Positions 1-64,000 of a stretch of 64,000 bases of DNA are shown piece after piece. Below the pieces are notes generated by a model. That model made no database searches and was not told the origin of the DNA. It saw only the letters and a list, made by a program, of their open reading frames with translations. Source of the DNA: Acidobacteriota bacterium (GTDB lineage Bacteria > Acidobacteriota > Terriglobia > 2-12-FULL-54-10). The stretch spans positions 1-64,000 of the forward strand of contig SHUM01000011.1 of NCBI GenBank assembly GCA_009691245.1, given 5' to 3'. How positions within the stretch are numbered: the first letter of the stretch is position 1; every line of letters starts with the position of its first letter. The position numbers and the translations under genes were made by a program.

Positions 1-274
1 ACTCATTTTACGATACGCCTAAAACGCTAAATACGCCCAAAACGCCGCAGCGAGGTACGCAGCGGGTACGCGGATATCTATCCGATGTAGAACCATATCC
101 CAGCGTAGAGGTTCAGCTAAGCCATGTGGATTGAACCTCGGGCTGCCTAAACCACTGTACTGTAGACATAGAGCAGATCGAGTTCCACCAGAACAGACAG
201 CACGTACAGGAACAAATGAGTAACGCAAACCGCCTTCCCCGGAATCTCCTATTACAAGGGAAAGTGCACAATTC
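1..274. other. Intergenic, no gene recognised
   Basis: I see no convincing coding frame here. Two small inverted repeats lie downstream of the cytochrome c gene that ends at 275 on the minus strand: CGGATA/TATCCG at 71-84, and an 8-bp stem GAGGTTCA/TGAACCTC at 108-115 and 132-139. Neither is followed by a clear T-tract, so terminator function is only a guess. Confidence 0.4.
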
Positions 275-787
275 TCACTTTTCGCCGGCTGCTTCCACCA
301 TGTGATCCAGACTGGGATTGCGGGTTGGTGTTTTGATTTTCGCAAGGCTCGATTGATCGACGACGGTGTCTTCTTTGACGAGACCGTTCAGATATAATAC
401 AAACGCCGTTAGAGCATAGACGTCGTTGGTGGGGAGTTTCTCAGCGCGTACGCCTATGTCCGGCACGTTGCGCGGCATCGAGCTATTGATCATGCTCCAT
501 ATCGTAGTCGCAAACGGGCGCATCGATTCCATTTTCAGCTTTGGGTACTTACCCTCAACCCCATTTGCTCCGTGACAATGGGCGCACTTCTGCGCAAAAA
601 TCTTAGCTCCATCCTTGGCTGTGCCTGTTCCCAGCGGGAGTCCTTCACCCGATGGCCCAACGTAAGTATCTCGATCTTTGATTTCCTGGGCAGTCGGAGC
701 TCTACCGACGTTATAAGTGGGCAACTGAGCGATTACGAATTGGCTACTCGATAATGTCAACACTACCCACAAAATTACACGAGACAT
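275..787 (-). CDS. Secreted monohaem cytochrome c, SoxD/SorB-like partner
   Basis: A 170-residue periplasmic c-type cytochrome. Residues 1-20 form a signal peptide ending just before QLP, and the haem motif CAHCH is at residues 68-72. M104 in the SSMPRN segment is the likely sixth haem ligand. An AGGAG ribosome site precedes the ATG. It lies 112 bp downstream of a SoxC-like molybdoprotein gene, the usual arrangement for sulfite/sulfane dehydrogenases that hand electrons from the molybdenum centre to a cytochrome. A very similar protein is encoded at 5580-6092 beside a second SoxC-like gene. That it is the electron acceptor of its neighbour is inference from position. The haem motif is directly visible. 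Confidence 0.88.
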   Translation of the reverse strand: MSRVILWVVLTLSSSQFVIAQLPTYNVGRAPTAQEIKDRDTYVGPSGEGLPLGTGTAKDGAKIFAQKCAHCHGANGVEGKYPKLKMESMRPFATTIWSMINSSMPRNVPDIGVRAEKLPTNDVYALTAFVLYLNGLVKEDTVVDQSSLAKIKTPTRNPSLDHMVEAAGEK

Positions 788-899
788 AACGACTCTCCTA
801 TGAATAGTCCGTCCGATTATTGGTCATTTCGCATCCCAGGTAAGTCAATGAGTCAAACTGTTCAGGGGCGTGCTTCAGTTTCTTTCTGTCTCACTCTGC

Positions 900-2216
900 T
901 CAATGGTTATGTTCGTCCAGACGGATCAGTGAACCGATCTCCAGAATTCCCTTGGTCGGCTCGAACCCATTCTGCACCAAGCCGTCCCCCCCAATCTTCC
1001 ACCTTTGAACCAGAGATCGATTGGCTCGTTGGGGAATTCGTTTGCACTCCTTGGCATTCACGTCGACACATTCCGGGTTCGAAAACCAATTCTTTTCCAT
1101 GGCCTCCATGGTTGGCTGTACGTTGCCAATTTCATCGGTCGCTCTGGACTGCACCACGGTTGAGCGGCCATCCCATTGCCAAGGCAGCCGGAACCTTGTG
1201 AACGCCCTGGGGAGCACCGGTGCCTGGAGTTCCGCAGTCTTCCAGGTCTTGCCGTCATCCGTTGATACTTCCACTTTTGTGATTCTTCCAGCCCCGGACC
1301 AGGCCAGGCCGCTTATCTCATACGGTCCCCTGCGGGTGAGCTTGTGCCCTCCTGATGGAAACGTAATGACGGACTTGCTGTATGTTTCATACTTGCGCCG
1401 GCGTCCCAGATCGGTCATTTCAAATGGCAGTCCCTCGCCCGGCAGGAAATCTTCCTGGGTAGTCATGTACGGCTGGTTTGTGATCTTGAGGTGATTGAGC
1501 CATTTTACATGGATTCGCCCGGTCCAGCCCGGCACGACCAGCCGCAATGGATAACCCTGCTCGAGTCGCAACGGCTCGCCGTTCTGCCCGTAAGCGACCA
1601 ATACGTCCTCCATGCACTTGGCCATCGGAATACTGATCGCGTGATTTGCGGTATCCTCGGATACCGCGATGGCCCAAGTACCTTCCTGCTTGACGCCCAC
1701 TTCCTTTAGCAGGACGGATAAGGGCACGCCGGTCCATTCCGTGCAACTACTCCGCCCGTGCGTTTCCTGCACGGTTTTCGCGGCCTTGGTCCTGTCCAGA
1801 TTGCCGTTGCCTCCGCATTCGATGAAATTAACTCGCGTAACGGAAGGCAGCAATTTGATCTCATCCAGAGTCAGCATCACCGGGCGATTAACCATTCCGT
1901 GAATGAGCAGACGGTATTTCTCCGGGTCGATGACCGGAATCGCGCCGTACTCGTGATTGACATAGAAATGGAGATCCGAAGGCGTGATGATGCCGTAGAT
2001 GTCTTGCAGCGGTGTCAGGCCGTCCGTGGCTGATCCGATGCGGTAAGATTTCACAAACGGCGAACGCTCTCCAAGGGGTCGCACGTCGGCCGGGAGTATG
2101 GCCGTCTGCTGCTTGGGGCCTTGAGTTACTGCCGGCTTCACTCCCGCTGCCGCCATGCCCAATACAGCCGCACTTCCTTGCAAGAATCTTCTTCGATCGT
2201 TCCCTTGGGGCTTCAT
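900..2216 (-). CDS. Tat-exported SoxC-like sulfite/sulfane dehydrogenase molybdopterin subunit
   Basis: A 438-residue sulfite-oxidase-family molybdoenzyme. A twin-arginine signal (RRRFLQG, residues 8-14) directs export of the folded cofactor-loaded protein. The FIECGGNGN segment holds C134, at the position of the molybdenum-coordinating cysteine of the family, followed by the HGRSSCTEWTGVPLS region typical of SoxC-type proteins. The C-terminal third is the Mo-co dimerisation domain. A strong AAGGAG precedes the ATG. It sits between a TonB receptor (46 bp upstream) and a cytochrome c gene, all on the minus strand and probably one operon. No soxB, soxXA or soxYZ is in the window, so a complete thiosulfate pathway is not implied and the true substrate is open. 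Confidence 0.87.
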   Translation of the reverse strand: MKPQGNDRRRFLQGSAAVLGMAAAGVKPAVTQGPKQQTAILPADVRPLGERSPFVKSYRIGSATDGLTPLQDIYGIITPSDLHFYVNHEYGAIPVIDPEKYRLLIHGMVNRPVMLTLDEIKLLPSVTRVNFIECGGNGNLDRTKAAKTVQETHGRSSCTEWTGVPLSVLLKEVGVKQEGTWAIAVSEDTANHAISIPMAKCMEDVLVAYGQNGEPLRLEQGYPLRLVVPGWTGRIHVKWLNHLKITNQPYMTTQEDFLPGEGLPFEMTDLGRRRKYETYSKSVITFPSGGHKLTRRGPYEISGLAWSGAGRITKVEVSTDDGKTWKTAELQAPVLPRAFTRFRLPWQWDGRSTVVQSRATDEIGNVQPTMEAMEKNWFSNPECVDVNAKECKRIPQRANRSLVQRWKIGGDGLVQNGFEPTKGILEIGSLIRLDEHNH

Positions 2217-2262
2217 GGTTACATCTCCTTCGCAGTCTCATCTGTACTTTCATCTCAGAAAA

Positions 2263-5200
2263 TCAAAACTCAAATCGCAGGCCAAACTGAATCTGGCGCG
2301 CACTGGTCACCGTGTTGCTGATAAATCCCGCCGAACCCTGCGGCACGGCCCGGCTGTTGAAAACTCTCTTCGCCGGCACGCCGAAGTTCGGCCGGTTGAG
2401 CAGGTTGAAAAACTCCGAGCGGAACTCAAGTCTGTATTTTTCTGAGAAGGAAAAAGATTTGAACAGTGAGAAATCAAAACTCACCAACCCCGGTAAGATC
2501 AGAGTATTTCGGCCCAAATTGCCGAGGAAACCCGCGGGTTGGGAAACGAAGCTCGCGGAATCAAAGTATCGATCCGGCCCTCCCAACACTGGATTAGAGT
2601 TCGCTCCCGGAGCCAAGTCCGGCCGGTCGGCGGTGATGCCATCCAGATTTCGGTCGGCCCCGTAATCAATGGCCGCCGGGAAGCCGGTATTGGTCACCAG
2701 TATTCCATTGAGCGACCAGTCATTGAACGCTACCGCTCCGGGCCCGCGCGAGAAAAGGCGCGGTAGTCCGTAGCTGAAATTGAACGTCATGTTATGGCGC
2801 ACATCGAAGTTGGAAAGCGACTTTTCCCTGGCCATGTCAAACCAATCCATGGGCCGCGATTGACTGTTTTGCGCCTGGCTGCTCTGGTCAGTGGAATGGG
2901 TATCGATTGATCTAGCATAGGTATACGCCCACTTGAAGCGGATATCGTTCATCGCGCCTGCGGCCCTGCCAACGCGCTTCTCCAATTCGACGCGTAGCCC
3001 GTTATACCAGGAGTTGGCATTGGATGTAAGCATGTTGATTTCGCCCAAGATGGGGTTGGCAGAGGACCTGCCTGCTGGCCAAAATTTCCTCCCATCGGGA
3101 AGGATATCCGCCAGCCGGAGATTGGAGGATCTCTGATTGGTTAGGTGATAACCCCGCGATCCGGTATAGGCTAGTTTCAAGGCCAGGCCGGCAAACAATT
3201 CCCGTTGCACCCCTATGTTGTAGTGGAACACCGTTGCTTTGCTGATGTTACCGTCCACGCCCCGTCCTTCGATGGTCAGACTGCCGACGTCCTGCACACC
3301 CGCGTAGGGATTTGGAAAGGGGAAATCCTCAGTAAACTGTGCCCGTGACCCGAAGGGGGGAGTGGCGGCGACGAAAAACCGGTAGGCGTTGTCAAATTGT
3401 TCAAAAAACATCCCCCCGCCTACCCGGATGACCGTCTTGCCGTCTCCTTTGGGATCCCAGGCAAGTCCCAGCCGCGGAGCCAAACCCTGGGAAACGTCAT
3501 CGGTGAGCGGCAGTCCCACCTGCGGAGTGGTTTTCATGATGATGCCACCCGGCACGATCCGGTCCACAGACCACCGAGTAGTTTTTCCGTCGACCTCCGT
3601 CAGGCGCGAAGCGATTTCAAAACGCAGACCCGCATCCACGGTGAAAGTCGGCGTTACCTTCCAGGAGTCCTCACCATAGAAAGCCCCATAAGTTTGGCGC
3701 CATCCCTTTGCAAAATCCGGGTGCGCCACCAAGCCTAGGCTGAGCATTCTTCCGGAGACTTCCGAGGTCAGCAGACCGTTAAACTCATCCGCTACGCCGG
3801 CGAGAAGATCGTCCAGGTCTCTGAAAATCATCACGCCTCGGAGATCATGCTGTTCAACAGTATTTCTCTGAATCCGCTGAATCTGCCAGCCAGCCTTTAG
3901 ACTGTGGCTTCCCACCGTATAAAGGAAACGCTCTGTGAATTGGAATGTATTGAAAACGGCTTTGTTAGCACCGTCCGAATTTCCAAATGAGGAAAGGCTG
4001 GTGTTGAACTGAAAGAGTCCAAAACCCGCACCAGGGATAAAGGAAAGCGCAGGGTCAATGTCCACAATGGGGGAGGGATTGGCAAGCGCTTCCGGGCGGT
4101 TGAATCCCAAATTTGCGACGTGCAACAACCGTGGCGAAAAGATGTGCGTCCACTCCAGGCTCGACGTGTAGCTCCGGGTATCCGCCTTAAGCGCAAACAC
4201 AGGCAATTGATTAGGATCGGTTCTGAATGCGCTGCTAGTCGTGGAACTCAGGAACAGCGAATCCTTCTCCGAGATGTTGTAATCAAATCTCCCCATGCCG
4301 AAATCCTCGCCGGTCGCCGTTGACCCGGTGCTGGCGAAGACGGCCGTCCCGTCGCCGAAATTTTGGCCTGTAGGGAGCGGCCAAATGGCTAGATATGGTG
4401 CGATCGACCGGGCCACCGCGACGCTGCGTAATCCAGCCGGGCAATTGCCCTGTTGCGCCGGAGTGCCGCGGGGCAGGCAGCCTCTACGGGAGTTTTCATC
4501 CGGCACGATTCCGGACAGCGTAACAGCTCTGCGCTCCCGAACCCCTTCATAGTTAGTGAAGATGAACATCTTGTCCCGCTTGATCGGTCCCCCCAGGGAC
4601 GCTCCGAAGTTATTGCGCTTGAATTCTGGCTTTACCCCCTTGCCGCGGGCCGTATCTTCCCACTTCGCCGCATCCAGGTTATCGTTGCGATGGAAGGCAA
4701 AAGCGCTGCCATGAATTTCATTAGTCCCGCTCTTGGTGACCGTCACCACGGCTGCGCCAGCCTTTTTGCCGTACTCCGCGCTGTAATTGTTCGAGAGAAG
4801 GCGAAATTCCCGTATCGCGTCGACGCCGAGCATCAAGCCCGAGGCCGATCCTGGTGTCTCGGCACTTCTGGACGCACCCTTGATTTCCATGCCGTCCTGG
4901 TAGAACTTGTTGGATTCCCAGCGCATGCCGGCGACCGTAAACTTTTGACCATATCCATGTCCGACACCCTGGCTGGACATGCCACTGAAGTTCGACGCAG
5001 AGGCATCCAAGGTGATCAACTGGTCGAAGCTCCGTCCGTTCAACGGTAAATTCCGCATTTCCTGTTCGCCCACCAGCGAGGACACCGTCGATCCCGTCGT
5101 CTCCACCAGGGGAGCCTCTCCGACGACCTCCACGCTTTCCGTCACGGAGCCCACTGGAAGTTCGAAATTGATGACGGCCTCTCGGCCCACAGTCAACTCC

Positions 5201-5481
5201 ACTCCTCGCCGGATGATGGATTGAAACCCTTCCACGGTGGCCGTAAGGCGGTATTGGCCAAGGCTGAGCGATGGCGCCGCATAGCGGCCCGCCGAGTCGC
5301 TCTGCACAGTCCGGGATGTCCCGGTGTCCTCGTTAAACAATATAATTGTTGTCCCCGGCACGACCGCGCCGCTGGTATCGGTGACCGTTCCCCGAATACT
5401 GCCCGTAACCCCCTGCCCATAGGCTGCCAATATCCCGGTAATCAAAATGGTTACCAAGGACCCTGCAAGTCGCTGTTTCAT
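2263..5481 (-). CDS. Oar-type TonB-dependent receptor
   Basis: A 1072-residue outer-membrane receptor. Order: signal peptide (about 1-22), carboxypeptidase-regulatory-like beta-sandwich (about 25-105, with GTVTDTSGAVVPG), plug domain (about 115-260, including NLPLNGRSFDQL), then a long beta-barrel ending in an aromatic residue (QFGLRFEF). Such proteins import large or bulky ligands with TonB energy, and the family is greatly expanded in Acidobacteriota. An AGGAGG site lies 7 bp before the ATG. It leads an operon with the SoxC-like gene and cytochrome c, so its ligand may be the compound oxidised by them. That link is inferred from gene order only. Confidence 0.93.
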   Translation of the reverse strand: MKQRLAGSLVTILITGILAAYGQGVTGSIRGTVTDTSGAVVPGTTIILFNEDTGTSRTVQSDSAGRYAAPSLSLGQYRLTATVEGFQSIIRRGVELTVGREAVINFELPVGSVTESVEVVGEAPLVETTGSTVSSLVGEQEMRNLPLNGRSFDQLITLDASASNFSGMSSQGVGHGYGQKFTVAGMRWESNKFYQDGMEIKGASRSAETPGSASGLMLGVDAIREFRLLSNNYSAEYGKKAGAAVVTVTKSGTNEIHGSAFAFHRNDNLDAAKWEDTARGKGVKPEFKRNNFGASLGGPIKRDKMFIFTNYEGVRERRAVTLSGIVPDENSRRGCLPRGTPAQQGNCPAGLRSVAVARSIAPYLAIWPLPTGQNFGDGTAVFASTGSTATGEDFGMGRFDYNISEKDSLFLSSTTSSAFRTDPNQLPVFALKADTRSYTSSLEWTHIFSPRLLHVANLGFNRPEALANPSPIVDIDPALSFIPGAGFGLFQFNTSLSSFGNSDGANKAVFNTFQFTERFLYTVGSHSLKAGWQIQRIQRNTVEQHDLRGVMIFRDLDDLLAGVADEFNGLLTSEVSGRMLSLGLVAHPDFAKGWRQTYGAFYGEDSWKVTPTFTVDAGLRFEIASRLTEVDGKTTRWSVDRIVPGGIIMKTTPQVGLPLTDDVSQGLAPRLGLAWDPKGDGKTVIRVGGGMFFEQFDNAYRFFVAATPPFGSRAQFTEDFPFPNPYAGVQDVGSLTIEGRGVDGNISKATVFHYNIGVQRELFAGLALKLAYTGSRGYHLTNQRSSNLRLADILPDGRKFWPAGRSSANPILGEINMLTSNANSWYNGLRVELEKRVGRAAGAMNDIRFKWAYTYARSIDTHSTDQSSQAQNSQSRPMDWFDMAREKSLSNFDVRHNMTFNFSYGLPRLFSRGPGAVAFNDWSLNGILVTNTGFPAAIDYGADRNLDGITADRPDLAPGANSNPVLGGPDRYFDSASFVSQPAGFLGNLGRNTLILPGLVSFDFSLFKSFSFSEKYRLEFRSEFFNLLNRPNFGVPAKRVFNSRAVPQGSAGFISNTVTSARQIQFGLRFEF

Positions 5482-5579
5482 CGGAAGACCTCCTGGTAGT
5501 GGACATTCATGTGCAACATGGTTAAAGGCTCAATCTGTCTCAATCGTCGCTGAGTTACAGATTCTCCGTTTCGGTGCAA

Positions 5580-6092
5580 TTAGCGCGGCGCCACTTTGTC
5601 GAGGTGGGGATCGCGTTTTGGCATTTTGATTTTGGGGAGGCTGCTGGCGTCCAGGACGTCCATTTCCTTGACGATGTTGTTGCGATAGAGCACGAAGGCG
5701 GTGAGCGAGTACACTTCGGCGGCGGTGAGCGATCCATCTCGGGTGCCGATGTCAGGCACTTTGCGGGGCATGGCGCTGTTGATGAAATCCCAGATGGTTG
5801 TGGCAAACGGGTAGTTCACGACGCGAGCTTTGGGTCCCGACAGGGCGGGAAACTGGCCCTCTGCTGCTCCATTGACGCCGTGGCAATGGGCGCAGCGCTT
5901 CTCAAAGATCGCCGCGCCCTCCTTCGCCGTGCCGCGCCCCGGCGGAAGTTCTTTCCCGGAAGGACCCACGGTGATGTCCTGGGCGCGAATCTCGTCCGCG
6001 CTGGGAGTCCTGCCGAGATTGAAGGTCGGCAACTGCGCGAGGCCCTCGCTTGCAGCCATTAATGTGATCACCAACAATCCTAGCCAACGCAT
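5580..6092 (-). CDS. Secreted monohaem cytochrome c, paralogue of the 275-787 protein
   Basis: A 170-residue cytochrome with signal peptide 1-20 (ending LAQ), haem motif CAHCH at residues 67-71 and probable axial M108 in SAMPRK. It matches the cytochrome at 275-787 along its full length (QLPTFNLGRTPSADEI against QLPTYNVGRAPTAQEI near the N-terminus). The gene lies 75 bp downstream of the second SoxC-like gene with a short repeat between them. Probably the electron acceptor of that molybdoprotein. The pair therefore represents a second copy of the same redox module. Confidence 0.87.
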   Translation of the reverse strand: MRWLGLLVITLMAASEGLAQLPTFNLGRTPSADEIRAQDITVGPSGKELPPGRGTAKEGAAIFEKRCAHCHGVNGAAEGQFPALSGPKARVVNYPFATTIWDFINSAMPRKVPDIGTRDGSLTAAEVYSLTAFVLYRNNIVKEMDVLDASSLPKIKMPKRDPHLDKVAPR

Positions 6093-6119
6093 GGCAACAT
6101 TCTCCTCTCCTGCTGCTGT

Positions 6120-6150
6120 ATCAGAGCCCCGACCGCTAGGGAGGGGGCAC
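6120..6150. repeat. Dispersed GC-rich intergenic repeat copy
   Basis: TCAGAGCCCCGACCGCTAGG followed by a run of G, lying between the SoxC-like and cytochrome c genes. It belongs to the same family as copies at 36743, 44200, 45061, 47191 and 56154, which share a core of the form CAGAGCCGCGNCCGNNAGGG. Function unknown. The closest copy, at 45061-45092, forms a perfect 10-bp hairpin. Confidence 0.5.
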
Positions 6151-6167
6151 GGCGTTCGACTAAATGC

Positions 6168-7550
6168 CTAGTGCTCGTGGGTATCGTTGACCAGAAACGC
6201 GGCCAGTTTGTCCGCCATAGCGGGCATCGGATTCGTAACATTTCCGTCCCGGTTCACCCGCCAGCTCTGAATAATAGATCGCTGCGCCCTTACCGGCAGG
6301 CGAGAGCAGAGCTCGTCGCCCAACAAATTGCGGCAAGTCGCGGACGTATCCGCGCCCCAGATAGCCACTTGTTCCGGCGAGGTAGGGTTGGGAGTTCCGC
6401 CCACCTGCTCGGGCGTGGGCTGCACGTTGCCGCGCTCATCGGTGCTGCGGGACTTTAGGATGGCCTCCCCGCCGTCCCATTTCCATCCAAGGGTGAACCG
6501 GGTGAAGGCGCGCGAAAGCACGGGAGCCTGCAACTCGGCTTCCTTCCAACTTCTGCCATCATCGGCGGAAACCTCCACTTTGCGGATGGCGCCGCCGCCG
6601 GACCAAGCCAAGCCGGAGATCTGATACATGCCCGGTTTGGCCAGCCGTTGACCGCCGGAAGGATAGGTAATCACGGATTTGGTGAACGACTCATGATGGA
6701 AGCCGAAGGCTTTGGCGCCCGCGAAGGAATAGGCACCCATGCCCAGCGGGGCCTGCTCCATATACGCGAAACTCTCCTGGCGATTCATGTAAGGCTCGTC
6801 CACCACCTTGATGCGGTTCAGCCATTTCACGTTGATCCTGCCGCTCCAGCCGGGCAGGATGAGGCGCAAGGGGTAGCCATTTTCAATGCGCATGGCCTGT
6901 CCATTCTGGGCATAGGCAACGATCGCGTCATCCATGGCCTTACTCATTGGAAAGCTGTGTCCATGCCGGCCCGGGTCGTCCGCGACGCCAATCAACCACT
7001 CGGCGCCTGCTTTCACTCCGACTTCCTTCAGCAACAGCGACAAGGGCACTCCGGTCCACTCGGCGCAACTGCTCCGCCCGTGAATGTCCTGGACGGTTAC
7101 CGCATCTTTGTCAAACTGCGATCCACTGTTGCCGTTGCACTCGACGAAGCAGATGCGGCTCACCGATGGCAGCAGCTTGATATCATCCATGGTCAGTTCC
7201 ACGGGACGGTCCACCATGCCATGGATCAGCAGGCGATGCTGGCGGGGGTCGATATCCGGCGTAGCGCCGTTTTCATGGTTCACAATAAAATGGAGTTCGG
7301 AAGGCGTGATGATGCCATGCAGGTCCTGATGCGGCGTTAAAGCATTGGAAATGGACCCTCCGAATCCCCTGCGAACAGTCTTGCTCTCGAAACGGGAGAC
7401 CTCGCCCAGCGGGCGGATCCCCGCATCATGGATCAGTCTGGAACCCGCCTCCTGACCGCTCGCTGTCGGTATCCCTCCCGCGGCCAAGCCACCAACCAGA
7501 GCGGCTCCGCTTTTCAGGAATCCTCTTCGGCCATATTTTCCCTTGTTCAT
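6168..7550 (-). CDS. Tat-exported SoxC-like molybdopterin oxidoreductase, second copy
   Basis: A 460-residue paralogue of the protein at 900-2216. The twin-arginine motif RRGFLKS is at residues 8-14 and the probable Mo-ligand C138 lies in CFVECNGNSG. HGRSSCAEWTGVPLS follows as in the first copy. A GGAGGG site sits 5 bp before the ATG. It is about 20 residues longer than copy one and differs in the loop after the active-site cysteine, which may mean a different substrate. Upstream, where copy one has a full TonB receptor, only a receptor tail remains (7591-7650). Predicted to pass electrons to the cytochrome at 5580-6092. Confidence 0.87.
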   Translation of the reverse strand: MNKGKYGRRGFLKSGAALVGGLAAGGIPTASGQEAGSRLIHDAGIRPLGEVSRFESKTVRRGFGGSISNALTPHQDLHGIITPSELHFIVNHENGATPDIDPRQHRLLIHGMVDRPVELTMDDIKLLPSVSRICFVECNGNSGSQFDKDAVTVQDIHGRSSCAEWTGVPLSLLLKEVGVKAGAEWLIGVADDPGRHGHSFPMSKAMDDAIVAYAQNGQAMRIENGYPLRLILPGWSGRINVKWLNRIKVVDEPYMNRQESFAYMEQAPLGMGAYSFAGAKAFGFHHESFTKSVITYPSGGQRLAKPGMYQISGLAWSGGGAIRKVEVSADDGRSWKEAELQAPVLSRAFTRFTLGWKWDGGEAILKSRSTDERGNVQPTPEQVGGTPNPTSPEQVAIWGADTSATCRNLLGDELCSRLPVRAQRSIIQSWRVNRDGNVTNPMPAMADKLAAFLVNDTHEH

Positions 7551-7590
7551 GCTTCCCTCCTAGCCAATCCATGTGATCAGAACTCGCATT

Positions 7591-7650
7591 TCAAAACTCG
7601 ATACGCAATGAAAGCTGAAACTGCCACGCGGTCTGGCGACTTCGCCAATC
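7591..7650 (-). pseudogene. Remnant of a TonB receptor C-terminus
   Basis: Reading the minus strand to the stop at 7591-7593 gives SRQTAWQFQLSLRIEF and stop, which matches receptor C-termini in this window (for example SARQIQFGLRFEF of the 2263-5481 receptor). The frame loses similarity within about 20 codons upstream. It sits exactly where a full receptor gene sits in the other SoxC module, 40 bp before the SoxC start. The best reading is that the receptor gene was deleted except for its last codons. Confidence 0.65.
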
Positions 7651-7680
7651 AGCAGGCTGAAATCAGGACAGCGGCCTGGG

Positions 7681-7773
7681 CTACAGCCAGCTCAATAGAA
7701 TCCTGGTGAATTTATGTTTGACGTAACGCCGGAGCAGTTCTCGGCTGAACGGGTAAGGTTGGCTGACTTTCAC
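7681..7773 (-). CDS. Short ORF with a strong ribosome site, unknown
   Basis: A 30-codon frame (GTG start, TAG stop) preceded by AGGAGGACACC, among the best Shine-Dalgarno sequences in the window. The peptide is basic (KVSQPYPFSRELLRRYVKHK at its start) and I do not recognise it. It lies just upstream of the receptor remnant, so it may be the leftover start of a lost gene, or a leader peptide for the downstream SoxC/cytochrome genes. Translation is not established. Confidence 0.3.
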   Translation of the reverse strand: MKVSQPYPFSRELLRRYVKHKFTRILLSWL

Positions 7774-8241
7774 GGTGTCCTCCTGCTAAAGGGGAACGAA
7801 CTTATCATTTCTGCCATTGCTTTTAGCAGATGGCTCGGAATTTGTCAACTGACTAGTTGGGTGGGTAGTGGATCACTTTAAAATTTCGCAGACATTCAGC
7901 CAGACATGCAGGATAACAACGTTATTTCACGGTTAGGAAATCTCAAACTGAGCCACTACCGTTGTGACCTGCACTGTTTTTAACTACCCGAAAAACAAGG
8001 CGCTGCATGGAAGGCGATGAATCCTGCGGAGCGGGTCGGAAACTTGTGGAAAGCCGCAGCTACAATTTAGCTACAATGCGATGGCGGTAGTCTGTCTCCA
8101 TCCAGGAAAATGCATTCCCAAAATCAATTTTTTGTGGATTCTGTTTCCCGAGGCGACAATGGACGGTGCGATCCCGACATTTATCCAAGCTCGAAATGGC
8201 GAACTCCAATTCCAGATGTAATTTTTGGCAGGCAGACGGTC
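7774..8241. other. Intergenic region, no gene seen
   Basis: About 470 bases of lower GC between the second Sox-like module and the amidohydrolase gene. I see no plausible coding frame with a ribosome site. It probably contains the minus-strand promoter for the module at 5580-7773, but no clear -35/-10 pair could be assigned. Confidence 0.4.
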
Positions 8242-9954
8242 TCAATCCCGAAAGTTCACAACGAAGTACCGAACGTTACTAGTGCCGCCCCCGGATCCCG
8301 GGTTCACCACGGTAATCGCATAAGTGCCAACTTCGCTGAGCAACTTCGGGCTAATGACGGCCTCCAGCTTCTTGTCGCCAAGAAATCTCGTGGCCAAATC
8401 CGAAGTATCGAAACGTACGATGGAGTTCGGTTTAAAGCGCTCTCCCCATACTTCGATCTTGACTGAGCCCTGTCCTTGGATTGCGATGGGCGGAGTAATC
8501 TCAGACAGCCTTGGCCCCATGTATTCCAACACGGAGTCCACCGCCACCGCGCGCGGCATGGGATTGCGGAAGTTGGAATCAAGCGTGGTATCCACAACAT
8601 TCCCGTCGAGAATCACCGTGGATATCCTGCGCGTGTTGCGGATATCGGTGAGCGGATCGGCATCCAGAATAATCAAGTCAGCCAGCTTGCCCGGCTCCAG
8701 GGTGCCCAGGTCCTTGTCTTTGCGCAGCAACTCCGCAGGCCATTTGGTGGACGCCATAATGGCCTGCATCGGCGTTACGCCAGCGTCCACCAGCGCTTCC
8801 ATCTCCACATGCATGGAGACGCCGGGAAGGTTGGTAGGCCCAGAGCTTGATCCGGTGTCCGGGCCGGTGATCAGCCGGCCGCCCGCGACGGCGAATCGTT
8901 TGACAAACTCATGCAGTTTCGCCAGACCTTCCTTGCGCCGCGCCATCAGGTCCGCGCTGGGAGAACCGGAAGGCTCCTTGGCTACGCGCAGCCAGAAATT
9001 AAGCCGACGATCGGGAATAAACTTCCAGTTTTTGTCTTCCAGATATTGCAGGGAATCATTGGTCCACTCAGATTTCTTGGGCATCAGATTGACGGACGTG
9101 CGGGTCAGCGTGGGATTGAAAAACACTCCATTTTTGACCAACAAGTCCACCAGTGGGTCAAACGCCGTGACGTCCATGTCCGCCTCGGGGACAGCGGACC
9201 GGCGCGTGCCGTGGGGCACGGTGGCCTCGGTGATGGCCTCGGTGTGCTCGACGAACTTCATGCCGACGCGGGTGGACTCGCGCACATCGCCGGTGTGGCC
9301 CACCACTTCGAGGCCCGCTCTGTGCGCTTCGGCCACCACCGCCTCGAGCAGCTCCGGCGTCAGCGCTTCGTGAACTTTCACTGCGTCCACTCCCTGCCGA
9401 ATCACCTTTCGGGTGATGACACGGGCCTCCTCGGAACTGCGCACGCGGACCTTGTAGCCGGCCAGTTCGGCATTGTCCACCTCGCCGCCGGGCTCAACCG
9501 GGCCGTCAATGATGAGGCCGGTAACAAACATCCGCGGCCCCTTCAGCTTGCCAGACTTCAGCGCCTCGCGCTGGGCGAGGATCCATTCCGTGGGATTGGC
9601 CGTATCGAATACCGTGGTCACTCCGAAGCGGAGAAAAATCTGCGGCATAAAATCCAGAAAATGTATGTGCGCGTCGATCAAGCCTGGCAGGACGAACTTG
9701 TTTTCCGCGCGCACTACCTTGGCGCGCGGCGGTATCGCCACCTGGCCTTTGCTTCCTGCCGCCTTGATGCGCCCCCCCTCGATCACAATGACGGAATCCC
9801 TGAGCGGTGCACGGCCCGTGCCGTCAATCAATGTTGCTCCCTCGATCACCACTGGCTGGTCCTGAGCGGCGACGCGGGTGGGGAATATCCCGCATGCCAC
9901 CGAAAGCAAAATAGCTATGGCGGACAAGAGCTTGCAGATTGAGTTAAGTTTCAT
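8242..9954 (-). CDS. Secreted amidohydrolase with C-terminal Ig-like domain
   Basis: A 570-residue protein of the imidazolonepropionase-like amidohydrolase group. The start at 9954 is chosen because a GGAG site precedes it and a signal peptide (MKLNSICKLLSAIAILLSVA) begins there; the frame is open for 27 further codons upstream. The metal-binding HxH is at residues 96 and 98 in GLIDAHIHF, with later metal/catalytic positions in VVGHTGDV, FVEHTEAI and ITGPDTG. The last 90 or so residues resemble an IPT/TIG Ig-like fold. Such enzymes hydrolyse cyclic amides, peptides or related C-N bonds in the periplasm. The substrate cannot be read from sequence. It stands alone, divergent from the TonB receptor at 10234. 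Confidence 0.85.
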   Translation of the reverse strand: MKLNSICKLLSAIAILLSVACGIFPTRVAAQDQPVVIEGATLIDGTGRAPLRDSVIVIEGGRIKAAGSKGQVAIPPRAKVVRAENKFVLPGLIDAHIHFLDFMPQIFLRFGVTTVFDTANPTEWILAQREALKSGKLKGPRMFVTGLIIDGPVEPGGEVDNAELAGYKVRVRSSEEARVITRKVIRQGVDAVKVHEALTPELLEAVVAEAHRAGLEVVGHTGDVRESTRVGMKFVEHTEAITEATVPHGTRRSAVPEADMDVTAFDPLVDLLVKNGVFFNPTLTRTSVNLMPKKSEWTNDSLQYLEDKNWKFIPDRRLNFWLRVAKEPSGSPSADLMARRKEGLAKLHEFVKRFAVAGGRLITGPDTGSSSGPTNLPGVSMHVEMEALVDAGVTPMQAIMASTKWPAELLRKDKDLGTLEPGKLADLIILDADPLTDIRNTRRISTVILDGNVVDTTLDSNFRNPMPRAVAVDSVLEYMGPRLSEITPPIAIQGQGSVKIEVWGERFKPNSIVRFDTSDLATRFLGDKKLEAVISPKLLSEVGTYAITVVNPGSGGGTSNVRYFVVNFRD

Positions 9955-10117
9955 GTCGTTCTCCGCTTGTAGTTTCCCGCCGGGGACATTGCGGCGCTTG
10001 CCGCAGAGCTCACTTTGAGTAACCGCGCTGCGCATCGCTTAGATCATACCACCGAAAATTTCGTGCAGGCAGGGAACTCCAAGCTGTCCTGACCCTGCCG
10101 AGAGGCCTCCGTAATTC

Positions 10118-10147
10118 TTGACCTCCACCATACATATCTGATACATA
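10118..10147 (+). promoter_or_regulatory. Candidate sigma-70 promoter for the 10234 operon
   Basis: TTGACC at 10118-10123 and TACATA at 10142-10147 with an 18-bp spacer, about 85 bp before the receptor start. The -10 element is imperfect, so this is a plausible rather than secure assignment. Confidence 0.4.
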
Positions 10148-10233
10148 GTCTGTAACAAAATTGTATTCGCGGGGCGATTGGTCAGTTCAAGTCACCTTAA
10201 GCGCAGCAGGGCGGCTGCCGAAAAGAGGGTTTC

Positions 10234-13200
10234 ATGGGCAAGATACTTTCCATTTTATTGTGCGCGCTGCTCGTATGTGCGCAGTTGGCGATGAGCCAAG
10301 CGACGACCGGAACGATCTCCGGCGTAGTAACGGATAGTTCAGGTGGAGTGCTCCCCGGAGCCACGCTAACCATCCTGAACGAAGATACCGGCATAGCCCG
10401 CACGGCGCAGTCGGACGCGCAGGGGCACTACCTGGCTCCGCTGCTCGCGCTGGGCAGATACAAGGTAACGGTCTCAGTGGAAGGATTCCAGACTGAGATA
10501 CGCAGCGGCATTGTGCTCACCGTGGGCCGCGAGGCCGTGGTGAATCTGGCGCTGTCAGTGGGCGCGGTATCGCAGACGGTGGAGGTAAGCGGCGAAGCTC
10601 CGCTGGTCGAGTCCACCACATCCTCCGTTGGCGGACTGGTGGATGAGCGCACCATCCGCGAGTTGCCCCTCAATGGTCGCAGCTACGACCAGCTCGCGCT
10701 GCTCGAAGCGGGCGTAACATCATATGGCGGCGGCGCCACCAGCGGCGGCTTCCTCTATGGCACCGGCACGCGCTTCAGCGTGGCCGGGAGCCGCTCCTAC
10801 AATAATAGTTATCTGCTCGACGGCATGGACATCAACGACTCCGGCAACGGCACGCCGGGCGGCGCGGCGGGCACCAACCTGGGCGTTGACGCCATCCGCG
10901 AATTCAAAATTGTTACCAGCCTGTTCAGCGCCGAGACCGGCCGGGCCACCGGCGCGGTGATCTCCGCGGTTACGAAATCGGGAGCCAATGACTATCACGG
11001 CAATCTGTTTCACTTCATCCGCAACAGCGCCATGGACGCGCGCAACTTCTTCGACGTGCGCAACGCCCCCAATCCCACGCCGGTCCCGGCCTTCAAGCGC
11101 AACCAGTTCGGCGGCACGGTAGGCGGACCGATCAAACGCGACCGGACATTTTATTTTGGCGCTTATGAAGGCATGCGCGAACGGCTGGCCACCACGCAGA
11201 TTGCCACCGTGCCGTCGGTAACGGCCAAGAATGGAACCCTGGCGGGCGGCCGAGTGGTTGCCGTCAGTCCCGCCATTCGGCCCTTCCTGGTCTTGTGGCC
11301 CGATCCGAACGGGCGCGATTTCGGCGATGGCACCGCCGAGTTCATCACCTCGCCTTCCCGGCCGACCAATCAGGATTACTTCATGGTGCGCGTGGACCAC
11401 CAGCTCACTTCAAAGCATAGTCTGTTCGGCCGCTACACCTTCGATGACGATTCGCGCCGTGCGCTCACCAACGTGGCCACTTCCGAAGACACCTCCGATG
11501 CCCGTCGGCAATATGTAACTCTGCAACTGAGCAGCGTGCTCAGCTCGAATCTGCTGAACTCGGCCCGCTTCGGCATCAACCGCTCCATTTCATTGACCGA
11601 TAATCTGCCCACCTCGGCGATTCCCGACGGCCTGTCGTTCATTCCCGGCCAGCCCATTGGAGTGATCGGCATCGGCGGGCGCGCGGCCGGCGCGGCGTTG
11701 ATTATCGCCAATGCGGGCACCAGCGACACCGCTCCGCGCTTCGCTTATTACAGTGTCTTTGAAGCCGCCGATGACGTTACCTTTATCCGCGGACGGCACT
11801 CCTGGAAATTCGGCGGCAACCTCAAAGGGATGCGCGACAACACCGCGCAGAACACTTCCTTGCGCGGCATCTATCGCTTCGACAGTTTTGAAACCGTGCT
11901 CACTGCCACGCCCAATAACTTTGGCGCGGTGCGTCCGGGCCAGAGCGCATATCGCGGATTCCGCCAGAAATTGTTCGCCCTGTTTGCCCAGGATGACTTC
12001 CGCATGAATTCGCGCCTGACGCTGAATCTGGGATTTCGCTGGGAAGCCGTCTCGGACCCCTCCGAGTCGAACAACCTGGCGTCGCGCTTGATGAATGTCT
12101 CCGACCGGGCTTTCACGCAGGATGACGTTTTCATGGAGATCACCAGCAAGAATTTCGAGCCCCGCGTCGGCTTTGCCTGGCAGGCGAACGGAAGCGGCAA
12201 GACCGTGCTGCGCGGCGGGTTCGGCATCTTCCACGATCAGATCCTTCCGGTCTATTATGCCGTGGCCGTCACCAAGTATCCGCCGTTTTATGAGCGCCTG
12301 GCCGTGGCGCCCACGGTGGCTCAGCCGCTGCGCTTCCCGGACGCCTACACGCAGTTGGCCGGTTCCGGCCTGGTGGCGATTAACGGCGTGGCGCCGTTTC
12401 TGAAGACTCCGTCGAAAAATCACTACACGCTCACGCTGCAGCAGCAGATCTTCGAGGACATGGTGCTCGAAGTGGGCTATGTCGGATCGAAGGGCACCAA
12501 CGTGCCGCGTTACGCCGAGCTGAACACGCGGGCGTATCAGCTCGTGAACGGCCAGAAAACTTTCACCGCCGGCGCGCCGCGCATGAATCCGTTCTTCGAT
12601 GAGATTCGTCCGCTGCTCACCGACACCAACGCGCACTACGACGGTATGCAAGTGAAGTTCAAACGCGCCAGCAGCCGCAACCTCCAGTTCCAGATTTCCT
12701 ACACCTACTCGAAGGCGCTCGACAGCGCCTCGACCGTGGCCACTGCCGACAACTCCCGCGAAGCGCAGGCCTCGCTCGACCCGGAAGACCCGGCACGCGA
12801 CAAGGCCCGCGCCTCGTTCGACGCGACCAATAATCTGGTGATCAACGTGGGCTATCCGCTGCCCGTGGCCTTCGACAACAAGATTGCTTCCACCGTGCTG
12901 GGCGGCTGGGAGTTCAGCGGCATCGCCACCTTCACCGACGGCCAGCCGTTCAGCGCGCGGCTGGGTTTTGACCGCGCCCTCAACCTCGGCGGCGGTCGCG
13001 CCGACCGGCCTGACCTGAAGGCCGGGTCCAGCCAGAATTCGGTGTTCGAAAATCCCACCGCGGATCGCTGGTATGATCCCAGCGCCTTCACCCTTCCCAC
13101 CGCCGGCACCTACGGCAATTTGGGGCGCAACACGCTGGTGGGACCGGGCCGGCAGACCATTGATCTGTCGCTGGTGAAGCGCTTCACGCTGTCCGAGTCC

Positions 13201-13374
13201 GCCGACTTCCAGGTGCGCACCGAGCTCTTCAACATCCTCAATCGCGCCAACTTCGGCCTGCCGCAGAACGTCCCGCTGACCAATACTGGAGCCATCAGCG
13301 CGAGCGCCGGAAGAATCACCGACACGGTAACCACCTCGCGGCAGATTCAGATCGGGATGAAGCTGACGTTTTAA
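10234..13374 (+). CDS. Oar-type TonB-dependent receptor
   Basis: A 1046-residue outer-membrane receptor built like the one at 2263-5481. Signal peptide 1-21, carboxypeptidase-regulatory domain about 25-105 (GVVTDSSGGVLPGATLTILN), plug with ELPLNGRSYDQLALLEAG, then a barrel ending QIQIGMKLTF. AGAGGG precedes the ATG. It is the first gene of a three-gene plus-strand set with a small cytochrome c (13410) and a haem-containing Vgb-like protein (13814), so it may import a substrate that these periplasmic proteins oxidise or cleave. The ligand is unknown. Confidence 0.93.
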   Translation: MGKILSILLCALLVCAQLAMSQATTGTISGVVTDSSGGVLPGATLTILNEDTGIARTAQSDAQGHYLAPLLALGRYKVTVSVEGFQTEIRSGIVLTVGREAVVNLALSVGAVSQTVEVSGEAPLVESTTSSVGGLVDERTIRELPLNGRSYDQLALLEAGVTSYGGGATSGGFLYGTGTRFSVAGSRSYNNSYLLDGMDINDSGNGTPGGAAGTNLGVDAIREFKIVTSLFSAETGRATGAVISAVTKSGANDYHGNLFHFIRNSAMDARNFFDVRNAPNPTPVPAFKRNQFGGTVGGPIKRDRTFYFGAYEGMRERLATTQIATVPSVTAKNGTLAGGRVVAVSPAIRPFLVLWPDPNGRDFGDGTAEFITSPSRPTNQDYFMVRVDHQLTSKHSLFGRYTFDDDSRRALTNVATSEDTSDARRQYVTLQLSSVLSSNLLNSARFGINRSISLTDNLPTSAIPDGLSFIPGQPIGVIGIGGRAAGAALIIANAGTSDTAPRFAYYSVFEAADDVTFIRGRHSWKFGGNLKGMRDNTAQNTSLRGIYRFDSFETVLTATPNNFGAVRPGQSAYRGFRQKLFALFAQDDFRMNSRLTLNLGFRWEAVSDPSESNNLASRLMNVSDRAFTQDDVFMEITSKNFEPRVGFAWQANGSGKTVLRGGFGIFHDQILPVYYAVAVTKYPPFYERLAVAPTVAQPLRFPDAYTQLAGSGLVAINGVAPFLKTPSKNHYTLTLQQQIFEDMVLEVGYVGSKGTNVPRYAELNTRAYQLVNGQKTFTAGAPRMNPFFDEIRPLLTDTNAHYDGMQVKFKRASSRNLQFQISYTYSKALDSASTVATADNSREAQASLDPEDPARDKARASFDATNNLVINVGYPLPVAFDNKIASTVLGGWEFSGIATFTDGQPFSARLGFDRALNLGGGRADRPDLKAGSSQNSVFENPTADRWYDPSAFTLPTAGTYGNLGRNTLVGPGRQTIDLSLVKRFTLSESADFQVRTELFNILNRANFGLPQNVPLTNTGAISASAGRITDTVTTSRQIQIGMKLTF

Positions 13375-13409
13375 GATTCCGCAGTTTTTCTTTAGGGGAG
13401 TTGGCTGAC

Positions 13410-13793
13410 ATGAAGGTTTGTTCCCTGTCGAGGTCGCTGCTGGCGATAGTTTTTGTGAGCAGTTGTTTCATGGCAAGACTTGCGGCGCAGTCCGGCTCAT
13501 CGTCAGCCGTTAGTCAGCAACCCGTGCTCAACGAGCAGCAGCAGGCCGGTCGCGGCTTGTTCCTGCAGAACTGTTCCTACTGCCATCTGCCGACCAAAGA
13601 AAACAACAAGAGCACCGCAGAGGGAACCACGGTCGGCCCGCTTTTGAAGGGGCTGATGCAGGGCTCCAAGCCGCGGCCTGAAGCTGTGGTGCGCGGATTC
13701 ATCCTCAAGGGAACCGCCAAGATGCCGGGGTTCCAGTACGCATTCCAGCCGAAGGAAATGGACCAGATCATCGCTTATCTGAAAACTCTCTAG
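13410..13793 (+). CDS. Small secreted cytochrome c
   Basis: A 127-residue monohaem cytochrome. The ATG at 13410 is preferred over a TTG at 13401 because AGGGGAG lies 9 bp upstream. Signal peptide about 1-27 (ending LAAQ). Haem motif CSYCH is near residues 52-56, and a C-terminal methionine in TAKMPGF fits the sixth ligand of class I cytochromes. It lies 35 bp after the TonB receptor and 20 bp before the haem/beta-propeller gene, so the three are probably co-transcribed. Likely an electron carrier for the operon's oxidation step (inference). Confidence 0.85.
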   Translation: MKVCSLSRSLLAIVFVSSCFMARLAAQSGSSSAVSQQPVLNEQQQAGRGLFLQNCSYCHLPTKENNKSTAEGTTVGPLLKGLMQGSKPRPEAVVRGFILKGTAKMPGFQYAFQPKEMDQIIAYLKTL

Positions 13794-13813
13794 GCCTGTG
13801 GAGGGAACTCGTG

Positions 13814-15577
13814 ATGCTACGTTATCGTGATGCGCTCAAAGCTATTCCATTGTTGGCCCTCGCGGGGTTGGCTGTGCTGGCGGCGTCGCACGCCGTGCAG
13901 GCGCAGTCGCCGGCGCGCGCCCAGACGCCGCTGGCCGGTGTGGTGAAGGGCGATGACGGCAAGCCCATGGAAGGCGTGGCTGTCTCCGCGCGCGAGCAGA
14001 ACAAGACCTTCACTACTTCCGTGTTCACCAACCAGGCCGGTGAGTACTCTTTCCCCACGTTGGCCGACGGGCAGTATAGCGTGTGGGCGCAAGCCGTGGG
14101 CTTCGACACTTCCCGCGCGCAAGCTGCCGTCGCCGCCGGCAAAAACACGCAGCAGGATTTCAAGTTGAAGCCATTGAAGGACTTTCATCACCAGCTTTCT
14201 GCCACCGAGTGGACCGACAGCCTGCCTGACTCCACGCCTGCGGACCGCAGAATGCAGCAACTCGTGCACAACAATTGCAGCTCCTGCCACATCGCAGGAT
14301 TCATCCTGTCCAAACGCTTCGACGCGAACGGTTGGGCCATGATGATCAATTACATGCTGGAGCGCGAGATGCGCCCCGAGGCGGCCAACTACAAACTCAT
14401 TCAGTCGTACAAAGAGGATATCGCCGGATATCTGGCCAAGGTGCGCGGATCGCAGGCAGACGTGATGAAGTGGAAGCCGCAGCCGCGCCTGAAGGGCGAG
14501 GCGACGCAGGTGGTGGTGACGGAGTTTGATTTGCCACGCGGCGACATGCCGCACAGCGTCCATGACGGAAGCGACTGGTCCGGCGGCATCCCCTCGAAGT
14601 ATGAAGGCGAGGCCGCGCATGACTCCGCGATGGACAAGGACGGCAACGTGTTCTTCACCGACAACAGCACGCCGAACCGGACCATTGGCAAGCTTGATCC
14701 GAAGACCGGGAAGGTTACCGGATACATGTTGGCCGATAAGGAAGGTTACGCGGTACGCACGCACGGATCGGTAACGGATCAGAAGGGTATCATCTGGGTC
14801 ACCAACGGCACCGACGGTACCATGATGAGTTTCGATCCCAGGACCGAGAAGTTCAAGAATTATCCGAAGCCCGCTTTGCTCACGCGTGGCATTGGCCCGA
14901 CCATTACGGTTGATTCCAAAGGAATGCTGTGGTCCACGCAGTCAAACGGCGTGTTCAAGTTGAATCCTGAGACCGGCGAGTACACCGAGTACAAGTCATT
15001 CAGCAAGGGCGGCGGCCCTTACGGCATCGCTGTGGACGCGGAGGACAACATCTGGTTCGCGCAAATCAGCACGGATCGCGTGGGCTATGTGAACAGTCGC
15101 ACGGGTGAAGTCGGAGAAGTGGTGCTGCCCGCATGGACGGGGGAGGTCAGCGCCAAGGATCGTGAGATCGGTGAGCGCACCGGCGCGATCACCAACGCCG
15201 CACCGCTGACGCAGAAAGGCCCGCGCCGCATGGGCGCCGATCGTCGAGGCGGCGCCGTGTGGGTGGCCGAGTATTGGACCGGGCAACTCGCGAAGATCGA
15301 CATTCACACCAAGAAGGTGACTGAGTATGCGGTGCCTTCGCGATACTCGCATCCTTATGCCGTGGTGGTGGACAAGAACCACATGGTCTGGGTCTCGCTG
15401 ATGAACTCGGACCGCATCCTGCGCTTCAATCCATTCACGGAGCAATTCACGGAGTTCCCTCTGGCCACGCTGGGTAGCGAGGCGCGCTTCATCGATATTG
15501 ACGACACACCCGATAGGCCCGCCGTCTGGCTGCCTTACTCACGCACAAACAAACTGGGCCGGGTGGAGTTTCGCTAA
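13814..15577 (+). CDS. Carboxypeptidase-regulatory / cytochrome c / Vgb-like beta-propeller fusion
   Basis: A 587-residue secreted protein with three parts. After a signal peptide (about 1-30) comes a carboxypeptidase-regulatory Ig-like domain (about 40-118), then a cytochrome segment with CSSCH near residues 155-159, then a long propeller (about 225-587). The propeller repeats units such as IWVTNGTDGTMMSFDPRTEK, typical of virginiamycin B lyase/SMP-30-like proteins. Family knowledge: Vgb linearises streptogramin B by elimination, but most propellers of this type in environmental bacteria have unknown substrates. GGAGGG lies about 9 bp before ATG 13814; GTG 13811 is an alternative. The haem next to a lyase-type propeller suggests a redox enzyme rather than antibiotic resistance. 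Confidence 0.85.
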   Translation: MLRYRDALKAIPLLALAGLAVLAASHAVQAQSPARAQTPLAGVVKGDDGKPMEGVAVSAREQNKTFTTSVFTNQAGEYSFPTLADGQYSVWAQAVGFDTSRAQAAVAAGKNTQQDFKLKPLKDFHHQLSATEWTDSLPDSTPADRRMQQLVHNNCSSCHIAGFILSKRFDANGWAMMINYMLEREMRPEAANYKLIQSYKEDIAGYLAKVRGSQADVMKWKPQPRLKGEATQVVVTEFDLPRGDMPHSVHDGSDWSGGIPSKYEGEAAHDSAMDKDGNVFFTDNSTPNRTIGKLDPKTGKVTGYMLADKEGYAVRTHGSVTDQKGIIWVTNGTDGTMMSFDPRTEKFKNYPKPALLTRGIGPTITVDSKGMLWSTQSNGVFKLNPETGEYTEYKSFSKGGGPYGIAVDAEDNIWFAQISTDRVGYVNSRTGEVGEVVLPAWTGEVSAKDREIGERTGAITNAAPLTQKGPRRMGADRRGGAVWVAEYWTGQLAKIDIHTKKVTEYAVPSRYSHPYAVVVDKNHMVWVSLMNSDRILRFNPFTEQFTEFPLATLGSEARFIDIDDTPDRPAVWLPYSRTNKLGRVEFR

Positions 15578-15842
15578 AAGCTGGTCGCCAAGCAGGTGAT
15601 CGAACATCGCGCCGCAATTTTTTTCAGTGACTCGCAGCCCCGGTTGCCCACTTTGGAAAAGCGGTGCTTCCGCAATCTACTGTTGGTCAGATCATCGCAA
15701 TTTACTGATTTTATGATCCTTAATGGCAATTTTTGCAAACAGTAGGTCTCCAACACCGAAAATCCAAAATAAGCGTATTGGTTTTAATAAGATATGGCTT
15801 AGCCACCAACAATTGATTGCGGAAGCACTGCCAGTAGCAGAT
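15578..15842. other. AT-richer intergenic stretch
   Basis: No gene recognised. The sequence is clearly more AT-rich than its left neighbour and leads into a receptor gene remnant, so it may be debris of a deleted region. Confidence 0.35.
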
Positions 15843-15991
15843 GGCTTAATCGCGCCAATTCTGCCCAGCCGAGCGGAACGGCGTACGCGGGTGTGGCCAA
15901 TGTAGAAAACGCGCTGGCTTCCGCAAGCAGGCCCACCCGAACAGTGAGCACTGCGCGAAAGATACAACTGTCGCTGCGAGTCCGCTTCTAG
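15843..15991 (+). pseudogene. Remnant of a TonB receptor C-terminus
   Basis: The frame ending at the TAG of 15989-15991 reads WLNRANSAQPSGTAYAGV near its start and STARKIQLSLRVRF at its end. That is the standard end of an Oar-type receptor (compare ILNRANFGLPQ and QIQIGMKLTF in the intact receptor at 10234). No start or upstream barrel is present. This is the 3' stump of a lost receptor gene, directly ahead of another truncated gene. Confidence 0.7.
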
Positions 15992-16107
15992 GTCTGGAAA
16001 ATGGCCGTTGAGCCAGTTGGCGGCTAGGTTAGATGAATCAGGGAAGTTATTTGGGATGAAGTGGTTAGATGATGCCTCGTGCTGTTGAAGGAGGTTCCGC
16101 AATCTTG

Positions 16108-16136
16108 TTGACTTATTAAGGGGATGTTGGTATAAC
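16108..16136 (+). promoter_or_regulatory. Strong sigma-70-type promoter
   Basis: TTGACT (16108-16113) and TATAAC (16131-16136) are separated by exactly 17 bp, close to consensus. It points at the truncated haem-protein gene starting near 16221. It may still drive transcription through the remnants and into the metallo-hydrolase at 17589. Confidence 0.65.
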
Positions 16137-16220
16137 GGCGATAGTTAAAGGACTGTCTGGACTAGGCAATAGGTTAGCTCCTAAGGAGCGCCGCTTGTTT
16201 GGGGGAAGCGCGCAGGTTTC

Positions 16221-17053
16221 TTGGCTAAGTGCTGCAAACCGTTTAGGGCCAGATGCTTTAGGGTTAGCATACGATGCCTAATCTGGTCTAGCCTTCTGCT
16301 TGGCGTCGTTGCACTCTCACCTGTCAGGGCGCTTGCGGCTCCAGCGCAAGAAGTCAGTGTTTCCTCCCGTCAGAAATTGATCAATCAGTATTGTGTCAGT
16401 TGTCACAATTCAAAGCTCCAGACGGCTGGTTTGATGCTTGATGGTGAAGATGTGGCGCAACCGGTTGACCATGCGGGATTATGGGAAAAAGTGATCCGCA
16501 AGCTGCGGGCAGGACAGATGCCCCCGGGCGGAATGCCCAGGCCGGAGCCCGCGGCGCTCACGGAATTAGCCGCTTATCTGGAAGCAGCACTGGACCGGGC
16601 GGCGGCGCAGAGCCCCAATCCTGGCAGGCCAACGGCAATCCACCGCTTGAATCGGGCTGAATATTCCAACGCCATTCGCGATTTGCTTGGTCTGGAGATT
16701 GATTCCCAATCATTGCTTCCAACTGATTCTGCTGATCATGGCTTCGACAACAACGGCGAGGTTCTCTCCCTGTCCCCGGTCTTGATGGAGAGGTACATGA
16801 TTGCCGGAGGCAGAATCAGCAGACTGGCCATAGGCGATCCCGTTTTCCGGCCGGTCGCGGAGACTTACAGCGTTTCCCGTGGTTTGATTCAGGAAAGCCG
16901 CATGAGCGAGCAGCTTCCCTTCGGGTCACGCGGGGGGCTCGCCGTCTCCCATCGGTTTCCCCTGGATGGCGAATACATCATTCGAATCACCTTGCAGCGG
17001 GATGAGCAGGGATACATCAAAGGGCTGCGGGAACCGCATCTGATGGATGTTCG
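16221..17053 (+). pseudogene. 5' fragment of a planctomycete-type cytochrome (DUF1587) gene
   Basis: The first 278 or so codons encode a signal segment, a haem motif CVSCH near residues 58-62, then NRAEYSNAIRDLLGLEID and [20 protein letters not shown]. They align with the intact 836-residue protein at 28497-31007 ([38 protein letters not shown]). Similarity stops after MDVR at 17053, where the intact protein continues for over 500 residues. From there the frame enters ankyrin sequence out of phase and ends at 17159. The start codon is uncertain; TTG 16221 has only a distant GGGGGAAG. Confidence 0.8.
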
Positions 17054-17485
17054 ACAGGAACTACTCCATTTTTCCTGGCAGCCGCGTCAGCCGACGTTCA
17101 TCTCATGCAGGTGCTGGCTGAAGGTGGAGCCAATCCACGCACCGTTTCAAAAGACCTGATGAACCCGTTGCTGGCGATTGTATTGCTGGCGGCAAAACGG
17201 CCGAAGCAGGCCATGGAGGCCTCGGATCTGGCCTTGCGGCTTGGCGTGGATATCAACGGAGCCGATAAGGACGGGCAGACTGCGCTGCACGAAGCAGCTT
17301 CCGTCGGCTCGCTCGAATTGATTCGCTATCTGGTTGGTAAAGGCGCGAATCTGGGCGCGAAGAATAAGAAGGGACGTACTCCTTTGGAAATGGTGGAAGC
17401 AGGTGAAGTCGAAACAGATGAGTATTCCTTGAATCCACCTGAGCCGACGGCCAAGCTGCTGCGCGAATTGGCCACCGGGAAGTAG
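17054..17485 (+). pseudogene. 3' fragment of an ankyrin-repeat gene
   Basis: In the third frame the sequence reads GTTPFFLAAASADVHLMQVL from about 17057 and continues through ankyrin repeats (GQTALHEAASVGSLELIRYL) to the stop at 17485. No start codon or signal peptide lies upstream in this frame; it begins exactly where the cytochrome fragment ends. In the intact operon (25448-31007) an ankyrin gene is the third gene after the cytochrome and DUF1552 genes. The junction therefore fits one deletion that removed the middle of a second copy of that operon. An internal ATG at 17105 could allow a 126-residue product, but it lacks export signals. Confidence 0.75.
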
Positions 17486-17588
17486 AAGACTTTATTCCGC
17501 ACTGACTCGCGGCAAAGCAGTCGGTACTTTCCTTTTGCGAATCATCCATTCACTGCACAAATATTCAGAGTTGAGGAGATAGACTGAC

Positions 17589-19130
17589 GTGAAAAATAGA
17601 ATCCTATTGCTGGTTAGCATGTTAATCATGAGCATCAGCGCTGCTTCAGCGCAAGATGCCAAGAGTATTCTTCAGGCAGCTGAAAAGGCTATGGGGGTTG
17701 CCAATCTCAAGTCATTGCAATTCTCCGGAACCGGTTGGAATGGTGGGACGGGCCAGAGCTTCAGCCCTGATATGGACTGGCCGCGCTTCAAGATCATTGG
17801 CTATACGCGCACCCTTGATTTCGAGGCTAAGACATCGAAAGAGGATATCACTCGCGTGCAGTTGATTAATCCCGAAGATCGTTACAAGCCGAAAGGCGGC
17901 GGCGGAACGCCGATCATCGGGGAGCAGCGCTACTCACTGCTGGTGAACGGAAGTCATGCCTGGCGCCTGGACGGGAGTCGAGTGACTCCTGAACCGGCCG
18001 TCGCCGAGATTCGCCAGTTGGATATCTGGATGACTCCATACGGTTTTCTAAAAGCTGCCGCGGCAAACAACGCGAAAGTGATTAAGCGCCACGAATACAG
18101 CGGTCAAAAAGTCACAATCGTGTCGTTCACGGCGCTCGGCAAGTACCGGTTGAATGGGACGATCGATGATCAGAATCGAGTCATCCGCGTGCAAACGTGG
18201 ATTCCGAATCCGGTGGTCGGTGACATGTACTACGAAATAATCTACAGCAACTTCAAGGATTTCAATGGCATTACATTTCCAACCCGTTGGCATCACCATC
18301 AGGATCATGATGATAACGGGCGACTACCCAACGTGAGTGGCGGTGATCATGCGTTTGGCCTTGAGGCCATCACGAATGTCCTACCCAATCCGCCGAAGGC
18401 CGCTGTTGACGTTCCCGCAGATGTGCAGCAGGCTGTTATTCCGCCGGTTCGTGTTGAATCTCAGAAGCTCGCCGACGGCGTATGGTTTCTCGGCGGCGGT
18501 TCGCATAATAGCGTAGCCATTGAGTTCAAGGACTATATCGCAGTAGTGGAAGGCCCCCTGAATGAAGAGCGATCTCTTGCAGTGATAGATGAAATCTACA
18601 AGCTGATACCCAATAAGCCGATTCGGTTTCTAGTGAATACGCATCACCATTGGGACCACTTGGGTGGTATGCGTTCCTACATTCACGAAGGGGCTACGGT
18701 AATAACCTATAGCGGAAACCGGGCGTACTACGAAGAGTTGGTAACTGAGAAGCAGTGGCTCCTCAAACCAGACCGGCTATCCCTCTACCCACCTGAAGAA
18801 GTCGCGGAAGGATATACTTTTGAGACATTCAGGGAAAATTATGTATTGAGCGACGGCACGCGAAACCTCGAGTTGTATGTCATGCAGGGTCTCGATCATG
18901 TGGCGGGGATGATGATCGCCTACCTTCCCAAGGAGAAACTCGTGATTGAAGCCGACTTATTCACGCCGCCCGCACCGAATGTTTCGACTCCTACTCCGAA
19001 TGACTCAAATATTACGTTCCTGAGAAACGTAGAAAGGTTAAAGCTTGATATCTCCCAGATCGCGCCTATTCATGGCCGCGTTGTTCCCTGGTCCGATTTC
19101 ATGAAGGTCGTCTCGAAAGGATCGAAATAA
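17589..19130 (+). CDS. Secreted metallo-beta-lactamase-fold hydrolase
   Basis: A 513-residue protein. Signal peptide 1-22 (ending SAQ), then about 260 residues of beta-rich LolA-like sequence, then an MBL-fold domain from about 290. The signature THHHWDHLGG (residues 351-360) supplies the di-metal ligands, and GLDHVAGMM and PIHGRVVPW match later ligand regions. A GAGGAG site lies upstream of the GTG start. Family members hydrolyse esters, lactones, thioesters or beta-lactams, and the substrate here is unknown. It survives intact next to the truncated cytochrome/ankyrin genes, so it may have been the last gene of that lost operon. Confidence 0.85.
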   Translation: MKNRILLLVSMLIMSISAASAQDAKSILQAAEKAMGVANLKSLQFSGTGWNGGTGQSFSPDMDWPRFKIIGYTRTLDFEAKTSKEDITRVQLINPEDRYKPKGGGGTPIIGEQRYSLLVNGSHAWRLDGSRVTPEPAVAEIRQLDIWMTPYGFLKAAAANNAKVIKRHEYSGQKVTIVSFTALGKYRLNGTIDDQNRVIRVQTWIPNPVVGDMYYEIIYSNFKDFNGITFPTRWHHHQDHDDNGRLPNVSGGDHAFGLEAITNVLPNPPKAAVDVPADVQQAVIPPVRVESQKLADGVWFLGGGSHNSVAIEFKDYIAVVEGPLNEERSLAVIDEIYKLIPNKPIRFLVNTHHHWDHLGGMRSYIHEGATVITYSGNRAYYEELVTEKQWLLKPDRLSLYPPEEVAEGYTFETFRENYVLSDGTRNLELYVMQGLDHVAGMMIAYLPKEKLVIEADLFTPPAPNVSTPTPNDSNITFLRNVERLKLDISQIAPIHGRVVPWSDFMKVVSKGSK

Positions 19131-19202
19131 TTTCGTGCCGTTGTTCGAGGTTTCCATTGCTCCGGCCGTCGGCATGTGCAATGGGCCAGCAAGTTGCAGT
19201 AG

Positions 19203-19482
19203 GCAGATTCGCTTATCGCCGATTTACTGTATGAGGAGGCTCTGGATTTTCTCCATCCGCAACTGGCAATCGTAGAGGGATGGGAGGGAGCGGCAGTCGA
19301 TACGTATTTGCCAATGACCTTTGGGCGGATGCCTGTTCCAGATAGGCAAACCGCAGCCCGCACGTGAAGCAACCGAAAAAGCGCTACTGCTGTGTGAGCA
19401 GTGCGACGATGTGGAAGGCACTATTGTCTACTTGAACCAGCTTTACCAGATTCACCGTTATCTCGGCGCTCCTGTGTCCTGA
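19203..19482 (+). pseudogene. Frameshifted TPR-protein remnant
   Basis: Two frames each encode part of a tetratricopeptide protein. One reads LLYEEALDFLHPQLAIVEG, and the other reads LGGCLFQIGKPQPAREATEK and then DVEGTIVYLNQLYQIHRYLG up to the TGA at 19480-19482. Shifting frame near 19298-19322 (an extra T in CCTTTGGG is one candidate) joins them into a continuous TPR pattern. No start codon with a ribosome site is present. Read as the decayed end of a TPR gene. Confidence 0.5.
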
Positions 19483-19592
19483 AATACATTCGTAAATCCC
19501 TGCTAATTCTCTGGCAGGATTTTCGCAAATATGAGCGAATTGGTTATGAAACTGGGCGTGGAGGCGCCTTAGCAGGCTTCCATTTGTCTAAA

Positions 19593-19657
19593 TTCCCTGT
19601 ATTTTTCCCTGTTAGCAGGCGGAGAGATGGTTCGCACTTGACTCGTTCCTCCGCTAT
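19593..19657. repeat. 65-bp dispersed repeat, copy 1
   Basis: Begins TTCCCTGTATTTTTCCCTGT and aligns without gaps to 31231-31295, with 53 of 65 positions identical by hand count. It contains two TTCCCTG units followed by GGTTCG and ACTCGTTCCTC. Origin unknown; the GGTTCG/CGACTC part is reminiscent of a tRNA T-arm but no tRNA fold is present. Confidence 0.55.
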
Positions 19658-19702
19658 AGAGTCAGCCCGGTCGAAGCAGAACCCGGGAAAATGGAAGGGC
19701 GG

Positions 19703-19975
19703 TCAAGAACCGCCGTGCCTGCTGCGGCACTGGAACTCTCGATAGGAGCGAATAGCTTTTCGGAGACTTGCAACGGTGAGCCAGCCAAGGACCGCCACCT
19801 CCGCGGTAGTTTGGTCGTGCACTGTCCCATAAAAATAGCCAATTGGCGTTGCAGCAGCGTTGCTGGCGTGTGAACAATTCCCGCAAAATAGTGCGGCATT
19901 TGGCACCTCGGCGGGGCAAGCGCAGTGGCGAAGGCCAAACCTTTGTCTCGAGGATGATCCGTTTGCGGTGTGCAT
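19703..19975 (-). CDS. Possible zinc-ribbon-like small protein or fragment
   Basis: A 90-codon frame containing CACPAEVPNAALFCGNC, which resembles a bacterial zinc ribbon (paired Cys ending FCxxC). A mildly hydrophobic stretch follows. No ribosome site precedes the ATG and the surroundings are gene debris, so it may be a remnant or chance frame. Kept because the Cys spacing is suggestive. Confidence 0.25.
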   Translation of the reverse strand: MHTANGSSSRQRFGLRHCACPAEVPNAALFCGNCSHASNAAATPIGYFYGTVHDQTTAEVAVLGWLTVASLRKAIRSYREFQCRSRHGGS

Positions 19976-20054
19976 TATCGTGCATGGGGCGTCGGAACAC
20001 CAGCACGACCTTCCGGCAACCTATTGGTAGTATTTGCAGCGTATATTTAATCTC

Positions 20055-21212
20055 ATGACCGCCGTAGATTTTGTGTATTTCGATGCCGGGGGAGGCCACC
20101 GTAGCTCTGCCACGGCACTCTGCGAAGTAATCGCCCGGCAGCAGCTGCTTTGGCAGACCCGAATGGTGAATTTGCAGGAGATTTTGGACCCCCTTGATTT
20201 CATTCGCAAGTTGACAGGCGTTCGTATTCAGGACACCTATAATGCAATTTTGAAGAAGGGTTGGACTCTTGGATCAGCCCAATTGCTGAAGGTACTACAG
20301 GCAGCGGTGCGGCATTACCATGATGAAGAAGTCGGTTTGCTGCGCGATCACTGGGCGCGGTCCCAGCCTGATTTAGTTGTTTCGCTCGTGCCGCATTTTA
20401 ATCGGGCGCTGAAAGAGAGCCTCGCTGGCGGAGGGGTTCCATTTGTCACCATCCTGACGGATATCGCAGACTTCCCGCCGCACTTCTGGATCGAGTCGCA
20501 GGATCAGTATGTTGTCTGCGGATCTGAAAAGGCTGCTCAGCAAGCTCGCGAGGCGGGAATTGCGGAGAGCCATATCTATCGCAGTTCCGGAATGATCGTT
20601 CATCCGCGGTTTTATGAGCCTGTTCGGATTGACCGCCAGGAAGAAAGACGGCGCCTTGGGCTGAAGGAGTCGCTGCCCACAGCGCTCGTGATGTTTGGCG
20701 GACAGGGCTCTGAGGTGATGCTGGAGGTCGCCAGCCGTGTCAATCAATGCGATCTCCCAGTACAGATGATTTATATGTGCGGCCATAACGTCGGGTTGGC
20801 TGAGAAACTCAAGCAACTTGCCAACCACAAGCCCCAATTTGTGGAGGGATTCACCAGGGAAATCCCTTACTACATGAGCTTGGCAGACTTTTTTATTGGG
20901 AAACCCGGGCCGGGCAGTGTTAGCGAAGCTCTCCTGATGAAATTGCCAGTCATCGTTCAGCGGAACGCGTTGACCCTACCGCAGGAGCGGTACAACACAG
21001 AGTGGATACTCGAAAACGAAGTGGGTCTGGTTGTTGAGAGCTTTCGGCATGTCGTGCCAGCCATCCGCGAGATGCTGGACCCACAAAAGTATTCTCGGTT
21101 CCACGGGAACACTGCGAACCAAAACAGTCGAGCTGTGCTGGAAATCCCAGACATGCTCAAGGAAATTCTCGCTAGAGAACTCAATGCACAGGGCGCTCTT
21201 GCCGCAGTGTAA
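20055..21212 (+). CDS. MGDG-synthase/UgtP-type glycolipid glycosyltransferase
   Basis: A 385-residue GT-B glycosyltransferase of the monogalactosyldiacylglycerol synthase group. The N-terminal glycine-rich acceptor loop (FDAGGGHRSSATAL) and the C-terminal sugar-nucleotide site (KPGPGSVSEALLMKLPVIV, then LPQERYN) are the family hallmarks. Such enzymes move a sugar from UDP-Glc or UDP-Gal to diacylglycerol or a related lipid at the membrane. ATG 20055 is chosen because the family fold starts at once; TTG 20034 is an alternative and neither has a clear ribosome site. It is flanked by pseudogene debris with no obvious partner, so its role (for example lipid replacement under phosphate limitation) is speculation. 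Confidence 0.82.
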   Translation: MTAVDFVYFDAGGGHRSSATALCEVIARQQLLWQTRMVNLQEILDPLDFIRKLTGVRIQDTYNAILKKGWTLGSAQLLKVLQAAVRHYHDEEVGLLRDHWARSQPDLVVSLVPHFNRALKESLAGGGVPFVTILTDIADFPPHFWIESQDQYVVCGSEKAAQQAREAGIAESHIYRSSGMIVHPRFYEPVRIDRQEERRRLGLKESLPTALVMFGGQGSEVMLEVASRVNQCDLPVQMIYMCGHNVGLAEKLKQLANHKPQFVEGFTREIPYYMSLADFFIGKPGPGSVSEALLMKLPVIVQRNALTLPQERYNTEWILENEVGLVVESFRHVVPAIREMLDPQKYSRFHGNTANQNSRAVLEIPDMLKEILARELNAQGALAAV

Positions 21213-21798
21213 GGTGTGGCGCACTACTTCCGGCAGTCTTGAATTCAATCGCCAGAATCGGCATTCGATGGAACCAGTAGCGGCAACGCGTCAGGAACGG
21301 TCGAGATGGTGTACGGCAGTTGTCCAATCAGCTCGCCATCTGGCATGGCCCGGGTGATGCGTTCGATGTTTTCCGGATAATCACAAATCGCGGCCCCAAT
21401 GGGGAGGAGCCGAGCACTTCGTCCGAAATCATCCGTCATTTCGGTCCATTTTAGGGAGGTCCGTCACTCTTGCTCTATCATCTTGCAAGTTCTGATCCCA
21501 TGCACCAAAAGCTTCGGCAGATATCAGTTCGGCAATCCAGCTTTTCCAAAAAAGAGCACTATACATTCAATGGCTGATTTCGTAGACTAGGTCCGAATAG
21601 CCGACTGCGCCCATCGTTGAGCTTCAGTCGTCTTGTCCGGGGGAAGCAACCCGGTGAAACCGAAACATGGTTTGGGTCGTCTTATCATGCTGGGAAGATT
21701 GTTCTCTCGGTTTCTGAAGTCTTTCGGATATTCCGCATTGGAAGCACTTTGGTAAGTAAATTTTGATTGATCCGCCTTTGGCGAAAGGAGTTTATCGA
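21213..21798. other. Intergenic, no gene recognised
   Basis: About 585 bases without a convincing gene. A 64-codon minus-strand frame at 21245-21439 (containing LPIGAAICDYPENIERITRA) has no ribosome site and matches nothing I recognise. The stretch probably holds the promoter for the amidohydrolase at 21799. Confidence 0.4.
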
Positions 21799-23694
21799 AT
21801 GATCAGCAATATTCTGCGAGCGGGGTTATTGGCCGCTTTGGCAGTGTCTTTTGGGGCCAGCGTGCAAGCCCAGCAGGTAAGCATGCCGGCGAAGTTGGCA
21901 CAGCAAGCCTACCCGGACCTCATTGTCTACAACGGCAAGATTGTTTCTGTAGATAACCCCTCATTGACCAGTGAACTGGGGACCAAGTACGAGGCCATGG
22001 CCATCCGCGGCGAGCGCATCCAGTTTCTGGGGACCAGCGCGGAACTGCTTACCTATGCCGGACCTAATACCAGGAAGATTGACCTGAAAGGCCGCATGGT
22101 GATCCCCGGAGTCATCGACTCGCACACGCACCTCCACAACCATGCGTATTCCTGGTGGGCCCGGACCAATACGGACAAGTACGCCCATCTGGCCAAGAGG
22201 ATTTCCGTAGAAGGAAAGACGTATGCAGATTTGACCAAAGGAATCGAACTGGCTGTCAAGGAAGGCATGTCAGGCCTGCCGAAGGAAACCTGGGCGGACA
22301 TCAGCGTCCCTGGCGGGACGGACATCGGGATGCCCTACCTGCGCTCAGACTCCTTGACGCGCGAGATGCTCGATACCTGGGCTCCGGATCGGCCAGTCTG
22401 GGTTTCCGCGAATGTGGAATACAAGTTGAATACCGCCGCCCGCGACCAGCTGCTCACCTATTATGGCGTGGAACCAACCGATGAGAACCTGGAGAATGCC
22501 GTCCAGCACGCCGTTACCATCAATCGCACCAGGATCTCTGATGCGTACTTCGAGAACAATATCGGCGAACTGGCCAATGCCATGGAGCATGGCATGAAGA
22601 GCGCCGCCGCCAACGGAATTACGACGTTCTCCTCCCACATCGTCGGCCTGCGGTTCATGCCCGCCTACGACCTGCTCCGCAAGGAAGGGCGTATGCCGAT
22701 TCGTTTCGGATGGGCACATCGGCTGTGTCAGTTGGTGGAAAGCAATGTCCCCGGCTGCTTCCTGCACACGGGGTCCCTCGGGGGCGTTGGAGACAACCAC
22801 TATTGGAGCGTCGGCATGACCCTTGGCGCGCTGGACGGTGGGCCTCCCTCGATCTGCACCACCATGGAAGCGGCTCCGACGGCCAAGGCTGCGGAGAAAT
22901 GTTTCCTGCAACCCGGTAATCAATACGCGAAGGCGATTAAGACGGCGCTCGAGAATCGCTATCGGTACATCATCAACCATGTCTACGGGGATAAGCCCGT
23001 GGACTACGTCATGGACATCATGGACCAGGTGATGAAGGAGAACAAAGAGATCACTCTAAAGTACTTTCAGGATCTGCGGATGACCTCCGATCACTGTGGT
23101 TTCTATCCCCGCAAAGAGCAATTGGCGCGCATGGCAAACTTCAAGTGGATCGTCAGTTGCGATATTGCGTTTATCAACCGCAGCTATCCCTGGCTGAGTG
23201 TTTATGGAAAGCAGCACGCCAACCGCATTGCTCCCATGAAAAGCATTATTGACGGGGGCGTAATGGCGACTCTGGAGTTTGAACTCCGCACCGAAACCGG
23301 CGAAGGCCCGACGCTGTGGGCACAGGGAATCCAGGCGATTACCCGCAAGAATAACCGCGGGGACATGGTCGCGCCGGAAGAGGCCGTCAGCCGGGAATTA
23401 GCGCTGAAGATGATCACCGTCTTCCCTTCGTACTACGTGCTGAAAGAGAAGGAGATCGGGACGCTCGAGGTCGGCAAGCTGGCTGACTTCGTGGTGTACA
23501 ACAAGGACTATCTCACCATTCCTGTGGCTGAGATTCCAACGGTATTCCCCTTGATGACCGTGGTCGGCGGCAAGACCGTGATTCTGCGGCAGGAGTTCGC
23601 GACCGAACTTGGCACGCAGCCGGTTGGCCCGCAGGTCAAGTTCGAGTTCAAGGAAGAATATAACGAGGGTGAAGTACCGGTAGTAATGAATTAA
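21799..23694 (+). CDS. Secreted amidohydrolase (family 3, YtcJ-like)
   Basis: A 631-residue metal-dependent hydrolase. ATG 21799 is supported by AAAGGAG 8 bp upstream and by the signal peptide that follows (cleavage near SVQAQ); the frame opens earlier at TTG 21763. The metal site HTH is at residues 109 and 111 in GVIDSHTHLHN. SDHCGFYPRKEQLARM and GTLEVGKLADFVVYN match later conserved segments of amidohydrolase_3. Likely periplasmic hydrolysis of an amide, ester or cyclic C-N bond. A hairpin terminator (23759) follows the gene. Confidence 0.85.
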   Translation: MISNILRAGLLAALAVSFGASVQAQQVSMPAKLAQQAYPDLIVYNGKIVSVDNPSLTSELGTKYEAMAIRGERIQFLGTSAELLTYAGPNTRKIDLKGRMVIPGVIDSHTHLHNHAYSWWARTNTDKYAHLAKRISVEGKTYADLTKGIELAVKEGMSGLPKETWADISVPGGTDIGMPYLRSDSLTREMLDTWAPDRPVWVSANVEYKLNTAARDQLLTYYGVEPTDENLENAVQHAVTINRTRISDAYFENNIGELANAMEHGMKSAAANGITTFSSHIVGLRFMPAYDLLRKEGRMPIRFGWAHRLCQLVESNVPGCFLHTGSLGGVGDNHYWSVGMTLGALDGGPPSICTTMEAAPTAKAAEKCFLQPGNQYAKAIKTALENRYRYIINHVYGDKPVDYVMDIMDQVMKENKEITLKYFQDLRMTSDHCGFYPRKEQLARMANFKWIVSCDIAFINRSYPWLSVYGKQHANRIAPMKSIIDGGVMATLEFELRTETGEGPTLWAQGIQAITRKNNRGDMVAPEEAVSRELALKMITVFPSYYVLKEKEIGTLEVGKLADFVVYNKDYLTIPVAEIPTVFPLMTVVGGKTVILRQEFATELGTQPVGPQVKFEFKEEYNEGEVPVVMN

Positions 23695-23758
23695 GGATAG
23701 CATCCGTTTTCAGGATGCCACCCTATGAGTACCAACCAATGAGTAAATGAAGGGGAGA

Positions 23759-23788
23759 GGGGGACATGTTTTCCAATGTCCCCCTTTT
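23759..23788 (+). terminator. Rho-independent terminator
   Basis: Perfect 9-bp stem GGGGGACAT/ATGTCCCCC with loop GTTTTCCA, followed by TTTTCT. It lies 65 bp after the amidohydrolase stop and before the TPR gene, so it should end that transcript. Confidence 0.75.
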
Positions 23789-23854
23789 CTCGATTTGATG
23801 TATCCGGCACAACCGGGCAGCCGCAGTAACGCAGAAAGAAGGAAGGGGATTTCC

Positions 23855-25210
23855 ATGCGAAAGGCCAAGAGGGGAATGACCTGGCAAATGACCGTGCCGT
23901 TATGTCTGCTGTTGCTCACGGTAGGGGTGCTTCCGGCAGGGCTTCAGGCGCAGGCCCCGGCGCAGGCTAATGAGGAGGCATGGAAGCGGCACATGGAGGC
24001 TGCGTCGGCCGCGCTCAAGGCCGACAGCCCCAAGGATGTCTCGTTTGCTTTGGGCAGTGCGCTGGGCGAGGCGGAAAAGTTTGGTCCAGGAGATCAGCGC
24101 CTGGCTAACACGTTAAACCTGATGGCCTCTTTCCAGCGCTCCCAAGGGAACGTCGAGGAAGCGGTTTCTCTCTATACACGACTCATCAGCGTTCTTGAAA
24201 AAGGCCAGGGCCCGGACAGCCCGTCGGTGGCAAACGCCTTGGATACGCTGGCCGGTTTCCATCAGGAAGAACATAGGCTGAGTGAGGGGGAAGAAGCGCC
24301 GCAGGCAGACCCCGCCCACGCAGCGGACCATTCCCAGGAAGCGGGCCCGGCAGCGGGCGAAGCCCACGAGCATGAATCACACTTGGTCTCCGCGACAAAA
24401 CTTTTGCAGCGCTCCCTGGCCATTCGGGGGAAAGCCTTCGGCCTCAATGATCCCAGCGTTGACGCCAGCGTCAACCGCCTGGCAGCGGTTTACGACGCAC
24501 AGAAACAGTATCCGCAGGCTGAGGCGCTGCTGAAGCGTTCGATCGAGACCCGCGAGCGCGTGTTCGGGAAGGATGCTCCTGAACTGGCTTTCAGTTTCTA
24601 CAATCTCGGAATCCTAGCACAGAAGAAGGCAGATCTCGCCGGAGCCGAAGCGCACCTGAAGCGATCCTGGCAGATTCGCGAGAAGCATTTCGGCTTGCAG
24701 GATATGGAACTGGAGCGCAGCGTAAGTGCGCTGGCGCCCATTTACATGCAGCAACGGAATTTTAAGCAGGCGGATATCCTGTTCCGCCTTTCGCTCTCGA
24801 TTCGGGAAAACAAGTTGGGGAAGGACCACCCCAGTCTTGCACCGGTATTGAGCAGCCTGGCCGGCCTCAATGCTCTGCAGGACCGTCCCGCGGAAGCCCA
24901 GAAGTTGCTCGAACGCTCGCTCTCTCTCGATGAGAAGTCGCTCGGTCCAGATAGTGCCTTCCTAGTCCCCACGCTGAATAACCTGGCGCTGGCGCACCTA
25001 GCGCAGGAACACTATGGCGAAGCCAGCCGCATTTGGGAGCGCGTCGTTGTGATTCAGGAAACCAACGACGGTATCTTTGCCGCCAGTCTGCTGCCAACCC
25101 TGGAAGCCCTCTACGACGCCTATAAGAAGCAGGGCAAGGAGCAGGAGGCCATAAAAATAGGCCGGCGCCAGGAGGCTGTCGCTGAGATGTCCGGGGAGCA
25201 CGAGCACTAG
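23855..25210 (+). CDS. Secreted TPR (kinesin-light-chain-like) protein
   Basis: A 451-residue exported repeat protein. ATG 23855 is chosen for the GGAAGGGG site and the signal peptide (hydrophobic VPLCLLLLTVGVLPAGLQAQ); the frame is open upstream but that part overlaps a terminator. From about 50 onward come 42-residue tetratricopeptide units of the kinesin light chain type, for example LLKRSIETRERVFGKDAPEL and LFRLSLSIRENKLGKDHPSL. A His/Glu-rich insert lies between about 150 and 190. Such proteins act as scaffolds; no catalytic domain is visible. Partner unknown. Confidence 0.82.
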   Translation: MRKAKRGMTWQMTVPLCLLLLTVGVLPAGLQAQAPAQANEEAWKRHMEAASAALKADSPKDVSFALGSALGEAEKFGPGDQRLANTLNLMASFQRSQGNVEEAVSLYTRLISVLEKGQGPDSPSVANALDTLAGFHQEEHRLSEGEEAPQADPAHAADHSQEAGPAAGEAHEHESHLVSATKLLQRSLAIRGKAFGLNDPSVDASVNRLAAVYDAQKQYPQAEALLKRSIETRERVFGKDAPELAFSFYNLGILAQKKADLAGAEAHLKRSWQIREKHFGLQDMELERSVSALAPIYMQQRNFKQADILFRLSLSIRENKLGKDHPSLAPVLSSLAGLNALQDRPAEAQKLLERSLSLDEKSLGPDSAFLVPTLNNLALAHLAQEHYGEASRIWERVVVIQETNDGIFAASLLPTLEALYDAYKKQGKEQEAIKIGRRQEAVAEMSGEHEH

Positions 25211-25447
25211 GAATCGAATCCCGGATCGGTTCAGCAACGAGGAGCCAGCCACGAGACCGTTTTTTGTCGTTCAGTTGGTTCAAAAGTAAATGGTGGGCGC
25301 TGCAACCAGAGATGGATTGGATGGCCTGGCTAGCAATGTTCGATCGGTGTCCCACGCTCTCCGCCAATGAATTAGAGAACTCTTTTAGGTGGGTATGTAT
25401 TAGACGCTGATCCGCCTTCCTTCAGGGGATCTGGTCGGTGGGCCAAG

Positions 25448-27112
25448 CTACTCGCCGGTGCGTTCCCGGAACTTTCCCGTGAATGGAGTGGCTCCCAGTT
25501 TTACCAGGAGTTCGGAAGTCACTTTGTTTACGCGAAACGCTGGTCTACGGAAGCGGTCGTCGTAACGGCCGCCGGGGAGGTTCCGGTATAAACGGCCTTC
25601 CGGATCACCGAGGGCGATCTCCAGCGGGGTCATGCCGTACATGTCCTTGACGTCCAGGTTGGCTCCCTTTTCCGCCAAAAACTTGATCATGTCGTTCCAT
25701 CCAAGATAAGCCGCAGCGTGCAGCGCGGTTCGACCGTCACCGTAGATGCCGCCTTTCGCTGCTCCATTCACGTCGGCGTTGGGGTCCAGCGCCATCACTA
25801 GCTTCAGCGCTTCAATCGCTCCCTTTTCGTCCCGGCGTCCGCGTTCCGTGCCCAACCCAGACGCCACCAGCAGCGAAGAGACGCCTTCGGAAGTAACTAC
25901 CTTGGGATCGGCTCGCCCTTCCACCAGAGTGCGCATGGCGGCCACGTCGCCCGAAGCCGCTGCCAACATGAACGGGGTTGCGCTGGCTAACTCAATTTGT
26001 GGATGATCCTCCCCGCCGCGCGCGAGGAAGGGGTATTCGAGATTGGGGAAATTCTTTTCAATGCGTGTGTTGGGATCGGCTCCACGAGCCATGAGCGCCT
26101 TCAGCAGGCCGGGCATGTTGGGCCGCTCCCAGCCCAGGTCATCGGTGGGAAGTTTCAGAGCGCTGGCCAGCGTCAAAAGTCCGTCATGCAGTGAGTAGTG
26201 GATGGGGGCGACTCCATAGCCATCCTTTACGTTCGGGTCGGCACCATTTTCCAGCAGGAAGATGGCCAGCTTCTCATGGCCGCTCGCACTGGCCACGATT
26301 AGAACCGAACCTTCCTCTTCGGTTGCCTCGTTTACATTCGCGCCCGCTTCCAGCAAGAGGCGGGCGGATTCCAAATCCCCTTCTCTCGCTGCGAACATCA
26401 ATGGAGTGAATCCGCCCTTGGAGCGGGGGAAGTGAACAGTAGGCCGATAGTTGCTGCCGAAGACCTGTTCGTTTTTAATGATGAACGGCTCAGGCAGCGG
26501 AATGAGCTTGGAGCGGGCGTGGACGTTGGCTCCGCGCTCGATCAGCGCTCGAGTAATCTCCGAACTCCTGGTGGCGGCTGCCCACATCAATGCCGTCTGG
26601 TCTTCAATGTTTTCCTTGGCGTTCACGTCCGCTCCGCGGGCCAGGAGCAATTTCACTCCATCCAGGCTGCCCGTGCGGACGCAGGTCATCAGCACCGTCT
26701 CGCCGTTCCAAAGCTTGGCGCTGGGATTGGCGCCGGCGCTCAGCAGTTTCTGGATCATGGCCGCGTTGCGATTGGTGCAAGCAAGCGCGAGCGGAGTTAC
26801 GCCATAATCGTTGGTCTTGTTTACATCGGCACCGGCGCGAATGAGCTGTTCGGCGGTAGCCGTGTCGTCGCGATGCGCGGCCCAGGCGAGCGCCGTAGAG
26901 CCATCGGGCTGGGGCAGGTTTACGTCTGTTTTTTCGGTAAGGAGAGAATCTACCGCTGCTTTGTCGCCATGTTTTACGGCCTCAATTAGCCGCACCTCGC
27001 CGCTGGCGGCCAGCAGTCTGCCCGCGCACAAAACGGCGCTGCCTGCGCACAAAATGGCGCTGATAGTTGCCTTGAGACCATACGATGCGATAAGTCTTGT
27101 CAACCTGCTCAT
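25448..27112 (-). CDS. Secreted ankyrin-repeat protein
   Basis: A 554-residue protein with an N-terminal signal segment (about 1-36, ending LLAAS) followed by roughly ten ankyrin repeats, such as GSTALAWAAHRDDTATAEQL and GRTALHAAAYLGWNDMIKFL. Ankyrin repeats bind proteins, and here they would act outside the cytoplasm. It is the last gene of a minus-strand operon after the cytochrome (28497) and DUF1552 (27151) genes, 38 bp from the latter. This trio recurs in Acidobacteriota and Planctomycetes, but its substrate is not established. A truncated relative lies at 17054-17485. Confidence 0.87.
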   Translation of the reverse strand: MSRLTRLIASYGLKATISAILCAGSAVLCAGRLLAASGEVRLIEAVKHGDKAAVDSLLTEKTDVNLPQPDGSTALAWAAHRDDTATAEQLIRAGADVNKTNDYGVTPLALACTNRNAAMIQKLLSAGANPSAKLWNGETVLMTCVRTGSLDGVKLLLARGADVNAKENIEDQTALMWAAATRSSEITRALIERGANVHARSKLIPLPEPFIIKNEQVFGSNYRPTVHFPRSKGGFTPLMFAAREGDLESARLLLEAGANVNEATEEEGSVLIVASASGHEKLAIFLLENGADPNVKDGYGVAPIHYSLHDGLLTLASALKLPTDDLGWERPNMPGLLKALMARGADPNTRIEKNFPNLEYPFLARGGEDHPQIELASATPFMLAAASGDVAAMRTLVEGRADPKVVTSEGVSSLLVASGLGTERGRRDEKGAIEALKLVMALDPNADVNGAAKGGIYGDGRTALHAAAYLGWNDMIKFLAEKGANLDVKDMYGMTPLEIALGDPEGRLYRNLPGGRYDDRFRRPAFRVNKVTSELLVKLGATPFTGKFRERTGE

Positions 27113-27150
27113 GTTCCCTCCCGGGCTGCGCTGGCAGCCGCGGCCTTGCG

Positions 27151-28500
27151 TTACACGATGCCTTCCAGCCTTCCGGTGGCGTCACTGTCATGGGGAATCA
27201 GGAAGGCGGTATCAGGGACCCCCAACATATCCAGCGTCGTCAAATGTAAGTTCGACAGAGGCAGGCCGCGATACACCAGGTGCCGACCACCCTTGAGTTT
27301 ACCCGCTCCCCCGCCCACCAGAGCGATAGGAATGTCATTATGCAGATGCAGGTTGGCGTTGCCCAGAGCGCTGCCACAGACGAAGATGGAATGATCCAAC
27401 AATGAGCCGCCCGCATCGGGGGTAGCCCGCAACTTCTCGAGGAAACCGGCGACAAGTTGAGAATGGTACAGATCGATCTTCTCGACGATCGCGACCGTCC
27501 CCGGGTCATCCTTATGATGCGACAGGGAGTGATGGCCGTCGTGCGCCCCGATTTCCCGATAGGGCCGATTGGTTCCTTCGTGCCCCATCATGAAAGTAAT
27601 CACGCGGGTGAGATCCGTCTGGTAAGCCAGCAACATCAGGTCAAACATCAGCCGGGCATGTTCGGCATAGGTGGCTGGAATGCCTGCGGGACGCTCCATG
27701 GCCGGAGGCTCTCCGGACACCGAGGCCGTCGTCTCAGCTACCTGGATGCGCCGTTCCACATCACGGACAGCGTCCAGATACTCTGTGATTTTCTGTCCGT
27801 CGCTCGGCCCCACGGTGGTCATCAGGTGATTCACTCGCCCCATCACGGCATCCAGTATGCTGCGCTGCCTGCTGATGCGGCGGATGCGCTCGGCTGGGTT
27901 GGTGGTGTCAGTATCTCCGAACATGCGCTCAAATACCCTGCGAGGATTGTCTTCCGTTAGCAGTGGGACGGTGCCGCTGCGCCAGGAGACCGTGCTGCGG
28001 TAGTAGCCTGCATAGGTGCCGTCAGCCTCACCCACGAACTCGGCGGGGTCCATGCCCAGTTCCAGTGAAGCCAGTTGGGTATGCTTGCCGAATTCGGCGG
28101 CAATGATCTGGTCCACAGAAATTCCCGCCGCGGCAGTCCGGGCACCCGGGTGGATGCCGGTCAGATACGTGGCGCAGGGTCGCGCGTGGTTTCCGCCGCC
28201 TTCGTTTAGCCGAGGGTCGGCGGCCTTGATGTTCAGTCCGCTGATCACCGTAAGCTGATCGCGGAACGGCGTCAGAGGCGCCAGCGTGGGAGTCATTTCA
28301 AAACCCGGCCCTTCAGTTGCCGGAGTCCACTTGCTCATGATCCTGCCCAGCGGGAGGTATATGTATCCCACGCGAACCGTGGGCGCGGATGCCGCCGCCA
28401 GCGCCGGGATCATGGAATCGAGCAACGGCAATGCCAATGTGGCTCCAGCGCCGCGCAGGAAAGTGCGGCGGGGAATGGCCTTTTTGAATATCGCTGTCAT
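27151..28500 (-). CDS. DUF1552 family secreted protein
   Basis: A 449-residue Tat-exported protein (RRTFLRGAGATLALPLLDSM, from residue 11). Features match DUF1552: GGGNHARPCATYLTG, SLELGMD, and the DHSIFVCGSALGNANLHLHN region near the end, which recalls alkaline-phosphatase/DUF1501-like metal sites. The start codon overlaps the stop of the upstream cytochrome gene (ATGA, 28497-28500), so the two are translationally coupled and probably form a complex. The family is always found beside DUF1587/1592/1588/1585 haem proteins, and its reaction is unknown. Confidence 0.88.
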   Translation of the reverse strand: MTAIFKKAIPRRTFLRGAGATLALPLLDSMIPALAAASAPTVRVGYIYLPLGRIMSKWTPATEGPGFEMTPTLAPLTPFRDQLTVISGLNIKAADPRLNEGGGNHARPCATYLTGIHPGARTAAAGISVDQIIAAEFGKHTQLASLELGMDPAEFVGEADGTYAGYYRSTVSWRSGTVPLLTEDNPRRVFERMFGDTDTTNPAERIRRISRQRSILDAVMGRVNHLMTTVGPSDGQKITEYLDAVRDVERRIQVAETTASVSGEPPAMERPAGIPATYAEHARLMFDLMLLAYQTDLTRVITFMMGHEGTNRPYREIGAHDGHHSLSHHKDDPGTVAIVEKIDLYHSQLVAGFLEKLRATPDAGGSLLDHSIFVCGSALGNANLHLHNDIPIALVGGGAGKLKGGRHLVYRGLPLSNLHLTTLDMLGVPDTAFLIPHDSDATGRLEGIV

Positions 28501-31007
28501 AACGTTCGAGACCTCCTCATTTGAAACGGCGTACTCTTTACTACTCCGAGGATCAGCGACGACCAGCGATACTCGCTGCGAGCTGCCTCCCCAACTATCT
28601 TGCGAACCGCCGGTGCATCGTAGTTCTCCAACCCTCGCCCCAGCGCGTAGGTAAGCAGTTTTTCAGTTGCAGTAGACATGAATTGATCGGAATGGCTCAA
28701 CAGCACCTGACGAAACTGGCTGTAATTCTCAAACTTGTTGCCATCAAACAGTTGTCCGGAGACATCCACAGGGGCCGCAGCTTTCCCCTCCGTGGTTCGC
28801 CACGCGCCCACGGCGTCGAAGTTTTCCAGAGCGAATCCGATGGGGTCCATCAGCTTGTGGCAACTCGCACAGGCTGGATTGGCGCGATGCTGCTCCATCA
28901 TCTGACGCATGGTGAGCGGCTTGCCATCTTTATTCTTGTCGTCCAGCGGGGGGACATCGGGCGGCGGGGGCGGCGGGGGCATGCCCAGCATCTGCTCGAG
29001 CACCCACTTGCCGCGTAACACGGGAGAGGTGCGGTTGCCATAGGACGTTACAGCAAGTATTCCGCCCTTGGCCAACAATCCCTTCCGGGCCTCATCCGTA
29101 ACTGCAACCTGCCGGAAATGGCTGCCGTAAACATTCGGAATACCGTAGTGCCGGGCCAGCCGTTCATTGACAAAAGTGTAGTCGGCGGTCAGCATCTGCA
29201 ACGCCGGGCGATCCTCGCGCAGCATGTTCTCAAAAAACAACTCCAGTTCGCTCCGGAATGCCTCGCGCAACTCGCCGTCGAATTCCGGAAATAACGATGG
29301 ATCGGGAGACAGTTGGCTCACGCTGCGCATATACAGCCACTGCCCGGCGAAGTTGCTCACCAATGCCTTGGAGCGGGGATCGGCGAGCATGCGCCGCACC
29401 TGCTGCTCCAGCACCGCCGGCTCCTTGAGCCGCCCCCGTTCCGCTAGGTCCAACAGCGGATCATCGGGGACGCTGCTCCACAAGAAGAAAGACAGGCGGG
29501 AAGCTAACTCCAGATCACTGACTCGATAAACGGTATTTGGCGTTGCTTTTGGCGGGTCGCTTTCAATGCGGAAGAGAAAATCCGGCCCGGCAAAAATGCT
29601 CTCGATCGCCATGGCGATTCCTTCTTCAAATCCGCCATCGCTCCGGCCAGATTGGTATAGGCTGAGCAGACTCTTGACCTCATCCTCGCTCACGGGCCGC
29701 CGGTAAGCGCGACGCGCCATGGTCGAGAGAATATTCCTCGCGCAGGGTTCTTCGTCGGCTGCGCGAGCGGGCTGGCACGTGAATATCCTGCGGCGGCCGG
29801 CAGCATCCCCCACGCCCTTCCCGGCATAGGGACCGGTAACGACGACGCTCTCGACCGCGGGATTGCCACCTTTGTACTGATCAATTTCGCTGATGGGCAT
29901 GTGCGGAACCAGGCGGCCCACGGGCATCACCGTCTGCTTCAGGAAGGTTACGCCAATCGTGTGCGTGCCCACCCCGGCCGTAAAGCGTGCCTCTAAAATC
30001 TCATCCGCCGTAAATTCGTATCCGGTCTGAGCCAGGTCACCGCGATAGTCGTATTCCTGGTTTTTGGTGAAAATCGGACCGGAGCGGCCATGCTGTTCGC
30101 CCCCAATGGTCAGCAGTTTGATGCGCGTCCCATCCAGCCGGACATCCAGTTGATGAGCATCCGCCATGCCTCGGATATAGCCTTCAATGTTTCTCTGCAA
30201 GCGAATCTTGACAACGTACTCGCCATCGGCTGGAAAATGGTGGCGAATCGCCGTGCCTCCGCGCGATCCGAATGGCAAATCCTCGCTCATCCGGTCGTCC
30301 TGGCTCAAGTCCTGCTTGGTCATTTTTGAAAGTTGGTAGGTCTCAGCGGCGGGGCGCGCGTTGGCATCGCCGATGGCCATGCGAACGACCTTGCCCGCCG
30401 CCAACATATATCGTTCCATCAGAACCGGCGATACTGATAGAACATCACCCATATTGTCGAAGCCGTACTCGGCGACATCGGCGGGCAGCAGCGTTGCGCC
30501 GTCAATCTCCAAATCTAAAATATCCCGGATCGCGTTGGTATATTCCGCGCGGTTGAGGCGATGGACGGTAGGCCGTCCGGGATTGGGGGCTGCCGCAGCC
30601 AGCTTGTCCAACTCCGATTCCAGGTAGGATACCAAGGCACTATAATTTGGTTTGTCAGGCCGAGGCGCACCAACCGGCGGCATGGCGCCCAAGCGCAATT
30701 TTCTCAACACCTTTTCCCAGGATTCCGGGCTTTCGGCTATACGGTCCACATTCAGCTTGTCCAGGGTAAGCTCGGCGGTGCGCAGCTTCTCGTTGTGGCA
30801 GGTTACACAGTAGCGATTCACCATCGCGCGATTCGCAGATACTCCCCCTGTAGCGGAATTGTCGGGTTGCTGGCCGGCCGCCGCTAAAAGGGAAGGTACT
30901 GCCAGCACTCCCGCCATAGCAATCATTCTGGTGATGGAACAGATGCTTGGAAGTGTTCTCTCCCCTCGATCAGTAGGGCCAAGTCTCAGGCTCTGGAAGG
31001 CACTCAT
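28497..31007 (-). CDS. Planctomycete-type cytochrome (DUF1587/1592/1588/1585/1595)
   Basis: An 836-residue secreted dihaem protein. The N-terminal haem motif CVTCH is at residues 67-71. DUF1587 ([18 protein letters not shown]) is followed by carbohydrate-binding-like DUF1595, then DUF1592 ([20 protein letters not shown]), DUF1588 ([17 protein letters not shown]) with a second haem motif CASCH, and DUF1585 at the end. GGGAG lies 9 bp before the ATG. It heads the operon with DUF1552 and ankyrin genes. Family function is unproven; secreted haem proteins with carbohydrate-binding parts suggest oxidation of polymeric substrates. The fragment at 16221-17053 is a broken paralogue. Confidence 0.88.
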
Positions 31008-31230
31008 GAAAACTGCTCCCGCTTACCAACTAATGTGCTTGTACGCCTTTACCTTACCATATTGTTAATGGCAATGTGCAATTTTTGACCTGTCACCAAT
31101 CTGCCTGCTGCAAGCACCATTTATTGGCAAATAGCCAGCCAGCAATTTCGGCGGTTTTAGGGGGGTGAAGAGCGCGGCAATCACTCGCATTCTCAACAGG
31201 GAGGGGCTATAAGTGGCTAGAGAGGCTGGT
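31008..31230. other. Divergent intergenic region
   Basis: Lies between the minus-strand cytochrome operon and the plus-strand ABC-F gene. With the adjoining repeat it makes a 376-base gap. It should carry promoters for both directions, but I could not assign a clear -35/-10 pair. Confidence 0.35.
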
Positions 31231-31295
31231 TTCCCTGCATTATTCCCTGTTAGCATACTGAAAGAGGGTTCGCTCTCGACTCGTTCCTCTGTCAT
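31231..31295. repeat. 65-bp dispersed repeat, copy 2
   Basis: Begins TTCCCTGCATTATTCCCTGT; ungapped match to 19593-19657 in the same orientation. Both copies lie in gene-free sequence. Confidence 0.55.
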
Positions 31296-31383
31296 CCCAC
31301 GCCGGTGGCTTCGGAGGGCAGGCCATTCCCCTACGGGTATCAATTCTTAAAGAGCGCGTTTACCGCGAGAGAAGATCAGCAAC

Positions 31384-33204
31384 TTGAATCCGATTATTAG
31401 TGCCAAGGATATTTCGAAGAGGTATGGCAGCGCGCCGCTCTTCCAGAATGTTTCGTTCACCGTGGCGGAAGGCAATCGGATCGGCATCATCGGTCCTAAT
31501 GGCTCCGGCAAATCGACACTGCTCGAAATCCTCTTTGGCCGGGTCCTGCCGGACACCGGGGAGGTGGCCGTACGCAAGCGGACGAAGGTCAGCTATGTCG
31601 CGCAGATTTCGGAGTTCGCCTCCGGCGATACCGTTCGATCCATAGTCGAGCGCGCTCTCAATCACAAGGCCGCGACCGCCGAAACTATTGAGGGGCTGCC
31701 TTTCCGGGCAGTCGATGCGCTGGCCCGCGCCGGTTTCAAGGATTTGGATACCAAGGCCACGGAGTTGTCGGGAGGCTGGCGCAAACGGCTGGCCATCGCT
31801 GAGGCGCTGGTTCAGGCGCCGGACATTCTGCTGCTCGACGAGCCGACGAATCATCTGGACCTGGCAGGAATCAAGTGGCTCGAATCGCTTCTGCAGAGCG
31901 CGCCATTCGCCTGCGTGGTGGTCAGCCATGATCGTTATTTTCTCGAAAACATAGCCACCGAAGTTGTGGAACTCAATCGCATCTATGTGGATGGGTTGCT
32001 GCGCGTTGACGGAAACTACAGCCAGTTTCTGGAGGCCAAAGCGGAATACATTCATGCGCAGGGCAAGCGGCAGGACGCTGTGGAGAACCGCGTGCGCACC
32101 GAGAGTGAATGGCTGCGCCGGGGCCCCAAGGCCCGGGCAACCAAGGCCAAGGCGCGGATTGATAGAGCGCACGAAATGATTCAGGAACTCGCGGACCTGA
32201 ATTCGCGCAGCCGCGTTGCCACCGCCAAAATCGATTTTGCCGCGACGGATCGCAGAACCAAGGACCTAATCGAGCTTGCAGGTGTTCACTATTCCATTGG
32301 CGGACGCACGCTGTTCGAGGGGCTGGATTTTACGTTTCGATCGCAGATGCGCGTGGGGCTGGTGGGTCCGAACGGGAGCGGCAAGACCACACTACTGCGG
32401 CTCTTGCAGGGAGAGATCCGGCCATCGAGCGGCGCGATTAAACGGGCCGATGCACTGCGCATCGTCTACTTCGATCAAAACCGGTCGCTCGATCCCAACG
32501 TGCCGTTGCGCCGCGCTTTGGCGCCGGACAGCGACTCGGTGATCTATCAGGATCGCGTCGTTCACGTGGCCGCATGGGCAGCGCGATTTCTCTTTAATGG
32601 CGAGGACTTGAACCAGCCCGTCGGGCGGCTGTCGGGTGGCGAGCGGGCGCGCGTTTTAATCGCGCAGCTCATGCTTCAGCCGGCTGACATCCTCTTGCTC
32701 GATGAGCCGACCAACGATCTGGATATCCCCACTTTGGAAATTCTGGAAGAGAGCCTGCTGGAGTTTGCAGGAGCGCTGGTGCTGGTAACGCATGACCGCT
32801 ACATGCTGGACCGCGTTTCAAACACCGTGCTGGGCCTCGATGGGCTGGGGCAGGTGGAACCATTCGCCGACTATTCGCAATGGGACGTGTGGCAGCAGTT
32901 GCAAGAGAAAAAAGCCGGGGCCAATAATTTGGCAACCCAGTCTGCGCGTTCTGCTCCGGTTGACCCTCAGCGGGCCGCCAAGAAGAAGCTCTCCTATATG
33001 GAAGCGCGCGAGTTTGCGGCCTTGGAGAGCAGCATTGCCGAGGCGGAGCGAGGACTTGAAGCAACGCGCGCCACGCTGGCCGATCCGGCAGTCCAGAGTG
33101 ATGCGCCCCGCCTGCTGCGACTTTGCGCCGAAGTGGACGAGGCCGAGAAGTCTCTGGAAAAGCAATATGCGCGCTGGGCGGTGCTGGAGGGGAAAAATGG
33201 CTGA
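31384..33204 (+). CDS. ABC-F ATPase (Uup-like)
   Basis: A 606-residue cytosolic protein with two ABC ATPase domains and no membrane segment. Domain 1: Walker A GPNGSGKS (37-44), signature LSGGWRKRLAIAE, Walker B LLLDEPTNHLD. Domain 2: GPNGSGKTTLL, LSGGERARVLIAQ, LLLDEPTNDLD. The C-terminus (from about 520) is a charged coiled coil, as in Uup. ABC-F proteins act on ribosomes or DNA-associated processes rather than transport. The start is TTG with a weak GAGAGAAG upstream. The next gene is ribosomal protein S1, which fits a translation-linked role. Confidence 0.88.
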   Translation: MNPIISAKDISKRYGSAPLFQNVSFTVAEGNRIGIIGPNGSGKSTLLEILFGRVLPDTGEVAVRKRTKVSYVAQISEFASGDTVRSIVERALNHKAATAETIEGLPFRAVDALARAGFKDLDTKATELSGGWRKRLAIAEALVQAPDILLLDEPTNHLDLAGIKWLESLLQSAPFACVVVSHDRYFLENIATEVVELNRIYVDGLLRVDGNYSQFLEAKAEYIHAQGKRQDAVENRVRTESEWLRRGPKARATKAKARIDRAHEMIQELADLNSRSRVATAKIDFAATDRRTKDLIELAGVHYSIGGRTLFEGLDFTFRSQMRVGLVGPNGSGKTTLLRLLQGEIRPSSGAIKRADALRIVYFDQNRSLDPNVPLRRALAPDSDSVIYQDRVVHVAAWAARFLFNGEDLNQPVGRLSGGERARVLIAQLMLQPADILLLDEPTNDLDIPTLEILEESLLEFAGALVLVTHDRYMLDRVSNTVLGLDGLGQVEPFADYSQWDVWQQLQEKKAGANNLATQSARSAPVDPQRAAKKKLSYMEAREFAALESSIAEAERGLEATRATLADPAVQSDAPRLLRLCAEVDEAEKSLEKQYARWAVLEGKNG

Positions 33205-33274
33205 GTTCTCCCAGGCGCGTCTGGTGGCCTGGGATCTGCAGCAAGAACCACGACCGGCGTGTGTCACCACTTGA

Positions 33275-33304
33275 TTGCGGAAGTCCCGCAACAAACGATA
33301 GAAT
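33275..33304 (+). promoter_or_regulatory. Candidate promoter of rpsA
   Basis: TTGCGG (33275-33280) and TAGAAT (33299-33304) with an 18-bp spacer, about 40 bp before the S1 start. Confidence 0.5.
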
Positions 33305-33345
33305 GTTTCGCGCACCACTAAACTAAACGAAGGCTAACCCAATCC

Positions 33346-35124
33346 ATGTCAGATGCGAACATCCCTGAAATGAACCTGCCTGATCTTCAGGTAACGCCCA
33401 CTCCCACTCCAGCGCCTGCCGTGGCCAAACCGCCCGTGGCAGTGCCCGCAAAGCCATTCACCGAGCCGCCAGCGGAGCCGGAAGAATCATTCAGCGAGCT
33501 TTTCTCGCAATACGAGAAGAGCAACCCGCGTAAGCGCAACGAACCCGGCGCGGGGCTTACCGGCACGGTGGTTGCCATCACCGCCGATGCGGTGATCTTC
33601 GACATCGGGCGCAAGGAGGAGGGCATCGTCCCGCTGGCGGAGTTTGCGCGCACGGGCGAAAGCGTGAAGCCCGGCGATCAGGTGCAGGTGACCATCACCG
33701 GTCGTGATCCCGAGGGTTATCTGAAGCTGGCGCGTGGGCGGGTTGCGCGAACGACGGATTGGAGTTCGCTCGAAAAGGCTTTTGCCGAGAAAGCCATCAT
33801 CGCTGGGACGGTTACAGCGGTCATCAAGGGTGGCCTGAGCGTGGATGTGGGCGTGCGCGCCTTCATGCCCGCCTCGCGCAGCGGCACGCGCGATGCCGCC
33901 GAAATGGAGAAATTGGTCGGGCAACAGATTCGCTGCCGCATCAGCAAGCTCGACGTGGCCGATGAAGATGTCGTGGTGGATCGCCGTGCTGTCTCCGAAG
34001 AAGAAGAGCGCGCCGCCAAGGACCGCCGCTACGGCGAAATTCGCGAAGGCGACATCGTTCATGGCGAGATCAGCAGCATCGCCGACTACGGTGCATTTGT
34101 GAATATTGGCGGCGTGGATGGCCTGCTGCACGTCAGCGATATCGCCTGGTCGCGCATCAGCAAACCTTCCGATGTGCTAACCATCGGCCAGCAGATAGAC
34201 GCCAAGGTGCTCAAAGTGGACATCGCCAAAGGGCGTATCTCGCTGGGCATGAAGCAGCTTCTGCCGCATCCCTGGGATCAGGTGGCCGCCAAGTTCAAAG
34301 CCGGCGAGCGCGTGCGCGGCACGGTAACGCGCATTGCTGACTTCGGCGCGTTCGTGCAACTGGAGCCGGGCATCGAGGGACTGATCCACATCTCCGAGAT
34401 GGCCTGGTCGAAGCGCGTGCGCAATCCCGGCGACGTGGTGAAGGTCGGAGAGACGGTCGAGGTGGTTATCCTCGGCGTGCAAGTCCCCGAACGGCGTATC
34501 TCGCTGGGCCTGAAGCAGGCGCTGGGCGATCCCTGGGCCGAGGTGGCAGAGCGCTTCGCCGCAGGCTCGGAGGTCGAAGGCCCAGTGATGAGTCTGACCA
34601 AGTTTGGCGCATTCGTGCAGGTAGCTGAGGGCGTGGAAGGGATGATTCACATCAGCGAGATCAGCGCGGAGAAACGGCTAGACCATCCCCGCGATGAGTT
34701 GCATGTGGGGCAGGTCATCAAGGCGCAGGTGCTGGAAGTGGACACCATCAAGCGGTCCCTGCGTCTGAGCATGAAGCAGCTAGTCCCCAGCCACGCCGAT
34801 GAATATATCGCCGAACACAAGGAAGGCGACGTGGTCACCGGTCGCATGAAGAAGTCCAGCGGTGCCGAGGCGCGCGTGGAATTGGGCGAAGGCGTGCAAG
34901 GCGTTTACCGGATGGATGCAGCTCCGGCGCAAAAACCGGAGGCTTCGGCACCGGTCGTTGCGGACCTTTCCTCCTTGACGTCCATGCTGAATGCCCGCTG
35001 GAAGGTGGGCAGTGGCGTCGCCGCTGCTCAACCGGAGGCCGCCAGCACGGGGCAAATCCGCAGCTTCCGCATCGTCAAGCTCGACGCAGCCACCAAGCGA
35101 ATTGAACTGGAGTTGGCCGAGTAG
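33346..35124 (+). CDS. rpsA: Ribosomal protein S1-like RNA-binding protein
   Basis: A 592-residue protein with five clear S1 domains plus a sixth partial one: about 63-130, 140-215, 230-300, 315-388, 400-475 and 490-525. Typical segments are GEISSIADYGAFVNIGGVDG and TVTRIADFGAFVQLEPGIEG. The N-terminus (1-60) is Pro/Ala-rich and acidic. S1 unwinds mRNA and helps it dock on the 30S subunit. The C-terminus after 530 is unlike E. coli S1. It follows an ABC-F gene and precedes tRNA-Ser. Confidence 0.9.
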   Translation: MSDANIPEMNLPDLQVTPTPTPAPAVAKPPVAVPAKPFTEPPAEPEESFSELFSQYEKSNPRKRNEPGAGLTGTVVAITADAVIFDIGRKEEGIVPLAEFARTGESVKPGDQVQVTITGRDPEGYLKLARGRVARTTDWSSLEKAFAEKAIIAGTVTAVIKGGLSVDVGVRAFMPASRSGTRDAAEMEKLVGQQIRCRISKLDVADEDVVVDRRAVSEEEERAAKDRRYGEIREGDIVHGEISSIADYGAFVNIGGVDGLLHVSDIAWSRISKPSDVLTIGQQIDAKVLKVDIAKGRISLGMKQLLPHPWDQVAAKFKAGERVRGTVTRIADFGAFVQLEPGIEGLIHISEMAWSKRVRNPGDVVKVGETVEVVILGVQVPERRISLGLKQALGDPWAEVAERFAAGSEVEGPVMSLTKFGAFVQVAEGVEGMIHISEISAEKRLDHPRDELHVGQVIKAQVLEVDTIKRSLRLSMKQLVPSHADEYIAEHKEGDVVTGRMKKSSGAEARVELGEGVQGVYRMDAAPAQKPEASAPVVADLSSLTSMLNARWKVGSGVAAAQPEAASTGQIRSFRIVKLDAATKRIELELAE

Positions 35125-35259
35125 GGCTGACATCCTATCCCTTATTCGCTGACCGTTATTTCAAATAACCGGGTTCCGCTGGCGGCCCATGCGTGGTTCT
35201 GATAGAATGCTTGCAGACACGCGGACGCTTGTCTTAGAGCAAGCGTCTGACGCCCCCGC

Positions 35260-35352
<93 letters not shown>

Positions 35353-35405
35353 GTAATTTCGGCATTTTCCCATTCCCATTCAGAAGACCCGCAATGTTCC
35401 GATGG

Positions 35406-35437
35406 CGTACGTTATGGATAAAAGCACGTACGTATGG
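35406..35437 (+). promoter_or_regulatory. Candidate operator of the VapBC pair
   Basis: CGTACGTTATGG at 35406-35417 and CGTACGTATGG at 35427-35437 are direct repeats built on the palindrome CGTACG, starting 21 bp apart and ending about 40 bp before the antitoxin start. Paired short repeats ahead of antitoxin genes are usual autoregulatory binding sites. Confidence 0.45.
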
Positions 35438-35478
35438 TATGCTCATCCAGTAATAGGTTGGCTGGCAGGAGACGTTCC

Positions 35479-35706
35479 ATGCGCATTACGGCATCCAAGC
35501 TGCGGGAAAATATTTACCGGATTCTCGACGAGGTGGCGGAGAAAGGGACGCCCGTGGAGGTTTTGCGCAAGGGCACGGTGGTGAAAATTGTCGCCGAAAA
35601 TCGCCCGTCAAAACTGGCGCGGCTGAAAAAGCGATCTGGCTTCATCGGCGACCCCGATGATATTGTCGGGATGGACTGGTCGAAGTATTGGACGGAGTTG
35701 CAGTGA
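35479..35706 (+). CDS. Phd/YefM-type antitoxin
   Basis: A 75-residue protein whose N-terminal MRITASKLRENIYRILDEVA is the DNA-binding fold of Phd/YefM antitoxins. The C-terminal part (IGDPDDIVGMDWSKYW) should wrap the toxin. ATG 35479 has AGGAG 6-7 bp upstream. Its stop overlaps the toxin start (GTGA, 35703-35706), so production is coupled. It lies 126 bp after tRNA-Ser. Predicted to repress its own promoter and neutralise the PIN toxin. Confidence 0.85.
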   Translation: MRITASKLRENIYRILDEVAEKGTPVEVLRKGTVVKIVAENRPSKLARLKKRSGFIGDPDDIVGMDWSKYWTELQ

Positions 35707-36077
35707 TCTATCTGGATGCCCACGTTCTGGTGTGGTTGTATTTTGGCAACTCCGAAAAACTGAGTCCCGCCGCGAGACGCGCGCTGGAAAAGCATGATCT
35801 GCTGGCCTCAGCCGCAGCGGTCCTCGAGGTGGAATTGTTGCATGAGATCGGCAGGCTGCGCCCATCGGCGGCGATTATCATCTCGGTGCTGGAACGGGAT
35901 TTGGGGTTGAAGGTCTGCGACCTCCCCTTTCGCACCATCGTTGATTGTGCGCTGAAGGAAGCCTGGAGCCGCGATCCTTTTGACCGGCTCATCGTGGCTA
36001 ATGCCAAGGCGGGAGCCGCGCAGTTAATCACCGCGGACGAAAACATTCATAAGCACTTTCCCCGCGCGGTTTGGTAG
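35703..36077 (+). CDS. vapC: PIN-domain ribonuclease toxin, VapC type
   Basis: A 124-residue PIN nuclease starting at a GTG that overlaps the antitoxin stop. Acidic active-site residues are visible: D5 in VIYLDAHVLVW, E in VLEVELLHEIGRL, D in SRDPFDRLIVANA and D in LITADENI. PIN toxins cleave RNA, often tRNA or rRNA, when the labile antitoxin is lost. It lies just downstream of tRNA-Ser; nothing shows that this tRNA is its target. Confidence 0.85.
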   Translation: MIYLDAHVLVWLYFGNSEKLSPAARRALEKHDLLASAAAVLEVELLHEIGRLRPSAAIIISVLERDLGLKVCDLPFRTIVDCALKEAWSRDPFDRLIVANAKAGAAQLITADENIHKHFPRAVW

Positions 36078-36161
36078 CCAACTCCCTGTCCGAATTTTAG
36101 GGCCATTACGCAATTCCATTTTCTTAACTGGCATGGAGTGTATCCTGGAGAAAGCTTCATC

Positions 36162-36743
36162 GTGAAGAACACCCATCTCACGCGCTGCGCCTGGGCTGCG
36201 ATGTCCGGCAATGCGCTGGTGATCGAGTATCACGACCGCGAGTGGGGCGTGCCGATCCACGACGATCTGCTATTGTTTGAGTTCCTGATCCTGGAAGGCG
36301 CCCAAGCGGGACTCTCCTGGCAGACCGTGCTGAATAAGCGCGAAGAATATCGCCGCGCATTCCACAGCTTCAATCCACAACGCATCGCACAGTATGGAGC
36401 CGTTGACGCCGCGCGACTGATGGGCAATCCCGGCATCATTCGCAACCGGCTGAAGATTTCGGCCACCATCTCGAACGCGCAGGCATTCTTGCGTGTGCTG
36501 GACGAGACCGGTTCGTTCAACGAATATCTCTGGCAGTTTGTGGGCGGCCAGCCCATTCAACACAGCTTTACTTCAATGAAGCAAGTTCCGGCCACCTCAC
36601 CCGAGTCCGACGCCATGAGCAAGGCGCTGATGAAGCGCGGCTTTCGATTCGTCGGCTCGACCATCTGCTACGCATTCATGCAGGCCACCGGCATGGTCAA
36701 CGACCACACCACGGACTGCTTCCGGCAGAGCACTGTGCGTTAA
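36162..36743 (+). CDS. tag: DNA-3-methyladenine glycosylase I
   Basis: A 193-residue base-excision repair enzyme that removes 3-methyladenine. Family marks: zinc ligand Cys in TRCAWA near the N-terminus, YHDREWGVPIHDDLLLFEFL, GAQAGLSWQTVLNKREEYR, and the C-terminal zinc ligands in NDHTTDCF. GTG 36162 has GGAGAAAG at a good distance; GTG 36138 is the alternative. It converges with the DnaC-like gene across an inverted repeat. Close to the usual length for Tag. Confidence 0.92.
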   Translation: MKNTHLTRCAWAAMSGNALVIEYHDREWGVPIHDDLLLFEFLILEGAQAGLSWQTVLNKREEYRRAFHSFNPQRIAQYGAVDAARLMGNPGIIRNRLKISATISNAQAFLRVLDETGSFNEYLWQFVGGQPIQHSFTSMKQVPATSPESDAMSKALMKRGFRFVGSTICYAFMQATGMVNDHTTDCFRQSTVR

Positions 36744-36888
36744 CAGATCCGCGCGCGTAAGCGAGCGGACTCGCTCGAAGTCTCCCCAGTCCATTTTGTC
36801 GATGATTTTGTTTCGATAACCCTGGCTTGCGCGCGATTCAGCATGGCCGTGCCGTCTTAGGTGTCCGCTCCCTTACGCGCGCGGCTCG
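36743..36888. repeat. Inverted pair of the dispersed GC-rich repeat
   Basis: ACAGATCCGCGCGCGTAAGC with GAGCGGAC (36743-36770) is mirrored by GTCCGCTCCCTTACGCGCGC with GGCTC (36864-36888). The arms could pair over about 25 bp. It lies between convergent genes, a natural place for a two-way transcription barrier. Confidence 0.6.
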
Positions 36889-36899
36889 GTTTGCGCTGC

Positions 36900-37691
36900 C
36901 TAGACGAAGCGGCGGGCGTGTTGTTGCACGTCCTGGCGGAAGTCGCTGGCATTTATCGTCACGCGTTCGCACATCTCGAACAGGCGCGAGTAGACGCGGA
37001 TGCCGATGCGCTCCTGCAGCGTGTCGGCAACGCGATATTTGCCGGAGGGGCTGCGACCAGACCCCGCGTAGGCTGGCGCCGCGTAGGCCGATTCAGCCGA
37101 GCTCTCGGGGAGATTTGTGGTGAGCAGCGTGGCTTTCTTCTGGTTGTAGCGGAAATTCAGGATGTAGGTAACGGTGTCTTCCACCCAATCGGAGATGCGC
37201 CGCGCGCCGAGGTCGTCGATGGCCACCACGTCGGTATGCAGGATGGGTTCGAGTATCTCCGCCTTGCTCAGCTGCGAGATAGGGTCATAGCTTTCCTGCA
37301 GCTTCTCCAGCATGTCCGGGAATGAGCAGAACAGACAATTGAGGTTTTTAGTAAGCATCAATTCCCGCAAGGTTGCCACCATAAGATGAGTTTTGCCGAC
37401 GCCCGGATTGCCGAGCAGCAGCAGTCCCTTCTCGACGAGCGGATACTGCTTGGCGAAACTCTGGGCCTTCATTTTGGCCATCTCCAGCGAAGAGTTGCCC
37501 ATCGGCTGAAAGTCTTCGAAGTCGCAGTTGCGGAAGCGCGGTGGAATCTGCGCCTGCTCCATCCACCAGGCGGCGCTGCGTGGCTGGGTGCGGCAGGAGC
37601 ACGCTTCCACCGCGCGCAGTCCGCCGCGGTCTACGGGGCGCCAGCCGGTACCGTCGCATAGTGGGCAAATGGGTGTCGTCTGTTTCTGCAT
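36900..37691 (-). CDS. DnaC/DnaI-like helicase-loader ATPase
   Basis: A 263-residue protein. An N-terminal zinc-binding module (C9, C12, C31, C33) precedes an AAA+ ATPase with Walker A GNPGVGKT (94-101) and a Walker B-like VVAIDDLG. This layout matches DnaI/DnaC loaders that place the replicative helicase on DNA, and also the related IstB family. No transposase gene is adjacent, so a housekeeping role is more likely. Divergent from the NtrC-like gene. Confidence 0.82.
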   Translation of the reverse strand: MQKQTTPICPLCDGTGWRPVDRGGLRAVEACSCRTQPRSAAWWMEQAQIPPRFRNCDFEDFQPMGNSSLEMAKMKAQSFAKQYPLVEKGLLLLGNPGVGKTHLMVATLRELMLTKNLNCLFCSFPDMLEKLQESYDPISQLSKAEILEPILHTDVVAIDDLGARRISDWVEDTVTYILNFRYNQKKATLLTTNLPESSAESAYAAPAYAGSGRSPSGKYRVADTLQERIGIRVYSRLFEMCERVTINASDFRQDVQQHARRFV

Positions 37692-38020
37692 AACTCGTGG
37701 GAATACAGCATAAATCAGTGTGGACCGCGTAGCAACCCGCGGCGCTCCATGCCTCTCCCGATATTAGCCGTGATTGTCCAATCCCGCGTTTGACTTCATA
37801 GAGTTACCTGGTGTGCTGACGTACCCCTCTTCTGCCTCTTTAGCAATCATCTGGGAGTTGTTAATAGTCAGTCAACCGAGTCTGGGGCGATGCCCGGAGC
37901 TTACGCGGAAGGCATTTGGTAGCATGGCCGTGCGGACATACGCCAGTCGCTTAATTTCACCTGAACAATCGCCGAGCTCAGCCGATGGATAGGATTGAGT
38001 TGGCAGAGGCGGAGGCGGTT

Positions 38021-39382
38021 ATGAACGCGGAAGAGCCCATCCACTTGGGTTCGCTCAAGGCTGGCGTGAAGGTATTGGTATGCGGTGTCTCCACCGACCG
38101 GATGGAGGAGATAACCCGGTTCCTTTCCGCATTTGAGTATGAGCCTATTCCGGTGCGTTCGCCCGGACGGGCTTTGGAGGCGGCTGTGGCCAGCCAGGCG
38201 CCGATCGCCATCTGGCTGGAAACGGATGCCACCGCACGGCGAGGTGTGATGTTGGATGCGGCGCGTATGCTGCGCACACTGACACCAGGCACCGAATCGA
38301 TTTTGGTCGGACCCGCGGATGAGCCTGAATATGCGGCAGCGGCATTTCGCGCCGGGGTGTACAACTGTCTGACCTGGCCGCTGGATTACGCCAATCTGGC
38401 AAGAGATATGGACCTTCTGGGATTTCGTGCCACGCGTCGTCGTGAACAGAGTCTGTGGGCGAGCAGGGGAAATGAAGTGACTTTTGAAGGCATGGTCGGA
38501 AGCAGTCTGCGGATGGCGGTCATTTATGAGCAACTACAGCGCCTGGCACTGACCGCTGACCCTGTGCTAATTACCGGCCCTGTGGGAGCGGGCAAAGAGT
38601 TGGTCGCCAGCGCGTTGCATTCCCTCGCGGAGAAGGCTGGCATCAATAAAAATTACCAGCCCATGATGGTCTACCGATGTTGCGGACTGACCGAAGATCG
38701 CGCCGCTGAGTTGTTTGGGGAGCAGGGTGTTTTAGGCCCCATTGTTGGAGATGCTCGGCCCGAGGGTGAAGCAAAAGCAGAGGCGGTCGCCACCGAAGGG
38801 ATCAACGCCGTCGAACTATTGGGATTCACGAGACCAGGAGTACTGCTGCTCGACGAGATCAGCGATCTGCCCCGTCGCGCCCAGCAGAAGCTGGCATCGT
38901 GGATTCTGGTGAGAAAGGCCGTGCGCAAGGATTTTCCCGTGCGCATCGTGGCCACCAGCCGGTTCGAGCTGGGGCAGGGAGAGTTTCACCCCGGCCTGTT
39001 GCGTCTGCTGGCGAAAGAAACCATACAGATTCCCGCCCTGCGCGATCGAGTGGAAGATATACCCTTGCTCGTCCAGCATTTTCTCAGCCGTCGTATGCAA
39101 GGTGGCGCAAGCGGCGAAGTGGCCGCTCCGATACCAGAGATTTCACCGGAGGCCCAGCAGGCCCTGCTGAGGCACAACTGGCCGGGAAACGTTCGTGAAC
39201 TGGAAAACGTGATTTCTCGCGCGGTGATGCTGGCAAAGCTGGGGCGGATCGAGTTGCCAGACCTGAATATTTCTGCGCCGCCAAAGCCGCCATTGGGCTA
39301 CTCAGCATGGGCCGGGTCAGGATGGGCTGGGTCAGGATACACCGAAGTGGATGGAGCGGCGCGCCCCGCTTGGCTCAATTAA
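38021..39382 (+). CDS. Degenerate NtrC-like AAA+ protein without GAFTGA or HTH
   Basis: A 453-residue protein. Residues about 15-125 resemble a response-regulator receiver, but the phospho-acceptor strand reads PIAIWLETDA with no clear conserved Asp. Residues about 150-420 are a sigma-54-activator-type ATPase: GPVGAGKE (186-193), LLLDEISDLPRRAQQKL and NWPGNVRELENVISRA. The GAFTGA loop that contacts sigma-54 is missing; the segment after ELFGEQG is an unrelated insert. The C-terminus ends in a Gly/Trp-rich tail without a Fis-type HTH. GGAGG lies 5 bp before ATG 38021. It precedes another degenerate signalling gene at 39463. It is unlikely to activate sigma-54 promoters; its role is unknown. 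Confidence 0.8.
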   Translation: MNAEEPIHLGSLKAGVKVLVCGVSTDRMEEITRFLSAFEYEPIPVRSPGRALEAAVASQAPIAIWLETDATARRGVMLDAARMLRTLTPGTESILVGPADEPEYAAAAFRAGVYNCLTWPLDYANLARDMDLLGFRATRRREQSLWASRGNEVTFEGMVGSSLRMAVIYEQLQRLALTADPVLITGPVGAGKELVASALHSLAEKAGINKNYQPMMVYRCCGLTEDRAAELFGEQGVLGPIVGDARPEGEAKAEAVATEGINAVELLGFTRPGVLLLDEISDLPRRAQQKLASWILVRKAVRKDFPVRIVATSRFELGQGEFHPGLLRLLAKETIQIPALRDRVEDIPLLVQHFLSRRMQGGASGEVAAPIPEISPEAQQALLRHNWPGNVRELENVISRAVMLAKLGRIELPDLNISAPPKPPLGYSAWAGSGWAGSGYTEVDGAARPAWLN

Positions 39383-39462
39383 TTGTTCCGCGAGAGAGCG
39401 GGACAGGCAAAGCGTAATCGTGAGAATGAATAGTTATGGCAACTAATAACGGGAGCGTAAAT

Positions 39463-40545
39463 ATGTCCAACATAGAGGTCTCGACAGAGAGATCCACTGG
39501 TTCTTGGGATGTGCTATTGCGGATGGGCCGGTCGCTGCGGATTACGGCCATCGCGGTAATCGTAGTCCTGTCGATCGGGATTGCGTTGGTGCTGCAGGGG
39601 CAGATGATGAATAACCCTGATCTGGCCCATTGGCTGACCCGCCCCACCCTGCTCATCGCAGGATTCTCTTCGATGATGTTTCTGACGGTTACTTATCTCA
39701 TCGGCAAAGAATGGTCTGTGGTCCGCAGCCAGCGCGCGGTACTGGTGACGGCTCTGGAAGAGGAGTCCATTAACATGGCTCGGCGGTTCAACCCGGTGGT
39801 GGATTTCCATCACCCGGAGGTCTGTCGCGAAATTCTGACGCAGCAAGCCAGCCTGGCGGCCCGGTTGCATGCGCCGATCTCCATTCTGGAACTGAGTCTG
39901 TCGGAGATGGGCAGCCAGCCGCTTGCTCCGCAGTGGCGGCAGTTTGGCTCCGAACTGTCGCGGCAGGTGAAGGCGCGCTCGCGCCAGACCGACTCCATGC
40001 TGCGCTGGACCCCGGAATCTTTCCTGCTGGTGATGCCGGAGGTTTCCGCGGAGGAGATGGGCGTCATTACCACTCGTCTGCATAATGAACTGGAGGTCTG
40101 GTTCCAGGAGCGCTTCGACGCGAATCGCCGCCCGACGCTGCAATCCCGCGGCTTCACCACTGACATACTGGGCAAATCCAGCGATATTCTTCGCGAGACC
40201 CAGGCTCTGCTGGAGGAACAGGCGCGCCTCAGCAGTCCGAAGGCCGATGGAAAGCGCATGCAGGTTCGCCGCGAAAAAAGCGTGGGTCTTACGCTCCAGT
40301 TCGATATTTCTGGCATGGATGCCGGCGGCCAGGAGTTTTGTGATCGTATTATCACGCAACGCGTCTCGGCAGACTGCATTTGGTTTGCCTGGAATCGTGA
40401 AGTGGAGTTGGAGGCATCGCTCCAGGTCTCCGATCGCGAGGGTACCGTTTCCGCGAAGGCCGTGCTGGCGGAGTTCGCAACGGTAAAAGGCGAACGAATC
40501 GCCGAGGTACGTTTTCCCAAGGCTCCGGACAATTGGGTTATGTAA
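39463..40545 (+). CDS. Membrane protein with degenerate GGDEF and PilZ-like domains
   Basis: A 360-residue protein with two transmembrane helices (about 27-44 and 61-81). A coiled linker leads to a region shaped like a diguanylate cyclase (APISILELSLSEMGS, then a segment before FLLVMPEVSAEEMGVI). The GGDEF position reads WTPES (182-186), so cyclase activity is improbable. The last 95 residues recall PilZ (LQFDISGMDAGGQEF). GGGAG lies 7 bp before ATG 39463; ATG 39436 is an alternative. It ends just before a strong terminator and is likely co-transcribed with the NtrC-like gene. Possibly a sensor or scaffold using cyclase-like folds without catalysis. Confidence 0.7.
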   Translation: MSNIEVSTERSTGSWDVLLRMGRSLRITAIAVIVVLSIGIALVLQGQMMNNPDLAHWLTRPTLLIAGFSSMMFLTVTYLIGKEWSVVRSQRAVLVTALEEESINMARRFNPVVDFHHPEVCREILTQQASLAARLHAPISILELSLSEMGSQPLAPQWRQFGSELSRQVKARSRQTDSMLRWTPESFLLVMPEVSAEEMGVITTRLHNELEVWFQERFDANRRPTLQSRGFTTDILGKSSDILRETQALLEEQARLSSPKADGKRMQVRREKSVGLTLQFDISGMDAGGQEFCDRIITQRVSADCIWFAWNREVELEASLQVSDREGTVSAKAVLAEFATVKGERIAEVRFPKAPDNWVM

Positions 40546-40602
40546 CCCCGCTTTCCGGTTAAGCGAACGATCACAACATGAAATGCCTGAAAAAGGCCTG
40601 GG

Positions 40603-40635
40603 AAAGGGAGAATCATTAGGATTCTCCCTTTTTTT
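40603..40635 (+). terminator. Rho-independent terminator
   Basis: Stem GGGAGAATC/GATTCTCCC extended by A-T pairs, 5-base loop ATTAG, then seven T. It ends the 38021-40545 transcript. Confidence 0.9.
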
Positions 40636-40697
40636 ATGAATCCACTCCCGCCCGCGATTCTCCAGCATCGGGCCGCCACGGCACCGGCGCTGGCGGC

Positions 40698-40703
40698 TAT
40701 AAT
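40698..40703 (+). promoter_or_regulatory. Candidate -10 box of lpxB
   Basis: A perfect TATAAT about 62 bp before the lpxB start. No good -35 element is visible at 16-18 bp, so the assignment is tentative. Confidence 0.4.
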
Positions 40704-40765
40704 GAATACTCGGCGCAAGGCGGCCTCGGCCGCAATATTCTCAGCAACTGGATTGGCACGGATCT

Positions 40766-42016
40766 GTGGCGGAGCAAACACGCGTGTTCATCTCAGCCGG
40801 AGAGGCCTCCGGCGATTCGTATGGAGCGATGTTGGTCGACGCGCTGCGCAGTCGACGGCCCAACGCCGAATTCTTCGGCTGCGCCGGTCCGCGGCTGCAG
40901 GCTTCCGGCTGCCAACCCATCGTGGATGCCGGCACCATCACCATGGTCGGACTGGTTGAGGTGATTCCCGGATTGCCCCGCGCGTGGTGTGCGTTGCGAG
41001 ATTTAAAGCGGGCCATCCGCGAACGCCGTCCGCAGCTTGCCATATTGATCGACTTCCCGGATTTCAATCTTCGTCTGGCACATGAGCTAAAAAAATACGG
41101 AGTGCCGGTGCTTTATTTCGTGGCGCCACAGGTGTGGGCATGGCGCAAAGGGAGGCTCAAGGATATCCGCCGCGATGTGGATCGTCTGATGTGCCTGTTC
41201 CCATTTGAAGAGGAATTTTTCCGGAAGGCTGGAGTAAACGCCGAATTTGTCGGTCATCCACTGGCCAGCCGCGCGCGGCCCAGCCAGCATCCGGAAGAGT
41301 TTCGCCAGAAGTTGGGCATTGCCGCGGATCAGGCAATCGTCGCGCTATTGCCCGGCAGCCGCCGCAAGGAAGTGCAGCTTAACTTGCCTCCCATGCTCGA
41401 TGCCGTCCGATTGCTCGCTGCCCAGCGGCCCTGTGCGTTTGTCCTGCCGGCAGCCACCACATTGCCCGAAAACTGGTTGCGCAATCAGCTCGGGAGCATG
41501 TCCGGGCAAGTCCGCATTGTCGAGAATTTGTTTTACGATGCGGTGGGGCACGCGCAGGCCGCCATTGTGGCCAGCGGAACGGCGTCCACGGAGACCGCTA
41601 TTCTGGGCACGCCCATGGCCATTGTCTATCGGGTGAGCGGGCTGAGCTGGTGGTTGGGCCGGCGGTTGGTAAAAGTGCCTTTTTTCAGCATCGTCAATTT
41701 GGTAGCCGGACGCGAGGTCATTCGCGAGTTCATTCAAGATCAATTTGCCGGGCCCGCGGTGGCGGCGGAGATCACCCGGATATTGGATGATCCATCGGCC
41801 CGTGCGAAGATGCAGGCAGACTTGAAGGAAGTAACCCGGCGGCTGCGCCGATCATCGCCAGGGTCTGGTATAGAATCAGGTATAGAGGCGGACTCTATGG
41901 TGGTGGATGTTGCCGTTGGCGGACAGGAAATCGACGATCCCATACAACGGGCGGCGGCAGTTGCTGAATCTATGTTATTGAGGCCCGTTGCCGATGGAAT
42001 GCCGGGCAGGGACTGA
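40766..42016 (+). CDS. lpxB: Lipid-A-disaccharide synthase
   Basis: A 416-residue GT-B enzyme that joins UDP-diacylglucosamine to lipid X, a central step of lipid A synthesis at the inner membrane. Hallmarks: GEASGDSYGAMLVDALR at the N-terminus, FPDFNLRLAHELKKYGVPVL, YFVAPQVWAWRKGR, FVGHPLA and LPGSRRKEV. It starts at GTG. The tail (last 50 residues, containing SGIESGIEADS from a short duplication) extends beyond the usual family end. It supports a Gram-negative cell envelope. Other lpx genes are not in the window. Confidence 0.93.
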   Translation: MAEQTRVFISAGEASGDSYGAMLVDALRSRRPNAEFFGCAGPRLQASGCQPIVDAGTITMVGLVEVIPGLPRAWCALRDLKRAIRERRPQLAILIDFPDFNLRLAHELKKYGVPVLYFVAPQVWAWRKGRLKDIRRDVDRLMCLFPFEEEFFRKAGVNAEFVGHPLASRARPSQHPEEFRQKLGIAADQAIVALLPGSRRKEVQLNLPPMLDAVRLLAAQRPCAFVLPAATTLPENWLRNQLGSMSGQVRIVENLFYDAVGHAQAAIVASGTASTETAILGTPMAIVYRVSGLSWWLGRRLVKVPFFSIVNLVAGREVIREFIQDQFAGPAVAAEITRILDDPSARAKMQADLKEVTRRLRRSSPGSGIESGIEADSMVVDVAVGGQEIDDPIQRAAAVAESMLLRPVADGMPGRD

Positions 42017-42134
42017 ATCGGGGAATCAGCAGGCCTTTCCGAGGGCTGGTTGGTGGTACGATAGCAAGCAAAATAATCCGTCGGGAACTCCGGCCCGACC
42101 AGTATATTAAATGGCAAATATGAGTGGGGGATTT

Positions 42135-44192
42135 ATGCCGGGACGATTGCTTTTAGGGCTGCTCCTGTTGTGCTCGCCGATGTTCGTGGTTCACGGGCAT
42201 GCCCAGTATCGTGAGGATCCGGATACGCAATCTGGAGCCATGCTGGCCGAGGACTACTCGGACGATCTGGTGGCGCAGCAGGAACCAGTGGAGGTTCAGC
42301 ATTACCTCATCGACGCCGAGCTGAAACCCGCCACACACGAAATTGTCGCCAAGGCTCAGATACGCATCATCGCGCGGCAGAGCAGCAATCGTGTAATCTT
42401 CGAGCTGAACGGCAATCTCTTTCCCAAGCGGATACTCGATGACCAGGGCAAGGACCTCTCCAGCCGTCGCGTCGGCGATGGCCTGAAGCTGGAGGTAACG
42501 CTGCCGCGTGCGCTCAACAAGGATCAAACCACCACTCTCACCATCGAGTATGAAGGCGCGTTGCTGGATGCCGAGAATTCTCCGGTGGATGGCGTGCAGC
42601 TTGCCTATATTGGCGAGGACACATCGTACCTTCTCTATCCTGCGCGCTGGTTCCCCGTGATGGGTTACACCACGAATCGATATACCGCCGATCTGCGTGT
42701 TACCGTCCCGGTGGAGTATCAGGTGATCTCCGGCGGTCGGCCCGGTGCACCGGGCGCTGTTGCGCAGGGCAGTCAGCAGTTCGCATTTGTATTTGATAAG
42801 CCGACATTTGCCGGCAGCATTGGAGTGGTTCGCCAGCAACCGAATCAGCCACAGACGGCCAGCGCCAGCGGCATTCGCGCCAAAGTTTACTTCTCCCCCG
42901 AGAAGCAGGCGTACGCGCTGAACTACGGCGAGACCGCCGCCAAGATGGTCAGCTACTTCAGCGCAAAGTTCGGTCCGCCGCCGGTGGCTGACATTTCGAT
43001 TGTCGAAATCGGAGACGCTTCGCTCGGGGGGTATGCCGCGCCGGAAGTGATCTTCCTCTCCACGCGGGCTATTGGCACGGAATTGAATCTGCGCCTGCTT
43101 GCGCAGGAAGTTTCTCAGCAGTGGTGGCGCGGACTGGTCAGCCCGGCCACGCGCGCCGATCTGTGGCTCGATCACGGCCTGGCCACTTATTCAGAAGCGC
43201 TCTATCTCGAAAGCCTTGGTGGCAAGCAGGCCCTGGAGGACCGCATTCACGAGATGTCCATCGAGGCGCTGACGCATGACACCATCCCGGTTCGCTCCGC
43301 CGGACGCCTGCAGGAATACTCGCCTGCCTATAAGTCGCTGCTCTATGACAAACCTGGCTACGTGATGCACATGCTGCGCTGGGTGGTGGGCGACGAGAAC
43401 TTTTTCGCGGGTCTACAGAAACTCACGCAGGCCTACGCATTTGAATCTGTCTCCACCGACGCCTTTAAAAACGTGATGGAAGAAGTGAGCGGCCAGAAGC
43501 TTGAAGGATTCTTCATGCAGTGGTTCTCCTCCACCGGAGCGAGCGACTTCACGCTCGACTACACCATCTACCGCCTCAAGGAGGGTTACCGCATCGCCGG
43601 CACCGTCAGCCAGGATCAGGACCTGTTCTCGATGCCCGTCGAGATCACCATTCAGACGGCCAATGATCCGGTAACGCAGCGTGTTCAAGTAACCGGGAAG
43701 TCTTCCGAATTTTCCATCACCAGCGCGGTGCGGCCTGTCAATATTGTGGTTGATCCCAACAACCGCGTGCTGAAGTATAACAATGAGATTCGCGTTCGTG
43801 TGGCCATCGCGCGCGGCGAGCAGGCCGTGCAGCAGCGCGAATATCCGCAGGCGCTTGAGGAGTATCAGAAGGCGCTCGACGTCAACAAGCTCAGTTCGCT
43901 CGCGCAGTATCGCGTGGGCGAGGTGTTTTATCAACTGCGCAATTACCAGTCCGCCGCTAACGCCTTCCGCGCCGCGCTGAATGGCGACCTCGCCCCGGAA
44001 TGGACCGAGGTCTGGAGCCACCTCAATCTCGGCAGGATATTCGACATCACCGGCCAACGCGACCGCGCCGTCAATGAGTATCAGCAGGCCATCCGCACCA
44101 AGGACAACACCCAAGGCGCACTCGACCTCGCCAACCAATACCTCAAAACACCTTACGAGCGCGTCAGTGCGCCAGCCGAAGGCGGCGCGTAA
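42135..44192 (+). CDS. M1-aminopeptidase-like protein lacking zinc ligands, with TPR tail
   Basis: A 685-residue secreted protein (signal peptide to HAQ; ATG 42135 has GGGGG upstream). It has the M1 fold from about 50 to 540: an N-terminal saddle, then LLAQEVSQQWWRGLVSPATR and DLWLDHGLATYSEALYLE. In active M1 enzymes these read HExxH and NEGFA. Here the two zinc histidines are glutamines (Q324, Q328) and the third ligand Glu is His347; the general-base E325 remains. The exopeptidase GAMEN motif is replaced by GGYAAPE. TPR repeats fill about 580-675. Catalysis is therefore unlikely and a binding or scaffold role more probable. It is 118 bp after lpxB. Confidence 0.83.
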   Translation: MPGRLLLGLLLLCSPMFVVHGHAQYREDPDTQSGAMLAEDYSDDLVAQQEPVEVQHYLIDAELKPATHEIVAKAQIRIIARQSSNRVIFELNGNLFPKRILDDQGKDLSSRRVGDGLKLEVTLPRALNKDQTTTLTIEYEGALLDAENSPVDGVQLAYIGEDTSYLLYPARWFPVMGYTTNRYTADLRVTVPVEYQVISGGRPGAPGAVAQGSQQFAFVFDKPTFAGSIGVVRQQPNQPQTASASGIRAKVYFSPEKQAYALNYGETAAKMVSYFSAKFGPPPVADISIVEIGDASLGGYAAPEVIFLSTRAIGTELNLRLLAQEVSQQWWRGLVSPATRADLWLDHGLATYSEALYLESLGGKQALEDRIHEMSIEALTHDTIPVRSAGRLQEYSPAYKSLLYDKPGYVMHMLRWVVGDENFFAGLQKLTQAYAFESVSTDAFKNVMEEVSGQKLEGFFMQWFSSTGASDFTLDYTIYRLKEGYRIAGTVSQDQDLFSMPVEITIQTANDPVTQRVQVTGKSSEFSITSAVRPVNIVVDPNNRVLKYNNEIRVRVAIARGEQAVQQREYPQALEEYQKALDVNKLSSLAQYRVGEVFYQLRNYQSAANAFRAALNGDLAPEWTEVWSHLNLGRIFDITGQRDRAVNEYQQAIRTKDNTQGALDLANQYLKTPYERVSAPAEGGA

Positions 44193-44199
44193 GCCGTTT

Positions 44200-44229
44200 A
44201 ACAGAGCCGCGACCGGTAGGGTGCGGACC
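44200..44229. repeat. Dispersed GC-rich intergenic repeat copy
   Basis: ACAGAGCCGCGACCGGTAGG followed by GTGCGGACC, a single copy of the family found inverted at 47191-47276. Confidence 0.5.
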
Positions 44230-44252
44230 TATTTCGCTTCCAGCAATTCTGA

Positions 44253-44279
44253 TTGTCTCCAACTCGCCAATGGTATAAT
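44253..44279 (+). promoter_or_regulatory. Promoter with extended -10
   Basis: TATAAT (44274-44279) preceded by TGG, an extended -10, with TTGTCT (44253-44258) 15 bp upstream. It lies about 65 bp before the start of the first carboxymuconolactone-decarboxylase-like gene. Confidence 0.6.
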
Positions 44280-44343
44280 CTGACGCGAATCGAACCTTCG
44301 ATTTGCGTACAAACGCATAGTAGAAGAAAGGCATGGATTGATT

Positions 44344-45060
44344 ATGTCGATAACCAAACGAATGGCGTTGCTGGTGGCCTTGGTTGGATCTGCCGTGCTG
44401 CTGATTTTGACATCTGGCAATCATGTAAACGCTCAAGATTCTTCCCGTCAGGGGCCGGCCAAGCGGCAGTTGCCTCCTGATGTCTATCCGGATTCCCGCT
44501 TCCGCCTGCCGCTGCCCAAGCGCGAAGAGTTGGACGAAGCCGGCCAACGCGTCTACGATGCCACCATGTCCGGCGCGCGCCAGACCCTCGCCGGCCTGCA
44601 AGGTCCCACTGGAATTCGTCTCTACAGCGGCAAGCTTTCAGAGGCCATGAGTGGTGTCAATAATTATGTTCGCCGCGAGACGGGCCTCGATCCCAAACTC
44701 ACCGAGTTGGCCATTCTGGTTACGGCGAAGGAGATGGAGAGCCAGTTCGAGTGGACCCAGCACGAGATCGAAGGCCGCCGCGTCGGCCTCAGCCCCACGG
44801 CGATCGACATCGTGAAGTTCGCCAAGCCGGTTGCCGGACTCGGCGAGCAGGAGACCATCATCATTCAGTTTGGACGCGAGCTGATGGGCAAGCGCAAGGT
44901 CTCTCCGGTTACATTTGCCAGCGCGCTAAAGTCATTCGGCAAAAAAGGCTTGGTGGACCTGACCGCGCTGATGGGCAGTTACGCCTCGACATCATTGCTA
45001 CTGACCGCGTTCGATATGCAATTGCCGCTCGACCAGGACCATCTGTTGCCCGTAAAGTAA
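44344..45060 (+). CDS. Exported carboxymuconolactone-decarboxylase-family protein 1
   Basis: A 238-residue protein of the CMD/AhpD-like all-alpha fold. It starts MSITKRMALLVALVGSAVLL, a clear signal peptide or anchor, unlike the usual cytosolic family members. The core reads LTELAILVTAKEMESQFEWT then HEIEGRRVGLSP. No AhpD CxxC is present, so a peroxidase role is unlikely. ATG 44344 is taken over TTG 44338. A paralogue follows at 45130; the pair is separated by a hairpin. Substrate unknown. Confidence 0.82.
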   Translation: MSITKRMALLVALVGSAVLLILTSGNHVNAQDSSRQGPAKRQLPPDVYPDSRFRLPLPKREELDEAGQRVYDATMSGARQTLAGLQGPTGIRLYSGKLSEAMSGVNNYVRRETGLDPKLTELAILVTAKEMESQFEWTQHEIEGRRVGLSPTAIDIVKFAKPVAGLGEQETIIIQFGRELMGKRKVSPVTFASALKSFGKKGLVDLTALMGSYASTSLLLTAFDMQLPLDQDHLLPVK

Positions 45061-45092
45061 TCAGAGCCCCAACCGCCAGGGAGGGGCTCTGA
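45061..45092. repeat. Hairpin-forming copy of the GC-rich repeat
   Basis: TCAGAGCCCC and GGGGCTCTGA form a perfect 10-bp stem immediately after the first gene's stop. No T-tract follows, so it may stabilise or attenuate rather than end the transcript. Confidence 0.6.
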
Positions 45093-45129
45093 TTGAAACA
45101 CAATATTGCGAAATTTTGTGGAGGAACTC

Positions 45130-45873
45130 ATGAATCGCATGTCAGGAAATTACGGGGCCAAGGTTGGTTCGTTCGCAGCATTGTTCTTTTTCTCGTGCGC
45201 GCTGATCTTCGCGGCGCAATATGCCGCCGCGCAGCGCAACGCCGGCGCAGCGGGAAACTCGTCGGAACTGCCTTCCGATATTGATCCAGTCTCGCGGATG
45301 CGCTTGCCAGTGGTGAAGCGCGCCGATCTGGATGACCACGGAAAAATGGTTTTTGACAAGACCACCGATACGCCCAATGAGCCGGACAAGCCGGTTACAG
45401 GGCCGAGCGGCATTCGCATGTATTCACCGCTGGTGGCCGAGCATCTGAATATAGTCAATCAGTATCTGCGCAGGATTCCCAACCTGCGCCTGGCCGAGCT
45501 GGCCATCTGCAATGCGGCGCGCGAGGCCAATAGCCCTTACGAGTGGGCCGCGCACGAGACCGCCGCGCAGAAGGCCGGCGTCGAGCAAGAGATCATCGAC
45601 ATTGTGAAGTTTCGCAAGCCGCTGCCCGCGGTGGGTTCGGTGAAGGGACTGGGCGAGAAGGAACATGCCATCATCGCGCTGGCGCGCGAGATGCTGCGCT
45701 CGCCCAACCGGGTAAGCTCGAAAACGTTCGCTGCAATGAAAACCCAGTTTGGCGCGAAAGTGATGGTCGAGATGGTGTCGCTGATGGCGCACTATTCAGC
45801 CACCGCATTCCTGCTGAATACGTTTGACTTGCAGACCAACCAGTCGCCAAATTCTCCGCTGACCGTGCCATAG
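45130..45873 (+). CDS. Exported carboxymuconolactone-decarboxylase-family protein 2
   Basis: A 247-residue paralogue of its upstream neighbour. Signal peptide about 1-36 (hydrophobic AALFFFSCALIFAAQYAAAQ). The fold region reads LRLAELAICNAAREANSPYE then WAAHETAAQKAGVE. TGGAGG lies before ATG 45130. It shares the LPSDIDPVSRMRLPVVKRAD-type segment with copy one (LPPDVYPDSRFRLPLPKREE). Tandem exported CMD proteins could act on an imported aromatic or lactone in the periplasm, which is inference. A hairpin repeat follows the gene. Confidence 0.82.
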   Translation: MNRMSGNYGAKVGSFAALFFFSCALIFAAQYAAAQRNAGAAGNSSELPSDIDPVSRMRLPVVKRADLDDHGKMVFDKTTDTPNEPDKPVTGPSGIRMYSPLVAEHLNIVNQYLRRIPNLRLAELAICNAAREANSPYEWAAHETAAQKAGVEQEIIDIVKFRKPLPAVGSVKGLGEKEHAIIALAREMLRSPNRVSSKTFAAMKTQFGAKVMVEMVSLMAHYSATAFLLNTFDLQTNQSPNSPLTVP

Positions 45874-45894
45874 CTTTCGCTGAAAGCCATTTTG

Positions 45895-45983
45895 GTTGTC
45901 ATTCCGAGCATAGCGAGGAATCTGCTTTGCTGTTTGCGATATAGAAAATAAATCAGATTCCTCGCTGCGCTCGAAATGACAAC
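45895..45983. repeat. Hairpin repeat of the GTCATTCCGAGCG type, copy 1
   Basis: Arms TTGTCATTCCGAGCATAGCG (with AGGAATCTG) and CAGATTCCTCGCTGCGCTCG (with AAATGACAA) pair over about 28 bp around a 30-base AT-rich centre. The same element occurs at 53075 and 54538. It lies between convergent genes here. Confidence 0.75.
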
Positions 45984-46026
45984 TGAATAAGGTTTTACCC
46001 TTAACTGTCGGGTTGCCGGGTATGGT

Positions 46027-47154
46027 TTACATACGCTTGCGCAACTGAAGCACTTGGAACGTGCTGCCCATGCCTTCCGGCAGAATCAGGGACTTCAGTT
46101 GCCGCGCGCGTTGCTGACGCTCTTTGTCATCCGCGCAATCGGAGAGTACGTCGGCGAACTGATCGGACTCGCCCACTGCCATCAGGAATCTGGACTGCGT
46201 GCGCAGGCACACCTCCGCAGCGTTCCTGCCATCGGCCTTCTTCGCTAAAGTTTCCAGGAACAGATCGAAGTTGACGTGCGCGGTCAGGTCTTGATCGCCG
46301 GGACTGCCCAGCAAATCCACCACCGCGCGATGTTCGCGGTAGCCCATCGCGCTGCCCTCGCGGAAGCGTCCCAACCGCCACTCATCGAGTGTGTAACCGT
46401 AATCCACCACCAGCATCTCGCCGCGAACCAGCGCGCGTTCGAGACGCCCCACCCAAGCACCCGATGCCGGAGAAACTTCCGCCTGCCAACCATCCACGCG
46501 CCCGTTAAGCGGGATCTCCGGATCAAACCGTTTTTCTGCTTCTCGCGCAAGCTCCGGTGCGGAAGGTTCGCGCTCGCACCAGGCAGGCGCATCACCGTTT
46601 AAGCCAACGCACCGTTCCATCCATCGGCCATTCCGCCAAACCAGAATGTGAACCGGCAGCGCGTCGAAGAATTCATGCGTGAAGATACAGCCCGTGACCG
46701 CCGCGACTTCAGGTAGGTTTGGTTCCACGCGAAACCGCGCGCCCGTAGTTTCTAGAGATTGCTGCAACGATTCGCGCAGCCGAGAACTCTGTTCCACCGC
46801 GAGGTAGTGCAACGCGGATGCAAAGTCTGGGAAGCGCCGCGCGATCCACGGTAGCAATTCGCGCGCGAACTGCCCGTCGCCGGGACCGAGTTCGACGAGA
46901 TCGAATCTCACCGGCTTACCGAGCGCATCCCACACCGACTCGAAGTGCCGCGCCAGAATGCGCGCGAAGACCGGACCCATGTGCATGTTGGTGTAAAAGT
47001 CGCCCTGCCTGCCTAGCTTCACGCGCTCTGAGTTGTAGTAGCCGAGCTGAGGGTGGTAGAGGCACAGCTCCATGAAGCGCGCAAAAGTGATGGCGCCGCC
47101 CGCCGCGCGTATCTCGTCGCGCAGTATTGGAAGCAGTGGTAGCTCAGTAGTCAT
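46027..47154 (-). CDS. MidA/NDUFAF7-type SAM-dependent methyltransferase
   Basis: A 375-residue protein of the DUF185 family. The N-terminus has ITFARFMELCLYHPQLGYYN followed by GDFYTNMHMGPVFARILARH; the SAM motif is VELGPGDGQFARELL. Family knowledge: the eukaryotic relative methylates an arginine of respiratory complex I; the bacterial role is less clear. It is transcribed on the minus strand after an inverted repeat. Full length for the family. Confidence 0.88.
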   Translation of the reverse strand: MTTELPLLPILRDEIRAAGGAITFARFMELCLYHPQLGYYNSERVKLGRQGDFYTNMHMGPVFARILARHFESVWDALGKPVRFDLVELGPGDGQFARELLPWIARRFPDFASALHYLAVEQSSRLRESLQQSLETTGARFRVEPNLPEVAAVTGCIFTHEFFDALPVHILVWRNGRWMERCVGLNGDAPAWCEREPSAPELAREAEKRFDPEIPLNGRVDGWQAEVSPASGAWVGRLERALVRGEMLVVDYGYTLDEWRLGRFREGSAMGYREHRAVVDLLGSPGDQDLTAHVNFDLFLETLAKKADGRNAAEVCLRTQSRFLMAVGESDQFADVLSDCADDKERQQRARQLKSLILPEGMGSTFQVLQLRKRM

Positions 47155-47190
47155 GAGAAGGTGGGAGGCGTTCGGGCTGAAATTAATCCG

Positions 47191-47276
47191 AACAGAGCCG
47201 CGACTGGAAGGGAGCGGTCACGATGAAGTCCGCCATGCAATCCAGTAACCGCTCCCTTCCGGTCGCGGCTCTGTTC
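47191..47276. repeat. Inverted pair of the GC-rich repeat
   Basis: AACAGAGCCGCGACTGGAAG with GGAGCGGT (47191-47218) is answered by ACCGCTCCCTTCCGGTCGCG with GCTCTGTT (47247-47274), nearly perfect arms of about 28 bp around a 28-base centre. It lies between two minus-strand genes and probably ends the transcript from 47286-49263. Confidence 0.7.
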
Positions 47277-47285
47277 TAACCGTGC

Positions 47286-47555
47286 CTAACCGTGAATGTC
47301 CTGCGGCGTGCGGACGAACATCTCCATCATGTAATCGTGCATGCAATTGTAAAGCTGCCGCTGAAAGGTCCACTCAAACTGCGGATGATCCAGATCGCGC
47401 GGATGCATCTCGAAGAGATATGTGTGCAGCCCCAAGTCATCCTTGGTGCAGTCGATGGTTACTTCCACCGAGCCATTCTTGTCACGACACCCCAGACGGA
47501 ACAGCGGATGATCATATTTTGCCAGCTCATGTTCGACTCGCTGTAGGCCGGTCAT
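47286..47555 (-). CDS. Conserved-looking 89-residue protein of unknown function
   Basis: A small acidic protein starting MTGLQRVEHELAKYDHPLFR and ending FVRTPQDIHG, with a His/Met-rich stretch (NCMHDYMMEMF). The ATG lies 8 bp downstream of the enoyl-CoA hydratase stop, so the two are co-translated. I do not recognise the family. The position suggests a link to acyl-CoA metabolism, without proof. Confidence 0.65.
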   Translation of the reverse strand: MTGLQRVEHELAKYDHPLFRLGCRDKNGSVEVTIDCTKDDLGLHTYLFEMHPRDLDHPQFEWTFQRQLYNCMHDYMMEMFVRTPQDIHG

Positions 47556-47563
47556 AGGCTCCG

Positions 47564-48355
47564 TTACTCGCCGGTGTAGGTCGGCTTGCGCTTTTCGAGA
47601 AACGCCGTCATGCCTTCGTACTTGTCTTTCGACTCGAACAGAATTGCCTGTGCCACTGATTCCAACAAGAGTCCAGAATCCATCGGCATGCGCGCGGATT
47701 GATTCAGCGCGATTTTGGCGAGACGCACGGCCAGCGGCGCACGCGCAAGAATTTTCTTGGCCACTTCGCGCGCCGTGTCCATCAACTGCGGAAGCGGCAC
47801 CACCTTGCTGACCAATCCAATACGATACGCTTCCTGCGCGTCGTAGATATCGCCGGTGAGCACCCAAGCCTTCGCGTGCGACAAACCAACCAGCCGTGGC
47901 AGGCGCTGCGTCCCGCCGCCTGCGGGAATAATGCCGAGGCTCGCTTCCGGCAGTCCAAATCTGGCATTCTCGCTGGCTACGCGGATGTCGGCGCAAAGAG
48001 CGAATTCGCAGCCGCCGCCCAGCGCAAAGCCATTTACCGCCGCAATCACCACCCAGGGGAAATTCTCGATGCGGGTGAAGAGCGCGCCGTTAATCGATTC
48101 CAACGCTTCTTTCTTCTTGCGCGCCCGCAGCGCGGCGATGTCCGCGCCGGAAACATAGGCCTTATCGCCCGCTCCAGTCAGGATCAGCACGCCCGTCTGG
48201 TTCGGGTCCAGCGTGTCGAGCGCCTGATGAATCTCCTGCACGGTCAAAGTGTCCAGCGCGTTGCGTGCTTCCGGGCGATCCACGGTGAGGGTCCATAACT
48301 GCCCATCTTGTTCCAGACGTATATTCTTCCAGGCCACTTGAGTCACCCCTCGCAT
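47564..48355 (-). CDS. Enoyl-CoA hydratase/isomerase
   Basis: A 263-residue crotonase-fold enzyme that hydrates trans-2-enoyl-CoA. Marks: GAGDKAYVSGADIAALRAR (oxyanion-hole loop), NGFALGGGCEFALCADIRVA, and FGLPEASLGIIPAGGGTQRL with the catalytic Glu. It is 44 bp downstream of the 3-hydroxyacyl-CoA dehydrogenase gene on the same strand, so the pair performs consecutive steps of fatty-acid or butanoyl-CoA metabolism. The ATG at 48355 is kept; an ATG inside the first ten codons is absent. Confidence 0.92.
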   Translation of the reverse strand: MRGVTQVAWKNIRLEQDGQLWTLTVDRPEARNALDTLTVQEIHQALDTLDPNQTGVLILTGAGDKAYVSGADIAALRARKKKEALESINGALFTRIENFPWVVIAAVNGFALGGGCEFALCADIRVASENARFGLPEASLGIIPAGGGTQRLPRLVGLSHAKAWVLTGDIYDAQEAYRIGLVSKVVPLPQLMDTAREVAKKILARAPLAVRLAKIALNQSARMPMDSGLLLESVAQAILFESKDKYEGMTAFLEKRKPTYTGE

Positions 48356-48399
48356 TACTCGCGATGCCTTGCTTAAATCCCGGACTCCGGTTAAAGCTG

Positions 48400-49263
48400 T
48401 TACTTCTTCTCAGACGGATAATCGTAAACACCGCGCCCCACTTTGCGCCCCAGCCGCCCCGCCTTCACGTATTGCAGGAACAGCGGAGCGGGACGGAACT
48501 TGTCGCCTAGCGTTTTGTACAGGTAGTCGAGAATGTGCGCGCGCGTATCGAGGCCCACCAGATCAATCATCTCGAACGGACCCATGGGATGATTCAGCCC
48601 CAGCTTGATGGCTTTGTCGATATCGGCCGCCGAGGCCACGCCCGCCTCCAGCATGTGAAACGCTTCGTTGCCGATAATCGCGTTGATGCGGCTAGTGATC
48701 ATGCCGGGCGATTCCTTGATGACCACCACTTCTTTGCCCATCTGCACCCCGACTTCGGTGGCGATCTGCACAGCCTCGTCGGAAGTCTCCAGACCCTTGA
48801 CGATCTCGAGCAGCTTCATCTTGTGTACGGGATTGAAGAAGTGCATGCCGAGGAAGTTCGGCGCGCGCTTGGTCATGGCGGCCATCTCGGTGATGCTGAG
48901 CGAGGAGGTGTTGGAGGCGAACAGCGTGTGCGCCGGGCAGGCTTTGTCGAGCCGCGTGAAGGTGTCGTACTTGATCTTCAAATCCTCGGGCACGGCCTCG
49001 ATGACCACATCGGCGGCGGCGCCGGCCTTCTCGATGTCCGTCCCCGTGGAGAGATTCGCCAGCGTCTTCTCGCGGACTTCGGCGGATAGTTTGCCGAGCG
49101 ACACGCCCTTCTCCGTCTCGGCGCGAATGTTGTCCATGGCCTTGGCCAGGATGGCCTCGGAGATATCCACCATGATGGTTTTGTAGCCGCCCTGCGCGGC
49201 CACCTGCGCGATCCCCCGGCCCATCAGCCCGGACCCGATCACCGTAATATTGCGAATGGTCAT
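48400..49263 (-). CDS. 3-hydroxybutyryl-CoA dehydrogenase
   Basis: A 287-residue NAD-dependent enzyme of standard family length. Rossmann motif GSGLMGRGIAQVAAQGG from residue 10, then SNTSSLSITEMA, the catalytic His region MHFFNPVHKMKLLEIV, and the C-terminal LGLNHPMGPFEMIDLVGLD. It oxidises 3-hydroxyacyl-CoA to 3-ketoacyl-CoA (or the reverse). First gene of the minus-strand set with enoyl-CoA hydratase and the 89-residue protein. No thiolase is in the window. Confidence 0.93.
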   Translation of the reverse strand: MTIRNITVIGSGLMGRGIAQVAAQGGYKTIMVDISEAILAKAMDNIRAETEKGVSLGKLSAEVREKTLANLSTGTDIEKAGAAADVVIEAVPEDLKIKYDTFTRLDKACPAHTLFASNTSSLSITEMAAMTKRAPNFLGMHFFNPVHKMKLLEIVKGLETSDEAVQIATEVGVQMGKEVVVIKESPGMITSRINAIIGNEAFHMLEAGVASAADIDKAIKLGLNHPMGPFEMIDLVGLDTRAHILDYLYKTLGDKFRPAPLFLQYVKAGRLGRKVGRGVYDYPSEKK

Positions 49264-49438
49264 AGAACCTCACCTGTCTTAAACCACTTTAGTTGCACTG
49301 CCCACCGAATTGCATTGCGAGACCCTGCGGAGGTCCCACATCTTCAAATTAAATCACAATTGGCCGATGGTTTGCACCCCGGCGGCGCGCGTCCGTTTTG
49401 GTAGCCGCGTCAAGCGATTTTCTTGGCGCGGGCCTTTC

Positions 49439-50884
49439 CTATTGCACAGTCCCAGATTGCGTCTGCGCCTGCATCAGCGCGAAGCGGCCCAGCACGGTGA
49501 GGGCGTCGAAGCGCGGCAGCGCCAGCGCGCCGAAGCAGTCGTCCACGTATTCGCGGCGGCGCATGCCCACCAGCGCGCAGGAGAGGCCGTCCAGATTCAA
49601 CAGCGTGTTCAGTGCCATCTGGCTCAGCGTCGATTTGTCGTTTGGAGGGCTAGGGGGGTACCCGGCCTGCAGCAGCCGCTCGCGCACATGGTCGGAAATT
49701 TTCTGCTGTGATTTCGAGACGTAGCGCGCGGCCTCCTCGAAGACCGCCGGGATCATCTCGACGAAGCGCGCCCACCACTGCTTCCACTCGTTATGCTCGC
49801 CGTAGAGTTGCTGGCACTCCATCGCCCAGCGCTCGATGGGCTGGATCAGGCGCATGTAGTAGACCTGTTCCCAGTGGGCCGGCGACTGAATCTGCGGCAG
49901 CATCTTGGACATGTATTCGGCGATGCCGCCCTCCAGTCCGCTGAACAGTGGAACTTCAAACTGCTCGTGCAACTCTTTCTCCATCTTGCTCACGGGTTCG
50001 ACGATGGAGGCGATCTGCTCGCGCGCCGGGGCGGCTTCGCCGGGACGCATGAAGTCGGCGAGGCGCACCATGCTGTTGCGCTGGAAGGCGTTCAGCGGAC
50101 GGTTGGCCAGCACGCCGATGCCGCGTTCGCGGCAATAGTCCAGCGCCGTCTTGGTTTCATTGTTCAATTCCAGCGCGCCGCCGCTTTCGAAGACGTTCAG
50201 CGGAAGTTGCACCACGCGGAAGTGATGATTCGGCGAGACCGACTCCGCCGCTGCCCAGCAGCGCGCGATGCTGGTGGCCGTCGGCTGGCTCTCCGGGTGT
50301 CCAAAATTATTCGAGCTGATGCCGTACCAGCCCAGCTCGCCCGCCGCGACCTTGCTCTCCAGAAACGCGAAGGCCTCGCGCACGCGGCGATAAAATTCCT
50401 TGCGATGATTGTCGTCCACCGCGCCCTTGTGCGATTGATCTTCCAGATAATATTCCGGGTTGTGCAGCAGATACACTTCCAGATAATTGCGCCGCAGACG
50501 TTGCATGCTGCGCCGCAGTTGCGTTTCCAAAAATTCTGGATGAATGCAGTGCCAGATGCCCTCGCCGTACTCGACCACCTCGGGAAACGTCTGCTTCATG
50601 GCCAGCGCCATGTTCTGACCCTGAATGTATCCACCCTTGGTAACCAGAATCGTCCCGTGATCCGGGTAATCCTGCAAAACTTTTTCCACCATTGTCTCGG
50701 CGAGGCCGTCGCCATAGTTGGCGCTGGTGTCGATGAGGTTGCCGCCGCGGTCGAGGTACGCGCGCAGCGCCTGCTCGTGCGCCGAGTTGCCATCAATCAC
50801 GCGATAACATCCGAAGCCCAGCGAATGGCAGTTTATGCCGGTATTGCCGAGCAGTCGCCGCAGCGGCGCGGTGTCAGTTGACAT
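49439..50884 (-). CDS. Aldo/keto reductase, long form
   Basis: A 481-residue protein. The true start is ATG 50884 with AAGGA upstream; the frame stays open 85 codons further but that stretch is low-complexity. AKR marks: GFGCYRVIDG, the catalytic Asp/Tyr in DTSANYGDGLAE, Lys in LVTKGGY, His in LLHNPEYYLE, then ALDYCRERGIGVLANRPLNA. Most aldo/keto reductases have about 330 residues; here roughly 140 extra residues follow the barrel core. Uses NADPH to reduce a carbonyl; the substrate is unknown. Confidence 0.87.
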   Translation of the reverse strand: MSTDTAPLRRLLGNTGINCHSLGFGCYRVIDGNSAHEQALRAYLDRGGNLIDTSANYGDGLAETMVEKVLQDYPDHGTILVTKGGYIQGQNMALAMKQTFPEVVEYGEGIWHCIHPEFLETQLRRSMQRLRRNYLEVYLLHNPEYYLEDQSHKGAVDDNHRKEFYRRVREAFAFLESKVAAGELGWYGISSNNFGHPESQPTATSIARCWAAAESVSPNHHFRVVQLPLNVFESGGALELNNETKTALDYCRERGIGVLANRPLNAFQRNSMVRLADFMRPGEAAPAREQIASIVEPVSKMEKELHEQFEVPLFSGLEGGIAEYMSKMLPQIQSPAHWEQVYYMRLIQPIERWAMECQQLYGEHNEWKQWWARFVEMIPAVFEEAARYVSKSQQKISDHVRERLLQAGYPPSPPNDKSTLSQMALNTLLNLDGLSCALVGMRRREYVDDCFGALALPRFDALTVLGRFALMQAQTQSGTVQ

Positions 50885-51008
50885 GGGAAGAGTCCTTCTG
50901 GCGAACAATTGATAAGAGGCTAATAGGCAGACTACACTACAACTTCCTGACCCGGCAACTTGCCCCCGCAACTTGCCTCCGCAACATGACCCGGAAGCGC
51001 CGCCGGAC

Positions 51009-51377
51009 TTATTTTTTGCGGGCCGTCTTTGTCTTCTTGGGCTTGTTCGCCTTGGCAGGCAGCGAGCTGGCGAAGGCGATGGACGGCTTGAGCCACTTGC
51101 GCACGGTTGACACCGTGGCGGTTTCGGCGGCGTCCACAAATACGAATCCGCGCATGGGCCGACCGGTGAACTCCATCGGATTCACGCCGGGGCGTTCCAG
51201 CATCGCATCATATTCATGGGGCGAGACGCGCAGCATCAACCGGTCCTTCACGATCCCGCAGCACATATGTCCTCCGAGCATGAAGGCGATGCCGCCAAAC
51301 ATTTTCATTTCGACCACCTGAGTGTGCTCCCCAATCGCCACGCGAACCAGATCGGCCAATACAGGATCAAAAGCCAT
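51009..51377 (-). CDS. TfoX N-terminal-domain protein
   Basis: A 122-residue protein with the TfoX-N fold: VVEMKMFGGIAFMLGGHMCC, RLMLRVSPHEYDAMLERPG and MRGFVFVDA. The tail is Lys-rich (KANKPKKTKTARKK). GGGAGG precedes ATG 51377. TfoX proteins regulate competence in some proteobacteria, but lone N-domain proteins are widespread and of unknown role. Divergent from gcvT. Confidence 0.83.
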   Translation of the reverse strand: MAFDPVLADLVRVAIGEHTQVVEMKMFGGIAFMLGGHMCCGIVKDRLMLRVSPHEYDAMLERPGVNPMEFTGRPMRGFVFVDAAETATVSTVRKWLKPSIAFASSLPAKANKPKKTKTARKK

Positions 51378-51427
51378 AATCGCCTCCCAATAATTACGAA
51401 ACACATTTTACTGCGATGTGCTGCTTC

Positions 51428-51457
51428 TTGACGGAGTTTTGCGCGATATATTACGAT
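51428..51457 (+). promoter_or_regulatory. Candidate promoter of the glycine cleavage operon
   Basis: TTGACG (51428-51433) and TACGAT (51452-51457) with an 18-bp spacer, about 30 bp before the gcvT start. The leader is too short to hold a glycine riboswitch. Confidence 0.5.
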
Positions 51458-51489
51458 CATTGTCTTTCCACTTCCCGCCGGAGAGTTCA

Positions 51490-52614
51490 GTGACGGATTC
51501 CATGACCACCGAGTTGCTCAAGACCGCGCTCAATGCCACGCATCGACGCATGGGTGCGAAGATGGTGCCGTTTGGCGGTTGGGACATGCCGGTGGAGTAC
51601 AGCGGCATCATCGCCGAGCACATGGCTGTGCGCACCAAGGCGGGCTTATTCGACGTCAGCCACATGGGCCGCGTCGATATTGAAGACGGGCCGCAGGCCG
51701 GCTCCGCCTTCGCGCTGCTGCAATCCATCACCTGCAACGATGTCGCCAAACTCCAGCTTGGACAGGCGCACTACACCGCGCTGCTGAATGCGCGCGCTGG
51801 CATCGTGGACGACATTCTCATCCACAAAATTTCCGACCGGCATTATTTTCTCTGCATCAACGCGGCGCGCCGTGCGCAGGACCTGGCGTGGATCAGGGTG
51901 AACAATCAGCACGGTGCGCGCATCACCAACCGGAGTGACGAGACTGCGCAGATCGCGCTGCAAGGCCCGCGCGCGCTGGCGATCCTCCAGCCATTCACCA
52001 AGACGGACCTCGCCGCGATTCGCTATTACTGGTTCACGTCCGGCGAGGTGATGGGCGTGCCCGCGCGCATCGCCCGCACCGGCTACACCGGCGAAGATGG
52101 CTTTGAACTTTATATTCCCGTAGCGGAGTCGGAGCGAATCTGGAACGGATTGCTTGAGGCTGGCAAGCATGAAGGTCTGCTGCCCGCGGGCCTTGGTTGC
52201 CGCAATACGCTGCGGCTCGAATCAGCCATGCTGCTCTATGGGCACGACATGGATGAGGCCACCACCCCGCTCGAATCGAATCTTGGCTGGATCACCAAGC
52301 TCGACAAAGGTGAGTTTCTCGGCCGCGAAGTATTGCAGGAGCAGAAGGCCAAGGGCGTCGCGCAACAGTTGGTTGGCTTTCGCATGATCGACCGCGGCAT
52401 TGCCCGCGACGATGCGCCCGTCTGGAAAGACGGCCAGAAGATCGGCAAAGTAACCAGCGGATCGCACGCCCCATTTCTAAAGCAGAACATCGGCCTGGCG
52501 CGAGTGCCGTCGGCCAACGCCAAGCCCGGAGAGCGTATCTCGATTGAGATTCGCGGGCAGATGGTTGCGGCGGAAGTCGTGCCCACTCCGTTCTACAAGC
52601 GTTCGAAAAATTAG
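51490..52614 (+). CDS. gcvT: Glycine cleavage T protein (aminomethyltransferase)
   Basis: About 374 residues. It transfers the methylene group from the lipoyl arm of GcvH to tetrahydrofolate and releases ammonia. Marks: HRRMGAKMVPFGGWDMPVEY, FDVSHMGRVDIE, CRNTLRLESAMLLYGHDMDE and TPLESNLGW. GTG 51490 has GGAGAG about 6 bp upstream; ATG 51502 is the other candidate. First gene of gcvT-gcvH-gcvPA-gcvPB, all on the plus strand. The lpd gene is not nearby. Confidence 0.93.
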   Translation: MTDSMTTELLKTALNATHRRMGAKMVPFGGWDMPVEYSGIIAEHMAVRTKAGLFDVSHMGRVDIEDGPQAGSAFALLQSITCNDVAKLQLGQAHYTALLNARAGIVDDILIHKISDRHYFLCINAARRAQDLAWIRVNNQHGARITNRSDETAQIALQGPRALAILQPFTKTDLAAIRYYWFTSGEVMGVPARIARTGYTGEDGFELYIPVAESERIWNGLLEAGKHEGLLPAGLGCRNTLRLESAMLLYGHDMDEATTPLESNLGWITKLDKGEFLGREVLQEQKAKGVAQQLVGFRMIDRGIARDDAPVWKDGQKIGKVTSGSHAPFLKQNIGLARVPSANAKPGERISIEIRGQMVAAEVVPTPFYKRSKN

Positions 52615-52645
52615 TGTTGAACGAATAAAGGCAGGCACCAAATTT

Positions 52646-53047
52646 ATGAGTCAGTCCAACTATCCCGCGCAGTTTCGCTATTCCACCGAGCACGAGTGGG
52701 TCGATGCACCTGGCCCAACAGCCGCCACAGTGGGCATCACCGACCACGCCCAACACGCGCTCGGCGACATCGTGTTCGTGGACCTGCCGCGCGTGGGCAC
52801 TGCGGTCGAGGCAGGGAAGCCCTGTGGTTCGGTCGAGTCGGTGAAGGCGGTCTCGGAAATTTTCTCGCCGGTAACGGGCGAAGTTACGGAAGTGAACGCG
52901 ACGCTCGCCGATCATCCGGAGATCGTTAATCAGGACCCGCACGTTAAGGGTTGGATGATTAAAGTTGCTCTCGCTGCGGGCGGCGTGCCGTCTGAGTTGA
53001 TGACCGTCGAGCAGTATCAGGAATTGCTAAAGCGGGAAGGCTCCTAG
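52646..53047 (+). CDS. gcvH: Glycine cleavage H protein
   Basis: A 133-residue lipoyl carrier that shuttles the aminomethyl group between the P and T proteins. The lipoylated lysine is K67 in ESVKAVSEI, within the standard fold (STEHEWV near the start, GWMIKVAL near the end). The start lies 31 bp after gcvT. It is followed by a hairpin repeat before gcvPA. Confidence 0.94.
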   Translation: MSQSNYPAQFRYSTEHEWVDAPGPTAATVGITDHAQHALGDIVFVDLPRVGTAVEAGKPCGSVESVKAVSEIFSPVTGEVTEVNATLADHPEIVNQDPHVKGWMIKVALAAGGVPSELMTVEQYQELLKREGS

Positions 53048-53074
53048 CGTTGGAATAAATTCCAACCTCTTTCA

Positions 53075-53160
53075 GTTGTCATCCTGAGCGCAGCGAAGGA
53101 CCTGCTTTTTCCTTCGATGAAATCTCAAAGCAGGTCCTTCGCTGCGCTCAGGATGACAAC
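53075..53160. repeat. Hairpin repeat of the GTCATTCCGAGCG type, copy 2
   Basis: GTTGTCATCCTGAGCGCAGC (with GAAGGACCTGC) is mirrored by GCAGGTCCTTCGCTGCGCTC (with AGGATGACAAC), about 31 bp of near-perfect pairing. It sits between gcvH and gcvPA, inside the operon. Its arm sequence is a variant of copies 1 and 3. Confidence 0.8.
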
Positions 53161-53181
53161 GTTGTTGAATAGAAATTAACG

Positions 53182-54516
53182 ATGAGATATCTCCCCAAAT
53201 CGCCCTCCGAACGGCAGGAAATGCTCGCCTCCATCGGCGTTGCATCCGTTGAGGAATTGTTCGCGGGCATCCCGGCGTCGGCGCGACTGAAGCGGCCGCT
53301 GGCGATGGACACCGGCAAGTCGGAAGTGGAAGTCCTGCGCTACTTCCGCGAGCGCGCCACCGAAAATGCCCGCGAGTTCACCAGCTTCCTCGGCGCGGGC
53401 GTCTACGACCATTTCCGTCCCGCCGTGGTGGACGCGCTGATTTCGCGCAGCGAGTTCTTCACCGCCTACACGCCCTATCAGCCGGAGATCAGCCAGGGAA
53501 CGCTACAGGCCATCTTCGAATTTCAGACGCTCATCTGCCAGCTTACCGGCATGGATGTCTCGAACGCCTCGCTCTATGACGGCTCGACCGCTCTGCCCGA
53601 AGCCGCCATGATGGCCATTCGCCTGACTAACCGCAAACGCGTGCTGGTGGCGCGTTCCGTGCATCCTGAGTACCGGCAGGTGCTGGCCACTTATCTCCAG
53701 CATCAGGGTATTCAGATTGATGAGATCGGCTACACGCCATCCGGCCAGGTGGACGCAAAGTCGATTGCTGCAAAATTGGGCAGCGATGTTGCGACGGTAA
53801 TTGTGCAGTCTCCCAACTTTTTCGGCGTGGTCGAGGAAGTCGCCGCCATCGCGCCGCTCGCGCATGACGCCGGCGCGCTGCAAGTGGTGATGATCGCCGA
53901 GCCGCTCTCGCTGGGCATCGTGCGTCCGCCCGCCGAGGCCGACATCGTGGCGGGCGAGGGACAGAGCTTCGGCGTCGCGCCCAGCTACGGCGGACCGTTC
54001 GTGGGCTTCATCGCCACGCGCGAAAAGTTTGTCCGCAACATGCCGGGGCGGTTGGTGGGCCAGACCGTGGACTCGAGCGGCGAGCGCGGTTTTTGCCTGA
54101 CGCTGGCCACCCGCGAACAGCACATCCGCCGCGAGAAGGCGACATCGAACATATGCACCAACCAGGCGCTCTGCGCGCTGATGGCAACTATTTTCCTGTC
54201 TCTGCACGGCAAGCAGGGGCTGCGCGATCTGGCGCTGCAAAATCTATCCAAGGCCGGCTACGCCGCCGAGCGCTTCCGCAAAGCCGGCGCGCGCGTGCGC
54301 TTCACCGGCCCGTTCTTCAACGAGATGGTGGTTACCGGCTTGCCGTCGCGGCCCGGCGCCTTGAATGTAAACGACCGCCTCGCCGCGCAGAAGATCATCG
54401 GCGGATTCGATCTGGGACGTTACTACCCGGAGCTGGCCGGCGATCAGTTGTTGTGCTTCACCGAGACGCCCACACGCGAGAAGATCGATCAACTGGTGGA
54501 GACGCTGGCGGGCTAG
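53182..54516 (+). CDS. gcvPA: Glycine dehydrogenase (decarboxylating) subunit 1
   Basis: A 444-residue N-terminal half of the two-gene P protein. Marks: MRYLPKSPSERQEMLASIGV, FLGAGVYDHFRPAVVDALIS, FFTAYTPYQPEISQGTLQAI, and GPFVGFIATREKFVRNMPGR. With GcvPB it binds PLP and decarboxylates glycine. The split form is common in non-proteobacterial lineages. Preceded and followed by hairpin repeats. Confidence 0.94.
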   Translation: MRYLPKSPSERQEMLASIGVASVEELFAGIPASARLKRPLAMDTGKSEVEVLRYFRERATENAREFTSFLGAGVYDHFRPAVVDALISRSEFFTAYTPYQPEISQGTLQAIFEFQTLICQLTGMDVSNASLYDGSTALPEAAMMAIRLTNRKRVLVARSVHPEYRQVLATYLQHQGIQIDEIGYTPSGQVDAKSIAAKLGSDVATVIVQSPNFFGVVEEVAAIAPLAHDAGALQVVMIAEPLSLGIVRPPAEADIVAGEGQSFGVAPSYGGPFVGFIATREKFVRNMPGRLVGQTVDSSGERGFCLTLATREQHIRREKATSNICTNQALCALMATIFLSLHGKQGLRDLALQNLSKAGYAAERFRKAGARVRFTGPFFNEMVVTGLPSRPGALNVNDRLAAQKIIGGFDLGRYYPELAGDQLLCFTETPTREKIDQLVETLAG

Positions 54517-54537
54517 TTAGGCATTGATGTGGTTTGG

Positions 54538-54621
54538 TTGTCATTCCGAGCGCAGCGAGGAATCTGCTGTTTGTTATTGAACGAGGGAAAGCAGATTCCT
54601 CGCTGCGTTCGGAATGACAAT
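54538..54621. repeat. Hairpin repeat of the GTCATTCCGAGCG type, copy 3
   Basis: TTGTCATTCCGAGCGCAGCG (with AGGAATCTGC) pairs with GCAGATTCCTCGCTGCGTTC (with GGAATGACAA). It lies between gcvPA and gcvPB, ending about 27 bp before the gcvPB start. Confidence 0.8.
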
Positions 54622-54647
54622 GTTGAAAGAATGACGCTGAAAGCATT

Positions 54648-56138
54648 ATGAGCAATCAAGACATTAAAAAAGCGAAGCGCCACCTCACGCAGAACGAGGG
54701 GCTGATCTTCGAGGGCAGCTCGCCGGGCAAGGCCGGCGTGGAGATGCCGCCGCTCGATGTGCCCGCGCTTGATCCCGCCGCCGCGCTGGGCGCGCAACTG
54801 GTGCGCGACGAAATTGCAGGCTTCCCCGAGGTCAGCGAGATGGAAGTGGTGCGCCACTTCACGCGCCTGTCGACTTGGAATTACGGCGTTGATCTAGGCG
54901 CGTATCTGCTCGGCTCCTGCACCATGAAGTACAACCCGAAGATCAACGAAGTGGTGGCGCGCCTGGAAGGCATCGGCAACGCGCATCCCTATCAGCCGGA
55001 GAATCTTTCGCAGGGCGCGCTGCGCATCATGAAGCACCTCGCCGACGCGCTGCTCGAAATCGTGGGCATGGACGCCATCACGCTGCAACCCGCCGCCGGC
55101 GCGCATGGCGAGATGACCGGCCTGCTGCTGGTCCGCGCGTATCTGGAGTCAAAGGGCAATCCGCGCCGCAAGGTTCTGGTGCCCGACTCCGCGCACGGGA
55201 CCAACCCGGCCTCAGCCTATCAGGTCGGCTATCAGACGCAGAACCTGCCGTCGAACGCGCGCGGCACAGTGGATCTCGCGGTCCTCGACAGGATGATGAA
55301 CGAGGATGTGGCCGCGCTGATGCTGACCAACCCCAATACGCTCGGCGTCTTCGACGACCAGATTGTGGAGATTGCCGAGATCGTGCATTCGCGTGGCGGG
55401 CTGATCTACATGGACGGCGCGAACCTGAACGCGCTGCTCGGCGTCAGCCGCCCCGGCGACTTCGGCATCGACGTGCTGCACTTGAACCTGCACAAAACTT
55501 TCTCGACGCCCCACGGCGGCGGCGGGCCGGGCGCGGGTCCGGTGGCTGTGAAGAAGCATCTTGAACCGTTCCTGCCCATCCCGCGCGTGCGCGAAAACTC
55601 CGACGGCACGCTCGCGCTCGACTTCGATCAGCCGAAGACCGTGGGCCGCGTCCGCGCGTTTTACGGCAACTACGGGATGCTGGTGCGCGCGCTGGCGTTC
55701 ATCCTCGCGAACGGCTCGGACGGCCTGCGGCAAGTTACCGACGACGCCGTGCTCAACTCGCGCTACGTCCGCAAGGGCCTCGAGGATTATTACGAGCTGC
55801 CTTATCCCGCGCCCACGCTGCACGAGTGCGTCTTCAGCGACAAGCGCCAGTTGAAAAACGGCGTGCGCACCGGCGACATCGCCAAGCGCCTGATCGACTA
55901 CGGCTTCCACCCTTACACGGTCAGCTTCCCCCTGATCGTCCCCGGCGCGCTGATGATCGAGCCGACGGAGAGCGAGAGCAAGCAGGAACTTGACCTGCTG
56001 ATCGACGCGCTGCAATGCATCGCCCGCGAAGCCGAGACCGAACCTGAGACTGTGCTCAACGCCCCGCACACCACCCGCGTCGGCCGCATGGACGAAGTGC
56101 AGGCCGCCCGCAAGCCCATCCTCCGCTGGCGGTCGTAA
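54648..56138 (+). CDS. gcvPB: Glycine dehydrogenase (decarboxylating) subunit 2
   Basis: A 496-residue C-terminal half of the P protein. The PLP-binding lysine is K283 in LHLNLHKTFSTPHGGGGPG. Other family segments: LGSCTMKYNPKINE, LQPAAGAHGEMTGLL and DSAHGTNPASA. Last gene of the gcv set. A dispersed repeat follows. Complete and of usual length. Confidence 0.94.
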   Translation: MSNQDIKKAKRHLTQNEGLIFEGSSPGKAGVEMPPLDVPALDPAAALGAQLVRDEIAGFPEVSEMEVVRHFTRLSTWNYGVDLGAYLLGSCTMKYNPKINEVVARLEGIGNAHPYQPENLSQGALRIMKHLADALLEIVGMDAITLQPAAGAHGEMTGLLLVRAYLESKGNPRRKVLVPDSAHGTNPASAYQVGYQTQNLPSNARGTVDLAVLDRMMNEDVAALMLTNPNTLGVFDDQIVEIAEIVHSRGGLIYMDGANLNALLGVSRPGDFGIDVLHLNLHKTFSTPHGGGGPGAGPVAVKKHLEPFLPIPRVRENSDGTLALDFDQPKTVGRVRAFYGNYGMLVRALAFILANGSDGLRQVTDDAVLNSRYVRKGLEDYYELPYPAPTLHECVFSDKRQLKNGVRTGDIAKRLIDYGFHPYTVSFPLIVPGALMIEPTESESKQELDLLIDALQCIAREAETEPETVLNAPHTTRVGRMDEVQAARKPILRWRS

Positions 56139-56153
56139 CTTACCGCAAACCCC

Positions 56154-56185
56154 ACAGAGCCGCGCGCGTAAGCAAGCGGACCGGG
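56154..56185. repeat. Dispersed GC-rich intergenic repeat copy
   Basis: ACAGAGCCGCGCGCGTAAGC followed by AAGCGGACCGGG, very close to the left arm at 36743. It lies between gcvPB and the nuclease gene. Confidence 0.5.
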
Positions 56186-56224
56186 TCGAGAATCGCGATT
56201 CGGGAATCGGGAAACCCAAAACTT

Positions 56225-56824
56225 ATGCCACGACGACGGACATTGATTGAGCCGCCGCTTTATTGGGTGGAGAAGCCTGTGCCGGTTGCGCCGCCGGCGC
56301 TGCCGGTGGTGGCCGAGCGCGGCGGGACGCAGTTCATTGCGCCCAAGGCGACGATCATCGTGGATACGCGTGAGCAGATGCCGTTCAAGTTTTCGCGCTT
56401 TCGCGGATGGTTTGCGGGGGTGAAGAAGAAGGCGCTGAAGGTGGGCGACTACTCCATCGCGGGCCTGGAAGATTACGTTACGGTCGAGCGCAAGGACCTG
56501 CCCGACCTGATCCAGTCATTCACCACGAACCGCGCGGTGTTCGTGGCGAGGCTGCGCAAGATGGCTGACTACCCGCATCGCCTGCTGGTGGTAACGGCGT
56601 CGTTCACCGAAGTGAAGTCGCGCTACGGCGGCGTTTCGATTGATCCCAATCGCATCACGCAATCGCTGATCGCCACGCTCACCGGCGCGGGCGTGCCGTT
56701 TATCTGCAGCGAGACGCACGAGCTGGGAGCGGAGATCACCGCGTCATATCTCTATCAGGTACACCTCTACCACTGGTTGGAAGAGCAAGGCGAAGGCCGC
56801 CGCCTCACCGACAACGACCTGTAA
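56225..56824 (+). CDS. Stand-alone ERCC4-domain nuclease
   Basis: A 199-residue protein consisting of a Pro-rich leader and one XPF/ERCC4 nuclease domain. Active-site pattern: IIVDTREQMPFKF (D47, E50), VGDYSIAG (73-80), then VERKDLPDLI (87-96), matching the GDxnERKx3D signature. No helix-hairpin-helix or helicase follows, so it may need a partner to bind branched DNA. Family members cut flaps and crossovers in repair. Converges with the Kelch pseudogene over a hairpin. Confidence 0.85.
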   Translation: MPRRRTLIEPPLYWVEKPVPVAPPALPVVAERGGTQFIAPKATIIVDTREQMPFKFSRFRGWFAGVKKKALKVGDYSIAGLEDYVTVERKDLPDLIQSFTTNRAVFVARLRKMADYPHRLLVVTASFTEVKSRYGGVSIDPNRITQSLIATLTGAGVPFICSETHELGAEITASYLYQVHLYHWLEEQGEGRRLTDNDL

Positions 56825-56832
56825 CGAGAAAC

Positions 56833-56886
56833 GGGCCGCGGGCGGGTGTTCCGGGGATTCCTCATCACCGGAAGCGCCAGCGGCCC
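56833..56886. terminator. Two-way hairpin between convergent genes
   Basis: An outer stem GGGCCGC/GCGGCCC (56833-56839 and 56880-56886) encloses an inner stem TTCCGG/CCGGAA. No long T-tract on the plus strand, but placement between converging genes suggests a shared terminator. Confidence 0.45.
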
Positions 56887-56910
56887 ATCATTTTGAATCC
56901 CAGCACGATC

Positions 56911-58818
56911 CTATTTCACGATGCGCACCGAGTCAGTGGACTGGAACGCCACGCCCGCCGTGGTTTTGCCTTTCAGAATCGCCACGGTGTCGGTGGCCAG
57001 GAACGCCGCTGTCTCCGTATCGAAGTGGCACAGCAGGTCCATCAGCCCGTCAGCGTTGACCTGCTGAATAGCGCAGAAAGCAAGACTCGCTTCGTTGCCT
57101 GAGTGCCCGAAGGTCAGTGTGGAAACGTTCACTTTCGTCGAGGCATCAAACGAAGCGCTCGAAAGGATGGCCACGGGAATTTTCCCCTTGCTCTTGGAGT
57201 TGATAGTATTGACGGAGTCGCCCGGTTTGACGTCAATCACCACGGCCAGAATCACGGCGACGGCCAGGCTGGCCTGCACCGAGCCACCCTGCCCGGCAGC
57301 GTGGAGGAGGTAGGTGGTGGTCGCTACAGGGGAGACGATCATGGTGCCGTCCACCGGCATGGAAGCGCCGTTGATGGTAACGGTGACCGCGTTGGTGGAA
57401 TCCCAGGTGAGCGACGCGGATTGTCCCTGATTGATCTGCAAATTATTGGCGGTAAAGGTAACGGTGGGAACCGGCGGCGGGATGATCACCGTAACGGTGA
57501 CACTGGCTTGCGCGGAGCCGCCCGGACCCGTCGCCGTGAGGTTGTAGGTGGTGGTCGCCGACGGAGTGACAACCAATGTCCCGTCCACCGGCACAGCAGC
57601 ACCGTTGATGGTGACGGTGGTCGCGTTAGTGGAATCCCAAGACAGTGTGGCGCTCTGCCCTTGATTGATCTGCGGACTGTTGACTGTGAATGTGATTGTG
57701 GGCACTGCTGGCGGGAGGGAGGCCGGATTATACAGTTCCGCGCTGGCCAGAGGCCCGGCATTGTACCCGCCGGCAACCAGAACCTTTCCGTTCAGTAATG
57801 TCGTGGCCGTGGTGAGATAACGCGCAGTCAGCATGCTACCGGTGAGGCCAAAACTATTGCTCGCGGAGTCGAAAATTTCCGCCTGAACAAGCGGAAGCGG
57901 CCCGAGGCCACCAAAAATGATCGACTTGCCGCTTACGATCGCGGCGGTATGGCTGATGCGCGCATGGGTAAGTGGACCCGTGGGTGAAAAGCTGCCGGTT
58001 ACGGGATTAAATAATTCGGCGGAAGACAGCACGGCGATGTCGTTAAAGCCACCGGCTACCAATACCTTGTCGCCCACCAGGCTCGCCGAATGGTTGTAAC
58101 GGGCAAAACCCATTGGGGCGGTGGCGGAAAAAGTGCCGGTTGCAGGGTCGAAAGTCTCCGCGGAAGCAAGTGGTCCGGATGGACTGCTTCCGCCAGCAAC
58201 CAGAACCTTCCCGTTGGGCAGTAGAGTCGCAGTCTGGTTGTAACGCTCGGCGGTGAGATCTCCCGCCGTCAAGATGAATGCCCCGGAGACAGGGTCGTAA
58301 ATCTCCGCTGTATTGACTGGCCCTTCCCATCCAAAGCCGACGGCGATTAAGACTTTTCCGTTTAGCAATGCCGTCGCGGTGTGCATGGCCCGGGGTGAGA
58401 TCATGACTCCCGCAGACGAGAACAACCCGGTTGCGGGACTGTAAAGCTAGGCCGATGCCATCGCACCGTCAGCGTTGAATCCACCAAGGACAAGCACATT
58501 TCCGTTCGGCAGCAGGGTGGCAGTATGCAGGTACCGAGCATTGGCCAAGCTGCCCGTATTTGAAAAAGTCCCCGTGGCCGGATCGTATAATTCGGCGCTG
58601 GCGATGGGGGCTTGATTGGAATCCTCGCCGCCCGCGACCAGCACTTTGCCATTGGGCAGCAGCGTGGCAGTGTGACTGTCCCGGGCCACCTTCAGGCTTC
58701 CAGTCAACGCAAAAGTTTGCGCGTGCACCGTCATCGGCAGCGCCCGCAGTAGTAGTAAGCCCACGATCACGGCAAATGATCTGCGCAAATTCTGGTAGGA
58801 CTGTTTCGTTCTCATCAT
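56911..58818 (-). pseudogene. Secreted Kelch-repeat protein gene with one amber stop
   Basis: A 636-codon frame broken once. Signal peptide (to HAQ), then Kelch units such as [20 protein letters not shown], two Ig-like repeats (INQGQSATLSWDSTNATTVT and a near copy), and a C-terminal domain beginning VVIDVKPGDSVNTI. Codon 124 (minus strand 58447-58449) is TAG, exactly where other repeats have Glu in [11 protein letters not shown], so a single G-to-T change (GAG to TAG) explains it. Frame is maintained on both sides. It may be a recent inactivation, a sequencing error, or read through; an internal start after the stop would lack export signals. Confidence 0.75.
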
Positions 58819-59189
58819 GTGTTCTCTCCTCCGAACAGACCAGCATTGAATATCTCTGGGGGGAGATTACTTGCCCGTCATCTTTCACGTTAAGAGGCGA
58901 CCAAAGAGGTGTCAATGAACCGTCGGGGACGCGCGCCGTGGCGATTGTGTGTCAGACTTTCGTACTAGCGATGTTGCATCACCAGATCAGCCGGCTTCTG
59001 AGCCATGGCCTGCAAGGGACGCCGCTGCGCAGTCTGAAGATTCTCGCCGCTCAGCGCAGACGCTCTTCATATTCCAAGCTGAAACATTGAGGGTATGGGA
59101 GGGCGTGGCTGCCATCATCCATTTGCTCGTGTGGCCGACGGATTGCAAGATACCCGATGGATCGGGCACGACGAGGGCGAGGAGGTTCT
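58819..59189. other. Divergent intergenic region
   Basis: About 370 bases between the minus-strand Kelch gene and the CigR-like gene. I see no convincing gene; a 39-codon basic frame (58971-59090) has no ribosome site. Promoters for both directions should lie here but were not assigned. Confidence 0.35.
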
Positions 59190-59708
59190 ATGATTGAGCA
59201 GCTTGTAATGGTGGTTGTTGCTGGGGTTATCTTCTCGGTTTCCATGGGCTTGGGCGATGCGCAGGCCATGCCGCAGGGCAATAGCGGCAGTCAGGGCGGA
59301 GGCAAGGCGAAGCCCGCCGTTAGGGTTACAGATACTTCGCTGGGCGACAAGGTCAGGGAAGTTCTCCCGGCCAGCCAGCCGGTTTTTACCGCCCGCGAGG
59401 TGACCCTGGTTACTGATTGGTTCCGCGTGAACCGCGGCACCCTGCCGCCGGGACTGGCCAAGCGCGACACGCTGCCTCCTGGTCTGCAGAAGCAGTTGCA
59501 GAAGAACGGGAAGCTCCCGCCGGGCCTTGAGAAGAAACTGCATCCGCTCCCCTACGAGCTGGAGCGCCAGCTTTCGCCCATCCCCACCGGATATCGTCGC
59601 GTGGTCATCGGCGGCAATGTGATCACTATGGAGCCGCTGGCCGGCATGATCTACGACGTGATCCGCAACGTGATCCCCGTAAGCGCGCACCAATTAATCC
59701 TGCCGTGA
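59190..59708 (+). CDS. CigR/RcnB-like exported protein
   Basis: A 172-residue protein. Signal peptide about 1-26 (ending AQA). The middle carries repeats of the form LPPGLAKRDTLPPGLQKQLQ and LPPGLEKKL; the end has LSPIPTGYRRVVIGGNVITM and a hydrophobic helix (GMIYDVIRNVIPV). This pattern is known from Salmonella CigR and RcnB-like periplasmic proteins. GAGGAGG lies 5 bp before ATG 59190. Role here unknown. Confidence 0.72.
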   Translation: MIEQLVMVVVAGVIFSVSMGLGDAQAMPQGNSGSQGGGKAKPAVRVTDTSLGDKVREVLPASQPVFTAREVTLVTDWFRVNRGTLPPGLAKRDTLPPGLQKQLQKNGKLPPGLEKKLHPLPYELERQLSPIPTGYRRVVIGGNVITMEPLAGMIYDVIRNVIPVSAHQLILP

Positions 59709-59769
59709 TTTGACAGGGCCTCCAGAGGGCGGTAGATTCAAGAGACCACTCCTCGGAGGCCCTTTTCCA

Positions 59770-60570
59770 TTGTTGCCGGAAAAACGATTGCGACGATTAT
59801 CGAGCCGATTCGCGCTGCTGATGGTGCTGGCACTGGCGACCGGAAGCTACCTCTATTCCCAGTCCTTCGTGCGCGGCTATGACCGGCTGATGGCTGATCT
59901 CGAATCGAAGCGCCAGCCGCCCACCGACACCGAGTTTGTCTTCGCGCGCGTGCGCTTCACCAGCAACGGGCCGGGACGCGGGCCGCAGTATGACCACCGC
60001 ACGCCGGGCTGGTCGCATGACTATCCCAGCTCGGAGGAGCACATCCTGCAGATCGCCAGCGAGGTTACCGGCATGAACGTGCGTAAGGAGTCGCACGTCA
60101 TCGTCGATCTCGACAGCGAGGAATTGTTCCGCTACCCGTTCGCGTATTTCAGCGAAGTCGGCGAAATGACGCTTACTGAAAAAGAAACCGCCAACCTGCG
60201 CGAGTATCTCGACCGCGGCGGCTTCGTGGTACTCGACGACTTCGACAATCCTAGCCTGGACTGGTTCGCCAACGAAATGCAGAAGGTCTATCCAGAGCGC
60301 GAGTTCACCAAGATCACCGACGGTCATCCGATGTTTCGCACCTTCTACGAGATCAACGACATCAACATCGATCCACCCTACGAGCAGCCCGGCCAGCCCG
60401 GCTTCTACGGCTACTACGACCGGCGCGGTCGCCTGCTGATGGTGGGCAACGCCAACAACGATTTCGGCGACTACTGGGAGTGGATCGACCAGCCGCAATA
60501 CCCCCTGCCGCCGGGCACCGCCGCGCTGCGCTTCGGCGTGAACTACCTGATGTACTCGCTCACTCACTAA
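59770..60570 (+). CDS. DUF4159 domain protein
   Basis: About 266 residues: an N-terminal membrane or signal helix (FALLMVLALATGSYLYS) then a DUF4159 domain with DTEFVFARVRFTS, PFAYFSEVGEMTLTEKE, LREYLDRGGFVVLDDFDN and GVNYLMYSLTH. The fold recalls glutamine-amidotransferase-like domains found beside von Willebrand and MoxR genes, none of which is here. TTG 59770 is chosen for GGAGG 10 bp upstream; TTG 59710 and 59773 are alternatives. It follows the CigR-like gene by 61 bp and may be co-transcribed. Confidence 0.75.
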   Translation: MLPEKRLRRLSSRFALLMVLALATGSYLYSQSFVRGYDRLMADLESKRQPPTDTEFVFARVRFTSNGPGRGPQYDHRTPGWSHDYPSSEEHILQIASEVTGMNVRKESHVIVDLDSEELFRYPFAYFSEVGEMTLTEKETANLREYLDRGGFVVLDDFDNPSLDWFANEMQKVYPEREFTKITDGHPMFRTFYEINDINIDPPYEQPGQPGFYGYYDRRGRLLMVGNANNDFGDYWEWIDQPQYPLPPGTAALRFGVNYLMYSLTH

Positions 60571-60854
60571 GGCGATTTCCGGGATGGCGTATCCGAGCCG
60601 CGCCAGTAATGCCGCGTCCACCCAAGGGCGGCAAGCGTTACACGGTGATCGTGTACACCAATGTTTGCGTCCCGCACCTTCCCTTGTACGTTCCTCACAT
60701 GCCGGGCAACTACTTGGCGGCGAACATGGCGGCGAACATTGTGGACGCTCCATAGCTGTCGCGGCTCGGAACGGGCTACAGCATCGTTCGACGGGTGGCG
60801 AGAGCAGCGGGCGTTTTGCTCAATTGTGCTACAATTTCAGCAAAGGTGAAGACG

Positions 60855-61124
60855 ATGGCGGAAAACAATAACGGCTACGTGACCAAAGCCGATCTAAAAG
60901 CCGAATTGATCGTGCAACGCGACGAGATGATCGCCGCGATGAATGAGGCGATCCACGACACCGAAACGAGGCTGCTCACGGCCTTTTATGGTTTCGGCGA
61001 GTCCATCCAGAAACGCACGGTAATTGTGGAGAACGCGCAGGGCGGTCTCACCGGCCTGCTGGCCACCCTCGACCGCCGCGTCACCGAACTCGAGAAAAAA
61101 GTAAACTTCCCCAACGCTTCCTAA
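60855..61124 (+). CDS. Small coiled-coil protein
   Basis: An 89-residue protein rich in Glu/Lys/Arg with helical segments (TKADLKAELIVQRDEMIAAM and RVTELEKKVNFPNAS). Contains AFYGFGES between the two helices. Similar short coiled-coil proteins are frequent in Acidobacteriota, with no known role. ATG 60855 has AAAGGTG upstream, and a TACAAT box lies at 60830. Confidence 0.6.
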   Translation: MAENNNGYVTKADLKAELIVQRDEMIAAMNEAIHDTETRLLTAFYGFGESIQKRTVIVENAQGGLTGLLATLDRRVTELEKKVNFPNAS

Positions 61125-61162
61125 GATCCCAGTTTCTTCTTGCCCCCACGCTTAACATTCTG

Positions 61163-62404
61163 ATGTTCAGTAATCGCGCTAAAATAGTGGGTGATGGGCC
61201 ATGGTCTAAATCCATGGCAGAGAGGTTCGTCTATGACCTCTCCCGTAAAACCTTCCTTTCATTGTGGAGCTATGCAAATCCTCGAAATAGCAAGGGGAAA
61301 GAGCTTTGTGATGTTCTGGCCGTTTGCCAGCCGCACGTGATTATATTCAGCGTTAAGGAGGTCCGGCTTACTGCAAGTGGAAATCGAGATGTAGCTCATG
61401 AGAGATGGCAAAGGGACGCCATTGAGGAGTCAGTGAAACAACTCTATGGTGCTGAGCGCCACATCCGATCAACAACTCATGTAATTCGGTCGGATGGGAC
61501 ACCGGGTTTGCAATTCCCATCCACAGCGGATGTAATGATTCACCGTGTGGCAGTCGCTATCGGCAGTGAGGATAAGGTGCCACTTGGATTCGGCGATTTT
61601 GGGAAGGGTTTTGTCCATGTTCTCGACGAGGTCGCTTTGCGGATAGTTCTTACCGAACTTGATACAATAAATGATTTTGTTGGGTACCTCACCGCGAAGG
61701 AAGAGTTCTGCAGGAAGATAAGAGAATTCGTCCAAATCAAGGAAGAGGATCTTTTGGCGTTATATGTCCACAATGGGCGTCGTTTTCCAGAGGCTGGCGA
61801 TATCCTTCTAACTTCAGAAGACCTTTGGCCAGCAGTACAAAAGAAGCCGGAGTATCAGAGCAAGAAGGTTGCAGATCGGGGCAGCTATGTTTGGGATCAA
61901 CTGATTCAGAAGTTTTCTAACGATATTTTATCGGACAACCTCGAACCAGGCTCTTCACCAGCAAATGCAGAGATGGCCCTTAGAACGATGGCTCAAGAGG
62001 ATCGCTTTTCAAGAAGAGTGCTTGGCAAAGCGTTCGCAGAGATTTTGGAAGAATCTCGGACAACAGGAATAGCCAGAATGCTTCAAGCGCCCTCGGGCGT
62101 GGTCTATGTGTTATTTGCCGCTCCCCGCAGTTATGAACGCCATTTCCGGCAAGCTGAATTGGGTAATCGTTGTTTTGTTGCCCGAGGGCTGCATCCATCG
62201 GCCACGAAAGTGATTGGCATTGCTACGGAACAGTATAGCCCGCAGGGCTATTCACTTGATTTGTGCCAGTTACGGTTACCTACTTGGACAGCCGAGCAGC
62301 AAGCAACTATGGAAGCAATGCAAGCCGATCTGGGTTATTTTGTGAGTCCTCGCAAGAGCGTAGCCCACGAGGATGAGTATCCAGAATCAGGAAACATCAA
62401 CTGA
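61163..62404 (+). CDS. Unknown protein with PD-(D/E)XK-like N-terminus
   Basis: About 413 residues; the start is uncertain (no ribosome site at ATG 61163; ATG 61214 is possible). The N-terminal segment AERFVYDL, then KGKELCDVLAVCQPHVIIFS with VKE following, fits a PD-(D/E)XK nuclease: conserved Glu, D50, and an S-x-K (63-65) after a hydrophobic strand. The rest is mixed alpha/beta and unrecognised. GC is visibly lower than in the surrounding genes and it stands alone, which suggests recent transfer. A defence or repair nuclease is possible but not shown. Confidence 0.55.
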   Translation: MFSNRAKIVGDGPWSKSMAERFVYDLSRKTFLSLWSYANPRNSKGKELCDVLAVCQPHVIIFSVKEVRLTASGNRDVAHERWQRDAIEESVKQLYGAERHIRSTTHVIRSDGTPGLQFPSTADVMIHRVAVAIGSEDKVPLGFGDFGKGFVHVLDEVALRIVLTELDTINDFVGYLTAKEEFCRKIREFVQIKEEDLLALYVHNGRRFPEAGDILLTSEDLWPAVQKKPEYQSKKVADRGSYVWDQLIQKFSNDILSDNLEPGSSPANAEMALRTMAQEDRFSRRVLGKAFAEILEESRTTGIARMLQAPSGVVYVLFAAPRSYERHFRQAELGNRCFVARGLHPSATKVIGIATEQYSPQGYSLDLCQLRLPTWTAEQQATMEAMQADLGYFVSPRKSVAHEDEYPESGNIN

Positions 62405-62440
62405 TCTTTCCCTACCGCTAATCAAAACCAACACTAACCA

Positions 62441-64000
62441 CTAAAAGTTCAACCGCAGCGAGAACTGCACCTGCCTCCCCTTATTCGCGGTGTTGGTGAT
62501 TTGGCCGAAGATGTTGCCGGACATCTGCACGTTGGCTTTGTCGAACTGTGCGTGGTTGAAGAAGTTGATGAACTCGCCGCGGAAGGCGAGGGAGCGCTCG
62601 CGGCCGCCGGGCAGCGGGAAGGTCTTGCCGATGGCCAGGTTCCAGTTGTGGGTGCCGTCTTTGCGGAACACGTTCATGCCGATGTTGCCGCGTCCGCCGA
62701 GGGGGAGGTTGGTGTCGAAGTAGAGGCAGTCCAGATAAGTGCCGGAGAATCCACCGGCCACGCGCGCGCAGCCGGGGCGGCCATCGGCGGTGATGGCGCC
62801 CATCTCCAGTTGCGAGGTGTCGGGATCGTCGAAGCTCATCCCCAGCAACTCCGGGTTCTTGATGTTGGGGCGGTCCTGTCCCCAGCCATCCACGTTGCCG
62901 ACGCCGGGGCCGTCGCCGCCGGTGTGCATGTGGTAGGGCGTGCCGGATTGCAGGTTGGTTACGCCGCTGATCTGCCAGCCGGCGAACAGCGTCTTCACCA
63001 GTCCACGGGTGCCGACGGCGAACGGCAGATTGTAACTATAAGTCACCACCAGCGCCTGCGTGGTGTCGAACAGGCTCACGCCCTTCTTGTCGCTGGTGAA
63101 ATCGCATAGCTCGCAGGTGGACGTGCCGGTCTCGGGCGGTCGCTCGACGCCGGTGGCGGTGTTGGTGAAGTCGCCGCCTGTGTCGATGTTCTTGCTGTAA
63201 GAATACTGCGCGCGGAAGACGAGGCCGTTCGAGAGGCGCTTGTCCGCGCCCAGAATCAGCGCGTCGTAGTAGCCGTTCGAGCTGCTCTCGATGACGATGA
63301 TGTCGGCGAAGCCCTGATCGGGGCGGCGCTGCTGAATCGTCGCCGTGGTGTTGGGAATAGTCGTTCTGGGCCGCGCGCGGTTGTACACCTGCTGCGTCAG
63401 CAGGTGAAATGTCCGCGTGCCCACGTATCCGGCGCGCAGCGTGAGGCCGCCGGGCGCGGCGCGCTCCAGGCCAAAAGAATAGTGATGCGTATAAGACGGG
63501 ATCAGGTCGGGGCTGAGTCGATAGATGGTCTCGGGGCGCTGTTGGATATTTCCGCCGAGCGGATTCAACAGGTCGGGAGCGTTCACGGTGAAGGCGCGCA
63601 CCTGCGGCGAGTTGAAGCGGGTCATGCCGTAGCTGACGCCCTGGATCTGCGCGTGCGAGATGCCATAGCCGCCGCGAACCACGGTCTTGCCGCCGCCGGG
63701 AGTCCAGGCGAATCCGAAGCGCGGCGCGAAGTTGTTGGCGTCGCCGTCATACCCCGTGTCGGTGAGATGATTCACTTCCACCGGCGCGGTGGCCAGCTCG
63801 TAGCGCACCCCGGCGGTTAGGGTGAAGTTGGGGCGCAGGCGCATCGAGTCCTCGAAGTATACGAAGTGCTCCCAGTTGCGGAAGCCGCGATAGAAATTGC
63901 CCACCGCGAACAGGTACGTGCTGGGCGTGCCCTCCAGGAAATTCTGCACCTCGGTGCGGCCGAAGTCGCTGGAGAAGCGCAGCACGCCGCGCCCGTTGTC
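62441..64000 (-). CDS. TonB-dependent receptor, 3' part (runs off the window)
   Basis: At least 519 C-terminal residues of an Oar-type receptor barrel, ending QVQFSLRLNF. Segments include WEHFVYFEDSMRLRPNFTLT, FAPRFGFAWTPGGGKTVVRG and YVGTRTFHLLTQQVYNRAR. The frame continues to the window edge at 64000, so the plug, regulatory domain and start are not seen. It has the same architecture as the receptors at 2263 and 10234. Confidence 0.88.
   Translation of the reverse strand, partial: DNGRGVLRFSSDFGRTEVQNFLEGTPSTYLFAVGNFYRGFRNWEHFVYFEDSMRLRPNFTLTAGVRYELATAPVEVNHLTDTGYDGDANNFAPRFGFAWTPGGGKTVVRGGYGISHAQIQGVSYGMTRFNSPQVRAFTVNAPDLLNPLGGNIQQRPETIYRLSPDLIPSYTHHYSFGLERAAPGGLTLRAGYVGTRTFHLLTQQVYNRARPRTTIPNTTATIQQRRPDQGFADIIVIESSSNGYYDALILGADKRLSNGLVFRAQYSYSKNIDTGGDFTNTATGVERPPETGTSTCELCDFTSDKKGVSLFDTTQALVVTYSYNLPFAVGTRGLVKTLFAGWQISGVTNLQSGTPYHMHTGGDGPGVGNVDGWGQDRPNIKNPELLGMSFDDPDTSQLEMGAITADGRPGCARVAGGFSGTYLDCLYFDTNLPLGGRGNIGMNVFRKDGTHNWNLAIGKTFPLPGGRERSLAFRGEFINFFNHAQFDKANVQMSGNIFGQITNTANKGRQVQFSLRLNF

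Follow-up and report, generated by a model that had tools for sequence, protein, structure and literature searches.

PelD of B. cereus carries a degenerate GGDEF domain with an RxxD motif and a distal arginine; it binds c-di-GMP at 103 nM, and binding is lost on mutation (PMC7112168). Among regulators related to the sigma-54 activators, NtrC of Caulobacter and of Rhodobacter and VpsR are without GAFTGA, and some of these regulators use ATP binding and not hydrolysis (PMC10274813). TyrR, DhaR and HupR have no functional loop, and FlgR, CtcC and FleT have no DNA-binding domain (PMC3162934). In PspF the wild-type ATPase has a Vmax of 39.5 per min, and the substitutions R162H, D164A and R168A in the RxDxxxR motif reduce it to 0.08, 0.21 and 0.17, respectively, i.e. 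to about 1% or less; substitutions at these residues also lead to constitutive hexamers (PMC3419264). In the NtrC-like protein NmpR the exchange D54E is phosphomimetic (PMC6211767).

The window analysed here is the whole stretch of 64,000 nucleotides, taken from the 3.43-Mb draft genome of an Acidobacteriota bacterium. Two consecutive genes, P1 and P2, were compared with the systems above (coordinates are those of the window, on the plus strand unless stated otherwise). The best explanation, which we hold tentatively and to which we give a little less than an even chance, is that the pair is what remains, in derived form, of a c-di-GMP/two-component locus, with P2 as a PelD-type membrane receptor and P1 as a decommissioned, nucleotide-holding AAA+ partner.

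The degenerate GGDEF domain of P2

P2 (39436..40545) is an intact open reading frame of 369 aa; an alternative start, ATG 39463 (39463..40545), is preceded by GGGAG. The structural model contained two long N-terminal helices, predicted to be transmembrane, as well as a GGDEF-like domain and, at the C-terminus, a beta-barrel; its confidence was moderate, with a pLDDT of about 70-85 for the folded parts and 62.6 for the whole. When the PDB was searched with this model, the folds found were those of the diguanylate cyclases SiaD, WspR, DosC and PleD and of the PilZ protein MotI/DgrA (5vx6). A profile search gave a SiaD/GGDEF-like match with an E value of 9e-6. P2 scored below the Pfam GGDEF cut-off, and three of its relatives scored above it.

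Alignment to SiaD paired RWTPESF of P2 with RWGGEEF. WTPES (40006..40020) thus stands at the WGG(D/E)E position of active cyclases. The GG(D/E)EF signature is gone in all four orthologues of the family, which read WTPES (P2), WTTES (G001), WTPDS (G003) and WSSDS (G006). The beta-barrel (40273..40518) is PilZ-like according to the moderately confident model, its fold match to 5vx6 (E 6e-4) and a profile alignment, in which hhalign placed it collinear with PilZ domains with a P value of 3e-4 and a probability of only 38%. Pfam gave no PilZ match for this tail, and the motif positions read RREKS and RVSADC, so that RxxxR and (D/N)xSxxG are both lost. A previous sequence-only reading of this DNA had described P2 as a membrane protein with a cyclase-like domain, WTPES in place of GGDEF and a PilZ-like end, and the SiaD alignment, the model and the fold matches agreed with that description.

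The complete c-di-GMP inhibitory site (I-site) of P2 had been overlooked. It consists of an RxxD motif (R183 and D186, 39982..39993), five residues before the signature, and R214 (40075..40077), 28 residues after D186, which matches the spacing in PleD. R183 was present in all (100%) of 45 P2-like proteins from the class and ranked first among 248 columns. D186 was found in 42 (93%), with Glu in the three others (relatives from G004, G002 and G031), and R214 in 40 (89%), while the GGDEF positions were conserved in less than 50%. An alignment of eight proteins, half of them with an identity to P2 of only about 20%, likewise showed R183, D186 and R214 without variation. The I-site residues thus rank with the best conserved columns and the GGDEF positions do not, which argues for a receptor; the Glu at position 186 in three of the 45 relatives counts against it.

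Alternatively, P2 could have lost c-di-GMP binding and serve as a scaffold, with the RxxD residues kept for folding and with P1 and P2 forming a membrane complex independent of the nucleotide. The acidic I-site residue and arginines of the R214 type are common in ordinary GGDEF domains, and this, like the Glu for D186 in three relatives, would suit a scaffold. The full conservation of R183 in 45 diverged proteins, next to GGDEF positions that drift, speaks against it, and we consider a scaffold unlikely.

Losses in the activator-like protein P1

P1 (37985..39382) is an intact open reading frame of 465 aa with a receiver-like and an AAA+ domain. By its profile matches, its alignment and its placement in the trees described below, it is a degenerate sigma-54 activator. 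The alternative start ATG 38021 (38021..39382, 453 aa), which was the start used in the sequence-only reading, has GGAGG upstream and a better ribosome-binding site than ATG 37985. The Pfam search detected the AAA+ lid (PF25601, E 1e-20) and Sigma54_activ_2 (E 1e-15). The receiver score was 12.9 bits, which is under the cut-off of 30.2, and no HTH family matched; the C-terminal tail comprises about 58 residues without an HTH. An AlphaFold model calculated from two sequences had a mean pLDDT of 42 and was set aside.

The motif positions of P1 were judged by alignment to 59 other activators of the class. The phospho-Asp position of the receiver, which is D in 58 of these, is occupied by E79 (38219..38221), which perhaps holds the receiver fixed. 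The acidic pair is gone as well (G34/V35, with V35 replacing D), and the receiver Lys is W131. Walker A, GPVGAGKE (38576..38599; G198, G201, G203 and K204), the Asp-Glu of Walker B (D290 E291, 38852..38857) and sensor II, GNVREL (39185..39202), are kept. Loop 1 (GAFTGA), with F in 57, T in 57 and A in 58 of the 59 activators, is replaced by an unrelated, longer stretch (38720..38833). R231 (38675..38677) is found at the position of the switch Asn (PspF N64), which is N in 47 of the 59 and in 16 of 16 of the nearest group, and T-N of sensor I reads S-R. The trans-acting arginine-finger motif RxDxxxR (R in 59, D in 57 and R in 59 of the 59) is replaced by HxGxxxL (38987..39007), with H335, G337 and L341 at the three positions, so that all three residues are lost.

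The alignment bore out the earlier description of P1 as NtrC-like, without phospho-Asp, GAFTGA and HTH and with the Walker motifs kept, and extended the losses to both arginine fingers and the switch Asn. As judged from these residues, P1 is a sigma-54 activator by descent and no longer a member by function, because GAFTGA, the arginine fingers and the HTH are all lost. Its motifs and the PspF mutants suggest that P1 probably binds nucleotide with hardly any hydrolysis, and the same mutants suggest that a P1 ring may stay assembled.

A different role would be the poisoning of other sigma-54 activators in trans, with P1 joining their rings as a subunit that neither hydrolyses ATP nor binds DNA, and with P2 acting as a membrane holder or being a historical neighbour. 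The source genome contains six complete activators and sigma-54, and the lid and sensor II are kept in P1, all of which would fit this role. Mixed rings are nevertheless uncertain, because P1 has lost the interface residues of RxDxxxR and shares an identity of only about 30-35% with the other activators of this genome. As this explanation also gives the adjacency of the two genes no role, we regard it as quite improbable.

The sequence-only reading had proposed an ATP-driven membrane signalling pair, in which P1 would be an active ATPase. That P1 retains Walker A, Walker B and sensor II favours this proposal; HxGxxxL at the arginine finger, Arg at the switch Asn and S-R at sensor I speak against it. 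R162H of PspF is the substitution that P1 itself carries (H335), and since it nearly abolishes the ATPase of PspF (PMC3419264), P1 would no longer hydrolyse ATP at a normal rate. The term ATP-driven is therefore unlikely to apply, and the proposal as a whole is very doubtful.

Retention and kinship of the pair

P1 and P2 are separated by 53 nt and followed by a terminator and then by lpxB. As the gap is short and no terminator was found between the two genes, one transcript for both is plausible. The intrinsic terminator (40600..40634) had a folding energy of -25.2 kcal/mol and a z value of -4.1; it was found by folding and was not listed by the terminator scan. The congener G001 has the identical gene order P1-P2-lpxB-peptidase and also preserves the terminator stem, in which one pair shows a compensated change from A-T to G-C. 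The strong terminator noted previously after P2 was thereby confirmed. On the other side of P1, a gene for a DnaC-like ATP-binding protein (36900-37691, minus strand) is divergent from it. Further upstream, by eye only, a putative gene pair for a Phd-type antitoxin and a PIN/VapC-type toxin was seen (35434-36077), directly after a tRNA-Ser gene (35260-35352).

Relative to the G001 counterparts, dN/dS was 0.17 for P1 and 0.16 for P2; the AAA+ part of P1 taken by itself gave 0.11, and the GGDEF-like and PilZ-like parts of P2 gave 0.11 and 0.08, respectively. The neighbouring genes lpxB and M1 peptidase had values of 0.22 and 0.06, respectively. Pseudogene decay of P1 and P2 was rejected because of these ratios, the intact frames in both species and the conserved terminator with its compensated pair; the view that the intact frames reflect retention rather than decay thus held. 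That P1 and P2 are functionless relics in slow decay, as the very long stem branch of P1 and the limitation of the pair to one genus might suggest, is most improbable in view of the same ratios, frames and terminator.

When the class was searched with a profile of P2-like proteins, many genomes matched strongly, and the surroundings of 40 P2-like loci were read. At five of them (G004, G031, G111 and two in G087) there was, within 5 kb, an activator that retains GAFTGA and HTH; these loci carry variously genes for hybrid histidine kinases, REC-HD-GYP, REC-PilZ and REC-GGDEF proteins. The probability of five co-localisations in 40 loci by chance is about 5e-7, assuming 1.5 members of the activator tree group of P1 (see below) per 4.5 Mb and with loci that are not all independent. 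At the f6 loci among the 40, no sigma-54 activator was found beside the P2-like genes. Three genomes of the same family as the window differed in their arrangement. The order in G004 is kinase-activator-REC-HD-GYP-P2-like. G006 has activator-REC-HD-GYP with P2 elsewhere in the genome, and G003 has REC-HD-GYP-P2 and no activator; the P2 orthologues of G003 and G006 occur without P1.

The trees placed P1 within an 18-row group together with all five locus activators and activators of G002 and G006. Support was 98.5/100 (SH-aLRT/bootstrap), and 100/100 (bootstrap/SH-aLRT) in a second tree with a site-mixture model. None of the six other activators of the source genome fell within this group. As the stem of P1 is about 2.7 substitutions per site long, its exact sister was not fixed by the trees. 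Its nearest relatives were activators with GAFTGA and HTH intact, so that the expectation of no normal homologues close by in the phylogeny failed for P1. The four-member clade of P2 branches deeply within the pseudo-GGDEF proteins, and kinship by type of locus, not strict orthology, is therefore claimed between P2 and the P2-like genes of the five loci. A conserved adjacency was upheld in so far as an activator of the P1 group beside a pseudo-GGDEF gene recurs in the class; the activators at those loci are intact, however. The opposite view, that there is no conserved adjacency, was found to be wrong by the class-wide profile search.

Several side observations were made among the relatives. 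One activator of the same tree group (L012/L205, G051:C39) has Glu at the phospho-Asp position and intact GAFTGA and HTH. This is a separate loss, and since GAFTGA is kept there, receiver loss and transcriptional loss are separable. Loci L132-L161 and L162-L201 encode two-TM pseudo-GGDEF proteins of about 250-300 aa with the I-site kept (RxxDSIY...F). Many f4 and f6 genomes encode such proteins, some of which score above and others below the Pfam GGDEF cut-off; no description of this protein family or of its locus was found in the open-access literature. L169 and L170 (G087:C423 and C374) are paralogous loci, each with a histidine kinase, an intact sigma-54 activator, a pseudo-GGDEF gene and a REC-type response regulator; the latter is REC-HD-GYP by Pfam in L169, where REC-PilZ is also present. 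In L199 (4787-6619, G350) the pseudo-GGDEF genes occur as a tandem duplicate.

Among 399 genomes of the class, P1-type degeneration was detected in this genus only: the two P1 proteins scored more than 1000 bits, against 134 bits for the match ranked next. The pair was seen in only two genomes of this genus. Loss of GGDEF is common to the P2 proteins of G000, G001, G003 and G006, and on this sequence evidence it predates the divergence of the family, i.e. it is at least as old as the family and older than the losses of P1. As the loss in P2 is family-wide and that in P1 confined to the genus, the losses were sequential as far as the data show, and the coordinated loss postulated earlier was not borne out.

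Proposed function and comparison with known systems

According to the preferred reading, c-di-GMP would bind at the membrane to the I-site of P2, whose cyclase site is gone. Binding would change the cytosolic domain of P2 and with it the PilZ-like tail, whose own binding motifs are lost, and P2 would pass this change to P1 by a presumed contact. P1 would descend from a phosphorylated sigma-54 activator encoded together with pseudo-GGDEF genes in related lineages. It could no longer be phosphorylated, touch sigma-54 or bind DNA, and would act as a static partner of P2, presumably loaded with nucleotide and possibly forming a ring, with a physiological output that is likewise conjectural. The pair is probably a sensor with a nucleotide-holding partner, because the activator parts of P1 are lost and P1 is yet preserved beside a P2 that keeps its I-site. 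As P2-like genes pair with the activator group elsewhere, the activator and the pseudo-GGDEF protein may already have been in contact in an ancestor, and this contact may, by conjecture, be what selection still preserves. The restriction of the pair to one genus and the P2 orthologues without P1 in G003 and G006 count against this reading.

An unlikely extension is that c-di-GMP gates a membrane complex of the two proteins, with a non-hydrolysing ring of the decommissioned sigma-54 activator as its nucleotide-loaded structural partner, and that this complex derives from a locus that joined sigma-54 control and c-di-GMP reception. If true, this would be a non-transcriptional use of the activator fold.

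P2, as known from its sequence, resembles PelD in being a membrane protein with a GGDEF fold, a dead active site and an RxxD I-site with a distal Arg. PelD has four TM helices, whereas two are predicted for P2; P2 also differs in the absence of a GAF domain, in its PilZ-like tail and in having no adjoining exopolysaccharide operon. The pair also brings to light, in this acidobacterial class, the family of two-TM pseudo-GGDEF proteins in which the I-site is kept, and several of their genes adjoin those of sigma-54 activators, histidine kinases and HD-GYP and PilZ response regulators.

P1 shares with the NtrC/PspF-type activators the receiver-like and AAA+ domains, Walker A and B and sensor II, and groups with intact activators of the class, but it is without phospho-Asp, GAFTGA, switch Asn, arginine fingers and HTH. 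Loop 1 is lost in P1 as in the GAFTGA-less activators (Caulobacter and Rhodobacter NtrC, VpsR, TyrR and HupR), which in contrast keep their HTH and regulate sigma-70 promoters, while P1 has no DNA-binding domain. The latter is also missing in FlgR, CtcC and FleT (PMC3162934); these are counted as functional sigma-54 activators and so have GAFTGA, whereas P1 has lost it together with catalytic residues. PspA-PspF is a model of a partner protein acting on the AAA+ ring of an activator (PMC3791423). No sequence relation of PspA to P2 is claimed, and in P1 the activator itself is disabled. A published case with all losses of P1, including the arginine fingers, under selection and beside a pseudo-GGDEF receptor was not found in the open-access literature. 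Single losses were known before; what differs in P1 is their combination with the loss of the arginine fingers. P1 is an activator caught at a stage when its transcriptional role is entirely gone, still under selection and with intact relatives in comparable loci, and comparison with these relatives makes the step from a regulator to a non-transcriptional AAA+ partner testable.
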